Positions 1 through 49,971 of a stretch of DNA of 49,971 nt are shown here, piece after piece. The stretch is from Arcobacter sp. F2176. Its GTDB lineage: Bacteria; Campylobacterota; Campylobacteria; Campylobacterales; Arcobacteraceae. Both the position numbers and the translations under genes were made by a program. Each line of letters opens with the position of its first letter. Positions within the stretch are counted from its first letter, which is position 1. Location of the stretch: positions 1 through 49,971 of the forward strand of contig NZ_PDJV01000018.1 in the NCBI RefSeq assembly GCF_004116465.1, given 5' to 3'. The notes under the pieces are model-generated. The model made no database searches and was not told where the DNA came from. It saw nothing but the letters and a program-made list of their open reading frames with translations.

Positions 1-78
1 TGTATCAAGTATACAACCTGTAAAGTTAAGAGAAATTATAAAAACAACTAGGTATTTTATTAGTATTTTTATTTTCAT
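1..78 (-). CDS. Partial lipoprotein gene (integron cassette candidate), 3' part outside window
   Basis: An open frame starts with ATG at 78-76 and runs off the window edge; only 26 residues are visible. They form a typical lipoprotein signal peptide: basic start (MKIKILIK), hydrophobic core (YLVVFIISL) and lipobox NFTGC, so the mature protein should be lipid-anchored. A strong AAGGAG ribosome binding site (87-92 on this strand) lies 8 nt upstream and decides the start. The gene begins directly after the attC-like site at 96-165, the position expected for a cassette gene. The function cannot be told from the visible part. Confidence 0.7.
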   Translation of the reverse strand, partial: MKIKILIKYLVVFIISLNFTGCILDT

Positions 79-95
79 TTAAATGGCTCCTTGTA

Positions 96-165
96 ATATA
101 ACGATTGAAATGAGCCAATAAATTTCCCGCAGGGTCAAATATTTCTCTCCAATGATTTGTTATAT
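96..165 (-). other. attC-like recombination site (70 bp)
   Basis: Read on the minus strand the site begins with R'' ATATAAC (165-159) and ends with R' GTTATAT (102-96), the complementary outer boxes of integron attC sites. The internal part includes a CCC-GCA-GGG hairpin tip and the arm TCAAATATTTCTCTCCAA. Nucleotides 130-165 match 49844-49879 at 34 of 36 positions. Pairing of the two arms is imperfect here, which is common in attC sites. It separates two minus-strand genes (171-728 and 1-78). What is seen is the boxes and the shared arm; the attC assignment is inferred. Confidence 0.65.
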
Positions 166-170
166 AATTA

Positions 171-728
171 TCAATTTTTTTTATTTAATAGATTCTTTTT
201 TCTTTGTTCAAAATAGTTTGTATTAGATTGATACTTATTTTTTATAATCGATACTTTAATAATAGAATACATAAGAACGAATATAACTAAATAAGGTAAA
301 AATAGTTGCAACATATAGACAGTGTAAAACTCTAATTCAGTACCAACAGTACTTAAATATAATGCAATTCCAAAAAGTGTAAAAATATAAAACCTTGAAT
401 AACGATACAAATCATTACAATTATAATTTCTAAAATCTTTTTTAATAAAATATTTATAATACACAATAAATCTAAAAAATGCAAAAACAATTGCACTTAA
501 AATCAGCACTACATATCCCACAAACGTAAAATGGTTAAATAATGGATTTTGAGATAACGTACTATTTGTAATAATTGCAATTATTAAAGATAAGCCAAAA
601 TACAATGGATGCCCAAACACCATAATAAAAACTAAAAAATAATTAAGTAATTTATTTGAAAATTTGTACTTTTTCAGCAATAAGTCTAATAAAATACCTG
701 AAAAAAATAAAAGAATAAAATATTTCAA
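171..728 (-). CDS. Multi-pass membrane protein, unknown function (cassette gene)
   Basis: This 185-residue protein is strongly hydrophobic, with about four to five membrane segments: near residues 3-17, 28-52, 66-90, 112-130 and 136-160. It ends in a basic, Asn-rich tail. I recognise no family motif. It lies between two attC-like sites (96-165 and 742-871) and reads away from the integrase remnant at 1559, as a cassette gene should. Its stop codon is 5 nt from the R'' box of the first site. Cassette arrays often carry small orphan membrane proteins like this one. No promoter of its own is evident. Confidence 0.75.
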   Translation of the reverse strand: MKYFILLFFSGILLDLLLKKYKFSNKLLNYFLVFIMVFGHPLYFGLSLIIAIITNSTLSQNPLFNHFTFVGYVVLILSAIVFAFFRFIVYYKYFIKKDFRNYNCNDLYRYSRFYIFTLFGIALYLSTVGTELEFYTVYMLQLFLPYLVIFVLMYSIIKVSIIKNKYQSNTNYFEQRKKNLLNKKN

Positions 729-741
729 TCAATTTGCCTTT

Positions 742-871
742 ATATAATGTTTGAATTAAGTGGACGAGGGTATTGACCACTTGATTATTTGAACTACATT
801 CTAGCTTTTTTAGGCTTTAAAGCTTAAATTATCGCAAGTATACCCTCGTTCACTTCTAGGATTTGTTATAA
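742..871 (-). other. Long attC-like site (130 bp, VCR-like length)
   Basis: On the minus strand the site opens with TTATAAC (871-865) and closes with ATTATAT (748-742). The arms AAGTGGACGAGGGTAT (758-773) and ATACCCTCGTTCACTT (840-855) pair over 16 positions with one G-T wobble. About 66 nt of further partly palindromic sequence lies between them. The layout and length resemble the Vibrio cholerae VCR class of attC. The stop codon of the gene at 866-1282 lies inside the R'' box, as is usual for cassettes. The closing box has ATT where the exchanged GTT triplet is expected, so this copy may be inactive. Confidence 0.6.
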
Positions 872-1282
872 TTCTTTTTGAGACAAAATTGTTCTTCGAC
901 TATAAACTTCACTAGATTCCATATTCATTAACATTATTTGATTGATACAATTTTTATAATAATGAATTACTATACCAATTTTTGAATTACCTTGAGTTAT
1001 TTCCCATTGAAATCTTGGTGAATCTTGCCTAATTCTAACTACAGGTACTTGAGGTTTTATTTTTATATAATTTAGTAATTTTTGTTCACTATTTTCAATT
1101 GCTAAAGTATCTAAAAATACAATAAGTTTTTCATTACTTTTGGGAAACTCTTTTGTAATATCATCAATTAATATACGATTTGATATTCCTTTTTCCCATG
1201 ATTTTACTTCAGCTAATTTATTACAATATTCTGTTGCAAAAACAATAGAAAAAGAGATTAGCAACATAATTAAAGTTTTCAT
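866..1282 (-). CDS. Secreted protein of unknown function (first cassette)
   Basis: This 138-residue protein has a clear signal peptide (MKTLIMLLISFSIVFA, cleavage near residue 16) and a soluble remainder with two cysteines near the two ends of the mature chain, which could form a disulfide. No known motif is visible. It is the cassette nearest the integrase remnant and reads away from it. Its TAA stop (868-866) is embedded in the R'' box of the attC-like site at 742-871. A GTTATAA box (1304-1298) lies 16 nt upstream of the start. A GGAG ribosome binding site is about 9 nt before the ATG. Confidence 0.75.
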   Translation of the reverse strand: MKTLIMLLISFSIVFATEYCNKLAEVKSWEKGISNRILIDDITKEFPKSNEKLIVFLDTLAIENSEQKLLNYIKIKPQVPVVRIRQDSPRFQWEITQGNSKIGIVIHYYKNCINQIMLMNMESSEVYSRRTILSQKEL

Positions 1283-1297
1283 TTTCTTTTCTCCAAA

Positions 1298-1381
1298 TTA
1301 TAACTATTTATTGAATATACATTATATAAATAAAGTACTTAAATTAACTTGTTTATTATATATTCATCTAAATAGTTTATT
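1298..1381 (-). other. Candidate attI/attC relic with AT-rich inverted repeat
   Basis: On the minus strand the segment starts AATAAAC (1381-1375) and ends GTTATAA (1304-1298). The adjoining arms AACTATTTA..GAATATA and TATATTC..TAAATAGTT (about 1302-1319 and 1357-1377) pair with a small bulge. This is where the attI site, or the last base of a previous cassette, should lie between the integrase remnant and the first cassette gene. The sequence is extremely AT-rich, so a chance palindrome or a weak terminator is also possible. From 1382 to 1558 I see only AT-rich DNA with no ORF. Confidence 0.35.
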
Positions 1382-1558
1382 TTAAGCATTTTTACAGATA
1401 AATATTACAAAATGAAATATTTTTTCTATGTATATTTATTATAGATTATAATTATGATGTTTATTTTATATTGATATTTAGAACTTTAATATACATAATG
1501 TATGTTAAAAGTGAAAAATTTAACTTTAAATAACATTTTTTATAATATAGGAGTTATT

Positions 1559-1618
1559 ATGGGTAAAAAACTGCTTGATATAATGAGGGATAAAATAAGA
1601 TTTAAGAATAAAAACTAA
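1559..1618 (+). pseudogene. Integron integrase (intI) 5' remnant, 19 codons
   Basis: A 19-codon frame starts at ATG 1559 behind a good GGAG ribosome binding site (5-nt spacing). It reads MGKKLLDIMRDKIRFKNKN and then TAA. From memory, the start of many environmental integron integrases has the pattern KLLDQVRDKIRLKHYS, so LLDxxRDKIRxK fits well. The match stops exactly where the dispersed repeat begins (1619). The reading direction is opposite to the cassette genes at 1-1282, the standard integron layout. With no Xer-type catalytic R-H-R-Y region left, it cannot be functional. The call rests on a short match. Confidence 0.55.
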
Positions 1619-1735
1619 TCTCTCTTGCGCCCTTTCAGGGTCACGCCTTGTTACTTTTTCCAGCGATAAAATAAGTAACCAAAAAATCTGTTTTCAATTG
1701 CTAACGCTAATGTTAGCTTTCATTTGTATTGTTAT
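1619..1735. repeat. Diverged copy/end of the dispersed hairpin repeat plus a short attC-like relic
   Basis: The stretch CTCTTGCGCCCTTTCAGGG.., then TTACTTTTTCC..AAAATAAGTAACC, is a diverged version of the repeat seen at 13091, 48501 and 48927. It shares the CTCTTG start, a small CCCT-TTC-AGGG hairpin and the TTACTTTT / AAGTAA arms. Behind it, 1699-1737 holds TGCTAAC (1699-1705), the palindrome GCTAAC-GCTAAT-GTTAGC (1700-1717) and GTTATAT (1731-1737). Those are the same two outer boxes as the attC-like site at 49811, but only 39 bp apart. No gene is visible here; the only frame is an 18-codon ORF at 1742 that I do not believe. Confidence 0.45.
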
Positions 1736-1843
1736 ATTATTATGAGATTAGGTGAAGTTTTCTATTTAAAAAAGTTAAAAGTTTTAGATAAGTATTAGAA
1801 ATCTGAATAAAGCTGTATATTTTAGCTTCAGACAAGGAAGAGA

Positions 1844-1894
1844 AGAAAATCAGCGATTGAGCATACAAATAGTATGTGATTGAGCTGATTTTCT
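1844..1894. other. Large intergenic hairpin with nested stem
   Basis: The arms AGAAAATCAGC (1844-1854) and GCTGATTTTCT (1884-1894) pair perfectly. Inside, CATAC (1862-1866) pairs with GTATG (1872-1876), and GATTGAGC occurs as a direct repeat on both sides of the inner stem. It lies downstream of guaA, between that gene and the repeat at 1619-1735. On the minus strand it is followed by pyrimidine-rich TCTTCTCTTCC, so it may help end guaA transcription, but there is no proper T-run. Confidence 0.4.
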
Positions 1895-1902
1895 TATTTG
1901 AC

Positions 1903-1936
1903 GCAGTATCAAGTTAAAAGATACTGCTTTATTTTA
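1903..1936 (+). terminator. Rho-independent-type terminator hairpin next to guaA 3' end
   Basis: GCAGTATC (1903-1910) and GATACTGC (1920-1927) form an 8-bp stem with a 9-nt loop, followed on the plus strand by TTTATTTTATT. It directly adjoins the guaA stop codon (1934). In the plus direction it would block transcripts coming from the old integrase side; on the minus strand the stem is present but the T-run is not. Confidence 0.5.
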
Positions 1937-3469
1937 TTCCCACTCAATTGTTGCTGGCGGCTTTGATGAAATATCATAAACCACTCTATTAATCCCATCA
2001 ACCTCATTGATAATTCTTCTACTTATTGTCTCTAAAATATCGTGTGGGATATGTGCAAAGGTTGCTGTCATACCATCTGTTGCTTCTACTATTCTTACAC
2101 AAACAGTGTTGTCATAAGTTCTGTTATCACCCATAACTCCTACTGATTTTACATTTAATAGTACTGTAAATGCTTGCCATGTTTTATCATAGTATCCAGT
2201 TGCTCTTAGAACATCTAGCATGATAACATCTGCTTGTCTAAGTAACTCTAAGTCTGGTTTATTTACATCTCCCATAATTCTAATAGCAAGTCCAGGTCCA
2301 GGGAAAGGGTGTCTTCCTATCATATCTTTTGGAATACCAAGTTCAAGTCCTAAAAGTCTTACTTCATCTTTGAAGATTTCTCTTAGTGGCTCTATTAAAT
2401 CAAATGTCATCCAATCTGGAAGTCCACCAACATTGTGGTGAGATTTGATAGTTTTTGAAGGACCTTTTACAGATACTGACTCAATAACATCTGTATAAAG
2501 TGTCCCTTGTGCTAAGAATTCTATACCATCATGTTTTTTTGCTTCTTCATCAAATACTTTGATAAATGTTTCACCGATGATTTTTCTTTTAGTTTCTGGG
2601 TCTGTTACACCTGCTAGTTTACTTAAGAATTGCTCGCTTGCATCAACTGTGATTAAAGGAACACCTCTTGCTTTAAACATAGCTTCTACTTGTTCTCTTT
2701 CATTTGCTCTTAAAAGTCCATTATCAACAAATACTGGGATCAATTGATCACCTATTGCTTCTGCTAAAAGAGTCGCAACTACAGAAGAATCAACTCCTCC
2801 TGATACACCACAAAGAACTTTTTTATCTCCAACTTGATCTTGGATTTTTTTGATTTGTTCTTTTGCAAAAGAACCCATGTTCCATGTGCTTTCACAACCA
2901 CAAATATATTTTGCAAAATTTTTAAGTAGTTTTGCACCCTCAACTGAGTGGTAAACTTCTGGGTGAAATTGAAAAGCATAAACTAATCTATCCAAATCAG
3001 CAATAGCTGCATAAGGAGAATTTTCACTTGTTGCGATTTTTTCAAATCCTTCAGGAATAGTTTCTACTCTATCACCATGGCTCATCCATACAGTTTGCCC
3101 ATCTGTAGTATCTCTAAAAATATCACTTTGTTTTTCAAAATTTAATTTTGCTTTTCCATATTCATGATGATCAGCTGGTATTACACTTCCACCAAAATAT
3201 TGAGAAATAAGTTGCATACCGTAACAAATACCTAAAATCGGTAATCCAAGCTCAAAAATTTTGCTATCTGGATGATATGAATCTTTTGCATAAACAGATG
3301 CTGGTCCACCACTTAAAATTATACCTTTTGGAGTTCTAGCCTTTATATCTTCTATACTTTCACTATATGGAACAATTTCAGAGTAAACTCCTGCTTCTCT
3401 TAGTTTTCTTGCTATGATTTGAGTATATTGACTACCAAAATCTAATACAACGATTGGTACATGTTTCAT
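1934..3469 (-). CDS. guaA: GMP synthase (glutamine-hydrolysing)
   Basis: GuaA converts XMP, ATP and glutamine to GMP in the cytosol, the last step of guanine nucleotide synthesis. The 511 residues have the full family layout. A class I glutamine amidotransferase domain comes first, with nucleophile Cys82 in GICYGMQ and the His169/Glu171 pair in FQFHPEV. The ATP pyrophosphatase domain carries the P-loop SGGVDSS (223-229). The C-terminal dimerisation domain ends in the typical PATIEWE. The start [17 protein letters not shown] matches the family. It stands alone, between integron debris and the small zinc-ribbon gene. Confidence 0.97.
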
Positions 3470-3568
3470 TTATTATTTTCCTTCATATTTTACACTTCTT
3501 GGTGTTTGGGTATTACAATTTTTAATGAGGGATTTTATCTAAATAGTTGTAAAAAATTGGTTAAGCGA

Positions 3569-3757
3569 TTATTTCATCTTTTTTTCTTGAAGATTTGTTT
3601 TCCCACATTTGGGACAAGGATTTCCAGGGTTGCTATAACAAGAGTAACAAAACATAGCATCACAACCTTCACAAGTATGTTTACAATGCTTACAGACATA
3701 AGTTCTTGCTCTTTTAAATTTTTCTTTTTTAGAAGTTCTAAAAATCCAAGAAAACAT
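3569..3757 (-). CDS. Small double zinc-ribbon protein, unknown function
   Basis: This 62-residue basic protein has eight cysteines at 22, 25, 29, 32, 37, 40, 48 and 51, arranged as CxxC pairs plus a C-terminal CPKCG knuckle. It should bind two zinc ions. The start MFSWIFRTSKKEKFK is short and basic and lacks a credible signal peptide, so it is probably cytosolic, possibly binding nucleic acid or protein. It is preceded by an AAAAGGAG ribosome binding site and by the nhaD terminator. The guaA start is about 100 bp downstream on the same strand. I do not recognise a named family. Confidence 0.75.
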   Translation of the reverse strand: MFSWIFRTSKKEKFKRARTYVCKHCKHTCEGCDAMFCYSCYSNPGNPCPKCGKTNLQEKKMK

Positions 3758-3773
3758 TGAAACTCCTTTTAAT

Positions 3774-3808
3774 AAAAAAAGGCTACTAAGAAAAAACTTA
3801 GTAACCTT
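3774..3808 (-). terminator. Terminator of the nadB-nhaD operon
   Basis: On the minus strand AAGG-TTACTAAG and CTTAGTA-GCCTT form a stem of about 11 bp (3779-3790 with 3797-3808) around an A/T6 loop, followed by seven Ts (3780-3774). It lies 30 bp after the nhaD stop and just before the zinc-ribbon gene. Confidence 0.75.
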
Positions 3809-3837
3809 TTATTTTGTTTATTGATAAACTATATAGT

Positions 3838-5229
3838 TTATCCTGCGTGATAAAAACCTATAATTTCGTATTGTAAATACCAAATAGCTACAGATGTAAA
3901 GTATCCAATTAAGATAGTCCAAGCATATTTCATATGTGAACCAAAAGTATAAATACCATGTAATTTACCCATAACACCAACACCAGCAGCAGAACCAAAT
4001 GAGATTAAAGAACCACCAACACCAGCTGTCAACGTTACAAGCATCCATTGGTCAAGTCCCATTTCTGGTCCTGCTTTTAAAACAGCACTCATAACAGGTA
4101 CATTATCAACTATAGCTGAAAGGAAACCAACACAAATATTTGCAATCGTTGGTCCTAAAACAGATGGTTGATAAACATGAACTGCTAATCCTAGCCATCC
4201 TATAAAATATAACGCACCAACTGCTGCTAAAATACCAAAGAAGAATAATAATGTATTATTTTCAATTTTAGCCATTGAATGGAAAATATTAAAGTGGTCT
4301 TTCCCATATTTTTTCTTTAAACCATAAGAATAAACTTTAAGTAAAGCTAAACCAAACATCATACCCCACATAGCTGGTAAATGTAATACTTGGTGTCCAA
4401 CAACTGCAGAAAAAATCGTAAATATACCAAGTCCCATAACTACCTTTGCACCTTCAGCCATAACTGGAACTTTTTCAGTAGAAACATCAAATGCTGGAAC
4501 TTCATTTGGAACAAATCTTGATAAAATAATTGCTGTAACTAAATATCCACCAATAGCTGCTGGAAATAAGAATAAGAAATCAGAAAAATCACCTTTTCCT
4601 GCTGTCCATGCCATAAGAGTAGTAATATCACCAAAAGGAGACCATGCACCACCTGCATTTGCAGCAACTACGATATTTATAGCACCTGGAACTAAAAAGT
4701 CTTTTCTAGTCTTTTCAATAGTGATAAGAACTGTTGATAAAATCAAGGCAGTTGTTAAGTTATCAGCAATTGGTGAAATAAAGAAAGCCAAAAGACCAGT
4801 TACCCAAAAAAGTTTTCTATATGTATAACCTTTTGATACAAGATTATATTTTAACTTATCGAATACACTCATATGAATCAAAGATTCAATATATGTCATT
4901 GCAACAAATAAGAAAAAGAAAATACCAGCAATCTCTAAAATAAGATGTGATGCTTCATTGTGTACAGCATCCATATCTAAGCCATTCATTGCGTAATAAA
5001 CAGCAACTAACATGAACATCAATGTACCTATTAGTAAAGCAGGTTTCGCTTTATCAATTTCATATTTCTCTTCTGCAGCTACAAAATAATAACCTATAAC
5101 AAAAATAAACAAACATGAAATACCAACCCAAGTCATAGTAAGATCAGGGTTTACTTGTGCTTCTCCTCCACCACTAGATGCAAAAGATGCAACAGTAAGT
5201 AAAAGTAATGACACCAAAACTTTTAACAT
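3838..5229 (-). CDS. nhaD: NhaD-type sodium/proton antiporter
   Basis: This 463-residue integral membrane protein exchanges cytosolic Na+ or Li+ for external protons. It begins with a signal-like helix (residues 1-17) and then has about a dozen membrane segments. Signature stretches of the NhaD/ArsB superfamily are visible: FISPIADNLTTAL, then AANAGGAWSPFGDIT in the centre and GSAAGVGVMG near the end. The gene overlaps nadB in a TAATG arrangement (shared base 5229), so its translation is probably coupled. A clear terminator follows. A second antiporter of the NhaC family is encoded at 27254-28969, which fits life in seawater. Confidence 0.92.
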   Translation of the reverse strand: MLKVLVSLLLLTVASFASSGGGEAQVNPDLTMTWVGISCLFIFVIGYYFVAAEEKYEIDKAKPALLIGTLMFMLVAVYYAMNGLDMDAVHNEASHLILEIAGIFFFLFVAMTYIESLIHMSVFDKLKYNLVSKGYTYRKLFWVTGLLAFFISPIADNLTTALILSTVLITIEKTRKDFLVPGAINIVVAANAGGAWSPFGDITTLMAWTAGKGDFSDFLFLFPAAIGGYLVTAIILSRFVPNEVPAFDVSTEKVPVMAEGAKVVMGLGIFTIFSAVVGHQVLHLPAMWGMMFGLALLKVYSYGLKKKYGKDHFNIFHSMAKIENNTLLFFFGILAAVGALYFIGWLGLAVHVYQPSVLGPTIANICVGFLSAIVDNVPVMSAVLKAGPEMGLDQWMLVTLTAGVGGSLISFGSAAGVGVMGKLHGIYTFGSHMKYAWTILIGYFTSVAIWYLQYEIIGFYHAG

Positions 5230-6680
5230 TAATTCTCCTTAATAAAATGTGCACCCAACGATTTTTTTCGTCCAAGGGCACTAGTTAATATAGATTTTGC
5301 CGTAAGCAATCTTAAAAACAACAGCCTACCAACATCTTCTTTTAAAAATATTTCTATTTGATTTAAAGCAGTGCGTAAATCTGACTCATTTCGTACAATA
5401 GACGCACTTTCCCACATAAGTTTTCTTAATAAATCTTTTATATCTTTATCGATAATTTTATTTCTTATATGGGTATTTATTTTTTTATCATATGATTTTG
5501 AATCTATTTCGAAGTGATTTTTCATACTATGCTCAACTGCAATTTTTGAGAAAACAATTCCTTCTAATAAAGAGTTTGAAGCCAATCTATTTGCCCCGTG
5601 AACACCAGTACAAGCACATTCACCTATTGCATATAGGTTTTTCATACCTTCTACTTGTGCATCTAGATTTGTAGGAATTCCTCCCATTGTATAATGAAAA
5701 GCAGGAGAAATTGGAACTTTTTCAAATGGAAGTTCAAAACCTAGATCTTTTAGGTTTGCATATATATTTGGGAATCTTTTTTTGAAAAATTCTTTTTCAA
5801 AGTTTTTAAAAGAGAGAAATACACCTTTGCCAGTTTTTGTAGCATAATCAAATATTGCACGACTTACAATATCCCTTGGTGCTAACTCTCCATCTTCATG
5901 GTATTCAAATAAAAATCTTTTATCATCATCATCAACTATATGTGCACCCTCACCTCTTAAAGCTTCACTTAAAAGTGGTTTTCTAGCAAAGTGAGTTCCC
6001 CTTACAACCGTTGGATGGAATTGAATCATCTCCATATCTTTTAGTGAAATACCTTTTTCCAAACATATACCTTGTAACTCACCAGATATTGAAGTTGAAT
6101 TTGTATGATATTTATATAAAGAACCTACTCCTCCACTTGCTATTATTGTATTGTGGGCATAGGCAACTTTTTCTTCTGTCTCATTTATAAAGTATTGAAC
6201 TCCATAACAAACATCATCTTTGATAAGTAAATCACTTACAACAACATTTGTAACTAACTCATGGGGAAAGTGTTCTATTAAGAACATATGTATCATTCTT
6301 CCTGTTGCATCACCATCTGCATGTAAAATTCTACTTCTACTATGGGCTGCTTCTTTTGTAAGTGCAATTTGTCCTTTTGCATTTAAGTCAACTTTTAAAC
6401 CAGCTTTTATCATGTCATTTACTGCTTCATTTGACTTTTCACTTAGAAGTTTTACAGCAGCTTGATTATTATGATGAACACCCGCATTTAAAGTATCTTC
6501 TATGTGAGCTGGGATATCTTCCCTATCAACAGCAAAAGCAACACCACCTTGAGCCCAAAAAGTATTGCACTCCCAAGGAGATTTTTTAGACAACAAAAGT
6601 ACTTTTTTATCTTTAGGGATAAGTCTTGCTGCATTTAAACCAGCAACCCCAGAGCCTATAATTACATAATCATAGATCAC
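5229..6680 (-). CDS. nadB: L-aspartate oxidase
   Basis: NadB oxidises L-aspartate to iminoaspartate with FAD, the first step of NAD synthesis. The 483 residues start with the FAD Rossmann motif GSGVAGLNAA (9-18). Other family signatures are WAQGGVAFA (43-51), HSRSRILHADGDATGR, the substrate-loop ending HYTMGGIPT, and GANRLASNSLLEG. It is about 55 residues shorter than the E. coli enzyme at the C-terminus. The start is GTG at 6680: MIYDYVIIG lies at the correct distance from the FAD motif, and GTGA overlaps the stop of the upstream lipoprotein gene. nhaD follows with a 1-bp overlap. Confidence 0.95.
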   Translation of the reverse strand: MIYDYVIIGSGVAGLNAARLIPKDKKVLLLSKKSPWECNTFWAQGGVAFAVDREDIPAHIEDTLNAGVHHNNQAAVKLLSEKSNEAVNDMIKAGLKVDLNAKGQIALTKEAAHSRSRILHADGDATGRMIHMFLIEHFPHELVTNVVVSDLLIKDDVCYGVQYFINETEEKVAYAHNTIIASGGVGSLYKYHTNSTSISGELQGICLEKGISLKDMEMIQFHPTVVRGTHFARKPLLSEALRGEGAHIVDDDDKRFLFEYHEDGELAPRDIVSRAIFDYATKTGKGVFLSFKNFEKEFFKKRFPNIYANLKDLGFELPFEKVPISPAFHYTMGGIPTNLDAQVEGMKNLYAIGECACTGVHGANRLASNSLLEGIVFSKIAVEHSMKNHFEIDSKSYDKKINTHIRNKIIDKDIKDLLRKLMWESASIVRNESDLRTALNQIEIFLKEDVGRLLFLRLLTAKSILTSALGRKKSLGAHFIKEN

Positions 6681-6805
6681 TTCTTAATTACCTCTTTTGT
6701 ATTGTCAACATACTTAGGATCAGCCTTAAAACCACATCCTGACAAACTTAATAAAAATAGTGTTATAATGATTGCATGAAAAATGCTAGCGAAATTCTTA
6801 CTCAT
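6677..6805 (-). CDS. Small LptM-like lipoprotein, first gene of the nadB operon
   Basis: This 42-residue frame, too short for routine ORF calling, starts with ATG at 6805 and stops with TGA in a GTGA overlap with nadB. It has a hydrophobic stretch (AIIITLFLLSL), a lipobox LSGC and then GFKADPKYV. The LSGCGxKxxP pattern recalls the small LPS-assembly lipoprotein LptM (YifL); that match is inferred from memory. The tail is short and charged. Its first 30 nt overlap the start of the divergent gene at 6776, so each gene's promoter should lie inside the other. The overlap with nadB suggests translational coupling. Confidence 0.65.
   Translation of the reverse strand: MSKNFASIFHAIIITLFLLSLSGCGFKADPKYVDNTKEVIKK
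6764..6769 (+). promoter_or_regulatory. Candidate -10 box giving a leaderless mRNA
   Basis: A perfect TATAAT ends only 6 nt before the ATG at 6776, and no ribosome binding site precedes that start. Transcription would begin at or beside the ATG. It lies within the coding region of the divergent lipoprotein gene. Confidence 0.4.
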
Positions 6806-7192
6806 TTGAAATATTATCCTGAATTTAAAAAAATTAATACCAATATTACAATAGAAAGATTAATTAAGTCCTTACCTCTAAAACTAAATAAAGGCATAAA
6901 ATTTGGTTATATAAAAAACCAAACTCTTTTTTTCGTATTAAAACATCCTGTTTATAAAATGGAGTTTGAGTATAACAAGAGTTTGATAAAATCACTTTTA
7001 AAAAAAGCAAATATTGCAAATGTAAATGACATAAAATTTTTCGTAACCAATGTTATTGAAAAAAAAGAAGAAGTAAAAAAGGATGAAGATTTTTACAAAG
7101 AACGTTCTTATGGTATCTTTGAAAACTTTTGTGAAAATGAAGATTTACGAAAGAAATTTGAAGATATTAGAAAGATAATTAAAAAGTCTTAA
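6776..7192 (+). CDS. DciA-like (DUF721-type) protein
   Basis: This 138-residue soluble basic protein has an N-terminal helix (MKNASEILTHLKYYPEF) and a compact alpha/beta region. The pattern L-FFVLKHPVYKMEFEYN-SLIKSLLKKA-IKFFVTN resembles the KH-like fold of the DUF721/DciA family, which loads or regulates the replicative helicase. A charged C-terminal helix follows. The family assignment is inferred from pattern, not from a catalytic motif. The start overlaps the divergent lipoprotein gene by 30 bp and has no Shine-Dalgarno sequence. The 3' end overlaps the convergent metallopeptidase gene by 14 bp. Confidence 0.55.
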   Translation: MKNASEILTHLKYYPEFKKINTNITIERLIKSLPLKLNKGIKFGYIKNQTLFFVLKHPVYKMEFEYNKSLIKSLLKKANIANVNDIKFFVTNVIEKKEEVKKDEDFYKERSYGIFENFCENEDLRKKFEDIRKIIKKS

Positions 7193-7766
7193 GTACTTTT
7201 TCGCAATTTTTATACTCAGGGCAGTATATTTCCACCAAATCCCAAAACTTTTTAGAGTGATTTTTATGTTTTATATGAGCCAATTCATGAATTACAACAT
7301 ATTCTATGACATTTGCTGGAAACTTTAGTAAGTTTAAATTTAAATTTATAGTGTTGTCATAAGAGCAAGAACCCCATCTTGACTTGTTGTTTCTATATTT
7401 AATATTTTTGGGGAAAAGTTGCATAATTTCTGCTTGATTATTTACTATTGGAGTTATGATTGAAGAGGCTTTACTTTTGTAAAAAGTAATTAAATCAAAA
7501 TCAGTAAAATCTTTTTTTTCAAAAGCTTCACCCAAATAATAAAATTTATCAGCAGAAATTTTTGTCGATTTTTTATTCAAATGCTTTAATATCCACATTT
7601 CTTTTCTCTTTATCAAATCTTTTGCTTCATCTACGGAGAAGTATTTATTAGCTGTAATTTGAATAGAATTATTCTCTATTATTCTTAAATAACAATGTCT
7701 TACATTTCTTTTATTTATTAATTTTGCATCTACTTCTTTTTCCTGCAATAAAACTTTAAATTTCAA
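7179..7766 (-). CDS. YgjP-like zinc metallopeptidase domain protein
   Basis: The protein has about 195 residues. It carries the zinc motif HELAHIKHKNH near residue 160, followed by the FWDLVEIYCPEY segment that is typical of the YgjP/DUF45 family related to SprT. RWGSCS, another family hallmark, lies some 40 residues earlier. The frame is open up to 7976, but that extension lies inside the divergent aminotransferase gene. I chose TTG at 7766 (MKFKVLLQEKEV) because it has an AAGGA ribosome binding site 6 nt upstream. The biological substrate is unknown. It converges on the DciA-like gene with a 14-bp overlap. Confidence 0.8.
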   Translation of the reverse strand: MKFKVLLQEKEVDAKLINKRNVRHCYLRIIENNSIQITANKYFSVDEAKDLIKRKEMWILKHLNKKSTKISADKFYYLGEAFEKKDFTDFDLITFYKSKASSIITPIVNNQAEIMQLFPKNIKYRNNKSRWGSCSYDNTINLNLNLLKFPANVIEYVVIHELAHIKHKNHSKKFWDLVEIYCPEYKNCEKVLKTF

Positions 7767-7845
7767 TATTATCCTTAAGTATTTTTTTGATAAAATCCGA
7801 CAACTATTATATTCAAATATAATAAAAAATACATTGAGGAAAATA

Positions 7846-9018
7846 ATGAAAATTGCAAAAAGAATGGAGAACCTATCTCCGTCGGTTACAATGGCTATTA
7901 CTGCTTTAGGAAGAGAGCTTAAAGCACAAGGTAAAGACATTCTAAGTTTTAGTGCTGGTGAACCAGATTTTGACACGCCTGATATAGTAAAACAAGCAGC
8001 AATAAAAGCGATTCAAAATGGTCATACTAAGTATACGGCTGTTGAGGGTATCACAGAAACTAAAAAAGCAATCATTAATAAACTAAAAAAAGACCATGGA
8101 TTAAATTATACTTTAGATGAAATAATAATCTCAAATGGAGCAAAACACTCTTTATTTAATCTTTTTCAAGTATTAATTGAAGAAGGTGATGAAGTTATTA
8201 TTCCTTCGCCTTATTGGGTAACTTATCCAGAACAAGTTAAATTTTCAGATGGAGTACCTGTTTTTATTGAGACAGATGATACTACAAGTTTTAAAGTAAC
8301 TGCTGATCAAATAAAAGAAGCTATTACTCCTAAAACAAAAGTGTTATTATTAAATACTCCTTCAAATCCAACAGGAGCTGTTTATACTAAAGAAGAATTA
8401 ACTGCTATTGGAAAAGTTTTAGAAGGTACTGATATTTTAGTTCTTTCTGATGAAATGTATGAAAAAATTATATATGATGGGAAAAAGTTTTGTACAGCAG
8501 CTGAAGTAAGTGAAGATATGTTCCAAAGAACAATTACTATCAATGGACTTAGTAAAGCAGTTGCTATGACTGGTTGGAGATTTGGATATCTTGCAACTCC
8601 ACAAAAAAACTTAGTAAAAGCTATGATAAAACTTCAAGGTCAAGTTACATCAAATGTAAACTCAATCACTCAATATGCTGCAATCCCTGCACTTGAAGGT
8701 GAAGCTGATGATACAATCGAAATCATGAGAAAAGAGTTTGAAAAAAGAAGAGATATAGCTGTTGAAAGATTTAATGCTATTAAAGGGATCACTTGTCTTA
8801 AACCAGATGGTGCTTTTTATCTGTTTATAAATATCAAAGAACTTACATTTGATTCTATGAAGTTTTGTTCAGATTTATTAGCAGAAAAAGGTGTAGCAGT
8901 GGTGCCAGGTCTTGCATTTGGTACAGAAGGATATTTTAGATTTTCTTTTGCTACAGATTTAGATTCTATTTTAAAAGGTATCACAAGAATAGAAGAGTTC
9001 GTAAACGAGAACTACTAA
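7846..9018 (+). CDS. aspC: Aspartate aminotransferase, class I PLP enzyme
   Basis: This 390-residue enzyme transfers the amino group between aspartate and 2-oxoglutarate. Visible features are SAGEPDFDTP (36-45), NPTG (174-177), Asp202 and Tyr205 in SDEMYE, the PLP lysine Lys237 in SKAVAMTGWR with Arg245, and a C-terminal FRFSFA substrate-arginine segment. The pattern fits the AspB/Igamma subgroup, some members of which also act on prephenate. I start at ATG 7846, 6 nt after GAGGA; the open frame reaches a TTG at 7834, but that is part of the ribosome binding site region. TATAAT at 7818-7823 is a possible -10 box. The efflux gene follows after 4 bp. Confidence 0.92.
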   Translation: MKIAKRMENLSPSVTMAITALGRELKAQGKDILSFSAGEPDFDTPDIVKQAAIKAIQNGHTKYTAVEGITETKKAIINKLKKDHGLNYTLDEIIISNGAKHSLFNLFQVLIEEGDEVIIPSPYWVTYPEQVKFSDGVPVFIETDDTTSFKVTADQIKEAITPKTKVLLLNTPSNPTGAVYTKEELTAIGKVLEGTDILVLSDEMYEKIIYDGKKFCTAAEVSEDMFQRTITINGLSKAVAMTGWRFGYLATPQKNLVKAMIKLQGQVTSNVNSITQYAAIPALEGEADDTIEIMRKEFEKRRDIAVERFNAIKGITCLKPDGAFYLFINIKELTFDSMKFCSDLLAEKGVAVVPGLAFGTEGYFRFSFATDLDSILKGITRIEEFVNENY

Positions 9019-9022
9019 TATT

Positions 9023-9919
9023 ATGTCTCCACAAAGGAAAGCAACCGTTATATCATCTAGCGTTGCAGCAATTCTTACACTAATAAAATTAGCTGTAGGA
9101 ATTGCAAGTGGATCTGTGGCAGTTTTAGCTTCTGCTGTTGATTCAATCTTAGATATGTTTGTATCTGTTTTTAACTACTTTGCTATTTCAAATGCAGAAA
9201 AACCAGCTGATAAATATTTCAATTATGGAAGAGGTAAAATTGAAGCCCTAGCTTCCGTTATTGAAGGTACAATTATCACTCTATCTGGATTTTTTTTATT
9301 ATATCAAGCCATTGAAAAAACTATAACAGGAGAAGTTTCAAAGTACTTAGAAGAGTCTTTAACTGTGATGATAATTTCTTTAATTATTACTACATCTTTA
9401 GTTATTTATCTTAATTATATAGCTAAAAAAACAAATAACATGGTTATAAAAGCTGATTCTTTGCACTATAAAACAGATGTATATACAAATGTTGCAGTAT
9501 TGTTATCTTTAGTTTTAGTTAAATTTACTGGATATGAAATAATTGATATATTTATTGGTGCTTCAATTTCATTATATATCATATATTCGGCCTACGAACT
9601 AATCCAAAATGGAGTATTAGTATTATTAGATAAAGCTGTTTCTCAAAAAATAGTAAAAAGAATTGAAAATATTTTTATTGCAGAAGAGAGGGTAAATAAT
9701 CATCATCTACTTAAAACAAGAGAAGTTGGAAACAAAATATTTGTTGAAGTTCATTTAGTATTTGATTGTCTTATTACTTTAATGGAAGCACATAAAATTT
9801 CAGATAAAATAGAAAATAAAATTAGAAAAATTGATAAAAAGAAAAAATGGGTTATCAACATACACATGGATCCATATGATGATTTTGATTCAAATGACGA
9901 AGGGAATGAGTTACATTAA
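9023..9919 (+). CDS. Cation diffusion facilitator (FieF-like metal efflux)
   Basis: This 298-residue inner-membrane protein exports divalent metal ions, probably Zn2+ or Fe2+, in exchange for protons. It has about six membrane helices. The transport site is complete as DD-HD: Asp40 and Asp44 in DSILD, His148 and Asp152 in HYKTD, which is the FieF spacing. A cytosolic domain (about 205-290) with a histidine-rich turn (NNHHLL) corresponds to the dimeric metal-sensing domain. The gene starts 4 bp after aspC and is followed after 14 bp by the cyclase gene, so the three probably share a transcript. Confidence 0.9.
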   Translation: MSPQRKATVISSSVAAILTLIKLAVGIASGSVAVLASAVDSILDMFVSVFNYFAISNAEKPADKYFNYGRGKIEALASVIEGTIITLSGFFLLYQAIEKTITGEVSKYLEESLTVMIISLIITTSLVIYLNYIAKKTNNMVIKADSLHYKTDVYTNVAVLLSLVLVKFTGYEIIDIFIGASISLYIIYSAYELIQNGVLVLLDKAVSQKIVKRIENIFIAEERVNNHHLLKTREVGNKIFVEVHLVFDCLITLMEAHKISDKIENKIRKIDKKKKWVINIHMDPYDDFDSNDEGNELH

Positions 9920-9933
9920 TGTAAACAAATACA

Positions 9934-12108
9934 ATGAAAAATAAAATTATAAAAAAAGTATTATTATACTCTTCTATTTCAATACTTCTTTCTTTATTTC
10001 TTTCATTTACTTATATATTTTTCCCACAACTACCCCAAACCTTTGATAATAGTATAAGAGATAGCCTTTTTAAAATAAGAGGAGAAATCCCAAATAGTGA
10101 AAATGTTTTTATTGTTGATATTGACGAAAAATCTATCCAAGCTTTAGGTCAATGGCCTTGGTCTAGAAATAAAATAGCTAAAATCTTAGAAAACCTTACA
10201 AACGCAGGGATTGGACTCATCGCATTTGATGTTGTTTTTGCAGAAAAGGATAGAAGTTCTCCAAAAGAAATATTAGAGAAATATAATATAAAAAGGGACG
10301 ATGTACCAGATTATGATAAAATTTTTGCAAAAACTGTAGCAACTACACCTACGATATTGGGCTATCAATTTAATCTAGAAAAAAATAATAATCATACAAA
10401 TAAAAAAGCTCCTTCTATCCCTGCAATTTTTATAGAAAAGAATAAGAACCCAGAACAAAATTATCTTATAAAAGCCACTGGAACTATTTTAAATATTCCA
10501 ATGGTTCAAGATAATGCATACTCAAGTGGATTTTTTAATAATGTTCCAGATGAATCAGGAATTATAAGAAGTGTACCCTTAATCATCTCATATAATGATA
10601 TTATTTACCCTTCACTTGCTTTAGAAGTATTAAGAGTCATTACTGATACAAAAAGAGTTATCATAAATTATGACGAAGATGGTGTTGAAAATGTAAAATT
10701 AAATGACATAACAATTCCAACAGATAGACATGGAAGAATAATTGTAAATTTTAGAGGAAAAGAAGGAAATTTTAAATATATCTCTGCATTAGATATATAT
10801 AATGAGAATTTTGATAAAAAATATATAGAAGGTAAAATAGCACTTGTAGGAACTTCTGCTGCAGGATTACTTGACCTTCGAGCCACTCCTTTTGAGTCTG
10901 TTTATCCAGGTGTTGAAGTTCATGCAAATGTTATTGATAATATTTTGACAGGTGATTTTATTTATAAAGCGTCTTGGATAGATGGAGCAAACTTAGTGAT
11001 AATTTTTATATTATCTTTAATTCTTATATTAGCTATAACTTTTACACCTTTTTGGTATAATCCTTTTATCACAATAGCATTTTTAGCAGCTACTTTTTAT
11101 ACTTCTTATTATGCCTTATTTACGAAAGGCTTGGTATTTAATATATTCTTTCCTTTGATTACTATTATTTCAGCAGCTATTATTTCTACACTTCTTGATT
11201 ATCTTTTTGAAATAAGACAAGAAGAAGCTATAAAGAAAAAATTTGCTTCAAAAGTATCAAAAGATGTAATGGATAATTTACTTAAAAATATGGATAATAA
11301 AGGTTTTCAAGCTATGGAAAAAGAAGTTACTGTCTTTTTTAGTGATGTTAGAAGTTTCACTCAAATATCTGAAAAAATGGGAGATGCCAAAAACTTAATT
11401 AAATATTTAAATCAATATATGGAACCTATGAGTAATATAATTACAAAATACCAAGGAACTATTGATAAATATATTGGTGATGCTATCATGGCGTATTGGA
11501 ATGCCCCTGGAAATGTGGAAAATCACCCAGATAAAGCTGTTCTTGCTGCACTTGAACAAATAGCTCACCTAGAACCTTTAAATAAAGAGTACGACAAAGA
11601 TAACAAACCCCATATCGATATAGGAATTGGTCTAAATACAGGTATGGCAATTGTAGGAGAGATGGGAAGTAGTGGAAGAAGTGATTATACTGTTATTGGA
11701 GATGCCATAAACCTTGGTGCAAGATTAGAATCCCTATGTAAATTTTATAACTCAAAACTAAATATCTCAAACTTTACAAAAGATGCTTTAAAAGAAGACT
11801 ATATCTTTAGGTTTTTAGATTTAGTAACAGTAAAAGGTAAAATAGAACCCGTAGAAATTTGGCAAGTATATGGAAAAGGTCAAGCACAAGGGGCACAAAA
11901 AGAAGAGTTAGAAAAACACCATGAAGCAATTGAATTATATAAAAACTCACAATTTAAAGAGGCTTTAGTTATTTTTGAAGAGTTAGAAAATAGCCAAACA
12001 AAAACTAATAATAATGTTTATAAAATCTATATAGAAAGATGTAATGAGTTTATAAAACACCCACCAGAAAACTTTATTGGAGTTTACGAGCACACTACTA
12101 AAGGCTAA
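9934..12108 (+). CDS. CHASE2-domain class III adenylate/guanylate cyclase
   Basis: This 724-residue membrane signalling protein has an N-terminal helix (10-30), a periplasmic CHASE2 sensor (about 40-340) beginning SIRDSLFKIRGE, three adjacent membrane helices (about 350-420) and a catalytic cyclase domain (about 450-625). Metal-binding aspartates appear in FFSDVRSFT and DKYIGDAIMAYW; the lysine before YIGD and the aspartate in VIGDAINLGARLE favour ATP as substrate. The C-terminus (about 650-720) looks like helical TPR repeats. The ligand is unknown. It is the third gene of the aspC-efflux-cyclase operon, and a cAMP role is inferred only. Confidence 0.88.
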   Translation: MKNKIIKKVLLYSSISILLSLFLSFTYIFFPQLPQTFDNSIRDSLFKIRGEIPNSENVFIVDIDEKSIQALGQWPWSRNKIAKILENLTNAGIGLIAFDVVFAEKDRSSPKEILEKYNIKRDDVPDYDKIFAKTVATTPTILGYQFNLEKNNNHTNKKAPSIPAIFIEKNKNPEQNYLIKATGTILNIPMVQDNAYSSGFFNNVPDESGIIRSVPLIISYNDIIYPSLALEVLRVITDTKRVIINYDEDGVENVKLNDITIPTDRHGRIIVNFRGKEGNFKYISALDIYNENFDKKYIEGKIALVGTSAAGLLDLRATPFESVYPGVEVHANVIDNILTGDFIYKASWIDGANLVIIFILSLILILAITFTPFWYNPFITIAFLAATFYTSYYALFTKGLVFNIFFPLITIISAAIISTLLDYLFEIRQEEAIKKKFASKVSKDVMDNLLKNMDNKGFQAMEKEVTVFFSDVRSFTQISEKMGDAKNLIKYLNQYMEPMSNIITKYQGTIDKYIGDAIMAYWNAPGNVENHPDKAVLAALEQIAHLEPLNKEYDKDNKPHIDIGIGLNTGMAIVGEMGSSGRSDYTVIGDAINLGARLESLCKFYNSKLNISNFTKDALKEDYIFRFLDLVTVKGKIEPVEIWQVYGKGQAQGAQKEELEKHHEAIELYKNSQFKEALVIFEELENSQTKTNNNVYKIYIERCNEFIKHPPENFIGVYEHTTKG

Positions 12109-12157
12109 ATTTTCAATTTCTTTTCAATTTGGTTATACTAAATAAAAAGGATAAGAA

Positions 12158-12310
12158 ATGCAAACAGCTATAATTTTAATCTATATTGTTATGTTTATAA
12201 TAGCCTTTTTCTTAAGTCTTTCTAGTGTGAGATATTTTATTACTATGTGGAAGTATAAAAATAGAAAGAAAGATGGAAGTGAAGATAAGGATTTTAAAAA
12301 GTTTGATTAA
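12158..12310 (+). CDS. Small single-span membrane protein, unknown function
   Basis: This 50-residue frame has one membrane helix (AIILIYIVMFIIAFFLSL, residues 4-21) followed by a basic, charged tail (KYKNRKKDGSEDKDFKK). The ATG at 12158 has AAAAGGA 8 nt upstream. It follows the cyclase gene by 49 bp on the same strand and converges on the CBS gene. The composition is that of a real inner-membrane peptide, with the positive-inside tail in the cytosol. No family is recognised. Confidence 0.6.
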   Translation: MQTAIILIYIVMFIIAFFLSLSSVRYFITMWKYKNRKKDGSEDKDFKKFD

Positions 12311-12316
12311 ACTTTT

Positions 12317-12940
12317 TTATGACCATAATTGCAATTTTGGCAAGTGAGAAACTGCTTTTAAAATATCTGTTTTAGAGATAATTCCAATTAAAATATCATC
12401 ATCAACGACAGGAATAGCATCAAGTTTATAGTCAATCATAACTTTAGCCACTCTTCTTATATCAGAAATTGGATCTGTTGTTATAACTTCAGGTAAAAAT
12501 ATATCCTCTAATGTTCTATTTAATATTGCAGTTGAATTATCCATATCAGCCATCAAAAGGTTTAGTATTATTTTTTTACTTATCAAGCCTATTATTTTTC
12601 TCTCAGTTGAGATTACGGGTATTTGCATTACTCCATACTCTTTTAAAAGGTTATATGATTCTTCTATACTTGCTTTTGTATCAATAGTAAATACATCTTT
12701 TGTCATAATATCTTTTACTTGGTAAATAGGTTCAGATGTATCCATATTTGCTATTTTTTTATAGGAATTTATTACTTCATCATTATTTCTAGGATTCTTT
12801 TTTTTATGTGAAAAATGTTCAACAAGTTCATCATCTGGACTAAATTTTGCCCCAGTTGATTTATCAATTGGTTTAACTTTATATAAATCATCAGCTGTTG
12901 TCTGAACACCTATTATTCCATTTTCATATATTGTAAACAT
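12317..12940 (-). CDS. Tandem CBS-domain protein
   Basis: This 207-residue soluble protein contains two CBS domains that together form a Bateman module, about 75-130 (VKDIMTKDVFTIDTKASIEE..) and about 146-200 (EVITTDPISDIRRVAKVM..IPVVDDDILIGIISKTDIL). Such modules bind adenine nucleotides and regulate a partner. The N-terminal 70 residues contain no domain I can name and are rich in charged residues. There is no transporter or enzyme fused, so it probably acts in trans. The gene has AAAAGGAAA before its start and converges on the small membrane protein gene with 6 bp between the stops. Confidence 0.85.
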   Translation of the reverse strand: MFTIYENGIIGVQTTADDLYKVKPIDKSTGAKFSPDDELVEHFSHKKKNPRNNDEVINSYKKIANMDTSEPIYQVKDIMTKDVFTIDTKASIEESYNLLKEYGVMQIPVISTERKIIGLISKKIILNLLMADMDNSTAILNRTLEDIFLPEVITTDPISDIRRVAKVMIDYKLDAIPVVDDDILIGIISKTDILKAVSHLPKLQLWS

Positions 12941-13086
12941 TGTATTTCCTTTTAAAAGTTATTAATTGTAACATCATTTAGAGATTAAATACAAATTATT
13001 TAATATAAAAAAATCTGATTAAGTTCATTGTACCTTTTTCATATTTCATTTTTATCTTTTAAGCTTTCTTTATGGAACAAAAAAAT

Positions 13087-13640
13087 ATCCTCTTGAAGAC
13101 TTAGCAGTCTTCGCTTCTCTTACTTTTGTATTGACGAAAAGTAAGCAAAAACAACTACGGCTTCGAAGCCAAAGGTTCCCTCACTTATTATTTTTATCTT
13201 TTCTGATTGGTAAAACTCGTTTATTAAAACTTGCATTTAGCAACTTTTAAACACTCAGGCAGTTACCAATCTTATTTAGAAAAGAGAAAAATAAACGCTC
13301 GGCTTCTGTAGATGTAGCAATATTCTTTGATGTCGTAGCATTACTTTATGAATTCACAGTTAAGATTCTAATGGATTTCTTTCTGCCTTTGATGAAGCTA
13401 AGATTTTAGGCTTTATTTTCGGTGAAAAGTGAGAATATGTCTGAGCGTGAAGAAAGAGTGCTAAACGCACTCTTTTAGTGAGTCTTCGAACGCAGAGAAG
13501 AAAGACTAAAAGCTTAGGTAGCTTTGCCTTCATCAATTTGGCAGTCTTTTTTGCTTACTTTTTTGAGACCATGCGGGAACGCAGTGACTAAATCCCGAAG
13601 GGTAAAAAGTAAGAGAAACGAAGACCGTCAGGTATTCATG
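13087..13640. repeat. Dispersed non-coding repeat element with inverted ends (copy A)
   Basis: This roughly 550-bp element carries no believable ORF. Its left end has CTCTT-GAAGACT-TAGC-AGTCTTC-GCTTCTCTTACTTTT. Its right end is an inverted, diverged version (..AAAAAGTAAGAGAAACGAAGACC-GTCA-GGTATTC). Further nested palindromes include GGCTTCGAAGCC (13160-13171) and an arm pair around GAGTGCTAAACGCACTC near 13457. The same modules recur at 48501-48890 and 48927-49530 with substitutions that keep the hairpins. The right end stops 5 bp before the PIN-like gene stop codon. It could be a MITE-like, REP-like or structured-RNA element. From 12941 to 13086 I see only AT-rich spacer. Confidence 0.75.
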
Positions 13641-13645
13641 ATAAT

Positions 13646-14167
13646 TTACTTAAATAAAGAACCTTCATCTATTATCTTTCTAAATTTCTCTTTTGTCCAA
13701 ATTAAATTATAATATACATGTTCACTATATTGAATTGCTTTATTATAAGATTTTTCATCTTTTGGGATAAATAAAGCTCTTACTTTATTTATACAGGCAT
13801 CTTTAAATATTTTATTATCCCTTGTCATAAAAATTGCATTATTTACCTTTGATAACAAAGCAATAAATCTATCATTTCTATGTTTTTCTGATGTATTATT
13901 TATAAAGTCATCATATTCATTTGAATAAAAAGAACCTTGCCCAAAACCTAATGCATTTGGGTTATCAGCAAAACCAAAAAAACCAATTCTTTTAAATTCT
14001 ATTTCTGATAATTTATTTATAAGTTTTTCTTTTTTAGAATTTAAAATTTCATTCTTAACATAAGTTGGAACCCAAATTTCAATATCTAGTTTTTCAAAAA
14101 AACTTTTTGTCAAACCTAATTCACAACAATAATCTATTATATTTGAATCAATAACTAATCTATTCAT
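13646..14167 (-). CDS. PIN-like domain protein (possible orphan RNase/toxin)
   Basis: This 173-residue soluble protein begins MNRLVIDSNIIDYC, the hydrophobic strand plus Asp that opens a PIN domain. It continues with a helix-rich middle, a second acidic region (RNDRFIALLSKVNNAIFMTRDNKIFKDAC) resembling the later PIN aspartates, and a basic C-terminus. PIN proteins are usually metal-dependent RNases. No antitoxin-size gene overlaps it, which is unusual for a VapC toxin. It stands directly beside repeat copy A. A GTTATAA box lies about 30 nt upstream of its start, as for the first integron cassette gene, but I see no convincing attC. Confidence 0.6.
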   Translation of the reverse strand: MNRLVIDSNIIDYCCELGLTKSFFEKLDIEIWVPTYVKNEILNSKKEKLINKLSEIEFKRIGFFGFADNPNALGFGQGSFYSNEYDDFINNTSEKHRNDRFIALLSKVNNAIFMTRDNKIFKDACINKVRALFIPKDEKSYNKAIQYSEHVYYNLIWTKEKFRKIIDEGSLFK

Positions 14168-14315
14168 TAATATTATTTCCTATCTTTATATAATTATAAC
14201 CAATAAGTTTTAATGTAACTAATATCTTTATAAATATTAAAAGCAGGATATAACAGATATTTAGATACTATACCTACCCAAATTAATAAATAATATATAG
14301 GATTTTAAAACTCAT

Positions 14316-16274
14316 ATGGCACTAATAGACTTACAAAACATCTCAAAACAATACGACATCAAAGTAATACTTAAAAATGTGAACTTTACACTAAACCAAG
14401 GGCAAAGAATCGCTGTCATTGGACAAAATGGTCAAGGAAAATCAACCCTTCTTAAAATCATCACTGGTGAAGTGGAAGTTGATAGTGGGGAAATGGCTAT
14501 TGATAAATCTCTTAAAATAGAGATGCTAGCCCAACAACCAAAATTCAAAGACAACTTGATGGTAAGAGATGCTATTGAAGAGCAACTTGTTGAAGTAAAA
14601 AGTGCTAAAGATGAATATGAAGAGATATCTAATAAACTAATGACTGATTATGAAAATAATGCCCTCCTTCATAGACAAAGTGAACTAGCTACATTTTTAG
14701 AGTTTCACAATGCTTGGGACTTGGATAATCTGATTGAACGAGTATTGATAGAGTTCCACCTAAAAGAGTTTGAACACAAAGATGTAAATCTCTTAAGTGG
14801 AGGAGAACAAAGACGAGTTAGTCTTGCTGGATTGTTACTTAGAAAACCAGATGTTTTACTTCTAGATGAGCCTACCAATCACCTTGATGTTTATATGGTA
14901 GAGTTCCTTGAAGAACTACTTATTAAAAACAACTTTACACTTATCTTTATCTCACATGATAGATACTTTATAGATAATATTGCAACTGAGATTATAGAAG
15001 TAGAAAATGGTGAAATCAAAAAATACAAAGGTGGATATACTGCTTACTTAGAACAAAAGCAACAAATGCTAGAAATCATGGAAAAAGAACACCACAATCT
15101 AATAAGAATGGTAAAAAGAGAAGCTTACTGGATGCAACATGGAGTTACAGCTAGAAGAAAAAGAAATGAAAGAAGAAAATCAGAATATTTTGACCTAAAA
15201 AAACAAGCTAGATCAAACCCCTCACTTATAAAAAAGATGAGTGTAGAACTTCAAAGGGAACAAAAAGCATTTAATAGCGAAGATGTAAAAATTCAAAATA
15301 AAAGAAAGATGCTTTTTGAACTAGATGACATATCAAAAACACTTGGAAATAAACTTCTCATCAAAGACTTTACAGCAAGAATCCTACAAAAAGATACTAT
15401 AGCAATAGTAGGACCAAATGGTACTGGAAAATCAACTATGCTAAGAATCTTTATGGGCAAACTTCAAATCGATAGTGGTAGCTTTAAAAAAGGCGATTTT
15501 AAAATCGGATATTTTGACCAACATAGAGAAATGCTAGATGATAACAGAAATCTTTTAGAAACCTTTTGTCCAAATGGTGGAGATAGAGTTGTACTTCCAG
15601 ATGGAAGAAACTTACATGTATTTGGATATTTAAAAAACTTTTTATTTCCTAGAGAATATTTAGATAAAAAAATTGGCGTACTAAGTGGTGGTGAAAAAAA
15701 TAGAGTTGCCCTTGCCCTACTTTTTACTAAAGATATTGATTGTATGGTTTTAGATGAACCTACAAATGACCTTGATATTCCGACAATTAATATCCTTGAA
15801 GAGTATTTGCAAAATTTCCAAGGTGCACTTATATTTGTATCACATGATAGGTATTTTGTAGATAAGATTGCAAAAAAACTTTATGTTTTCAAAGGTAAAG
15901 ATGGTGAGATTTTTGAATCATTCCAACCATATACTGAATATCTTGAGATAGAAAAAGAGATAAAAGAATTAGAAGCTTATGAAAAAGAGTTAGCAAAAGA
16001 AGAGACTACAAAAGCAAAACAAACAACTAACACTAAAAAGCAAACAAAACTAAGCTACAAAGACCAAAGGGATTATGATAATCTCCCAAAAGAGATAGAA
16101 GACTTAGAATCAAAAATAGAAGAGATAAATGAGTGTTTATCAAATCCTTCTTGTTATGAACAAAAAGGAATAGTAGCCGTTTCGCAAGAATTAGAAGAGA
16201 CAAAGTCAATCTATGAAAAAAAAGTTGAGCGATATTTAGAACTTGAAGAACTAATAGAAAGTTTTAACGCATAG
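14316..16274 (+). CDS. uup: ABC-F family ATPase Uup
   Basis: This 652-residue cytosolic protein has two ABC ATPase domains and no membrane part, so it is an ABC-F factor acting on ribosomes or nucleic acid. Domain 1 has Walker A GQNGQGKSTL (about 36-45), LSGGEQRR and LLLDEPTNHLD. Domain 2 has GPNGTGKSTM, LSGGEKNR and VLDEPTNDLD. An arm rich in basic residues joins them (about 260-330). The C-terminal coiled coil begins with TKLSYKDQRDYDNLPKEIE, the mark of Uup rather than EttA or YheS. No close ribosome binding site is seen before the ATG. yqeY follows after 45 bp. Confidence 0.88.
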   Translation: MALIDLQNISKQYDIKVILKNVNFTLNQGQRIAVIGQNGQGKSTLLKIITGEVEVDSGEMAIDKSLKIEMLAQQPKFKDNLMVRDAIEEQLVEVKSAKDEYEEISNKLMTDYENNALLHRQSELATFLEFHNAWDLDNLIERVLIEFHLKEFEHKDVNLLSGGEQRRVSLAGLLLRKPDVLLLDEPTNHLDVYMVEFLEELLIKNNFTLIFISHDRYFIDNIATEIIEVENGEIKKYKGGYTAYLEQKQQMLEIMEKEHHNLIRMVKREAYWMQHGVTARRKRNERRKSEYFDLKKQARSNPSLIKKMSVELQREQKAFNSEDVKIQNKRKMLFELDDISKTLGNKLLIKDFTARILQKDTIAIVGPNGTGKSTMLRIFMGKLQIDSGSFKKGDFKIGYFDQHREMLDDNRNLLETFCPNGGDRVVLPDGRNLHVFGYLKNFLFPREYLDKKIGVLSGGEKNRVALALLFTKDIDCMVLDEPTNDLDIPTINILEEYLQNFQGALIFVSHDRYFVDKIAKKLYVFKGKDGEIFESFQPYTEYLEIEKEIKELEAYEKELAKEETTKAKQTTNTKKQTKLSYKDQRDYDNLPKEIEDLESKIEEINECLSNPSCYEQKGIVAVSQELEETKSIYEKKVERYLELEELIESFNA

Positions 16275-16319
16275 TTTGCTACAATAAATAAATTTATAAA
16301 TTATAAAAGGATTACTAAT

Positions 16320-16763
16320 ATGAGTTTAAAAGAACAACTAAAATCAGATTTAAAAGATGCTATGAGATCAAAAGAGATTGTAAAAAGAGACTCTATAAGA
16401 GCTATTAATACAATGATAAAACAAATCGAAGTAGATGAAAGAAAAGAGTTAAATGATGAAGATGTTATTAAACTTGTACAAAGAGGTATCAAACAAAGAG
16501 AAGAAGCTTCTATCCAATATAAAGATGCGGGAAGAGATGATTTAGCCCAAGTAGAACAAGAGCAAATCGAAGTATTTAAAATATACTTACCACAACAACT
16601 AAGTGATGAAGAACTAGAAACTGGAATGAAAGAAGTAATAGCAGAAGTTAAAGCAACAACTATAAAAGATATGGGAAAAGTTATGGGAACTGCAAGTAAA
16701 AAGTTTGCAGGCGTTGCTGATGGAAAAAGAATAAATGAAATGGTAAAAAAACTTTTAGCATAA
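16320..16763 (+). CDS. GatB/YqeY domain protein
   Basis: This 147-residue, almost all-helical protein has the YqeY pattern: MSLKEQLKSDLKDAMRSKE at the start, RDSIRAIN, a central PQQLSDEELE and GKVMGTASKKFAG..INEMVKKLL at the end. The domain corresponds to the tRNA-interacting tail of GatB, but free YqeY has no settled function. The length is normal for the family. An AAAAGGA ribosome binding site precedes the start. The diguanylate cyclase gene starts 12 bp after its stop, so the two are probably co-transcribed with uup. Confidence 0.9.
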   Translation: MSLKEQLKSDLKDAMRSKEIVKRDSIRAINTMIKQIEVDERKELNDEDVIKLVQRGIKQREEASIQYKDAGRDDLAQVEQEQIEVFKIYLPQQLSDEELETGMKEVIAEVKATTIKDMGKVMGTASKKFAGVADGKRINEMVKKLLA

Positions 16764-16775
16764 AAAAGGGAACTC

Positions 16776-18032
16776 ATGACAAATATTGAGAAGATAGCTA
16801 CCAAGACATTAGAAGTATTAAAAGAGCGAAATATTCAACCAACTCCTAATGAATACAACAAAGAATTTTGTAATCTTGCAAAAGAGCAAAATGAAAAAAT
16901 AGAAGAATGTAATTTATTTAAAAACTTAGTTAGTAAACTAACACCCCAAGAGAGGGATGAATTAAACGCAAATGATGTTCAGACATTTGAAGAACTTATT
17001 GCCCTACTTTTAAAAAGAGTTCATATTAAAAATGTCTCAACATTAGCTTCTATTATAAAACAAGCATTATCGCCATCAATCAATATTCACCTTGATGAAC
17101 AACTCACAAATTTTTCTATTAAAATCGGTGATTCTCCAGAACTTATCTTTGAGGAAGATATACAAAAAGAGATGCAAAAATTTTTAGAAAAAAGATTTAC
17201 AACAGATCAAACCCTACTAAAAGAAAAAACTGCTGATATAGCAAAACTAGTAACTCTTATGGGAAAACACCTAAAAGAGGCAATTAACAGTAACCAAAAT
17301 AGTTCTAGCAATGTAACCAGCATAAAAGATGAACTTACATCAATAGATTTAGAAGATAGTAATATTTCAGAATTAGTAGCTTTACAAAATAAACTTATAA
17401 GTGCTGCTTCTAGTATCGAAACAGAGATGAATGAAGTAAATAAAAAATTATCAACTGGTGAAAACCATGTAAAAGACTTAGAAAACAAAGTTCAGAATTT
17501 AGAATCTCAATTAAAAGAAGCAAAAAAAGAGGCAATCATAGACCACCTTACAGGACTTCTTACAAGAAGAGCTTATGATACAGAGATAAAAACTATAGAT
17601 AAAAATTTCGAGCGAGAAAATATACAATATGCAATAGTCTTCTTTGACTTAGACCACTTCAAAAATATAAATGATTCATTTGGTCATGAAGGTGGAGATA
17701 CAGTATTAAAAACTTTCTCAAAAATACTAAAAAGTCAAACTAGAGAAAATGATATCTTAGCTAGATATGGTGGAGAAGAGTTTGTAGCAACTGTTGAATA
17801 TAAACTAAGAAGAGAAGTTTTACAATACTTAAAAAGAATAAAAAATATTGTAAATGAAAATAGCTTTAATTATAAAAATAATAAAATAAAAGTGACCTTC
17901 TCAGCTGGTGTAGTTCTAAGAAATGACCATAAAACTTACCATGACGCGATACAAAAAGCAGATATACTTCTATATCAAGCAAAAAATGATGGTAGAAATA
18001 AAATAATACTAGAAGATGGATTAGTAATATAA
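16776..18032 (+). CDS. Diguanylate cyclase (GGDEF) with N-terminal helical sensor
   Basis: This 418-residue cytosolic protein makes c-di-GMP. The C-terminal GGDEF domain (about 255-412) starts DHLTGLLTRRAYD and has the active-site motif GGEEF in ARYGGEEFVA. Five residues upstream is REND, an intact RxxD inhibitory site, so product inhibition is expected. The N-terminal 170 residues are helical with no membrane segment; a coiled coil (about 195-250) links to the catalytic part. I do not recognise the sensor region. It is the last gene of the uup-yqeY unit and is followed by a terminator. Confidence 0.9.
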   Translation: MTNIEKIATKTLEVLKERNIQPTPNEYNKEFCNLAKEQNEKIEECNLFKNLVSKLTPQERDELNANDVQTFEELIALLLKRVHIKNVSTLASIIKQALSPSINIHLDEQLTNFSIKIGDSPELIFEEDIQKEMQKFLEKRFTTDQTLLKEKTADIAKLVTLMGKHLKEAINSNQNSSSNVTSIKDELTSIDLEDSNISELVALQNKLISAASSIETEMNEVNKKLSTGENHVKDLENKVQNLESQLKEAKKEAIIDHLTGLLTRRAYDTEIKTIDKNFERENIQYAIVFFDLDHFKNINDSFGHEGGDTVLKTFSKILKSQTRENDILARYGGEEFVATVEYKLRREVLQYLKRIKNIVNENSFNYKNNKIKVTFSAGVVLRNDHKTYHDAIQKADILLYQAKNDGRNKIILEDGLVI

Positions 18033-18043
18033 AACTAAGTTAT

Positions 18044-18073
18044 GGCTAAATCATCATCAAAGATGATTTAACC
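18044..18073 (+). terminator. Bidirectional hairpin between the GGDEF and TpsB genes
   Basis: GGCTAAATCATC (18044-18055) and GATGATTTAACC (18062-18073) form a 12-position stem with one mismatch and a 6-nt loop. The outer sequences CTAAGTTA and TAACTTAG can extend the pairing. It lies between two convergent genes; the T-run is weak on both strands. Confidence 0.55.
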
Positions 18074-18092
18074 TATAAAAATAAAAAGTAAC

Positions 18093-19760
18093 TTAGAATG
18101 TCATACCAAGTTGTAACATAAATCTTGTATTATAATCATCTCTACTAGTAACTCTAGCAGCTCCAACTTTATGAGCTAAGTGAGTATTCATAAAAAAACT
18201 CTTATATGAAGCACTATAACTCACTCCAATATCTTGCAAAGTTCTACTTTTATCATTTGTGACATTTCTACTCATATATACTCTTCCCACATCGTAAAAG
18301 ATACCAATTTTTGAATTTAACTCATTAAATGAAGGTAAAGAATAAGTTAACTCAGTAGTATAAATATATCCATTTTCAGCACTCTCTTCTCCACTAGGAT
18401 AAAATTTAACTCCATTTATTCCACCTAAACTCAAATCTTCACTTCCATCTAGATTTTTATTTCCAAGAGCATATTGAAGTTGAAGTTTATTTTTCCAATT
18501 TATTTTCTCATTAAGTAAAGTATTGTTTTCTAATTCAATATTTATTTTTGAGAAGTTTCCATTTGTATTTGCTCCTTTTTTATCATCTGCTTCATCAACT
18601 GAATTATTAAAATTCAATCTACCAAGACTAAGAGAAGTATCTATTTTTGTTTGTGAATATTTACCAAAAATAAGATGGTTTTTTGAATAATCAACTCCAA
18701 CTTTAGAAACTACTGTATTCTTTTTTACATTTGATGAAGTAGCTCTAATCTCATCATTCATTTTATTATATGATGTTCTTAAGTATGTATTTAAATTCTC
18801 ACCGTTTGAGCGAATAATCGGATAAGTAAATAAAGCTACAAAACTATCAGCACTTCCTAAAGCATCAAGATTTTCATATTTATCTCCTAACTCATAAGTA
18901 GTTTTAGAGTAACTTACTTCTCCCCTCAATCCGTTTTCATATATGGGAAATCCATACCCTACTCTTCCATTTAATAAACCCATATTTTCAGAACTCAAAG
19001 CAGACAAAGAGATTTTATCTCCTATTTTAAAAGGAGAGTTGATATCTACTCCTGCCATTATTCTATGTTTACCTGTATAATCTGAACCATAATTATCCCC
19101 AATAACATAACCATTGTATGGTTCAGTTGTTTGAGTTCCTATTATAAAGTCACTTGTGCCCACTTCTTTTCCAGCAGCAATTTTTGTACTACTTACTTTT
19201 ACCCCAGGAGTATCATTGATTAAAAGCAATGCTCTTTGTAAGTCTTTTCTAACGATTACTTGTTTATTTTTTGCAACATCAAGTGTAGCTTGTAAAATAG
19301 AGTCTTTTACTAGGGAACTGTTTTCTAATTTAAACTCTCCATACTCCCCTTCGATAATTGCTATTTTAAGAACCCCATCTTGTGCTTGTAATTCTTGAGT
19401 AGGTATATAAGCTCTTGCTACAAAATACCCCTCATCCCTATAGGCTTTAGTAATAAGTGCTACTATCTCTTGAATCTCTTTAAAGCTTAACTCTTTTGAT
19501 TCATAAGGTTTTAAAACAGTCTGTAATTTTTTAGTGCTTAGTTGAGTATTTCCACTTATTAAATAACTTTTGATAAATACTTTTTTGCCATCTTTAAAAC
19601 TTTTTTTATACTCATCACTCTCTTGTTGTAAAGGAGGTAGAACCTCTTTTTTCTTTTCTATCTTTGGTGGTTTTACTTCATTTAAAACATCACCGATATT
19701 TGGTATAGGTGCTGAATACAGACTTAATGTTGTTGCTAATAGTATTGATGTTTTTTTCAT
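18093..19760 (-). CDS. TpsB outer-membrane transporter (ShlB/FhaC/HecB family)
   Basis: This 555-residue protein secretes the neighbouring TpsA across the outer membrane. It has a signal peptide (MKKTSILLATTLSLYS), a proline- and charge-rich linker (20-55), two POTRA-like domains (about 60-205, including FIKSYLISGNTQLS and a GYFVARAYIP segment) and a 16-strand-type barrel (about 215-555) containing the TpsB-like GDNYGSDYTGKHR. It ends in a terminal phenylalanine (LQLGMTF), the usual signal for barrel assembly. It starts 26 bp after the tpsA stop, so the two genes form an operon. Confidence 0.92.
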   Translation of the reverse strand: MKKTSILLATTLSLYSAPIPNIGDVLNEVKPPKIEKKKEVLPPLQQESDEYKKSFKDGKKVFIKSYLISGNTQLSTKKLQTVLKPYESKELSFKEIQEIVALITKAYRDEGYFVARAYIPTQELQAQDGVLKIAIIEGEYGEFKLENSSLVKDSILQATLDVAKNKQVIVRKDLQRALLLINDTPGVKVSSTKIAAGKEVGTSDFIIGTQTTEPYNGYVIGDNYGSDYTGKHRIMAGVDINSPFKIGDKISLSALSSENMGLLNGRVGYGFPIYENGLRGEVSYSKTTYELGDKYENLDALGSADSFVALFTYPIIRSNGENLNTYLRTSYNKMNDEIRATSSNVKKNTVVSKVGVDYSKNHLIFGKYSQTKIDTSLSLGRLNFNNSVDEADDKKGANTNGNFSKINIELENNTLLNEKINWKNKLQLQYALGNKNLDGSEDLSLGGINGVKFYPSGEESAENGYIYTTELTYSLPSFNELNSKIGIFYDVGRVYMSRNVTNDKSRTLQDIGVSYSASYKSFFMNTHLAHKVGAARVTSRDDYNTRFMLQLGMTF

Positions 19761-19786
19761 TTTTATTTCCTTTTATATTTTTCTTT

Positions 19787-22700
19787 TTAGATTAATTTCT
19801 TTTCTTTATCATCATTTTTATCATCACTCTCTAAATTAAACTCTTGTTTACTTCCAAAGGGAAGATTGATACCACCATTTAGTACTTTCATCACAATTCC
19901 GGGGATAAGTGCTAGTTCATTAGTATCTAGTTGTTGTAAGATTGTTTTTATATCTATTCCACTTTTTAGTAATGTTTCTATATCTTTATTTGTTAGTACT
20001 GTTTTATTTACTATAGTTGAAACTATCGTACTTAAATCAGGTGTTGTAGTTTTAGCAACAGGTATAGCTCCTATTTGCACACTATTATTAGCTGAATATG
20101 CTAAAAGTGATGGAAGTTCATAGTTGCTAGCTAGTCCACCATTTTCTCCATCTTGTATGATAATCTCTTTTATAAAGTTATCTGCTATTGGATTACTTGA
20201 ATTAGCTTTTGCTTGTGTATACTCTAATGTCTCAGCTCCTACAAGATTCCCAAAGCTTACAAAGCCTGTGAGATCAGCTGTTCCATCATAATCTTTTTTT
20301 GCTTCTAAGGTTAAGGCTCTTTTTGTTATATCTGCAGTTGCAGAGTTTGTAGTAGAGATAGAATAATTACCTGAATCAACTCCAGCTAAAGATATCCCTG
20401 CAATATTTACAGTTTTTCCAGTCCCTGCATTTTTATCTATGAAGTTTGCATTTTGAGATAAAGCAACAGTATCTCCAGAAACTATTCCGTTTAATGTTCC
20501 ATTGACAACTGCATTTGTATTTCCATCATATACTTTATTAGCTGCTGTGTAGTTTGCTGTTATAGATTTTTTATTTGTAGTTAAAGTACCTGTATCATAT
20601 TTTATAATATACCCTTGTTGAGAAGAGTATAAACCATCTACATTTATTGTAGCTGTTCCTGCATTTTTTAAATCACCACTTGAAGTATAATTTAAAGTAC
20701 CATTTACTAAAGAGTTATCGTAAGTTGGATTTGAGTAAGTCACTCCTGCACTTCCACTATAAGTTGTACCATCATAAGTTCTTGTAGCATCATTTGCTTT
20801 TACAGTAATTTCTGTCATAAAAGCTCTTAAAAGTGGTCTTGTATGACCTTCATAGATTATCCAATCATTTGTAAAGTCAAAGCCTGTATAAGTATCTTTA
20901 CTAAAAGCATTTATTGTATTGGTTGAGCTGTAGATTCCTGTAGCTCCAGCTGAACTTCCATTTCCTACGCCATTTGTTTGACCTGTGGTGTCTATATCCC
21001 AATATGAGTTTGTGATGTTTGATTTAAAACCCCAACTTCCAACTAATCCTCCACGAAAAGAAGAAGAACTACTTCCATTTACTTCTGCTATCACATACGA
21101 ATTTGTGATTGTTGTTGAACCAGTACTTCCAACTAATCCTCCAACAGAACTATATCCTGTTATCTTTCCTGTTACATATGCGTGGTTGATAGTTGAATAT
21201 AGATCCATTCCAACTAGTCCTCCAACAAAAATATATCCTCTAATATCCACATTGGTAAGTCCTACATTTGATATAGTTGCTGCATTACTTGTCGTACCAA
21301 ACAACCCTACTTTATCTTCACCACCTCTATTGATATACAAGCCATCTATAACATAACCTTTACCATCAAAGACTCCTGTAAATTGTGTATCTATATTAAT
21401 TGTAGAGTTATCTCCTAATTGTTTAAATCCATAGTAACCACCACTTCCATCACTATTCCAATTTCTCGTATCACTTGCATCTATGTTTGAACCTAATTCA
21501 TATCTACCATTTAAAGCTTGACTTATCCATTGGAGTTGATTGATATTATTTATGATTACTTTTCCAGTAGTTGCATCAAACTTTATTGCTGCATTTCTAT
21601 TAACTGCATTAAAGTAAACTCCACCATTAGTATTATTGGTATTTTCTATAGTTGCATTTACATATATCTCATCACCAGCAGTTAAAGTAAGCTTTGTAGC
21701 ATCACCCCAAGTGATATTTTCATTTACAGTTATATCTTGATCTGCTTGAAGTTCTACATCAGCAGAAGAAAGAGCACTTTGAATTGCTGTTGCACTTACA
21801 CTTCCTCCACTTAAGTCAGTTCCTCCTGTAGATTCTATAGTCATATTAACTGGATCTAAAAGCCATTTTGAAGTTTCTATAGAAGTTGTAGAAGCTACAT
21901 TTAACTCTTTTCCAGAAGTCTCTACAAACCCACCTTTAGCTTTTATAGTTCCATCAATGTTTGCAGTTCCCCCATGGGCATATAGTTCTACATGTCCGTT
22001 TATTCCATCTAGTGAGTTTGCTTCTATGATTCCTGTATTATTTACAACTGCTCTTAGAAGTTCATCTACTGCATGGGTAGTTAGATATACTTCTCCACCA
22101 TCTGCTAGTATAGTTCCTGAATTTTCTACTAGGGCATCTAATGTTCCTTTATCTACAGACAAGTCTATTAAAGAGTTACCATTTAGATTTATAGTATATT
22201 CATCAGCTGATGTAAGTTGTACTCTTCCTTTTACTGCTTCTATAGTTCCACTATTTTTCGCTTCATTAGAAGCAAAGATTACATAACCATTATTTTTAAC
22301 TTTTATAGTACCTTGGTTGATAACAGATTCTGTAGAATCTCCTGTAAAACTATAGTTTCCTTTTTGAAAGTTAGTATCTGAGATATCTTTAGTTGTAGCT
22401 AATAAGCCTGCAGTGTTTATACTTGCATTTTTACCAAAGAGTACTCCATTTGAGTTTAATATCCAAACTTGACCATTTGCATTTAAAGCACCATCTATAA
22501 TACTTCTTTCATTTCCTATTACTCTATTGAGAGTTATACTATTTACATTTGGTTGATTGAAGTTTACTGTTTCATGGGAAGCTATATTAAACTTGTTCCA
22601 GTTTATACTAGCCTTTTGTGTGGATTGGTTTATATTTGTTGTATTTCCACTTTGGTGTATACTTGCAGACCCTGATGTTACAACTCCCCCAGAGGGAGCT

Positions 22701-22804
22701 GCAAAGCTAAGAGTTACGCCACCTAGTAGTGCACTTACTACTAGACTTACTTTTCCCCCTTTTAGGATTCTAAAACGGGAACTATAATTTAGATTTGCTT
22801 TCAT
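19787..22804 (-). CDS. TpsA filamentous haemagglutinin-like exoprotein
   Basis: This 1005-residue secreted protein has an extended signal peptide (about 1-35). Its N-terminal TPS domain (about 36-270) shows the family signs INWNKFNIASHETVNFNQP, NRVIG and ILNSNGVLFGKNA. A beta-helix region follows. GLUG-type repeats lie near 490-610 (GLFGTTSNAATISNVGL, VGGLVG twice), and MBG/YDG-type repeats near 665-900 (TYDGTTYSGSAG, VYDGNTNA, DYDGTADL). It is short for a haemagglutinin and has no toxin domain at its C-terminus, so an adhesin or biofilm role is likelier than contact-dependent inhibition. The kinase gene ends 58 bp upstream on the same strand. Confidence 0.9.
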   Translation of the reverse strand: MKANLNYSSRFRILKGGKVSLVVSALLGGVTLSFAAPSGGVVTSGSASIHQSGNTTNINQSTQKASINWNKFNIASHETVNFNQPNVNSITLNRVIGNERSIIDGALNANGQVWILNSNGVLFGKNASINTAGLLATTKDISDTNFQKGNYSFTGDSTESVINQGTIKVKNNGYVIFASNEAKNSGTIEAVKGRVQLTSADEYTINLNGNSLIDLSVDKGTLDALVENSGTILADGGEVYLTTHAVDELLRAVVNNTGIIEANSLDGINGHVELYAHGGTANIDGTIKAKGGFVETSGKELNVASTTSIETSKWLLDPVNMTIESTGGTDLSGGSVSATAIQSALSSADVELQADQDITVNENITWGDATKLTLTAGDEIYVNATIENTNNTNGGVYFNAVNRNAAIKFDATTGKVIINNINQLQWISQALNGRYELGSNIDASDTRNWNSDGSGGYYGFKQLGDNSTINIDTQFTGVFDGKGYVIDGLYINRGGEDKVGLFGTTSNAATISNVGLTNVDIRGYIFVGGLVGMDLYSTINHAYVTGKITGYSSVGGLVGSTGSTTITNSYVIAEVNGSSSSSFRGGLVGSWGFKSNITNSYWDIDTTGQTNGVGNGSSAGATGIYSSTNTINAFSKDTYTGFDFTNDWIIYEGHTRPLLRAFMTEITVKANDATRTYDGTTYSGSAGVTYSNPTYDNSLVNGTLNYTSSGDLKNAGTATINVDGLYSSQQGYIIKYDTGTLTTNKKSITANYTAANKVYDGNTNAVVNGTLNGIVSGDTVALSQNANFIDKNAGTGKTVNIAGISLAGVDSGNYSISTTNSATADITKRALTLEAKKDYDGTADLTGFVSFGNLVGAETLEYTQAKANSSNPIADNFIKEIIIQDGENGGLASNYELPSLLAYSANNSVQIGAIPVAKTTTPDLSTIVSTIVNKTVLTNKDIETLLKSGIDIKTILQQLDTNELALIPGIVMKVLNGGINLPFGSKQEFNLESDDKNDDKEKKLI

Positions 22805-22862
22805 GATATATCCTTAAATTAAGAAGAAGATAGATTCTTCTTTTTCTATTTAAGTATTATAT

Positions 22863-24743
22863 TTAGCTATCGTTATTTTCATCGTTATATTTTTGAATTT
22901 TATTTTTAAACCATAAAGATATATGTGTTCCTTTATCAACTTTTATATCAAGTTTTCCTTCTAATTGTTCTGTTGCAAGTGATTCAACCATCATTTCGCC
23001 AAAGCTTGCTTCTGTGTTATGACTTTTCCCTACACCATTATCTGAAACTTCTAGGAGTGTCCCATTATTTACACTATGTAGTGAAATTTTTATGATTCCC
23101 CCATTTGAATCAAAAGCATGCTTGATGGCATTGGTCACCAGTTCATTTACAATAAGACCACAATAAATTGCCTCTTCTATTTCAAGAAAAGAGTTTATAT
23201 CAAGCTCACATTTGATATTTTCAAGTTCAAAACTCTCCTTTATGTTTTGTAAAACTTTTTCAAAATACTCTTTGGCATCAATATTTACAATATCTTTTTG
23301 ATTGTAAAGCATCTGGTGAACGATACTCATCGCATGGATTTTTCTCTCCACATCATGCAGTTTTTCTTGAATAAATTCATCGTTATTGTCATTGAGTTTA
23401 AGTGCATACAGTGAAGTGATAAACTGCATGTTGTTTTTCACACGATGATGTAACTCTTTGAGTAAAAGTTCATTTTGTTTTAATTCATTGTTTAACTCTT
23501 TGGTTCGTTTGTTAACTATTTTTTCTAAGCGGATAGATTCATTTTGTTGTTGTATTAAAAGTGATTGTGTTAAATCATTTTTTTTATTTTCTAATGTTTT
23601 GATACGATATGCCAATGATATAGCAAATAAAATAACCTCTGCTGCAATAAGAGTTTCAAAAGTATATTCAAATATATATTTGATTGGAAAGATACCCATA
23701 TATTGAAAAAACAGTGAAAGCCATGCTAATAAAGCAAAACTCCACCCCAATAAGAAAAATTTTGCTTGAGGATTTTTTTTGTATAAAGCATAAAAACCTA
23801 TCCATAAAAAATAATATGGGGTAAAAAACTGAAAAAGAACGACTTGTGGAATGGTAAAAATATTAAACAGTTGTAAAACAAAATATATAGGAATGATATA
23901 AATAAGAAGCTTCAAACTAAAATCTATTTTAGGATAAAGAACCGTATCTAAAAACTTTCTTATAAACAAAGCCATTGTAAAAGTAACGAAAACATTTACA
24001 TAAAAAACATTTACATAAAAAATCTTTTTAACAAACTCAATATCATCCATAGGGAAAAGATAAAGTTTTGGGTATATAGAAAATTGACCTTGTAATAAAG
24101 TTGCGATTAGATATAAAAAATAATACAGATAAATTTTATCTTTTGTAAAAATGAATAAAAAAATATTATACAAAACAAGAGAAAATATACCACCAAAAAA
24201 AAGTGCCCATATAATTTGACGAAAAGTATCTTCTTTGTAAAACTCTTTTGGCGCATAAAGTTCTGGCTTGAACCAAAGTGAAAGTTTTTCATTTTTCACA
24301 TTCAAATAATACATCTCATAACTATTTGCCTTGATAGCAATTGGGATATTAAGTGTAACAAGACCATGGAATTTTTCAAGATAGTAAATGCCTGTTGTTT
24401 TCGTTGATAATACTTTGTTATTTGAAACTTCATATAAATCAATTCTTTCTATAGAGAAATTATCTATTTTTAGAATCTTTTGTATAGCTTTATTTGTTGG
24501 GTTTTGAAGTTCAAATTTTATCCATACACCTTCAGGAACTAAATTACAATAATCAATAGCTTTTTTATTGGTTGTAATAAATTTATCATCATTTTTTAAA
24601 ATAGTATTTATGGTCTCATGATTACCCATATCATGGTATATTTTGGAGTGGGGTAATAGCTCTATAGTTGCTTGTGTATTAACAAGAATAGTTGCTTGTA
24701 AATTTATATATAAAAAAACTAATAAAATAATTAGATAACGCAT
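22863..24743 (-). CDS. 7TMR-DISM sensor histidine kinase (HisKA_2 type)
   Basis: This 626-residue membrane kinase has a signal helix (3-18), a periplasmic 7TMR-DISMED2-like sensor domain (about 28-165), seven membrane helices (about 175-385), a coiled coil (385-425), a HisKA_2 phosphoacceptor domain with HHRVKNNMQ (His432/433) and an ATPase domain with NELVTNAIKHAF and VSDNGVG. DISMED2 domains often resemble carbohydrate-binding modules. The gene lies directly upstream of tpsA-tpsB on the same strand. It is divergent from a response regulator gene 90 bp away. The three-gene order suggests that this pair controls the adhesin or is co-expressed with it. Confidence 0.88.
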   Translation of the reverse strand: MRYLIILLVFLYINLQATILVNTQATIELLPHSKIYHDMGNHETINTILKNDDKFITTNKKAIDYCNLVPEGVWIKFELQNPTNKAIQKILKIDNFSIERIDLYEVSNNKVLSTKTTGIYYLEKFHGLVTLNIPIAIKANSYEMYYLNVKNEKLSLWFKPELYAPKEFYKEDTFRQIIWALFFGGIFSLVLYNIFLFIFTKDKIYLYYFLYLIATLLQGQFSIYPKLYLFPMDDIEFVKKIFYVNVFYVNVFVTFTMALFIRKFLDTVLYPKIDFSLKLLIYIIPIYFVLQLFNIFTIPQVVLFQFFTPYYFLWIGFYALYKKNPQAKFFLLGWSFALLAWLSLFFQYMGIFPIKYIFEYTFETLIAAEVILFAISLAYRIKTLENKKNDLTQSLLIQQQNESIRLEKIVNKRTKELNNELKQNELLLKELHHRVKNNMQFITSLYALKLNDNNDEFIQEKLHDVERKIHAMSIVHQMLYNQKDIVNIDAKEYFEKVLQNIKESFELENIKCELDINSFLEIEEAIYCGLIVNELVTNAIKHAFDSNGGIIKISLHSVNNGTLLEVSDNGVGKSHNTEASFGEMMVESLATEQLEGKLDIKVDKGTHISLWFKNKIQKYNDENNDS

Positions 24744-24833
24744 AAGACTCTTTTTTTCAAAAGTTTAACATAAAAAAAGTAATGTTTTTACAATATAACG
24801 ATAAATATAACGCAGAAGTGTTAAAATACTTAC

Positions 24834-25520
24834 ATGAAAAAAATTAACATATTAATCATAGAAGATACAACTTTAACTGCACAAAAGATGAAAAGAACAT
24901 TAGAATGGGCAGGATATCATGTAGTTGCTATTGCAAGTAGAAGTGAAAATGCTTTAGAGGCAATGTTTAAAGAGCATGTTGATATTATCATCGCAGATAT
25001 CAATATCAAAGGGGAACTAAATGGAATTGAAACTGCAAAACTTATCCAAAAAAACTTCAATGTTCCAGTTATATTTTTAACATCATACCACGATGATAAT
25101 ACACTCTCTGAAGCTTCTAGCGTCAACTTTACAGGATACATTGTAAAACCATATTTAGATGCTCATCTTCTTAGAGAAGTAAAACTAGCTTCTCTTCGTT
25201 TTGGGCTCAATAATAAAATTGAAGCAATTAAACTTGATAATGAATATGTTTACGATGTACAAAATAAAGTTTTATTGAAAAATAATAAAGAGATAACTCT
25301 AACAAAAAAAGAAGAGCAATTTTTATATATGCTAATACAAAATAAAAACTCTGTAATATCCAATGAATATGTTGATTTAACATTATGGCATGACAATGCA
25401 ACTTATGATGAAAATAGAAGACAATTACTTTTTAGACTAAGAAAGAAAGTACCAGATTTAGATATTCAAACTATAAAAGGTGTAGGTTATATTTTAAAAA
25501 CAAATACCCCTGATATATAG
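24834..25520 (+). CDS. OmpR-type DNA-binding response regulator
   Basis: This 228-residue protein has a receiver domain (1-120) with acidic pocket Glu10/Asp11, phosphoacceptor Asp55 (IIIADINIKG), the LTSYHD switch threonine region and IVKPYL with the conserved lysine. A winged-helix DNA-binding domain follows (about 135-225, NKEITLTKKEEQFLYML.. to TIKGVGYILK). It is encoded divergently from the 7TM kinase and is its likely partner. HisKA_2 kinases are more often paired with non-OmpR output domains, so this combination is slightly unusual. The ATG is not preceded by a strong ribosome binding site. Confidence 0.9.
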   Translation: MKKINILIIEDTTLTAQKMKRTLEWAGYHVVAIASRSENALEAMFKEHVDIIIADINIKGELNGIETAKLIQKNFNVPVIFLTSYHDDNTLSEASSVNFTGYIVKPYLDAHLLREVKLASLRFGLNNKIEAIKLDNEYVYDVQNKVLLKNNKEITLTKKEEQFLYMLIQNKNSVISNEYVDLTLWHDNATYDENRRQLLFRLRKKVPDLDIQTIKGVGYILKTNTPDI

Positions 25521-25551
25521 TATAAATTTCAGTTGTGATTAGTTATATTAC

Positions 25552-26349
25552 CTACTTATTAGATTCTATCAACTTCTCTTGACCAATTCTATAAAGCGCA
25601 AAGTCATACTTTATAGGGTCATTTTTATCAAACTGTTTTAGTTTTTTAGTTAGTAAATATGAAGCGTATAAATCGCAATTATTCCTACTTATAAGTCCAA
25701 GTTTATTTGATACATTGAAAGTATGAGTATCTAGTGGCATTAGTAAGTCTTCACTTGATACACCGCTCCATAATCCCATATCTAAATTATCTTTTCGAAC
25801 CATCCATCTTAAATACATAAACCATCTTTTGTATGCTGCATTTCCTACTTGTTTTATATTGTTTTGTTTATCTCTTTTAAAGTTTGACCCAAGTAGGAAT
25901 TTGTAGCCTTGGGATGTGTGTGGATTTATTTCATTTATTTTACTTATTATGTTATCTATTCCTTCACAGACATTATTATTTATTTTGTATTTCTCCACAA
26001 ATAGTTCATTTAGTGTTGTTTGTTTTTTTAGTCTTGATAAGGCTATGAAAAACTCTTGGATATCTTTGCTATTTTGAAATCTATAATAGTGTTTTTCAAA
26101 ACTTTTTCTAATACTCTGTTCATCTTTATTCAAAAGTGAAAAATCCAAACTATCTAAAAACTTTATTATCAAAGATGCTTTTCCATAGGCAAATAGTGCA
26201 CAAATAAGTGAGATATATTCGTCATTATGTCTTTTTGCTATAAATAGTGGGTCTGGTCGCTCTAGTGTCAATTCACAGTCATTGTTTCTATTGGCAACTT
26301 CTATATCTAATAGGTTTTTGAGTTCTATATCTTTTTTGTTCATAGGCAT
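25552..26349 (-). CDS. TIGR02757-family (DUF2400) protein
   Basis: This 265-residue soluble protein has the family pattern: a DPLFIAKRHNDEYISLICALFAYGKA segment near residue 50, KRWFMYLRWMVRKDNLDMGLWSGVSSEDLLMPLDTHTFNVSNKLGLISR in the last third, and a helical, repair-glycosylase-like look (GAxLxPLDTH). The biochemical function is not established to my knowledge. A start at the second Met (MNKKDIEL, 26343) is equally possible; neither has a strong ribosome binding site. It is divergent from the SDR gene, with 59 bp between the starts. Confidence 0.8.
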   Translation of the reverse strand: MPMNKKDIELKNLLDIEVANRNNDCELTLERPDPLFIAKRHNDEYISLICALFAYGKASLIIKFLDSLDFSLLNKDEQSIRKSFEKHYYRFQNSKDIQEFFIALSRLKKQTTLNELFVEKYKINNNVCEGIDNIISKINEINPHTSQGYKFLLGSNFKRDKQNNIKQVGNAAYKRWFMYLRWMVRKDNLDMGLWSGVSSEDLLMPLDTHTFNVSNKLGLISRNNCDLYASYLLTKKLKQFDKNDPIKYDFALYRIGQEKLIESNK

Positions 26350-26408
26350 CTTTGGAAGTAAAATCTTTTTCGATATAATAGCATCTTAGAAAAAATATTA
26401 GGTTAAAA

Positions 26409-27230
26409 ATGGCAAATATATTAATAACAGGCTGTTCTTCTGGAATAGGATTAGAAACAGCAAAACTTTTAAAAAACAATGAATATAAAGTATATGCAAC
26501 TGCACGAAAAAAAGAAGATGTGCTTATGTTGCAAGAGTTGGATTTCATAGCTTACAAACTAGATGTCACAAACCAAGCAGAGATAGCAGAAGTTTTAGAA
26601 AAGATCTTAAAACTAGACAAAAACTTAGATGCAGTTTTCAATAATGCAGGATATGGACAACCAGGAGCGATAGAAGATGTATCAACAGATACTCTTAAAG
26701 AACAATTTGAAACTAACTTTTTTGGTCTACATGAAGTTACACTTCAAGTTATGAGAATATTTAGAAATCAAGGTTATGGAAAGATTATTCAACACAGTTC
26801 AGTTCTAGGAATCATCTCTTTGAAATTTAGAGGTGCTTATAATGCAAGCAAATATGCAATAGAAGGTATTGCTGATACCTTAAGACAAGAAGTTATAAAT
26901 GATAATATCTTTATAAGTACTATAAACACAGGTCCAGTAACTAGTAAATTTAGGGAAAACTCACTTAAAAAGTTTAATGAGAATATCAATATAAAAGATA
27001 GTTTTCATAGAAAAACTTATGAAAAAGAGTTAAAAACTAGACTAGAGAGCAAGGATGATGGAGGTTTATTTAATCTACCACCTTCAAGTGTGGCAAAGGT
27101 TGTTTTAAAAATCATGAAAAGTAAAAATCCAAAACCTAGATATTATGTTACAAAAGCAACTTATATTCTAGGTTTTGCAAAAAGAATACTTAGTACTAAA
27201 TTATTAGATATGCTATTAAATAAAATTTAA
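26409..27230 (+). CDS. Short-chain dehydrogenase/reductase
   Basis: This 273-residue NAD(P)-dependent oxidoreductase has a Rossmann fold with TGCSSGIG (residues 7-14), NNAG in FNNAGYGQPG, the catalytic Ser in QHSSVLG and YNASK (Tyr and Lys four residues apart). ATARKKED after beta-2 suggests NADP(H) preference. The C-terminal part (about 190-273) with a SSVAKVVLKIMKSKNPKPRY segment resembles classical SDRs that act on lipids or steroids, but the substrate cannot be read from the sequence. It is monocistronic and ends at a clear terminator. Confidence 0.88.
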   Translation: MANILITGCSSGIGLETAKLLKNNEYKVYATARKKEDVLMLQELDFIAYKLDVTNQAEIAEVLEKILKLDKNLDAVFNNAGYGQPGAIEDVSTDTLKEQFETNFFGLHEVTLQVMRIFRNQGYGKIIQHSSVLGIISLKFRGAYNASKYAIEGIADTLRQEVINDNIFISTINTGPVTSKFRENSLKKFNENINIKDSFHRKTYEKELKTRLESKDDGGLFNLPPSSVAKVVLKIMKSKNPKPRYYVTKATYILGFAKRILSTKLLDMLLNKI

Positions 27231-27256
27231 AAGAGAAGTAATACTTCTCTTTTTTA
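27229..27256 (+). terminator. Terminator of the SDR gene
   Basis: An AAGAGAAGT / ACTTCTCTT stem with a minimal loop is followed by a run of Ts, immediately after the SDR stop codon and before the convergent nhaC-type gene. The complementary A-run on the other side would let it work for both genes. Exact edges are approximate by one or two bases. Confidence 0.75.
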
Positions 27257-28969
27257 TGCCTCTTTAGGCAAATATGTTTTCCCATAAAACCTTACAGTCA
27301 AGGATAAGACTACTAAAGCTATAGGAATCAAATAAGAGACTGAAATTCCAAGAGCTGCTGGGATATATCCAAATACTACAGAAACAACACCTACAAATAC
27401 AGCATAAGGTAGTTGAGTAGAGATATGGTCCATATGATCACAACTTGACCCCATAGATGAAAGAATAGAAGTATCAGAAATAGGAGAACAATGATCTCCA
27501 AAAATAGCACCTGTCAAAACAGCTCCAATATTTAAAATAATATACTCATTTAAAGCATTAGTATCTAGTCCATAATTTATTCCAATGGCATTTGCTAAAG
27601 GAATAGTAAGTGGCATCAAAATCCCCATTGTCCCATAAGAAGTACCTGTAGAAAAAGAGATTAAAGAACCAAAAATAAAAATTGCAGATGGCAAAATAAA
27701 TTGGGGCGTATCGTGTGATAAGATTGATACTAAATAAATAGAAGTACCTAACTCTTTTATAACAGCAGAAATAGACCAAGCAAGTATCAAAATAACAGCA
27801 GTAATCACTAATGCTTTTACCCCATGAACCCAAGTTTCTAAAGCTTCATTTAGGTCAAATATTTTTTGTTGCATTCCCATTGCTATAGCTACAATTGAAG
27901 CAAATAAAGCAGCTTCAAATAATACAATAGAAGCATCAGCTCCACCAAAACAATCTCTAATTGAAGCAAATGAATAAGGATCTGATTGTACTGCTTTTAA
28001 AGCCTCACCTTCTAGTGAATGTAAACCATTAAAATAAAATCCTAAAAATGAAACTACAATCAAAACTGAAATTGGAATAATTGCATTCCAAATAGAATAT
28101 TCTACATTTTTTTTAGGAGCCATAGTTGAAGACTCTTGATTTAAATGTTCTTCTTCATGTCTTATATGTCTTGATACTTTTCCTGTACTTGCAGCTCTAA
28201 GAGCTGCTTTATGCATAGGACCAAATTCTCTTAAAAAGTATGCTGTAAAAAATACAAATGCCAACATAAAAATATTATAAAATCTATAAGCAATCGTATC
28301 CACAAAGATTGAGTAAGCATTTATATCAACTTGCCCTATTGTTGCATAAGCATCTTTTATCAAAGAGATTTCATATCCAATCCAAGTAGAAATAAGAGCA
28401 ATACCAGCTATTGGTGCAGCTGTTGCATCTATAATAAAAGCTAATTTTTCCCTTGCTATTTTTAATCTATCTGTAACTGGTCTCATAATAGGACCGATAA
28501 TTAGTGAGTTTGCATAATCATCAAAAAAGATAAAAAATCCCATCACCCAAGTGTAAATTTGTGCACTTGCAGGAGTTTTTGCCTTTTTTGCAAGAGCTTT
28601 TGCTATAGCTCTTGGTCCACCCATTTTAGTAATAACTGCAATCAAACCACCGATAGTTAGAACTTGTAAAATAATACCTGCATTCCATGAATCTGCCATT
28701 GAACCAATCATTTTACTAACCATATCCATAAAACCGCCAACAAAAGCAGCAAAAATATCACCATTTACAATATTTACTAAAAATGTTCCACTAAATATTC
28801 CTATAAATAAAGAAAATATTACATTTCTAGTTATAAAGGCTAACAAAATAGCGACAACTGGTGGGATTAAAGTCCAAGCCCCAAAAAGCTCGGCATTTGC
28901 CTTATTATCTGCAAGCAGTATAATTGGCAAAAATGCTAAAAATAATATACTGTTTTTTAATTTATTCAA
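27254..28969 (-). CDS. NhaC-family Na+/H+ antiporter
   Basis: This 571-residue inner-membrane protein starts with a cleavable-looking helix (MNKLKNSILFLAFLPIILLADNK) and has about 12 further membrane segments. Family signs include FFIFFDDYANSLIIGPIMRPVTDRL, IDATAAPIAGIALISTWIGYEISL, FSTGTSYGTMGILMP and FGDHCSPISDTSILSSMGSSCDHMDH. This is the long form of the family annotated as Na+/H+ antiporter NhaC; some relatives transport amino acids or lactate/malate, so the substrate is uncertain. The gene is alone, with mntP upstream on the same strand at 40 bp. Confidence 0.85.
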   Translation of the reverse strand: MNKLKNSILFLAFLPIILLADNKANAELFGAWTLIPPVVAILLAFITRNVIFSLFIGIFSGTFLVNIVNGDIFAAFVGGFMDMVSKMIGSMADSWNAGIILQVLTIGGLIAVITKMGGPRAIAKALAKKAKTPASAQIYTWVMGFFIFFDDYANSLIIGPIMRPVTDRLKIAREKLAFIIDATAAPIAGIALISTWIGYEISLIKDAYATIGQVDINAYSIFVDTIAYRFYNIFMLAFVFFTAYFLREFGPMHKAALRAASTGKVSRHIRHEEEHLNQESSTMAPKKNVEYSIWNAIIPISVLIVVSFLGFYFNGLHSLEGEALKAVQSDPYSFASIRDCFGGADASIVLFEAALFASIVAIAMGMQQKIFDLNEALETWVHGVKALVITAVILILAWSISAVIKELGTSIYLVSILSHDTPQFILPSAIFIFGSLISFSTGTSYGTMGILMPLTIPLANAIGINYGLDTNALNEYIILNIGAVLTGAIFGDHCSPISDTSILSSMGSSCDHMDHISTQLPYAVFVGVVSVVFGYIPAALGISVSYLIPIALVVLSLTVRFYGKTYLPKEA

Positions 28970-29009
28970 ATTTTTCTCCGTGTTAAATTTTATTTTAAAT
29001 AGTTAAATA

Positions 29010-29561
29010 TTAAGAATAAAGATGTTCTAAAAGTATTTTAAGTCCAATACAAATCAATACAACACCTCCTAGTTTTTCAGCCTTGTCTTCCAAAAAGCTT
29101 CCACCTTTTGAACCAATAAATACACCAATAAAACTAAATACAAATGTAACAAGCCCAATAATAAGCATAGAGATATAAGGGTTAATATCTAGTAAGTTTA
29201 AAGTAAATCCAGCAGCCATAGCATCAATACTTGTAGCAATAGCTAATATAAATAAGACTTTATTTGTGATAAGGCTTATCTCATCTTCTGTATTTTCACC
29301 AAAACTTTCATAAAGCATTTTCCCACCAATCAAACTTAAAAGTAAAAATGCGACCCAATGATCAATCGACTCTATTAAAGTACCTACTCCTAAGCTAGCC
29401 AAATGACCAATTAAAGGCATCAAAGCTTGAAAAAACCCAAAAAACAAGGCAGCTTTAAAAGCTAAGACTTTGTCAAACTCTTTTTTCTTTACTCCAAGAC
29501 CTATAGAAACAGCAAATGCATCCATAGCCAATGCAAATGCTAAAAGTAAAACTTCTAATAT
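29010..29561 (-). CDS. mntP: Manganese efflux pump MntP, apparently with a non-ATG/GTG/TTG start
   Basis: This protein of about 183 residues exports Mn2+. It has six short helices with the two MntP repeats: FALAMDAFAVSIGLG at the start and AIATSIDAMAAGFTL in the second half. The nearest conventional start, TTG at 29531, would remove the first half of helix 1. The in-frame codons upstream (ATT 29564, ATA 29561, TTA, GAA..) restore the normal length and helix. An AAAGGA ribosome binding site lies 6 nt before the ATA. The frame is also the frame of the upstream permease, separated only by its TAA stop (29567-29565). The start is therefore unusual. Confidence 0.75.
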   Translation of the reverse strand: MLEVLLLAFALAMDAFAVSIGLGVKKKEFDKVLAFKAALFFGFFQALMPLIGHLASLGVGTLIESIDHWVAFLLLSLIGGKMLYESFGENTEDEISLITNKVLFILAIATSIDAMAAGFTLNLLDINPYISMLIIGLVTFVFSFIGVFIGSKGGSFLEDKAEKLGGVVLICIGLKILLEHLYS

Positions 29562-29564
29562 AAT

Positions 29565-30365
29565 TTATCCTTTTTGTATCTCTTTTGTATTTATTTTACT
29601 TTGTAAGAAATCACTTATTTGCATCAAACAAAAAGTAACTATAAATATCATCAAACCAGGGAAAAAACTTACCCACCAAGCAATATCAAGCACAGCTTTT
29701 CCATCACTTAACAAACTTCCCCAAGACATTTCAGGAGAATTAACACCAAGTCCCAAAAATGACAATCCAGACTCAGCTAAAATAGCCCCACCTACTCCAA
29801 AAGTAAATGAAATAAGAAAAATAGGTGCTAAAAGTGGTGTGAAATATTTGAATATGATTTTAAGGCTACTTACATTGGCAAGATTTAGAACCTTTATATA
29901 AGGTTTTGTACCAATAGAAAAGCTTTCACTTCTTATCATTCTTGCCATTCCCATCCAACCAGTTATTGAAATCACTATTATCAAGATGATTGATGAAGCT
30001 TGGATATAAGATACTAAAGCAAGTAATAAGAAAAATGTAGGAAATGTCAAAAATAAATCAATAATTATGGTAATAGTTTTATCAACCTTACCCTTTAAAT
30101 ATCCAGCATTTATACCAATAAAAAGACCAAAGATAGAAGATATGGCAGCACTTAAAAACCCAATAATCAAAGAAGTTTGACCACCATTTAATATTCTTGC
30201 AAATATATCTCTTCCTAATCTATCTGTTCCCATTATATGGGATAAACTAGGAGCTTGTAATATTTTACTTGGATTTAATTCATAAGCAGACACAGTATAA
30301 AAAAGTGGCATAAAAAAAATAATAGCTACAAAAAAAGCTAAAATATAAAATGCCACTTTATTCAT
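29565..30365 (-). CDS. ABC transporter permease, DppC/OppC type
   Basis: This 266-residue inner-membrane subunit of a peptide- or nickel-type importer has an N-terminal helix, the OppC-type segment HIMGTDRLGRDIFARILNG (about 44-62), then about five membrane helices. The ATPase-contact EAA-like loop is ESFSIGTKPYIKVLNLANVS with a conserved glycine. No binding protein, ATPase or second permease gene is near, so its partners must be encoded elsewhere. It starts 1 bp after the rsmD stop and its stop touches the mntP frame; rsmD, permease and mntP thus form a tight operon. Confidence 0.88.
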   Translation of the reverse strand: MNKVAFYILAFFVAIIFFMPLFYTVSAYELNPSKILQAPSLSHIMGTDRLGRDIFARILNGGQTSLIIGFLSAAISSIFGLFIGINAGYLKGKVDKTITIIIDLFLTFPTFFLLLALVSYIQASSIILIIVISITGWMGMARMIRSESFSIGTKPYIKVLNLANVSSLKIIFKYFTPLLAPIFLISFTFGVGGAILAESGLSFLGLGVNSPEMSWGSLLSDGKAVLDIAWWVSFFPGLMIFIVTFCLMQISDFLQSKINTKEIQKG

Positions 30366-30366
30366 A

Positions 30367-30957
30367 CTAAGCTAGCCTAAAGTATGTAAGTGTAGTTTTA
30401 CCAAACTTTTTAGACTTGCATTTTTCAAATTTACCTAATACATCTGGAACTTCTACAGTTGAAACATGTTCAAAACATATCATTAGAATATTGTCATTTT
30501 CAATCTCTTTTACTAAGTCAAATGATTTTTCATAAATATCTTCCATACCATCTCTATAATCAAAAGGAGGATCAATATAAACAATCAACTCATCACTAGA
30601 GTTTTTTAGTGAATTTAATATACTTGGTAATTGCACAAAAGTATCACCCAACATTGTTTGACACTTATTTATATCTATAGATTTACAGTTGTTTACTAAG
30701 ATATTATATGAACTTTTATTTAATTCTATAAAATAAGACTTTTTTACATCCCTTGAAACTGCTTCTAAACCAATGCTTCCACTACCTGCAAAAGCTTCTA
30801 TAAATACTTTATCGATAATATCAAATTGAAGAACATTAAAAAATGACTCTTTAACTCTTGCTTTTGAACTTCTTGTTACATCTAAAGAAGGAAGCTCTAT
30901 CTTTTTTCCTTTGTATTTTCCCGCAATAATTTGTGTTGTTAATATATTTTTTTTCAT
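30367..30957 (-). CDS. rsmD: 16S rRNA (guanine966-N2)-methyltransferase RsmD
   Basis: This 196-residue SAM-dependent enzyme methylates G966 of 16S rRNA in the 30S subunit. The start ..IIAGKYKGKKIELPSLDVTRSSKARVKESFFNVL is characteristic. The SAM loop is AFAGSGSIGLEAVSRD (about 58-73) and the catalytic motif is DPPF (in VYIDPPFDY). The length is normal for the family. It is the first gene of the operon with the ABC permease and mntP. The region upstream (30958-31168) is a shared intergenic space with the divergent coiled-coil gene and contains only AT-rich sequence. Confidence 0.93.
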   Translation of the reverse strand: MKKNILTTQIIAGKYKGKKIELPSLDVTRSSKARVKESFFNVLQFDIIDKVFIEAFAGSGSIGLEAVSRDVKKSYFIELNKSSYNILVNNCKSIDINKCQTMLGDTFVQLPSILNSLKNSSDELIVYIDPPFDYRDGMEDIYEKSFDLVKEIENDNILMICFEHVSTVEVPDVLGKFEKCKSKKFGKTTLTYFRLA

Positions 30958-31168
30958 TACTCTTCTACTAATTTTTTGTAATTATAGTTAAATATTGTTG
31001 AGGGTTTGATTTGGATAGAGATTATTTTATTAAATAATATATATAATTATTTTCAATGCTTTAAATTAGTTTAAATTATATTAATTTAACTATTTTATTA
31101 TTCCTTTGATATATTTAAATTTCTTTTTGTGATGTAAAATATATGTATACATTTGTAAAGGATTGATT

Positions 31169-32026
31169 ATGTTTATTTATGCAAGAGAGACTGAAAGTAA
31201 TTTAGTTGCACAAAACTCGGTAGATACTTATTCTCAAGATAAAAGTAAATACAAAAATGAAAAACAAGACACAAGTGATTTTCAAACTACTTTAGACAAA
31301 GAACAAAACAAAGCAGATAAGGCTAACACGCGAACAGATGAAGAAATATTAGCAAATATGAAAAAACTTGTTGAAGATATTAAATCAGTTATGCAAACAG
31401 GTATGACTAAAGATGAAATAAAAATGTTAGAAGATATGATTAAAGAGATTAAAAAGGAAATGAAAGAAAAAAATCTTACAAAAGAAGAATTGAATGATAT
31501 GATGGAGGAAATAGAGAGAAGAATTAGGGAATTTAAACTAAAACTTACAGGACAATCAATCACAAAAGCTGAAGATGTAAAAGAGATGAATGAAAAACCA
31601 TCAATTGAGGATATTAACACTAGAATTGAAAAAGCACAAAAAGATGTAAAAGAGTTTAGCACACAATTACAAAAAAAAGATAGTGACAAAATTATTGAAG
31701 AAATAAAATCAATACTAAGAACAGGTATATCACCTGAGGAAGTAAAAGCATTTGAAACCTTGCTTGAGAGAATTAAAGATAAGTTAAAAGATAAGAATTA
31801 TGATAAAAATGAACTTACTAAAATGATAGAAGAACTCCAAGAAAAAATATCAAAATTTAAAAGTAATATGGCAGGAGAATCTGTATTTAAAGCAGAAGAT
31901 GCCCTAAAAGAAGCAAAATTAAATAACAGTATAGAGGAAGAAGCAGAGACTTCTCATAATAATGTTGCTAACAATCAATCACATAATCAATTGGAGTTTT
32001 TACAAAGAATAAAAAGTCACAATTAA
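31169..32026 (+). CDS. Coiled-coil protein with two internal repeats, unknown function
   Basis: This protein of about 285 residues is highly charged and helical, with no signal peptide or membrane segment. Two copies of an approximately 90-residue unit are visible. The first runs about 55-140 (ILANMKKLVEDIKSVMQTGM.. to LKLTGQSITKAEDVKE). The second runs about 172-258 (KIIEEIKSILRTGISPEE.. to SNMAGESVFKAEDALKE). Each has a TG(M/I)(T/S)xxE turn and a KAED end. The start is ATG 31169, 7 nt after AAAGGA; the frame is open to a TTG two codons earlier. The unit resembles no family I know. It is monocistronic. Confidence 0.75.
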   Translation: MFIYARETESNLVAQNSVDTYSQDKSKYKNEKQDTSDFQTTLDKEQNKADKANTRTDEEILANMKKLVEDIKSVMQTGMTKDEIKMLEDMIKEIKKEMKEKNLTKEELNDMMEEIERRIREFKLKLTGQSITKAEDVKEMNEKPSIEDINTRIEKAQKDVKEFSTQLQKKDSDKIIEEIKSILRTGISPEEVKAFETLLERIKDKLKDKNYDKNELTKMIEELQEKISKFKSNMAGESVFKAEDALKEAKLNNSIEEEAETSHNNVANNQSHNQLEFLQRIKSHN

Positions 32027-32082
32027 AATAATTCCCATAAAATATATTTTTGTTATAATTAAATAAAAATATTGGATTTACC

Positions 32083-32895
32083 ATGAATATACCAAAACTT
32101 ATATATGGAACTGCCTGGAAAAAAAATGAAACAGCAAGATTAGTTGAACTTGCTGTAAAAAGTGGATTTAGAGCTATAGATACAGCTTGTCAACCTAGAC
32201 ACTATAATGAAAAAGGCATTGGTGATGCTTTGCAAAACCTTTATAAAGAAGGTTTTAAAAGAGAAGAGATATTTTTAGAAACAAAATTTACCCCAAAAGA
32301 TGGACAAGATTTAAATAATATTCCTTATAATCCAGAAGATTCTTTAGAAAAACAAGTTTTAGACTCATTTGAAGTAAGTCTTAAAAATCTTCAAACAACA
32401 TATCTTGACTCTTATATTCTACACTCACCTATTTTTCCTTTTATTCATTTGATGAAAGTTTGGAAGATTTTTGAGGGCTTTTATGAAGAAGGCAAAACTA
32501 AAAATATCGGTATAAGCAATTGTTATGATATAAGAGTTTTAAAAGCTTTATATAAAGAAGCAAAGACAAAGCCAACAATACTTCAAAATAGATTTTACAA
32601 AGATAGTGATTATGATAAAGACATAAGAGAGTTTTGTAAAGAAAACAATATCACTTATCTTGGATTTTGGACACTAAGTGCCAACCCTCATATTTTAGGC
32701 TCAGAAGAAGTTATAAATTTAGCAAGAAAATACAAAAAAACTCAAGCGCAGATTTTTTATAGATTTTTAACACAAATAGGCGTTACTCCTCTAAATGGAA
32801 CAACATCACAAGAACATATGAAAGAAGATTTGGATATTTTTTCTTTTGAGTTGGAAAAAAGTGATATAAAAATAATATCATCTTTTATAAACTAA
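32083..32895 (+). CDS. Aldo/keto reductase
   Basis: This 270-residue NAD(P)H-dependent oxidoreductase has a TIM-barrel pattern. The catalytic tetrad is complete: Asp33 (AIDTA), Tyr41 (HYNEKGIG), Lys68 (FLETKFT) and His114 (YILHSP). The spacing Asp-Tyr is three residues longer than usual because of CQPRH. Cofactor-binding segments are less well conserved at the C-terminus (GTTSQEHMKEDL instead of IPKS..). The substrate is unknown. The stop codon overlaps a 26-bp palindrome shared with the convergent rny gene. Confidence 0.87.
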   Translation: MNIPKLIYGTAWKKNETARLVELAVKSGFRAIDTACQPRHYNEKGIGDALQNLYKEGFKREEIFLETKFTPKDGQDLNNIPYNPEDSLEKQVLDSFEVSLKNLQTTYLDSYILHSPIFPFIHLMKVWKIFEGFYEEGKTKNIGISNCYDIRVLKALYKEAKTKPTILQNRFYKDSDYDKDIREFCKENNITYLGFWTLSANPHILGSEEVINLARKYKKTQAQIFYRFLTQIGVTPLNGTTSQEHMKEDLDIFSFELEKSDIKIISSFIN

Positions 32896-32919
32896 TAAAT
32901 GAAGTTAACTTCATTTATT
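32894..32919. terminator. Perfect 26-bp palindrome between two convergent stop codons
   Basis: AATAAATGAAG (32894-32904), a TTAA centre and CTTCATTTATT (32909-32919) form a perfect 11-bp stem. Bases of the aldo/keto reductase stop TAA and the rny stop TAA are part of it. Adjacent T-runs are weak, so it may stop transcription in both directions by a hairpin alone or protect the mRNA 3' ends. Confidence 0.6.
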
Positions 32920-34465
32920 ATCTAGCGTAAGATTCTGCTCTTATCTCTCTAATTACATTTACTTTTATCTCACCTGGATATTGAACTTTTTGTTCAATCT
33001 CTTCTGCTATTTCACTTGCTAGCAATATAGCTTCGTCATCATTTACAAGTTCAGCTTTTACTATTACTCTTACTTCTCTTCCTGCATTAATTGCAAAGGC
33101 ATTAATAACACCTTTTTTAGATGTTGAGATATTTTCTACTTCTTCTACTCTTTTTAGGAAGCTTTCAAGTACTTCTCTTCTAGCTCCTGGTCTTGCCGCA
33201 CTTAGAGCATCGGCAGCACAGACAGCAGCACTTTCTACATTTATAGGTTCTTCATGTCCATGGTGAGCATAAATAGAATTAATCACCGTTGCTGGTTCAT
33301 CATATCTTCTACACATTTCTGCACCTAAATCCACATGGGATCCTGGTAAATCATGGGTCAAGGCTTTACCAATATCATGTAAAAGCCCTGCTCTTCTAGC
33401 TAAAATAGCATCTCCGCCCATTTGTGAAGCTAATAATCCTGCAAGATGTGCAACTTCTAGAGTGTGTTTAAGAGCATTTTGACCATAAGAAGCTCTATAT
33501 CTCAATCTTCCTACTAAAATAGTAAGTTCAGGATGCATAGACTTAATTCCTAACTCCATTACAACATCTTCACCCTCTTTTAACATATTTTTGTCAAATT
33601 CAGTTTTTACTTTATTGTAAATTTCTTCTATTCGAGCTGGTTGAATTCTTCCATCTTCCAACAACTCTTCAATAGTCCTTGTAGCAACTGCCCGTCTATA
33701 AAGGTTAAAAGATGAGATAGTAATAGTATTTGGAGTATCATCAATAATAATATCAACACCTAAAAGCATCTCTAGTGCTTTTATATTTCTTCCTTCTTTA
33801 CCAATAATTTTCCCTTTTGTTTCTTCGTCATTTATTGGAATATTGTTTATAAGTCTTTCAGCTGCAAATTCCCCTGCATATCTGGTTACTGCATGAGAAA
33901 GCATATTATTTATCTCTTTTTTAGCGTTATCTTCTGCTATTTTATATTTTTTTCTAAACAGTGAAGCTATTTTTGCCCTAGAATCTTCTTCTACTTTTTC
34001 AAGCATCAATTCTCTTGCTTCTTCAACAGTTAATCCAGATGCATTTTCTAAAATTTTTAAAGTTTTTAAAATATTTTCTTCATAAGTTTTACTTTGTCTT
34101 TTCAATCCTTCTTTTAAAGAAGCAATTTTTTTATTATTTTCAACAATTTCTTCTTTTTCTTTTTTGATAGCTTGAAGTTCTGATTCTAGATGATGATTTA
34201 ACTCTTTTTCTTTTCTTTCGATTTTACAGAACATCTCATCATATTCTCTTTTTGCACTTTTAAATTCCCTTTCATAATCCCTCTTTGCCTTTAATTGGGC
34301 GTCTTTTAAGATAACTTCAGCCTCATGCTCTATGACATTGGCTTTTGCTTTTGCTTGTTCAATATAAATATCGATTTTTGCTTTATTTATCTTTTTAATC
34401 ACGAAAAATGTAATTGCTGAAGCAAGAATAGCAACTACAAATCCTTCTATAAGTAACATATCCAT
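32918..34465 (-). CDS. rny: Ribonuclease Y
   Basis: This 515-residue membrane-anchored endoribonuclease starts mRNA decay. It has an N-terminal helix (4-24), a long coiled coil (about 30-190), a KH RNA-binding domain (about 210-270, with GKIIGKEGRNIKALE) and an HD metal-phosphohydrolase domain (about 330-425, LLHDIGKAL with the His-Asp pair and an upstream His). The ending VIREIRAESYAR is typical. Length matches the family. It lies 11 bp downstream of the 5-formyltetrahydrofolate cyclo-ligase gene on the same strand, so the two are probably co-transcribed. Confidence 0.94.
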   Translation of the reverse strand: MDMLLIEGFVVAILASAITFFVIKKINKAKIDIYIEQAKAKANVIEHEAEVILKDAQLKAKRDYEREFKSAKREYDEMFCKIERKEKELNHHLESELQAIKKEKEEIVENNKKIASLKEGLKRQSKTYEENILKTLKILENASGLTVEEARELMLEKVEEDSRAKIASLFRKKYKIAEDNAKKEINNMLSHAVTRYAGEFAAERLINNIPINDEETKGKIIGKEGRNIKALEMLLGVDIIIDDTPNTITISSFNLYRRAVATRTIEELLEDGRIQPARIEEIYNKVKTEFDKNMLKEGEDVVMELGIKSMHPELTILVGRLRYRASYGQNALKHTLEVAHLAGLLASQMGGDAILARRAGLLHDIGKALTHDLPGSHVDLGAEMCRRYDEPATVINSIYAHHGHEEPINVESAAVCAADALSAARPGARREVLESFLKRVEEVENISTSKKGVINAFAINAGREVRVIVKAELVNDDEAILLASEIAEEIEQKVQYPGEIKVNVIREIRAESYAR

Positions 34466-34476
34466 ATTATGACCTT

Positions 34477-35019
34477 TTATCTTTTACTAGAAATTATTAT
34501 ATCAGCTTGAATATCGTAGTTATTACTTAAAATTTTTGAAGTCTTACAAAGTTTTCTTTGAGTAAAAAGTATTGTTGGTTTATATTTTAGTTTATAAAAA
34601 AACCTATCATACATACCTTTTCCAAAACCAATTCTTTTATTTAGTCCATCAATCCCCACAACAGGAACTATTGCTAAATCTATTTTAACATTAGCAAAAG
34701 AATTATTAGGTTCTTTTATACCAAATTTTTTAGTTTTTAAAGGCAGTCTGTATTTGACTACTTTAAAACTAAGCCCTTCCATATATGGTACAAAAACTTG
34801 AACTTTTTTTTCTCTTCTTAATCTTTTTATCAAAGGATATATATCCACTTCTAAGTCAAGGGGAATATATAATAAAACATTCTTTTTTTTTAATTCACAA
34901 ATAGTTTTATATATTTCATCTACTATTTTTTTATCTTTATAACACTTTGTAAATCTACTAACAAATTTTAATTTTTTAATACACGATTTTCTAAAATCAC
35001 TCTTGTGATTTTCTAACAT
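34477..35019 (-). CDS. 5-formyltetrahydrofolate cyclo-ligase
   Basis: This 180-residue cytosolic enzyme uses ATP to close 5-formyltetrahydrofolate to 5,10-methenyltetrahydrofolate. The family signature is clear: an N-terminal basic helix (DFRKSCIKKLKFVSR), a YIPLDLEVDIYPLI strand-turn, and the ATP loop GFGKGMYDRFF near 130-145, preceded by the VVGIDGLNKRIG segment. The start lies 59 bp from that of the divergent TlpA-like gene. Pairing with rny is common in related genomes as far as I recall. No strong ribosome binding site is seen in front of the ATG. Confidence 0.88.
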   Translation of the reverse strand: MLENHKSDFRKSCIKKLKFVSRFTKCYKDKKIVDEIYKTICELKKKNVLLYIPLDLEVDIYPLIKRLRREKKVQVFVPYMEGLSFKVVKYRLPLKTKKFGIKEPNNSFANVKIDLAIVPVVGIDGLNKRIGFGKGMYDRFFYKLKYKPTILFTQRKLCKTSKILSNNYDIQADIIISSKR

Positions 35020-35078
35020 ATTTAAGCCTTAGTTAGCTAAAATTCTTAGCTTCAAATATTTTACCAAAAGGAATTAAA

Positions 35079-35621
35079 ATGCAGTTTAAAAAAATAGCAT
35101 TTTTAACATTTTTTATAACAATATTTTTTGCAGCGTGTGGCTCAGATAATTCAAAAAATGATAAAAAAGTGCAAAATGTAGAAGTAAAAGATTTCAGACT
35201 TACTACTACAGATGCTCAAACACTCAATATAAAAAAGCTAGATGATGGCTTTGCTTTCCAAGAATACAATGGAAAAGCCGTACTTGTGAACTTTTTTGCA
35301 ACTTGGTGTATGCCTTGCAAAGCTGAAATTCCAAATTTGATTCATCTAAAAGATAAATACAAAAATGATTTTGAAATAGTTTCTGTTTTATTAGAAGATA
35401 ATAAACCAAATAATGAAGTAAAAGATTTCGTAAATGAGTACAATATTAATTATGTTGTAACAAATTCAAAACAAAATGCAACATTTGCAGATGCAGTTGG
35501 TGGAGTAAAAGCAATTCCAACTATGTTTTTATATGACAAAAAAGGAAAGCTTGTTCAAACTTATGTGGGAATAGTTCCAGAAGAGATGATAGATGTTGAT
35601 ATCCAAAAGGCAATAAAATAG
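35079..35621 (+). CDS. TlpA-like thioredoxin-fold lipoprotein
   Basis: This 180-residue periplasmic thiol-disulfide protein has a signal peptide with lipobox FAAC (Cys at about 20), so it should be anchored to the membrane by lipid. The thioredoxin domain (about 45-178) has the active site WCMPC in NFFATWCMPCKAEIP and the cis-Pro segment AIPTMFL. A 20-residue charged spacer follows the lipidated cysteine. Members help cytochrome c maturation or reduce specific disulfides. It ends directly next to ftsY (stop TAG, then ATG), so the two may be co-transcribed. Confidence 0.9.
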   Translation: MQFKKIAFLTFFITIFFAACGSDNSKNDKKVQNVEVKDFRLTTTDAQTLNIKKLDDGFAFQEYNGKAVLVNFFATWCMPCKAEIPNLIHLKDKYKNDFEIVSVLLEDNKPNNEVKDFVNEYNINYVVTNSKQNATFADAVGGVKAIPTMFLYDKKGKLVQTYVGIVPEEMIDVDIQKAIK

Positions 35622-36554
35622 ATGTTTAGTTTTTTTAAAAAAGATAAAAAAGAGGAAACAATTGAAGAGAAAGAAGAGAATAAAAGTTTCTTTTCTTCTG
35701 CCTTATCAAAAACATTTGAAAATATAAAATCAGTAGTTCCTCAAAAAAAAGAGAAAATCTCTTTTGAAGATATAGAAGAGTTGCTTATTGAAGCTGATAT
35801 GGATTATTCTATTATCGAAAAAGCTATGGATGGACTTCCTGAGATGATAAATAGAAAGCAACTAAGACATAGACTTGTTATGCTTTTCGAACATGCGCCT
35901 GATGTTAATATGGAAAATCTACCCTCTCCTTTTGTTCAACTAATAATTGGAGTTAATGGTGCAGGTAAAACGACAACCATTGCAAAACTTGCAAATTTAT
36001 ACAAAAAAGACAATAAGTCAGTTATTTTAGGAGCTGGAGATACTTTTAGAGCAGCTGCTATTGAGCAACTATCTATTTGGGCTGATAAATTAGAAGTTCC
36101 TATTATAAAAACAAAACAAGGACATGATCCAAGTGCAGTTGCATATGATACTATCTCTTCTGCCGTTGCTAAAAATATTGATAATGTTATAATTGATACA
36201 GCAGGAAGATTACAAACTCAAACAAACCTATCAAATGAGTTAAAAAAGATAGTAAAAGTTTGTAACAAAGCAAAAGAAGGAGCTCCGCACCAAAAGCTTA
36301 TGATTCTTGATGGAACACAAGGTAATACTGCAATTGAGCAAGCAAAAGCTTTCAATGAAATGGTTGGAGTTGATGGTATTATTGTAACAAAACTTGATGG
36401 AACAGCAAAAGGTGGAGCGCTATTTTCTATATCAAATAGACTAGAACTTCCAATTTTTTATATTGGTGTTGGTGAAACAATGAATGATTTAGTTGAGTTC
36501 TCTCCTGATAATTTTGTAGATTCATTATTGGATGAAATATATATTTCAGAATAA
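35622..36554 (+). CDS. ftsY: Signal recognition particle receptor FtsY
   Basis: This 310-residue GTPase receives SRP-ribosome complexes at the inner membrane. It has a short charged N-terminal A region (1-35) in place of the long acidic one of E. coli, an N domain (36-100) and a G domain with GVNGAGKTTT (about 112-121), the DTFRAAA box, DTAGRLQ and TKLDGTAKGG. Length and order are typical for Campylobacterota. The ATG immediately follows the TAG of the TlpA-like gene, so it may depend on translational coupling. No strong ribosome binding site is visible. Confidence 0.94.
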   Translation: MFSFFKKDKKEETIEEKEENKSFFSSALSKTFENIKSVVPQKKEKISFEDIEELLIEADMDYSIIEKAMDGLPEMINRKQLRHRLVMLFEHAPDVNMENLPSPFVQLIIGVNGAGKTTTIAKLANLYKKDNKSVILGAGDTFRAAAIEQLSIWADKLEVPIIKTKQGHDPSAVAYDTISSAVAKNIDNVIIDTAGRLQTQTNLSNELKKIVKVCNKAKEGAPHQKLMILDGTQGNTAIEQAKAFNEMVGVDGIIVTKLDGTAKGGALFSISNRLELPIFYIGVGETMNDLVEFSPDNFVDSLLDEIYISE

Positions 36555-36576
36555 ATCATAATAAAAAGGAAATACC

Positions 36577-37461
36577 TTGGATATATTAAAATCAAAGTCA
36601 AACAAGTATTTTCTTTTTATATCCTTGCTTGCTTTAGTTTTAGTATCTTTTATCTTTTATATCTTGCTAAATATCAATAATCAAAAAAAACTAATATCAA
36701 ATCTTGAAAATTCTTTAGCAATAACTAAAAATTTATTAGAAGAAGAAAAAAGATATGCCCTTTCTTTATCAATTTTACTTTCACAAGATGAAGAGCTTAT
36801 AAATGCCTATGAAATCAATAACCGAAAAAAAGCCTTTGATATAGTAAATAAAAAAATAAATGGACTTAAAAAACTTCAAAATAGTCTTTTTGAAGTACAA
36901 ATTCATACAAAAGAGTTAAATACCTATCTTAGAAGTTGGGATTTTTCAAAAAAAGATATTCCATTATCATCTTTTAGAGAAGGTTTAGTCAAAGTAAAAA
37001 AAGAAAATAAACCTTTAGTCTCTATTGAATTAGGTAAAAGATTAAATATTAAAGCTATTTCTCCTATACCAAGAGATGGCAAATTTATAGGTTCTATTGA
37101 AGTAATTATTGGTTTTGATTATTTAGAAAAAGAGTTAAAAGACAAAGGCTATAGCCTAGATATTTTACTAAATAATAAATATCTAAATATCGCAACAACA
37201 CTAAAAAATAATCCAAAAATTGGTGAATTTACTTTAGTAAATAAAAAAACACTTAATACAAATTTTAATACAAATACACTAGAAGATTATGGATATTTTA
37301 CAGATGATGATAATGCTTTTAGCTATTTTACCTATTATTCACTCAATAGAGAAAAGCTTGGGTATTTTATTATTTCATTAAAAAATAGTTCAAAGCTTCA
37401 ATTAAATAATAATTATGAAAACAGATATATCAATACAAATAGTAAGGTAATAATTCAATGA
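36577..37461 (+). CDS. Membrane-anchored periplasmic cache-type sensor protein without a kinase
   Basis: This 294-residue protein has one N-terminal membrane helix (about 12-32), a periplasmic helix with charged heptads (35-90) and an alpha/beta region (about 90-270) like a double cache domain: RSWDFSKKD, PLVSIELGKRLNIKAISPIPRDGKFIGSIEVIIGFD. It ends without a second membrane helix or output domain, so it must signal through another protein. The start is TTG 36577, justified by AAAGGA 6 nt upstream. Its ATGA overlap with the response regulator, and the kinase behind it, make a three-gene unit in front of the tsdA-like gene. I infer that it senses a substrate of that cytochrome. Confidence 0.75.
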   Translation: MDILKSKSNKYFLFISLLALVLVSFIFYILLNINNQKKLISNLENSLAITKNLLEEEKRYALSLSILLSQDEELINAYEINNRKKAFDIVNKKINGLKKLQNSLFEVQIHTKELNTYLRSWDFSKKDIPLSSFREGLVKVKKENKPLVSIELGKRLNIKAISPIPRDGKFIGSIEVIIGFDYLEKELKDKGYSLDILLNNKYLNIATTLKNNPKIGEFTLVNKKTLNTNFNTNTLEDYGYFTDDDNAFSYFTYYSLNREKLGYFIISLKNSSKLQLNNNYENRYINTNSKVIIQ

Positions 37462-38120
37462 ATATACTTTTATTAGAAGATGATTTTGATTATAAAATAA
37501 GTATCAAAGAGTATTTAGAATCACTTGATTATAAAGTAGATGATTTTGAAAATGGAGAAGAAGCACTAAATGCAATTTATGAAAAAAATTATCACCTTTT
37601 GATTTTAGATATAAAAGTTCCTAATATAAGTGGTTATGATTTAGTTAGAACTTTAAAAAAAGATGAAAAAAACATTCCAGTGATTTTTATCACTTCATTA
37701 ACTGATATAAATAATCTAAGTATGGGTTATGAACTAGGATGCAATGATTATATAAAAAAACCTTTTTCATTAAAAGAGTTAAAATATAGAGTTGAGCAAG
37801 TAATAAAATCAGTCTATTTTAATGCTAATGAAAATATTCTCAAACTTGCTGAAGAGTTTTATTATAATACTAATAAAATGGAACTTCTAAGAAAAACAGA
37901 AGTCATAAACTTGACAAAAAAAGAGCATGAAGTGATTTTTTCTCTTTTAACTCATAAGAGCCAATTTGTAACCTTTGACACCCTAAGAGAAGAGGTTTGG
38001 GATAATAAATATATAAATGAATCTGATATTCGAGTATGCATAAAAAATATAAGAGCAAAAACCTCTAAAACATTTATTTTAAATCAAAGAGGACTAGGAT
38101 ATAAGATTGTTAGAGATTAA
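37458..38120 (+). CDS. OmpR-type response regulator
   Basis: This 220-residue protein has a receiver domain with Glu7/Asp8/Asp9, phosphoacceptor Asp51 (LLILDIKVP), FITSLTD and DYIKKPF. The winged-helix DNA-binding domain runs about 130-218 and ends in ILNQRGLGYKIV. It overlaps the cache-sensor gene by 4 bp and the kinase gene by 14 bp, so the three are translated from one mRNA. The DNA target is not visible, but the next gene downstream on the strand is the TsdA-like cytochrome gene, the obvious candidate. Confidence 0.92.
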   Translation: MNILLLEDDFDYKISIKEYLESLDYKVDDFENGEEALNAIYEKNYHLLILDIKVPNISGYDLVRTLKKDEKNIPVIFITSLTDINNLSMGYELGCNDYIKKPFSLKELKYRVEQVIKSVYFNANENILKLAEEFYYNTNKMELLRKTEVINLTKKEHEVIFSLLTHKSQFVTFDTLREEVWDNKYINESDIRVCIKNIRAKTSKTFILNQRGLGYKIVRD

Positions 38121-39240
38121 TACAAAGAATTATATTTTAAAACTAGCCCTTGGTTACTCTTTTTTGATTATTATTCTTATTTGTATACCTGCATATTTTT
38201 ATACACAAAGTGAACTTGAAAGTTATAAATACAATCAAGATAAACTCTTAAACATACATACTTCAAATATACAAAGAAGTATAAGTGACTTTTCTGATTC
38301 TAAAAGCGATATTTTTAACTTTCCAAAATCTTTTAGTTTTGATAGCTTTTTATTTAATAAAAATAACCAATTAATCTACTCTACAACAAATAAACGACTT
38401 GATATAAATAAACCACATCAACTTATAAAAAAAGTATCACTAAGCCCAAATAGACTAAATGCAAACTATCTTATAGTAACAAAAGTATTTACTTATGAAG
38501 AAATTTATATAAAAATGTCACTTTTAACTCTTATTCTTGGTGTATTTATTTTTATCTCTTTGTTTTTAATTTTAAAACAAAGCATTACTCCATATAAAAA
38601 AGCAAATGACTATCTTGACGCTTTTTTTAATGATGCAATGCATGAACTAAAAACACCCCTTGGAGTAATACAAATAAATCTTGAAATGCTTCAAGAAAAA
38701 CAAAAAGACTCAAAGGAGATATCGCGCTGTTTAAATGGGCTAAAAAACCTTCTTTTTGTATATGAGGATATAGAATATCTAATAAAAAATAAAAGAATAA
38801 CTTTTACAAAAGAAGAGTTAGATTTATCTTTGTTTTTAAAACAAAGAGTTGAATTATTTGAAAGTTTAGCAAAATCAAAAAATATCACTTTTGATTTAGA
38901 TATAGAAGATAATTTATTTATCTTTATAAATCGTGCTCAAATACAAAGAATAATAGACAACACCCTTTCAAATGCAATTAAATACTCTAAAGAAAACAAA
39001 AGAATAATTATAAAACTAAAAAAAGAAGCTCAAATCATACTTTGTATTCAAGACTTTGGAAAAGGGATAATTGATACTTCTACAATATTCAATAGATACT
39101 ATAGGGAAGACACTATAAAAGGTGGCTTTGGTATTGGATTAAATATTGTAAAAAACATTTGTGAAGAAAATGATATAAAAATAGAAGTAATATCAAAACT
39201 AGAAGAAGGTAGTACTTTTACATATTTCTTTAAATATTAA
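38107..39240 (+). CDS. Sensor histidine kinase
   Basis: This 377-residue kinase has two membrane helices (about 13-31 and 134-157) around a small, approximately 100-residue periplasmic segment. The phosphoacceptor is His179 in DAMHELKTPLG. The ATPase domain has DNTLSNAIKYS, DFGKGI and GFGIGLNIV. The start TTG 38107 overlaps the response regulator by 14 bp. The periplasmic loop is too small for a full cache domain, so it probably reads the state of the separate cache protein. The sequence from 39241 to 39323 carries the likely tsdA promoter. Confidence 0.9.
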   Translation: MLEINTKNYILKLALGYSFLIIILICIPAYFYTQSELESYKYNQDKLLNIHTSNIQRSISDFSDSKSDIFNFPKSFSFDSFLFNKNNQLIYSTTNKRLDINKPHQLIKKVSLSPNRLNANYLIVTKVFTYEEIYIKMSLLTLILGVFIFISLFLILKQSITPYKKANDYLDAFFNDAMHELKTPLGVIQINLEMLQEKQKDSKEISRCLNGLKNLLFVYEDIEYLIKNKRITFTKEELDLSLFLKQRVELFESLAKSKNITFDLDIEDNLFIFINRAQIQRIIDNTLSNAIKYSKENKRIIIKLKKEAQIILCIQDFGKGIIDTSTIFNRYYREDTIKGGFGIGLNIVKNICEENDIKIEVISKLEEGSTFTYFFKY

Positions 39241-39293
39241 CCTTTCCTTAATATATATATTTAAAAACAAACTTTATACTTACATTCAATTGT

Positions 39294-39299
39294 TATAAT
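39294..39299 (+). promoter_or_regulatory. -10 box of the tsdA-like gene
   Basis: TATAAT lies 24 nt before the ATG, after an AT-rich stretch; a clear AAGGAG ribosome binding site (39314-39319) follows. No convincing -35 box is seen, as is common in Campylobacterota. An operator for the upstream response regulator is expected nearby but is not recognised. Confidence 0.45.
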
Positions 39300-39323
39300 A
39301 TCTCTAAAGAATAAGGAGACAAT

Positions 39324-40250
39324 ATGAAAAAATTACTTTTATTAATTGCTTTTAGCTTAATCGCTTTTGCACAAACACCAGAAGTACCTAAAAATTACCC
39401 AAATGGAGAATTGGGAAGAATGGTAAAATTAGGTGAAGCTATTATGAACGAAACTAATACTCACCCTCTAACAAAAGACTTAGTAGGAAATAATCTACAA
39501 TGTAAAAGTTGTCACTTAATAGGTAATGACGGAAAACCTGGGACTATGACTACTATTGGAACATTTAGAGGAACAGCTGCATCTTTCCCTGCATTTTCAA
39601 AAAGAGAAAAAACAGTACAAACTCTACAAGACAGAATCAATAACTGTTATATGAGAAGTATGGATGGTAAAAGACCAATTATTGATACAGAAGCATCTGT
39701 TGCTATGGCTGCTTATATTACATGGCTTTCTACTGGTTTTGAAATCAACATGGATGAAAATAGACCATGTAGTGTACTTACAAGTAAAAGATGGGCAACT
39801 GAACAAAAAAAATTCGCAGCTATTCAAAAAAAAGCTACTCATGAAAACTACTTAGCTGGTAAAAAAATATTTGAAACAAAATGTGCATCATGTCATGGTA
39901 TGAATGGTGAAGGTGTTGCAGTGTTTCCTCCATTATGGGGACAAGATAAAAATGGTAAATGGCTATCTTATAATACAGGTGCTGGTATGAGTAAACTTAA
40001 CAAAGCTCCAGCTTGGATTAAAGAAAATATGCCATTAGGTCAAGGTGGAACATTAAGCGATCAAGAAGCTGCTGATGTAGCACTTTTTGTTGATGCACAA
40101 CCAAGAGCTAGTTTTGATTTAAAAGACCATTTACTTCCAAAAGAAGAAATGGGACATTATAATTCAAAAGTACATGAAGAAAAACACTCAGTTGAATCAA
40201 ACTTCAAAGCATTTGGACTTGATTTACAAAAAATAAAAACAGGTAAATAA
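39324..40250 (+). CDS. tsdA: TsdA-like dihaem cytochrome c (thiosulfate dehydrogenase / tetrathionate reductase)
   Basis: This 308-residue periplasmic protein has a signal peptide (1-16, ..IAFA|QTPE) and two haem c sites, C60-xx-C63-H64 and C187-xx-C190-H191. The segment NNCYMRSMDGK puts Cys108 where TsdA has its unusual haem 1 cysteine ligand. NMPLGQGG (Met236) and GAGM (Met222) are candidates for haem 2. The N-terminal part YPNGELGRMVKLGEAIM also fits TsdA. Members interconvert thiosulfate and tetrathionate; direction cannot be told. A strong AAGGAG ribosome binding site and its own promoter precede it, directly after the sensor-regulator-kinase genes. Confidence 0.82.
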   Translation: MKKLLLLIAFSLIAFAQTPEVPKNYPNGELGRMVKLGEAIMNETNTHPLTKDLVGNNLQCKSCHLIGNDGKPGTMTTIGTFRGTAASFPAFSKREKTVQTLQDRINNCYMRSMDGKRPIIDTEASVAMAAYITWLSTGFEINMDENRPCSVLTSKRWATEQKKFAAIQKKATHENYLAGKKIFETKCASCHGMNGEGVAVFPPLWGQDKNGKWLSYNTGAGMSKLNKAPAWIKENMPLGQGGTLSDQEAADVALFVDAQPRASFDLKDHLLPKEEMGHYNSKVHEEKHSVESNFKAFGLDLQKIKTGK

Positions 40251-40262
40251 TACTTTTAAATT

Positions 40263-40297
40263 AGGTGCTAAAAGATTTCTTAGCACCTATTTTATTT
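40263..40297. terminator. Bidirectional terminator between tsdA and the LysE gene
   Basis: AGGTGCTAA (40263-40271) and TTAGCACCT (40280-40288) form a perfect 9-bp stem with an 8-nt loop, followed on the plus strand by ATTTTATTTATT. On the minus strand the flank is TTTAAAAG, a weaker T-run. Confidence 0.8.
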
Positions 40298-40921
40298 ATT
40301 GGCATCAAAAAGAAGTTTAAATCCTACCAATGAAAAAGTAACTCCTACAAAACTATCAATATACTTTTTAAAATCAAAATACTTATTAACTACTCTTTGG
40401 TTAGAAAACATAAAAGCGTAAGCTATAAATATCACTATTCCAAAAGGTAAACAAAGTATTACAGGGAAATATATTGACATACTATTTTGTTCATTTGGCA
40501 AGGCTATTGCAATAATTGCAATCCATACTGCAATCGCTTTTGGATTTAGCAAATGCATCATTATGCCTGAGAAAAAATATTTTTTATAAGAATTTTTAGA
40601 CTCTTTTATTTCAACTTTTTTATACTCTTTTTTTGTAAGCATTTTAAAAGAGTTATATGCCAAATAAAGAAAATATAAACCACCTAAGATTTTTAAAATA
40701 TACAAAATATCAGAATATTTATTGAGAAGTGGTTGTAAACCAGAAGCTGCACAAATTCCCCAAAAAAAAGAACCAATAGTTACTCCAAGAGCAAAATAAA
40801 CCCCTGCTTTTCTTCCTGCATATATTGAAGTTTGAGCAATAGCAAGATTGCTAGGTCCAGGACTTGTAATACCCAAAATATAAATAAACAGTGCAATTAT
40901 AATATTAGAAAAAATTTCCAT
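40292..40921 (-). CDS. LysE/RhtB-family amino acid exporter
   Basis: This 209-residue inner-membrane protein has six membrane helices. The signature near the start is LGITSPGPSNLAIAQTSIYAGRKAGVYFALGVTIGSFFWG, and MMHLLNPKAIAVWI (about 118-131) is the second conserved block. Members export amino acids or related small molecules such as homoserine or lysine; the substrate cannot be assigned. The gene is followed by the shared terminator and preceded by the RNase H gene at a 11-bp distance, so it may be the last gene of the esterase-RNase H-exporter set. Confidence 0.9.
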   Translation of the reverse strand: MEIFSNIIIALFIYILGITSPGPSNLAIAQTSIYAGRKAGVYFALGVTIGSFFWGICAASGLQPLLNKYSDILYILKILGGLYFLYLAYNSFKMLTKKEYKKVEIKESKNSYKKYFFSGIMMHLLNPKAIAVWIAIIAIALPNEQNSMSIYFPVILCLPFGIVIFIAYAFMFSNQRVVNKYFDFKKYIDSFVGVTFSLVGFKLLFDANK

Positions 40922-40932
40922 ATAAATATCTC

Positions 40933-41397
40933 CTAGGATAAAAACTCTCTCAAAGCTTTTCGTGAAGCTTTATCAACCAAGTTAAAAAGTCTATCGATGT
41001 CATCTTTTTGACTTGAACTCTTATGACCTTTTACTTTTACAAATTTACAATGTGTTTTATCACATATTTCAAAAAACTTTTTATAAAGCTCTTTATTTTT
41101 TATCTCTTTTCCAGTACTACTTTTATAAAAGTTTCCTTCTAGCTTTTCTCTTCTATTTTCTAAGCCTAAAATATTTTGGCAATCAGTATAAATAATTATA
41201 TCATTACTTATGGTTTTTTCATCTTCTAAAGCCCAAAGGAAAACTTCTAATTCTAACTTTGTAGAAGAGGTATTTTCAAACTTTTTGAGTCTTATATTTT
41301 GTATACTTAAATTCTCATCATAGATAAAATAAGCCCCAAAGCCTATTTTTGATTGGGGATTTACACTTCCATCACAAAATAGTTTTAAAGGACTCAT
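40933..41397 (-). CDS. RNase H-like protein
   Basis: This 154-residue protein has an RNase H fold. The first strand is LKLFCDGSVNPQ with the catalytic Asp; KLELEVFLWALE supplies the Glu, IIYTDCQNILGLE the second Asp, and DRLFNLVDKASRKAL the last Asp. All four acidic positions therefore appear to be present, although the C-terminus is less like E. coli RnhA and the glycine-rich loop is short. It may be a free-standing RNase HI or a relative of unknown substrate. Its ATGA start overlaps the esterase gene by 4 bp. Confidence 0.78.
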   Translation of the reverse strand: MSPLKLFCDGSVNPQSKIGFGAYFIYDENLSIQNIRLKKFENTSSTKLELEVFLWALEDEKTISNDIIIYTDCQNILGLENRREKLEGNFYKSSTGKEIKNKELYKKFFEICDKTHCKFVKVKGHKSSSQKDDIDRLFNLVDKASRKALREFLS

Positions 41398-41945
41398 CTA
41401 AAGAAAAGAGTTATTTTTCTAAAATATCTTTCAACCTCATCAAAACTATGACTACCACCTTGCTCTATTATAAGCTCTGATTTTGGTAATTTTTCAACTG
41501 CATCATTGAAATCTAAAACCTCATCATCTTCTTGAAGTAATACCATAAAATTTGATTGCTCATTTATTTCAGCTACTTCTATTGATTTTAGATATGTCAA
41601 ATGCTCTTTTATAACTTCAAAACTTGAATAGTCATAATAATTTGTAGCTGTTCCAATTTTATCTAAAGTGTCATATGCATGAACGGCAGGATTAATTAAA
41701 ACTGCTTTTAAATTATATTTATTGGCTAAATAGATAGCATAATATCCACCCAAAGAAGAGCCTACTAAATAAACCTCTTGTTCTAAGCTAAGATAAGATT
41801 CAATAAGTTGTTCTAAGGTATCAATAGCAAGTGAGGGAACATATGAAAGTGATGGAGAGATTAACTCTTCATCAAAATATTCTTTAAAAAGTGCTGCTTT
41901 GTCACCAAGTCCAGATGAGGCAAAACCGTGTATATATATAATCAT
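41394..41945 (-). CDS. YqiA/YcfP-family alpha/beta-hydrolase
   Basis: This 183-residue small hydrolase begins IIYIHGFASSG, the first strand and oxyanion region of the family. The nucleophile elbow is VGSSLGGYYA (Ser at about 84). An acid (EDDEVLDF, Asp at about 151) and the final His in GGSHSFDEV complete the triad. This size and motif are those of YqiA-type esterases, which have no lid domain. Substrate unknown. It is the first gene of a short minus-strand run with RNase H and the exporter. Confidence 0.88.
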   Translation of the reverse strand: MIIYIHGFASSGLGDKAALFKEYFDEELISPSLSYVPSLAIDTLEQLIESYLSLEQEVYLVGSSLGGYYAIYLANKYNLKAVLINPAVHAYDTLDKIGTATNYYDYSSFEVIKEHLTYLKSIEVAEINEQSNFMVLLQEDDEVLDFNDAVEKLPKSELIIEQGGSHSFDEVERYFRKITLFFR

Positions 41946-42068
41946 TTCTACTCTTTTTAATTGTTTTTAAGGTGAGTATTCTATATTATTTATACTTAAG
42001 CTCTATTTGAAGTTGATAATTAAATAACTTTGTTAGATAAATAGCATGACAAAAAGTCATACTATTTT

Positions 42069-43982
42069 TTAAAATTTAGATTTTTGTACTTCTTCTACGA
42101 CTTTATCAGCCATACTGTGTACACTTTTTACTACTTCATTGATTTCAGAAGCAATTGCAGCATTTTCTTGTGTTGTTTTATCTAATTGTCCCACTGCTGA
42201 GTTTATTTGTTCAACTCCTATCATCTGTTCTTTTGCATTTGTTGTAACAGTATCAACAATAGAAGTGGTATTTATTATATTGTCATTTAGTTTTTCATAC
42301 CCCTCATACATAATATTTACTATATCTTTACCTTCATTAGAACTTTTTGTCGCACTTTCAACTAAAGCTTTTATCTCTTTTGCTGCTTCTGCACTTCTTG
42401 TTGCCAAGTTTCGCACTTCTCCTGCAACTACTGCAAATCCTTTTCCTGCTTCTCCAGCGGTTGCAGCTTCAACTGCTGCATTAAGTGATAAAATATTTGT
42501 TTGAAAGGCTATTTGATCTATTATAGCAATAGATTCAGTTATTGCATTTACATTATCATTTATTTGTTCCATTGAATTACTTGTTTTTTTAGATAACTCT
42601 TTACCTTTATTTACTTCATCTCTTAGTGATATAGAGTTAGAAGATAGTTCATTTATATTATTTGAATTTGCGCGCATAGTCTCTGTTATCTCTTCTAATG
42701 CTGCGGCTGTCTCTTCTAAACTTGCAGCTTGTTCATTTGCACTAACAGTTAGTCTATTCATATTAGATGTAAGATTATTTGCATTTTTATCTAATACTTC
42801 TGAATTCTCAAGATTTGTTTTTAGCATCATAGATATTTCTTGTCCAAGTTTATTCACTCCACTTGTCAATGAACAAAGTTCACCCTTACATGAAATAGTT
42901 GTTTGCTTAGTAAAGTCTCTACTCTCATATGATTTTAAAACATCAATTGTATGATTGATAGTATTATAAAGACTTCCAATCATGATGTTTAAATCTTCAG
43001 TTAATTCATTTATTACTGCATTTGTAGTTTTTGCTTCTACTTTTTTAGTCAATATTCCAGAACTAACATCATTTACTACTTTTGTAACATCTTCAATAAC
43101 TTTTTCATCTTGTTCTATTGTCTGTTTTACTTTTACTATATTTTCATTAATTCTTTTTGTCATAAGACCTATTTCATCTTTAGTTGTAACTTCTATCAAA
43201 CTTACATCTTTTTTCTCTTTATTTAGAAAAGATAAAAACGACAATAATCCCTCTTCAAATGTATTCAATGGATTTATTAGAGTTACTTTAGAGATAAAAG
43301 AGACAACAAATACAATAACAATCAATAACACAGTAATAATAGATATTAAAGTATATATTAAAGAGTTTACACCGCTATTTATTCTTTTTCTCTCTTTTGC
43401 AATATTTTTTTCTATATCATCAACATATATTCCTGTTACAATAGTCCAATTTAACTCTTTAACATATTTAGAAAAAGAGAGTTTTTTTATAATTTCATCA
43501 CTATTTGGTTTTTTATAAAAATATTCTACAAATTTATTATCATCATTTGCAGTATCAATTAACTCTTTTCTAAATTGAAACCCTTTTATATCAGGTTTAG
43601 TAATATCTGTTATAGTGTCATTTAGTTTTTGATTAGTCCCATGAAATGCAAACACATAATCATCTCCTTTTTTTTCATATGCAAAAAAGTAACCACTTCC
43701 GTTTAAATATCTTGATTGAGATATCACACTTATAACTTTTCTTTTTGCCTCATCAATAGTTTTTGAATTTCCAATTATTGCTTCAATAATTGTATATACA
43801 GTTAGAACTTCATTTTTTAAAAGTTCTTTCTTTTCATAGAGTATACTTTTTTCAAATTCTACTATTATTTTTTCACTATTATCATAAGTTAAATTTATAC
43901 TTACAATAGTTGTAATAATTACTATTAATAGAACTGGTAAAATTACCAGTGCTAATAATTTTCCCCTAATACTTTTAAACAC
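42069..43982 (-). CDS. Methyl-accepting chemotaxis protein with single cache domain
   Basis: This 637-residue receptor has a membrane helix (8-29), a periplasmic single cache (sCache_2) domain (about 35-195, including [10 protein letters not shown] and [11 protein letters not shown]), a second helix (about 208-232), HAMP-like helices and a C-terminal signalling domain (about 400-637). The hairpin tip is [28 protein letters not shown]. No CheR-binding pentapeptide is seen at the end (..EEVQKSKF). sCache_2 receptors often bind short organic acids. It is monocistronic, with about 80 bp of AT-rich spacer on the 3' side. Confidence 0.92.
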
Positions 43983-44147
43983 CCATAAACTCCTAAGTTT
44001 TATTCTAATATTTTTCTTAAATAATAATTATAATATTATTATTTATATTAAAATAAGATAAACTAATAATTAATATTAGTATTATTTGCTTATTAATATG
44101 AAATAGTATAGAATCTACACATTATAAAAAGCACTAAGGTAAAAAGC

Positions 44148-45014
44148 ATGAAATACAAGATTTCAAATAGTATTTTAGAAGTTTCAATAAAAGATTTTGG
44201 TGCAGAACTTTGTAGTCTAAAAAAAAGAAATGATTCTATTGAGTATCTCTGGCAAGGTGATAAAAAATACTGGAATCGTCATGCGCCTATTTTATTTCCT
44301 ATTGTTGGAAAACTAATAGATAATGAATATATTTATAACAATAAAACTTACAAAGTGGGACAACATGGTTTTGCTAGAGATAAATTATTTGAAGTTTTTG
44401 CAAAAGAAAATGATTACATTTCTTTTAAACTTACAAGTTCAAAAGAAACACTTGAAATCTATCCTTTTAATTTTGAATTATATTTAAGTTATAGATTAAT
44501 AAATAACTCTCTTAAAATATCATATAAAGTAGTAAACAAATCTCAAAAAAAGATGTATTTTTCAATAGGTGCTCACCCTGCTTTTAATTGGCCTTTGGAA
44601 AAAGGAAATAAAGGTGATTATTACTTAGAGTTTGAAAATACAAAAGAGTTAGAAAGATTACCTTTAACTGTAGATGGTATATCTGAGAAAAAAGAGATAG
44701 TTAATTTAGAAGATAATAAATTACATTTAAATGAAGAGCTTTTTAAAGATGATGCCTTAGTTATACAAAACCTAAAAAACAAAACAATCACTTTTAAAAA
44801 CTCTAAAGATGATAAAAGTATAAAGATGTCATTTGAGGGTTTTGCTTATCTTGGACTTTGGTCAAAACAAAGCGGTGCGCCATTTATCTGCATAGAGCCT
44901 TGGCATGGTATTGCTGATTTTATAGGACATAATAAAAAACTTGAAAACAAAAAAGGAATAATCACTTTATTAGAAAATGAGATATTTGAAAGTAGTTATA
45001 CTATTTCGGTATAA
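44148..45014 (+). CDS. Aldose 1-epimerase family protein (LacX-like)
   Basis: This 288-residue cytosolic beta-sandwich protein has the mutarotase pattern. It begins YKISNSILEVSIKDFGAELCSLK and continues with RHAPILFPIVGKL, the first catalytic His region GQHGFARDKLFEV, SIGAHPAFNWP and the terminal catalytic Glu in FICIEPWHGIADF. That layout matches the LacX/YihR-like branch rather than GalM. The natural sugar is unknown. It is monocistronic and ends only 1 bp from the stop codon of the convergent deaminase gene. Confidence 0.88.
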   Translation: MKYKISNSILEVSIKDFGAELCSLKKRNDSIEYLWQGDKKYWNRHAPILFPIVGKLIDNEYIYNNKTYKVGQHGFARDKLFEVFAKENDYISFKLTSSKETLEIYPFNFELYLSYRLINNSLKISYKVVNKSQKKMYFSIGAHPAFNWPLEKGNKGDYYLEFENTKELERLPLTVDGISEKKEIVNLEDNKLHLNEELFKDDALVIQNLKNKTITFKNSKDDKSIKMSFEGFAYLGLWSKQSGAPFICIEPWHGIADFIGHNKKLENKKGIITLLENEIFESSYTISV

Positions 45015-45015
45015 C

Positions 45016-45453
45016 TTATACTCCAATATCTTCATTCCAAAGTTCTGGATTATTTTTTATAAATGTTTCCATTAAATTGATACACTCTTGATTATCCATA
45101 ACTTTTACATCTACTCTCCTTGATTTTACATACTCTTCAGGTCCTTGAAATGTTTTGTTTTCACCAATAACAACTTTTGATATTCCATAAAGTAAAACTG
45201 CTCCACTACACATATCACAAGGTGATAAAGTAGAATACAAAGTTGCTCTTTTATAATCACTTGCCTTTATGCGTCCTGCATTTTCTAAACAATCCATCTC
45301 AGCATGTAAAACTGCGCTTCCATTTTGGACTCTTCTATTATGTCCACGACCTACTATTTTATCATCAATAACAAGTACTGAGCCAATAGGTATTCCACCC
45401 TCATCCAAACCTTTTTTTGCTTCTTCAATTGCAGCTTGTAAGAATTTGTCCAT
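45016..45453 (-). CDS. Cytosine deaminase of the fungal (Fcy1) type
   Basis: This 145-residue zinc enzyme probably turns cytosine into uracil. The zinc site is complete: His50 and the proton-shuttle Glu52 in LHAEMD, Cys79 and Cys82 in SPCDMC. From memory, other segments match yeast Fcy1 unusually well: GGIPIGSVLV, GRGHNRRVQNGSAVLHAE, TLSPCDMCSGAVLLYGI, VVIGEN and the ending NPELWNEDIG. Bacterial cytosine deaminase CodA belongs to another fold, and tRNA deaminase TadA lacks these flanks. The gene starts 12 bp after the BNR-repeat gene and so shares its transcript. Confidence 0.82.
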   Translation of the reverse strand: MDKFLQAAIEEAKKGLDEGGIPIGSVLVIDDKIVGRGHNRRVQNGSAVLHAEMDCLENAGRIKASDYKRATLYSTLSPCDMCSGAVLLYGISKVVIGENKTFQGPEEYVKSRRVDVKVMDNQECINLMETFIKNNPELWNEDIGV

Positions 45454-45464
45454 AGTATTGCCTT

Positions 45465-46385
45465 TTATATTCTAACTTTAGCAAGATAAATAGATGTTTT
45501 CCCCTCATGTGAAGAGTAATAACTTATCCACAAAATATCCTCTTCATATACCATTCCTGCATAACTTGTATCACCACCTGAAGGTAAAGTTAAAGATTCT
45601 CTTAATTCTCCATTTTCATAGTCAATCCAACATAAAGATGTTCTAGCACTTTGATTTCCATAAAGACGAACTGTAGCTAAAAACTTATCTTGCTTTTCCA
45701 TATAAATCATCTTAGGTCCACCAATAGGAACATTTAAATCACTCCAAGACCATTCCTCATAAGGAAACTTAGAAAATCCAAGTACTGATGTATAACTTTG
45801 AGAATCTCGTCGTAAAAGTACATATAAATCGCCATTTTCTAGAAAGACTAGAGAGCTTTCACTCCAAGAAGAGTTTTTAGTAGGGAAAAGTTTATCTTTT
45901 ACTATTTTCCATTTTTTACCATCTTTTGTACTATATAAACAGCCTAGTTTATCTTTCCCTGTATATCCTATACTATATGCTGTCTTTTTATGCCAAGTTG
46001 TACTCCATCGCCAAGTTCCAAGACCTGTAGGGCAAGCAAAAACTTCACTCCACTTTGTGCCATCATTTGATAACCAAGTTATTGAACGAGTATTTAAACC
46101 ATCAATTGATTCAACTAATCGCACCCCAGCATTTAACATAAGTTCATTTTTAGGTGTAATTGAAAATTTACCATCGCGAACGTCACCACCATCAAATCCT
46201 AAAAGTGCAACAGAAGACCATCTTTTACCATCTTTAGATCTTATGACTCTAAGTTTACCATCCATAGACATGTGTTCATTGGCTTCTCTAAAAGTACAAT
46301 AAAGATAATCACCAAAACGTATCAAATCAGTAAATGCATTGTGAGGTGATTTATTCCATATTTTTTTAACTTTTAGAAATTCCAT
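45465..46385 (-). CDS. BNR/sialidase-fold protein, unknown substrate
   Basis: This 306-residue protein has no signal peptide, so it is probably cytosolic. It shows about five Asp-box-like beta-propeller motifs: SKDGKRWSS, SNDGTKWSEV, STKDGKKWKIV, and weaker ones near WSESSLVFLENGDLYVLLRRD and ENGELRESLT. The RRD segment and the EANEHMSMDGKLRVIRS region resemble sialidase-superfamily active-site areas, but the arginine triad cannot be confirmed by eye. It is translated just ahead of the cytosine deaminase gene (12-bp gap), which suggests a shared salvage or catabolic job, possibly of a nucleoside or sugar adduct. Confidence 0.7.
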   Translation of the reverse strand: MEFLKVKKIWNKSPHNAFTDLIRFGDYLYCTFREANEHMSMDGKLRVIRSKDGKRWSSVALLGFDGGDVRDGKFSITPKNELMLNAGVRLVESIDGLNTRSITWLSNDGTKWSEVFACPTGLGTWRWSTTWHKKTAYSIGYTGKDKLGCLYSTKDGKKWKIVKDKLFPTKNSSWSESSLVFLENGDLYVLLRRDSQSYTSVLGFSKFPYEEWSWSDLNVPIGGPKMIYMEKQDKFLATVRLYGNQSARTSLCWIDYENGELRESLTLPSGGDTSYAGMVYEEDILWISYYSSHEGKTSIYLAKVRI

Positions 46386-46460
46386 TTATGATTCCTTGTT
46401 TATCTATGTGTGTAATTTTATATATTATATAGAAAAGAAGAAAAAAAGTAGATGAGTTGA

Positions 46461-46490
46461 GGAAGGTAAAGTTACCTTCCTTGTTTTAAA
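46461..46490. terminator. Hairpin between the DUF2059 and BNR genes
   Basis: GGAAGGTAA (46461-46469) and TTACCTTCC (46472-46480) pair perfectly, followed on the plus strand by TTGTTTTAAATTTTG. The minus-strand flank, which would matter for the DUF2059 gene, lacks a T-run. Confidence 0.5.
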
Positions 46491-46514
46491 TTTTGAATAT
46501 TATTTACAAATAGT

Positions 46515-46964
46515 TTATTTCATATTTTGTTTTATATATTCTTTTTCTTTAAGTTCTTTTACAATCTTTTGAGCAATTTCACGACCCCATTGTTGACCTG
46601 CTATCATTGATTCTTGCATTATTTGAGGTGTTTGTTTTATTAGTTTTTGTCCAGCTTCTGTTTTATAAAATTCATTTATAGCTTGGATATCTTCTTCATT
46701 TAAATATTTTTGATAAATAGGAATAGTTAACTCTACCATTTTATCCATATCAATTTCTTTTGTCATTTTATCCCAAAACTCTTCAGGTGCATCTGGTGCA
46801 AGTCTTTTTAGGTTTGGCAATAGTTGATTCATAAACATTTTTCCTATATTTTTAGAACCTGATAACTCTATTAACTCTCTAACACTCTCTTCTTTTGCAG
46901 GGCTTGCAAATAGTGTAGTTCCACATAAGAACATAAGAACGATCATACTTATAATTTTTTTCAT
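46515..46964 (-). CDS. DUF2059 secreted protein
   Basis: This 149-residue periplasmic protein has a signal peptide (MKKIISMIVLMFLCGTTLFA, cleavage near 20). The helical DUF2059 pattern is SVRELIELSGSKNIGKMFMNQLL at about 28-50, then FYKTEAGQKLIKQTPQIMQESM around 105-128. The function of the family is not established. A short basic tail follows (KELKEKEYIKQNMK). The gene is alone, with the hairpin at 46461-46480 after it. The 5' side adjoins the direct repeat at 46999. Confidence 0.85.
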   Translation of the reverse strand: MKKIISMIVLMFLCGTTLFASPAKEESVRELIELSGSKNIGKMFMNQLLPNLKRLAPDAPEEFWDKMTKEIDMDKMVELTIPIYQKYLNEEDIQAINEFYKTEAGQKLIKQTPQIMQESMIAGQQWGREIAQKIVKELKEKEYIKQNMK

Positions 46965-46998
46965 TTTTTCTCCTAATTTCTTTAAAATATTGTTATGA

Positions 46999-47065
46999 AT
47001 TGTATTGGAAATAAACTTTGAGATAATTTATAACAAGTAAAAATAATTTTTATTCTCTTGAAGAG
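46999..47065 (+). repeat. Left direct repeat (DR1) bracketing the 366-aa gene, running into a hairpin-repeat fragment
   Basis: About 67 bp matches 48445-48511 at roughly 59 positions, the last 26 bp being identical (TAAAAATAATTTTTATTCTC then TTGAAGA). It runs straight into GAAGAGG-TAAATCTTT-CCTCTTTC (47060-47083), a hairpin of the dispersed repeat family, and then TTACTTTTTTTC. Only the end of a repeat element is present here. Confidence 0.7.
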
Positions 47066-47107
47066 GTAAATCTTTCCTCTTTCTTACTTTTTTTCAATAA
47101 AATAATA

Positions 47108-47136
47108 TTGACAATTATTTTTTTTAATGATACAAT
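47108..47136 (+). promoter_or_regulatory. Sigma-70-type promoter of the 366-aa gene
   Basis: TTGACA (47108-47113) and TACAAT (47131-47136) are separated by 17 bp, a textbook spacing that is rare in this genome group. AAAGGA (47152-47157) follows before the ATG at 47164. Confidence 0.65.
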
Positions 47137-47163
47137 TCTTTTAATTAGATTAAAGGATTAATA

Positions 47164-48264
47164 ATGATTATAGAAAATTCACAGGTTTCACTCTATTCTA
47201 AAAATGATTTTGCCCTTAAACAAGTACAAAATAGATCTCTTGAAAATTCAATAAGTAGTAGTTATCAAAACAAAACCACCTATGAACATTCTGCAATAGT
47301 CTCTACGAATAATTCTACTGGAGATAATGATTCAGAGAAAAGTAGTGTTCAATCCAGCTTAAAAATAGAAACCTCTGATTCTATTATGATTCAAAATAAT
47401 CGTGCGATATATAAGTATGAAGATCATCTCAGTTTAGAAGACCGCATCAAAAAAATTATGATTGAAATGCTGATACTGCGACTTGACCCAAAAATAGAAG
47501 CACTCCACTATCCCAATCAAACATCTACATCAGAACAATCTATTTCTGATTTTTCAAATCCTTATAACCCCCAACAAAAAACAAAAACAGTAATGACACT
47601 CGTTCAAACCCAAGAAGAGTACCATCAAAAACAGACCATTGATTTTTCTTCATCAGTTGCAATAAAAACACCGAACAATACCTTTAATTTTAATATCGAT
47701 ATCTCTTTTTCAAAAGAATTACACGAATCACGAAATACCAAATTACTCACAGACCAAAAGCTAGCCATTGATCCTTTGGTGATTAACTATGATGAAGATG
47801 TAAATGCTTTTGATAACATAAGCAATCTGCATTTTATGTTCGATTTGGACAATGATGGAAGCACCGAAATGATCCCTCAACTTATGAAAGGAGCAGGATA
47901 TCTGGCTTTGGATAACAATGAAAATGGAAAAATTGACAATGGCAGTGAACTGTTTGGACCAAATACCAACGATGGATTTGCAGAATTAAGACAATATGAC
48001 AGCGATGGAAATAACTGGATAGATGAAAATGATGCCGTTTTTGACAAACTAAAAATATGGAGTATTGATGAGAGAGGACAACACTCTTTAGTCTCACTGC
48101 TTGATAAAAATGTAGGTGCCATTTATCTGGGAGATGTTCAAAGTGGATTTAAGTATCAAACTGCCATCAATGAAACCACTGCCGTGCAAAAAAGCAATGG
48201 AATCTTTGTGAAAAATGATGGTTCAGGGGCAGGAGTTGTAAACTCAATTGATATCATGGCCTAA
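47164..48264 (+). CDS. EF-hand-like calcium-binding protein, likely acquired
   Basis: This 366-residue protein has no signal peptide. Its first 200 residues are polar and Ser/Gln/Asn-rich, with no domain I recognise. The C-terminal part (about 228-300) has calcium-loop motifs DLDNDGSTE, DNNENGKIDNGSELFG and YDSDGNNWIDENDA, as in EF-hand or dockerin-like proteins; the same sequence type occurs as a free protein in other marine bacteria. The gene uses more G+C and CTG, GAC and ACC codons than its neighbours. It stands between two direct repeats (46999-47065 and 48445-48511) and has its own sigma-70 promoter, so it looks like a transferred unit. Confidence 0.78.
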   Translation: MIIENSQVSLYSKNDFALKQVQNRSLENSISSSYQNKTTYEHSAIVSTNNSTGDNDSEKSSVQSSLKIETSDSIMIQNNRAIYKYEDHLSLEDRIKKIMIEMLILRLDPKIEALHYPNQTSTSEQSISDFSNPYNPQQKTKTVMTLVQTQEEYHQKQTIDFSSSVAIKTPNNTFNFNIDISFSKELHESRNTKLLTDQKLAIDPLVINYDEDVNAFDNISNLHFMFDLDNDGSTEMIPQLMKGAGYLALDNNENGKIDNGSELFGPNTNDGFAELRQYDSDGNNWIDENDAVFDKLKIWSIDERGQHSLVSLLDKNVGAIYLGDVQSGFKYQTAINETTAVQKSNGIFVKNDGSGAGVVNSIDIMA

Positions 48265-48444
48265 AGCTAAGTTTGCCTTTTGATAGTTAATCAGAAGAAA
48301 AATATTTTGGGAAATAAATATATTGAAGAATTAGACTTAAATGAGTTAAAAAAATGATGACTCTTTTTTGTCATAAAAAATTTATTAATGACTTCAAAAA
48401 AGCAAACTTATCAAAAACAATGGTAAAAAATATTTTGTATCATA

Positions 48445-48511
48445 AATTGGATTGGAAATATACTTTATGATAATTTATAATTGATAAAAATAATTTTTAT
48501 TCTCTTGAAGA
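48445..48511 (+). repeat. Right direct repeat (DR2)
   Basis: This is the second copy of the roughly 67-bp direct repeat described at 46999. It ends in the start of the hairpin GAAGAAC-AA-GTTCTTC (48507-48522). The stretch from 48265 to 48444 before it is AT-rich. It contains an inverted pair AAGTTTGC / GCAAACTT (48270-48277 and 48401-48408) and a 38-codon frame (48354-48470) running into DR2, which has no ribosome binding site and which I do not accept as a gene. Confidence 0.7.
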
Positions 48512-48890
48512 ACAAGTTCTTCGCTTTCTCACTTTTTAATTGTAAAAAGTAAGACAAAAAGCAACCAGACGAGTTGATGAAGGCAAAGCTACCCTACAGT
48601 TATATATTTATTTCCTGCCCTGCAAAACTCGCTAAAGAGTGCATTTAGCACTCTTCTTAACGCTCAAACAGTTTCGGGCGTTACCGAAAATAAACATCTA
48701 ATTTCCGGCTTCATCAAAGTCTGGAAAGAAGAAAAGTTCAAACTATAAGTTGTAAATTTACTAAATAGAAATTATAAGCCTAAACAAATCAAAAATGTAA
48801 ATGTCCTTATCCCCTCTTTTCCAACCCCTATAGAAGCTGAGCGTTTGTTTTATTTTTCGAAAAAGGCTTACAACTGTTTGAGCATAACAA
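48501..48890. repeat. Dispersed repeat element, incomplete copy (C1)
   Basis: The left end CTCTT-GAAGAAC-AA-GTTCTTC-GCTTTCTCAC.. corresponds to the left ends of copies A and C2. It contains GAGTGCATTTAGCACTC (about 48636-48652), matching in inverted form the GAGTGCTAAACGCACTC module of copy A. The segment 48781-48882 is about the same as 49261-49365 in copy C2. The expected right end with an inverted hairpin is missing, and copy C2 begins about 35 bp later. No gene is seen. Confidence 0.65.
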
Positions 48891-48924
48891 ATATCTTGTG
48901 GTATATGATATATACAAGTTTCTA

Positions 48925-49530
48925 CTCTCTTGAAGAGGTAAACCTCTTCGCTTCTCTTACTTTTACCTTTCAGGATTTACTCACTTCGTTCCAGCATGTA
49001 TTGACGAAAAGTAAGCAAAAGCAACTACGGCTCGGAGCCAAAGGTTCCCCTCACTTATTATTTTTATCTTTTCTGCTTGGCTTGTGCTTGCACTCTCTTT
49101 GAGAAAACTCGCTTATTAAAACAGTTGCCAATCTTGTTTAGAAAAGAGAAAAACAAACATTCGGCTCCTGCAGATGTAGGAAGAAATACCTTCGGTTGTA
49201 ACTTTATCTTAAAAGTTTAAACTCTCTGGTAATAATTAGAGAAAATAAAAGTAAAGAATCTAAACAAATCAAAAATGCAAATGTCCTTATCCCACCTTTT
49301 ATTCCAACATTTGCAAAAGCCGAATGTTTATTTCTCTTTTCGGAAAAGAGTTACAACTGTTTGAGTAAATAAATGTGCTAAATGCACATTTATTTATGAG
49401 TTTTGTAACTCAGGAAAGATAAATAATAAGTGAGGGAACCCAAAGGGCTTTGAAACTCTGTTGGTGGTTTTGCTTACTTTGTCCACACAAAGTAAGAGAA
49501 AGCGGAGACCTTTAGGTGTTTATGAGAAAA
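48925..49530. repeat. Dispersed repeat element, complete copy (C2)
   Basis: This roughly 605-bp non-coding element begins CTCTCTT-GAAGAGGT-AA-ACCTCTTC-GCTTCTCTTACTTTT and ends with the inverted, diverged form ..CACAAAGTAAGAGAAAGCGGAGACC-TTTA-GGTGTTTATGAG. Both ends also hold the inverted module TAAGCAAAA..AAAGGTTCCC(C)TCACTTATTATTT..ATCTTT (49011-49072 and about 49410-49480). The 85-codon frame at 48845 lies in these palindromes and is not a gene. The right end lies 20 bp from the stop of the next minus-strand gene, as copy A does with the PIN-like gene. Confidence 0.75.
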
Positions 49531-49550
49531 AAAAATAAATTAGTATTCTG

Positions 49551-49793
49551 TTACCAGATTTTTGCCATTACCATTTTATTTTCATATTGTTTCCAACATG
49601 CTTTGATAAGAATATCCATCATTGTAGTACAATCATTTTGATCAATATCATAACATTCTACATAAAGTTGATTCTTTTGACATAAAATTTTGGGAGATTT
49701 TTCTATAATTGCATTTTTAAGATTTAAAATGTCGTTATTATCTTCGGCAAATAAAGATACTATTAATATGCAAAGAATAATTAGTCTTTTCAT
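49551..49793 (-). CDS. Small secreted protein, unknown function (cassette gene)
   Basis: This 80-residue protein has a signal peptide (MKRLIILCILIVSLFAE, cleavage near 16) and a short mature part with four cysteines (in ILCQKN, VECYD, NDCTT and KACWK) that could form two disulfides. No family is recognised. Its start is 18 nt after the attC-like site at 49811-49879, the position of a cassette gene, and its stop is TAA (49553-49551) within TGGTAAC, a possible degenerate R'' box. The sequence after it (49530-49550) leads directly into repeat C2, so this may be the truncated last cassette of an array that continues to the right. Confidence 0.7.
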   Translation of the reverse strand: MKRLIILCILIVSLFAEDNNDILNLKNAIIEKSPKILCQKNQLYVECYDIDQNDCTTMMDILIKACWKQYENKMVMAKIW

Positions 49794-49810
49794 TATTGTT
49801 TTCTTTTTTT

Positions 49811-49879
49811 AGCTAACGGTTGAGTTGAGAAATATTTGAGCCACAGGGTCAAATATTTCTCTCCAAAGTTTTGTTATAT
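49811..49879 (-). other. attC-like recombination site (69 bp)
   Basis: On the minus strand the site runs from R'' ATATAAC (49879-49873) to R' GTTAGCT (49817-49811). The inner arms GAGAAATATTTGA (49827-49839) and TCAAATATTTCTC (49849-49861) pair perfectly over 13 bp with a 9-nt tip. The outer arms (TTGAGTTG against CTCCAAA) pair with bulges, as extrahelical bases do in attC. The size, box order and location between two minus-strand genes all fit. Bases 49844-49879 match 130-165 at 34 of 36 positions. It is the best attC candidate in the window. Confidence 0.75.
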
Positions 49880-49971
49880 TTAATTAGTTGATAATCCATT
49901 TTTAATTTTTTGTGATAATACTTCTAAATATCCTGGCAATTTCTTTTTTTCAAAATATTGAGATGTTGAAC
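49880..49971 (-). CDS. Partial cassette gene, 3' end only
   Basis: An open frame enters the window from the right and ends with TAA at 49882-49880, directly against the R'' box of the attC-like site. The visible 29 residues are basic and helical (..YFEKKKLPGYLEVLSQKIKN..). There is no way to assign a family. The abutment of stop codon and attC is the typical structure of an integron cassette, so the array probably continues beyond the window. Confidence 0.6.
   Translation of the reverse strand, partial: STSQYFEKKKLPGYLEVLSQKIKNGLSTN

Follow-up and report, generated by a model that had tools for sequence, protein, structure and literature searches.

An A/T-rich inverted repeat of Arcobacteraceae with covarying end hairpins and a candidate intrastrand triple helix

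Knowledge of triplex repeats in bacteria dates from the work on PIT and BoxC; we know of no accepted function for them, and it has been unclear whether the triple helix itself matters. In telomerase RNA and the SAM-II riboswitch, pseudoknots form triple helices in which a strand of pyrimidines lies in the major groove of a stem rich in A-U pairs. Among bacterial intrastrand-triplex repeats are BoxC, PIT and TM_ECO of Escherichia coli and relatives (Holder et al. 2015, PMC4666352, which also cites Hoyne and Maher). That paper describes these repeats as G/C-rich and intergenic, without known function or mobility gene, and associated with rearranged loci; TM_ECO is reported from 262 proteobacterial genomes and has the consensus CCCTCNCCC-N3-6-GGGNGAGGG-N3-GGGNGAGGG. 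The paper focuses on G/C-rich motifs and gives A/T-rich motifs as relatively commoner in scrambled sequence, and in the parts consulted we found no description of an A/T-rich family. Literature cited there indicates that the pyrimidine motif forms in RNA and the purine motif does not.

We analysed a window of 49,971 nucleotides (the whole stretch of contig NZ_PDJV01000018.1 of Arcobacter sp. F2176 considered here), which holds copies of a dispersed non-coding repeat of Arcobacteraceae, mostly ~280–600 bp in length. Like BoxC, PIT and TM_ECO, this repeat is dispersed in many copies and intergenic (position examined for 25 Arcobacteraceae elements), sometimes forms inverted pairs with no mobility gene nearby, and has three consecutive tracts, pyrimidine - purine - purine on one strand, with a mirror-image third strand (by the mirror tests in other genomes and, within Arcobacteraceae, by the length of the A run alone). 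Unlike them, it is A/T-rich, the base below its triplex is a fixed TTAC/GTAA, and it has an outer covarying hairpin, an inner conserved stem (module B) and complementarity between the loop and downstream sequence. The window motif, CTTACTTTT..AAAAGTAAGCAAAAA, departs from the TM_ECO consensus, and whereas TM_ECO has 9-nt G/C-rich tracts and is reported from proteobacterial genomes, the present family is spread over many phyla. Judged by sequence, the closest known kind looks like the BoxC/PIT/TM repeats, with the Arcobacteraceae repeat as a new A/T-rich variant. The likeness to RNA pseudoknot triple helices lies in the pyrimidine third strand proposed for the groove of an A-U-type stem and in a loop that can pair with flanking sequence, and the difference in that the candidates here are dispersed repeats. 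Prokaryotic MITEs are likewise short, non-coding and present in many copies near genes, and the present element has terminal inverted repeats. In its flanks no target-site duplication was seen by eye, and searches with PF01797 and PF00078 gave no parent transposon; unlike those of MITEs, its ends are constrained as folded single strands. Our literature search, with most subscription papers outside its coverage, returned no account of the A/T-rich motif, nor of this family from Arcobacter.

Both ends of a full element are inverted copies of one unit. From the outside, the unit reads CTCTT, an outer hairpin (of the type GAAGAGG-TAAA-CCTCTTC), GCTTT, CTTACTTTT-loop-AAAAGTAAG, C and AAAA(A); further inward follow a short run complementary to the loop and the long stem of module B (consensus AACTCG..CTCAAACA). 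The strand on which the unit is read inner to outer is termed the F strand, and when that of the left unit was folded as DNA, the expected hairpins were recovered (z -5.1). Copies in the window are given in Table 1. The right edge of element 1 abuts the stop codon of a minus-strand gene (13646-14167), and an orthologue lies at the matching place in a related complete genome (G001, C1:2054584-2055902). In the right triplex motif of element 1, ACCCTTCGGGATTTAGTCACTGCGTTCCCGCATGG (minus-strand reading) is inserted into the loop; similar enlarged loops are found in L083, L084, L085 and at window position 48950.

Table 1. Repeat features in the window, with the evidence for each.
Feature	Coordinates	Strand	Description	Evidence
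Complete element 1	13088..13644		Two facing inverted units	BLAST against own genome, paired ends, G001 orthologue
Element 1, left outer end	13090..13112	+	CTCTT and variable outer hairpin GAAGACT-TAGC-AGTCTTC (13095-13112)	Sequence, covariation of 64 ends
Element 1, left intrastrand-triplex motif (candidate)	13119..13151	-	CTTACTTTT (13119-13127), loop, AAAAGTAAG (13137-13145), C, third strand AAAAA (13147-13151); read inner to outer on the minus strand, the order is pyrimidine third strand - pyrimidine - purine	Sequence, mirror rule (other genomes), Arcobacteraceae run lengths
Element 1, loop and downstream run	13128..13158		GTATTG (13128-13133) with complementarity to CAACTAC (13152-13158); may form a pseudoknot or an alternative pairing	Sequence
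Element 1, module B	13205..13271	-	Stem GATTGGTAA / TTACCAATC around AACTCG ... CTCAGGCA	Covarying stem, fold z -5.1
Element 1, right triplex motif (candidate)	13547..13613	+	Inverted orientation, enlarged loop	Sequence
Element 1, right outer hairpin	13620..13637	-	GAATACC-TGAC-GGTCTTC from outside; one mismatched pair, T.C	
Solitary degenerate left end CTCTTGAAGAGGTAAATCTTTCCTCTTTCTTACTT	47055..47090	+	Hairpin GAAGAGG-(9)-CCTCTTTC (47060-47083), looser than the others	
Left half-unit without its own right end	48502..48740	+	Hairpin GAAGAAC-AA-GTTCTTC (GAAGAACAAGTTCTTC, 48507-48522)	
Complete element 2	48927..49527		Left hairpin GAAGAGGTAAACCTCTTC (48932-48949), right hairpin (49504-49521)	

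An earlier note on this DNA had drawn attention to four left-end hairpins whose stems change but stay paired between fixed flanks. All four were located (GAAGACTTAGCAGTCTTC, GAAGAACAAGTTCTTC, GAAGAGGTAAACCTCTTC and GAAGAGG-(9)-CCTCTTTC, Table 1), each of them preceded by CTCTT and followed by the TTACTT flank; that note covered left ends only, and the right ends of both complete elements are inverted copies. The paired change it described was borne out among 64 distinct ends from several Arcobacteraceae genomes, aligned by sequence only. The seven-pair outer stem was paired in 86.6% of cells (69.7 ± 1.2 when shuffled) and 68 cells were doubly changed (18.6 ± 3.2 when shuffled, with 0/500 shuffles as high), counts that come from related sequences and not from independent events; neither value was equalled in any of the 500 shuffles. 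Slid controls, with the partner moved by one to three columns, gave at most 29 doubly changed cells. Four Watson-Crick states were present at pair 16-24 and three at pair 17-23, and three independently variable pairs occurred in at least seven combinations. There was also a counter-signal of 10 C.C cells at pair 14-26, from one sub-lineage of ends, and in some right ends the outer hairpin has a C.C mismatch that is fixed. An internal palindrome, previously thought to change in both arms, behaved differently: its outer GGCT/AGCC is nearly constant, and its middle (GGCTTCGAAGCC, GGCTGCGAAGCC, GGCTTCGGAGCC, GGCTGAGAAGCC) varies on one side only.

The cells left unpaired in the outer hairpins indicate which strand is folded. 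Read from outside to inside, they included 45 A.C/C.A and no G.T; on the F strand the A.C cells are G.T wobbles, which brings the paired cells to 432 of 447 (96.6%). Module B, whose stem covaries about a conserved set of letters both in Arcobacteraceae and in other phyla, leans the same way in its non-Watson-Crick cells (6 vs 0). This asymmetry in two helices points to one folded strand, F, although perhaps no more than about 10 events lie behind the signal. In both helices, the outer hairpin and that of module B, pairing is retained as the sequence varies. The fold, rather than the letters, appears to be the target of natural selection, and we regard selection on the structure as very probable. 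A Rho-independent terminator (the hairpin followed by U-rich GCTTTCTTACTTTT) is plausible by the gene-end position of the elements, but was set aside: the wobble asymmetry favours the other strand, and the run of U is interrupted.

The intrastrand-triplex motif, absent from the earlier note, is the most conserved part of the unit and ties the repeat to a much wider family. The purine run behind AAAAGTAAG-C repeats the purine arm of the hairpin in mirror order. At position 5 of the cross-phylum set (the first outside the search pattern), stem and linker read A/A in 51 cases, G/G in 20, A/G in 3 and G/A in 2, and a linker G stood at the offset of the stem G in 29/44 cases (≤8/44 at any other offset). 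Since the G cases of this set came mostly from Clostridia, mirror tests were run within genomes. Mirror identity beyond the fixed AAA was 58/58 positions for the 11 distinct copies of one Clostridia genome (G064) and 98/101 for the 15 copies of another (G063), against 37.4 ± 3.9 and 69.8 ± 4.1, respectively, when linkers were swapped among copies within the genome; 0/5000 permutations gave a value as high as that observed. In 25 of the 26 copies, stem and linker had their first G at an equal offset, which ranges from 3 to 7. A direct-repeat origin of the third strand was rejected, as mirror order fits 91/91 and 143/146 positions and direct order only 67 and 113. Mirror order, which does not allow ordinary antiparallel Watson-Crick pairing, is the signature of a third strand, and this copy-by-copy covariation within single genomes provides evolutionary evidence that the triple helix matters.

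Read on the anti-F strand, the triplex would be of the purine motif (A.A-T, G.G-C), and on the F strand of the pyrimidine motif (U.A-U, C.G-C), in which the third strand would run parallel to the purine arm. In Arcobacteraceae the triplex is short (3–5 triplets, nearly all A) and was assessed by run length only; the lengths of its two runs rise together (3 to 4, 4 to 4–5, and 5 to 5–6). We therefore grade the two cases separately: the triple helix is quite probably the selected form in the wider family, and rather likely to be so in the Arcobacteraceae copies specifically. Complementarity between the loop and the sequence after the linker, above permutation in other phyla (mean 3.88 vs 3.03 ± 0.10 permuted), makes a pseudoknot or an alternative pairing of the loop likely in many copies. 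An H-type pseudoknot was set aside as a reading: the complementarity is significant, but steric feasibility on the F strand is uncertain.

A scan of genome contigs for the exact pattern CTTACTTTT-N4..12-AAAAGTAAGCAAAA matched at least 119 stretches; among the matches listed, contig titles named Bacteroidetes, Clostridia, Gammaproteobacteria, Elusimicrobia, Fusobacteriales, Bdellovibrionales, Gastranaerophilales, Saccharibacteria, Gracilibacteria and others. With a looser pattern, matches were obtained in 25/25 further genomes of several phyla, chosen as carriers of the motif (at least two copies in 22/25, maximum 93), and the backward control pattern gave zero matches in all 25. Some hosts are metagenome bins, in which contamination is possible, and several are isolates (Pontibacter, Dysgonomonas, Luteimonas, Acinetobacter, Pseudomonas). 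Hairpins of at least five pairs directly before CTTAC were three times commoner than at control positions (29 vs 9.5, of 107). No inverted partner unit was found at 99 sites, nearly all in other phyla, and inverted pairing of units was rejected as a general rule; one Arcobacteraceae genome (G011) seems to have lone units too. In two cases, L267 (Clostridia) and L280 (Gastranaerophilales), the triplex motif directly follows the apparent 3' end of a tRNA gene (ggttcgagtccccttcgggtcgcca, then CTTAC...), a placement that suggests a very exact insertion or joining point. On a viral contig (IMG/VR; L249:1496-1632), two tandem direct copies of the triplex hairpin are followed by module B. The spread over many phyla makes the question of whether the triple helix matters testable in many organisms.

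The repeat matched in 15/60 relatives and reaches ~15–25 copies per genome in three congeneric genomes, with 36 BLAST pieces in the window's own genome (G000) and, in the complete genome G001, 19 sites for the exact short inner-hairpin pattern alone. An open reading frame scan placed 18 of 25 complete elements within 35 nt of the stop codon of a gene pointing at the element; the window copy, whose neighbouring gene ends at 13646, is the 19th gene-end element. One orthologous element flank, gaactttatgaggggcataa, is common to locus L034 of G000 and L158 of Arcobacter sp. CECT 8985. From copy number and differing positions we infer that the repeat has probably moved; a joined-flank search for empty sites gave no junction-spanning match, and the Arcobacteraceae element had no match in plasmid and phage collections. 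Comparison of flanks in different species also revealed orthologous sites with different stem types (L040 GAAAACCTAAAGGTTTCC, L075 GAAGACTTAGCAGTCTCC, L091 GAAAAGCAAAGCTTTCC), which suggests that ends are replaced as blocks, through recombination between copies or repeated insertion.

Taken as a whole, the explanation we somewhat favour is a repeat of two inverted units, selected as a folded single strand, most likely single-stranded DNA, and aided by an enzyme acting in trans. On the F strand, a unit would comprise the module B hairpin, a pyrimidine run, the hairpin CUUACUUUU/AAAAGUAAG and, at the very end, the variable outer hairpin, and the major groove of the CUUACUUUU/AAAAGUAAG hairpin would take up the pyrimidine run as third strand. 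Selection would act on this one folded strand, most likely as single-stranded DNA exposed in replication, repair or uptake, and the fold would let the putative enzyme copy or tolerate the repeat. Copies would settle mainly just behind genes, where they may be least harmful, and their ends would be swapped through recombination or when a site receives further insertions. The parts of this account differ in strength: there is good support for selection acting on a folded single strand, and the folded single strand as working form is supported, while the choice of single-stranded DNA over RNA as the acting molecule is a judgement held with modest confidence. The preferred strand and the covarying outer hairpin offer a mechanistic handle for finding the enzyme that acts on the repeats. 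More tentatively, the repeats could possibly belong to a domain-wide, as yet unnamed family defined by the selected triplex (TTAC - pyrimidine tract - loop - purine tract - GTAA - NC - mirror purine tract), which would persist in widely differing bacteria without a dedicated transposase and be copied or used by widely shared host machinery on one folded strand (single-stranded DNA or an RNA triplex pseudoknot).

If the acting molecule were instead a structured RNA, the pyrimidine-type triplex and terminal hairpin of an F-strand transcript would protect or terminate RNA 3' ends. The strand asymmetry (A.C/G.T) favours F, the elements lie at gene ends, and a pyrimidine-motif triplex can form on the F strand, a motif type that forms in RNA according to literature cited in PMC4666352. 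However, where a stop codon abuts the outer side of an element, the transcript of that gene bears the anti-F strand, and solo units in other phyla show no bias towards either strand with respect to adjacent genes (29 vs 26), a balance that argues against a role at the mRNA level. Nor did Rfam 15 contain a family matching at the gathering threshold, or anything meaningful at relaxed thresholds. We consider the RNA reading rather unlikely. Less probable still is a hot spot of replication or recombination, in which the triplex would block polymerases and raise local rearrangement, the fold being kept for that role. Such a role has been proposed for the E. coli TM repeats, and Holder et al. 2015 (PMC4666352) tie such repeats to rearranged loci; the present repeat has the pyrimidine-purine-purine arrangement of TM_ECO, and its ends differ at orthologous sites. 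On its own, though, this role leaves the covarying outer hairpins, module B and the strand-specific wobble pairs unexplained.

The earlier note had also suggested a REP-like or IS200-type mobile element, and here its reading divides: the folded single strand under selection holds up on the covariation, whereas the assignment to that element type does not. As in REP/BIME/REPIN sequences, hairpins occur in inverted pairs in intergenic DNA, with stems that vary while pairing is kept and a constraint on the single strand, as a non-autonomous element moved by a Y1 transposase (RAYT or TnpA) might show. In REP sequences, however, one foot of the hairpin carries a GTAG or CGTC tag (PMC3733652), and no such tag stands beside the hairpin in our alignment (A1), where the feet are CTCTT and GCTT; the present repeat is also much longer, with a conserved interior. 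The ends of IS200/IS605-type elements are not inverted copies and their transposase is present, unlike here, where the ends are inverted copies and the IS200/REP transposase family PF01797 was absent from the copy-rich genomes G000 and G010 (controls positive). The Y1 transposase genes of relatives had no copy of the unit nearby. A Y1 transposase was rejected as mobiliser on its absence from copy-rich genomes, and a REPIN/BIME or IS200-type origin is very improbable. A reverse transcriptase was likewise rejected, being missing from the copy-rich genomes G001 and G002, and searches with PF01797 and PF00078 revealed no transposase gene with the ends of the element. An open frame of 590 amino acids with a reverse transcriptase domain lies ~1 kb from copy L264 (G000:C7:136701-137147), probably by chance given that absence.

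That there is no selection, and that paired changes come from hairpin-templated quasi-palindrome correction or wholesale exchange of a few hairpin types, finds some favour in the handful of recurring stem types and in the orthologous sites that differ in type (L040/L075/L091), but is hardly credible given the seven or more combinations of three independently changing pairs and a near-perfect mirror-image third strand within genomes that templated correction cannot yield.

Smaller and composite forms of the inverted-unit repeat were also observed. Minimal elements of ~80–90 nt (L114 around 591-678, L117 around 664-752) consist of two end units with almost no interior, one central hairpin lying between two outer hairpins. 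In the window, a 111-nt direct repeat (75% identical, 46995-47105 and 48442-48552) includes element ends and AT-rich upstream sequence, and similar sequence flanks element L077 in G001, which suggests that flank and element were duplicated together. Another short repeat, distinct from this one, CCGCAGGGTCAAATATTTCTCTCCAA, occurs at window positions 127-165 and 49841-49879, the latter copy preceded by its own inverted arm GAGAAATATTTGAGCC, and looks like another palindromic dispersed repeat family.

Follow-up and report, generated by a model that had tools for sequence, protein, structure and literature searches.

The stretch of DNA analysed here (the window, 49,971 nucleotides) is an entire contig, C18, which is exactly 49,971 bp long, and the two cassette clusters that it carries are the two ends of that contig (Table 1). 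The question therefore becomes what lies past each end, and not why there should be two clusters. At the right end, the attC site has the perfect 13-bp inner stem described in the first-pass annotation, formed by GAGAAATATTTGA (49827-49839) and TCAAATATTTCTC (49849-49861) around the 9-nt loop GCCACAGGG, and both outer boxes, TAAC/GTTA, flank this stem. Folded as DNA, the array-sense strand of the site reaches -12.1 kcal/mol (z -5.4), with none of 200 shuffles as good. Its score against an attC covariance model is 71 bits (E 4e-13), although this value is not independent, as the site is one of the 14 attC sites of this group that seeded the model; the fold is independent. Across the 3.27-Mb genome the model gave five strong matches, namely this site, two on contig C24, one on contig C15 and the left site of the window. 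The cassette-like genes reported on both sides of the right-end site are indeed there, and both lie on the minus strand, which gives the array a leftward reading direction. A Pfam search with the product of the last cassette gene gave no match, no attC was found behind this gene, and a dispersed repeat begins about 40 bp past its stop codon.

Table 1. Features at the two ends of the window
Feature	Position	Strand	Details
Terminal overlap with right end of C24	1-127	-	Exact; covers half an attC and the beginning of a lipoprotein-like cassette gene (MKIKILIKYLVVFIISLNFTGCILDT)
Chimeric, non-folding attC	99-162	-	Two attC types joined
Cassette gene, 185 aa	171-728	-	ORF, guaA-locus array
Long-type attC	745-868	-	94% identity to an attC of Arcobacter SZUA-449 (L106), guaA-locus array
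First cassette gene, 138 aa	866-1282	-	ORF, guaA-locus array
attI/leader region	1297-1558	-	Conserved TATAATGTAT and AATAAATAGTTAT
intI remnant	1559-1618	+	16 codons of integrase followed by 3 foreign ones and a stop codon
Repeat after truncated intI	1619-1769	.	Same place in G001 and G002; copy at C3:217521 (85%)
guaA (GMP synthase), housekeeping neighbour of left integron	1934-3469	-	GMP synthase gene
Dispersed repeats at array tail	48300-49530	.	Related to 13.09-13.64 kb
Last cassette gene, 80 aa	49554-49793	-	Signal-peptide-like start
Intact attC	49811-49879	-	Stem 49827-49839/49849-49861; recombining strand is the window minus strand in array sense
Preceding cassette gene, 3' end	49880-49971	-	ORF; gene cut by contig end, 29 aa visible

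The left cluster adjoins guaA and has a platform of its own. Its attI region aligns with ten other attI regions, and positions 1559-1606 encode MGKKLLDIMRDKIRFK, the start of IntI. As intI is cut after 16 codons, the locus has no functional integrase in cis, which makes it a relic platform rather than a complete integron. Synteny was examined with two congeners, G001 (complete, one contig) and G002. At guaA, G001 has the same dead platform with the same intI truncation point and with at least 13 short attC sites behind it, and G002 has a shorter intI remnant with the same repeat behind it. The shared truncation point suggests that the guaA integrase was cut before this species split from G001, and the left cluster, given its own attI and intI remnant and the same dead platform in G001, is a separate and older integron than the one at radA described below. 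The G001 locus, which has an attI and at least two attC sites and is integrase-less, is clearly a CALIN-type relic. The attC sites of the guaA locus within the window are one long site that folds well and has an altered R' core (ATT instead of GTT), and one chimeric site.

The cassettes of this locus differ between the two species. Neither of the two whole cassette genes at the left end of the window had a match in the G001 guaA array, so the cassettes appear to have been exchanged or lost after the death of the integrase; differential loss accounts for this turnover as well as another integrase acting in trans does. Pfam and PADLOC searches with the cassette genes of the window, these two included, gave no match. 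One cassette gene of the G001 array (L158:14099-15031, minus strand) matches the Lit phage-exclusion peptidase (PADLOC E 3e-29; Pfam Peptidase_U49). Contig C10, which synteny places to the left of the guaA locus, ends in an insertion-sequence-like end and shows no cassette link.

An intact integrase had been expected nearby, and a profile search of the contigs located the sole intact integron integrase of the genome on C24, at radA, where intI overlaps the start of radA. The gene is full-length, being free of stops and scoring 400 bits with TIGR02249 against a cut-off of 265, and its product aligns with V. cholerae IntI4 (2A3V) over residues 1-307 (E 3e-80), the integron-specific insert included. 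On C24 a conserved attI-like region lies upstream of intI, as it does in relatives, and from there the contig runs through two complete cassettes and breaks off inside a third, of which the start is present. In the congeners the right part of the window adjoins radA (up to 47.1 kb in G001 and 46.4 kb in G002), and just small ORFs and a dispersed repeat, of the type found at 48300-49530, lie between the block and radA. Accordingly, the radA integron should span the interval from C24 to the window's right end, and the right cluster (49551-49971) is most likely the tail of its array, an assignment based on gene order. The stretch between C24 and the right end is absent from the assembly, the adjacency resting on synteny with these two relatives. 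No overlap joins the right end to any of the contig ends examined, and an attC model search of the contigs for the missing middle of the array found no other array contig. Three co-oriented, folding attC sites can thus be assigned to the radA locus, two on C24 and the one at the right end of the window.

Several further observations concern the radA locus. An 83% identical copy of the first C24 cassette gene lies beside the integrase of a Sulfurimonas metagenome integron (L043:8646-9713, minus strand), which indicates that cassettes pass between genera. Palindrome-like motifs such as TTACAWWTTGTAA were seen by eye ahead of intI, in C24 and relatives, and also ahead of radA, in G001 and in another genome, L041; they possibly form a shared operator. 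The radA leader of G001 and G002 reads LNKNNIKSP in the integrase frame and was considered as a relic of an integrase tail; it may instead be the native radA leader, given that a similar leader occurs in L041, 1.5 kb from that genome's own intI.

The two ends of the window are thus ends of two different integron arrays of one Arcobacter-type chromosome. The explanation that we regard as very probably correct is that two integron loci lie 48 kb apart in the same orientation, a complete one at radA, with the right cluster as its far end, and an older, dead one at guaA, and that the attC arm common to both clusters is shared as an attC type of the group. The radA locus would be a complete sedentary chromosomal integron with intact IntI, attI and cassettes, in which, by analogy with the known family, IntI would capture a cassette by cutting the folded single strand of attC and joining attC to attI. 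The guaA locus (1-1618) would be the older platform: it has an attI of its own, its intI was probably cut before the split from G001, and its cassettes would since have been exchanged or lost; the IntI of the radA locus may act on its sites in trans. The earlier suggestion that one integrase seeded both loci is therefore partly retained, in that only the radA-locus integrase is intact, and partly not, in that the guaA locus had an integrase of its own, now truncated. What counts against the two-locus explanation is a competing link for C24, which shares a 127-bp overlap with the left end of the window.

This link coincides with an unusual attC site. One half of the site at 99-162 is of type A and is identical at 36 of 36 positions to attC sites in G001 and in a further genome (L096), while the other half is identical at 28 of 28 positions to the second attC of C24. 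The site does not fold (-3.3 kcal/mol, z +0.46). From the switch of attC type onward, the left end of the window equals the end of C24 for exactly 127 bp, such that C24 and the window both lead into a common sequence, and the assembly lacks what follows it. An overlap of exactly 127 bp also exists between contigs C11 and C21, and this number points to the overlap length of the assembler. The link is either a true exchange between the two arrays or an assembly or library chimera.

The chances are about even that a library or assembly chimera produced the hybrid attC and its connection to C24, with the true left array continuing otherwise. The site has no fold, and IntI, which cuts attC in the R' box, would make no hybrid in the middle of an attC. 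The type switch also falls on the border of an overlap whose length recurs in C11 and C21, and attC sites that resemble one another are known to interrupt draft assemblies (PMC9024848). However, any shared stretch of at least 127 bp, real or not, would end contigs in the same manner, and the alternative continuation was found on no contig in searches by sequence and by attC model. Alternatively, the chimeric site could be real, the product of an IntI-independent exchange within the attC hairpin between two co-oriented arrays of one chromosome, although we consider this unlikely. As the two arrays share one orientation, the left junction is what would be expected if the 48-kb guaA-radA segment had been duplicated in tandem or excised as a circle, in which case core genes could be amplified by paired integrons. 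The picture at this junction would be identical if one cassette had been copied into both arrays, or if the join were a library or assembly chimera.

It is very unlikely that both clusters are stray cassettes put off-target by an integrase located elsewhere. Insertion at secondary sites is a proposed origin of CALIN (PMC8618304), and a lone attC without a platform does exist in this genome (C15:17707-17769), but the left cluster has an attI and the remains of intI, and the right cluster sits where the radA integron must end. A single platform-less attC was likewise observed in G002 (C5:284838-284901, L160); the C15 region (L118) and this one align between the two species.

The first-pass annotation had pointed out the resemblance of the two ends. 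The 36-nt arms are indeed nearly identical, 49844-49879 matching 130-165 at 34 of 36 positions, but the site to which the left arm belongs is the chimeric one described above. With up to four mismatches allowed, ten copies of the arm are spread over seven other loci, among them loci in Sulfurimonas and Sulfurospirillum metagenome assemblies, and Arcobacter arrays commonly contain whole attC sites of its type; within a taxon, the attC sites of sedentary integrons generally resemble each other (PMC8352920). The match would thus reflect a group-wide attC type common to other genera, not one former array, and arm identity was discarded as proof of kinship. A second proposal, that both clusters border copies of the same dispersed repeat and that this repeat offers a route for rearrangement, did not hold up: the bordering repeats share about 70% identity over about 55 bp and are not the same repeat. 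When the congeners were checked for a displaced or inverted block, window positions 1.9-47.1 kb proved collinear with G001 2,044,239-2,100,107 and with G002, local insertions aside. It is hardly credible, then, that a single array was divided when the 48-kb block inserted or was rearranged, a reading that could draw on the matching arms, the cassettes at both ends and the common direction of the arrays, since the block has the same place and orientation in both congeners, each cluster has its own platform, that on the left starting at its own attI and intI remnant, and the arm is of a widespread type.

Other platforms were seen in the genome and in the family. Two regions, C11:87393-87626 (L120) and C34:5433-5657 (L121), are of attI type, without an intact integrase and with one cassette-like gene after each. 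The C11 region is 82% identical to the attI region of C24, and its attC seems to have been cut by an insertion-sequence end; the C34 region is decayed. In all, the genome holds sedentary chromosomal integrons of ordinary type, with one complete platform and at least three decayed ones. Beside guaB (IMP dehydrogenase), integrase fragments occur in G002 (C6:38759-41499, L159) and G001 (1401001-1402240, L161), consisting of a truncated integrase or just the last 49 codons. Several genomes from a different genus of the family have an intI next to guaA; the gene lies beside radA in L042 and L189 and near radA in L041, and guaA, guaB and radA are three recurrent integron homes in the Arcobacteraceae group. 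Integrase matches were found in 25 of 104 Arcobacteraceae genomes. In two Arcobacter assemblies (L087 and L106) intI is frame-shifted, from which integrase loss seems frequent in the family.

The openly licensed literature that was searched holds nothing on Arcobacter integrons as such, but close parallels exist elsewhere. Like the sedentary chromosomal integrons of Vibrio and Xanthomonas, the integrons described here combine a full-length IntI carrying the integron-specific region, an attI-like region, co-oriented cassettes with similar attC sites and a fixed chromosomal home, here radA, guaA or guaB as opposed to the ilvD of Xanthomonas integrons (PMC12444791). They differ in their short, 62-64-nt Campylobacterota attC types and in having two loci 48 kb apart in one genome; more than one integrase is found in 22% of integrase-bearing genomes (PMC9024848). 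Arrays are known to outlive their integrase, and as in Xanthomonas integrons with an inactivated intI, the attI and array at guaA outlast it and the loss is common to related lineages (PMC12444791). Unlike in those integrons, no cassette gene of the window was matched in the sister species' array, whose integrase died at the same point, and there is a complete integron just 48 kb away. Taken alone, the right cluster would be classed as a CALIN, a group of attC sites lacking an integrase, at a contig border, like the draft-genome CALIN of IntegronFinder 2.0, where arrays are split between contigs (PMC9024848), but its integrase exists, on the neighbouring contig by synteny.

The window thus shows a known kind of element, well resolved apart from one chimeric junction, and a puzzling long-distance match resolves into two known elements. 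It illustrates how a draft assembly can make the tail of an array look like a stray cluster, and it documents recurrent integron homes in the Arcobacteraceae. A natural test of how cassettes turn over is available here too, in that the integrase of the guaA array was probably dead before two species diverged and a live integrase lies close by in one of them.
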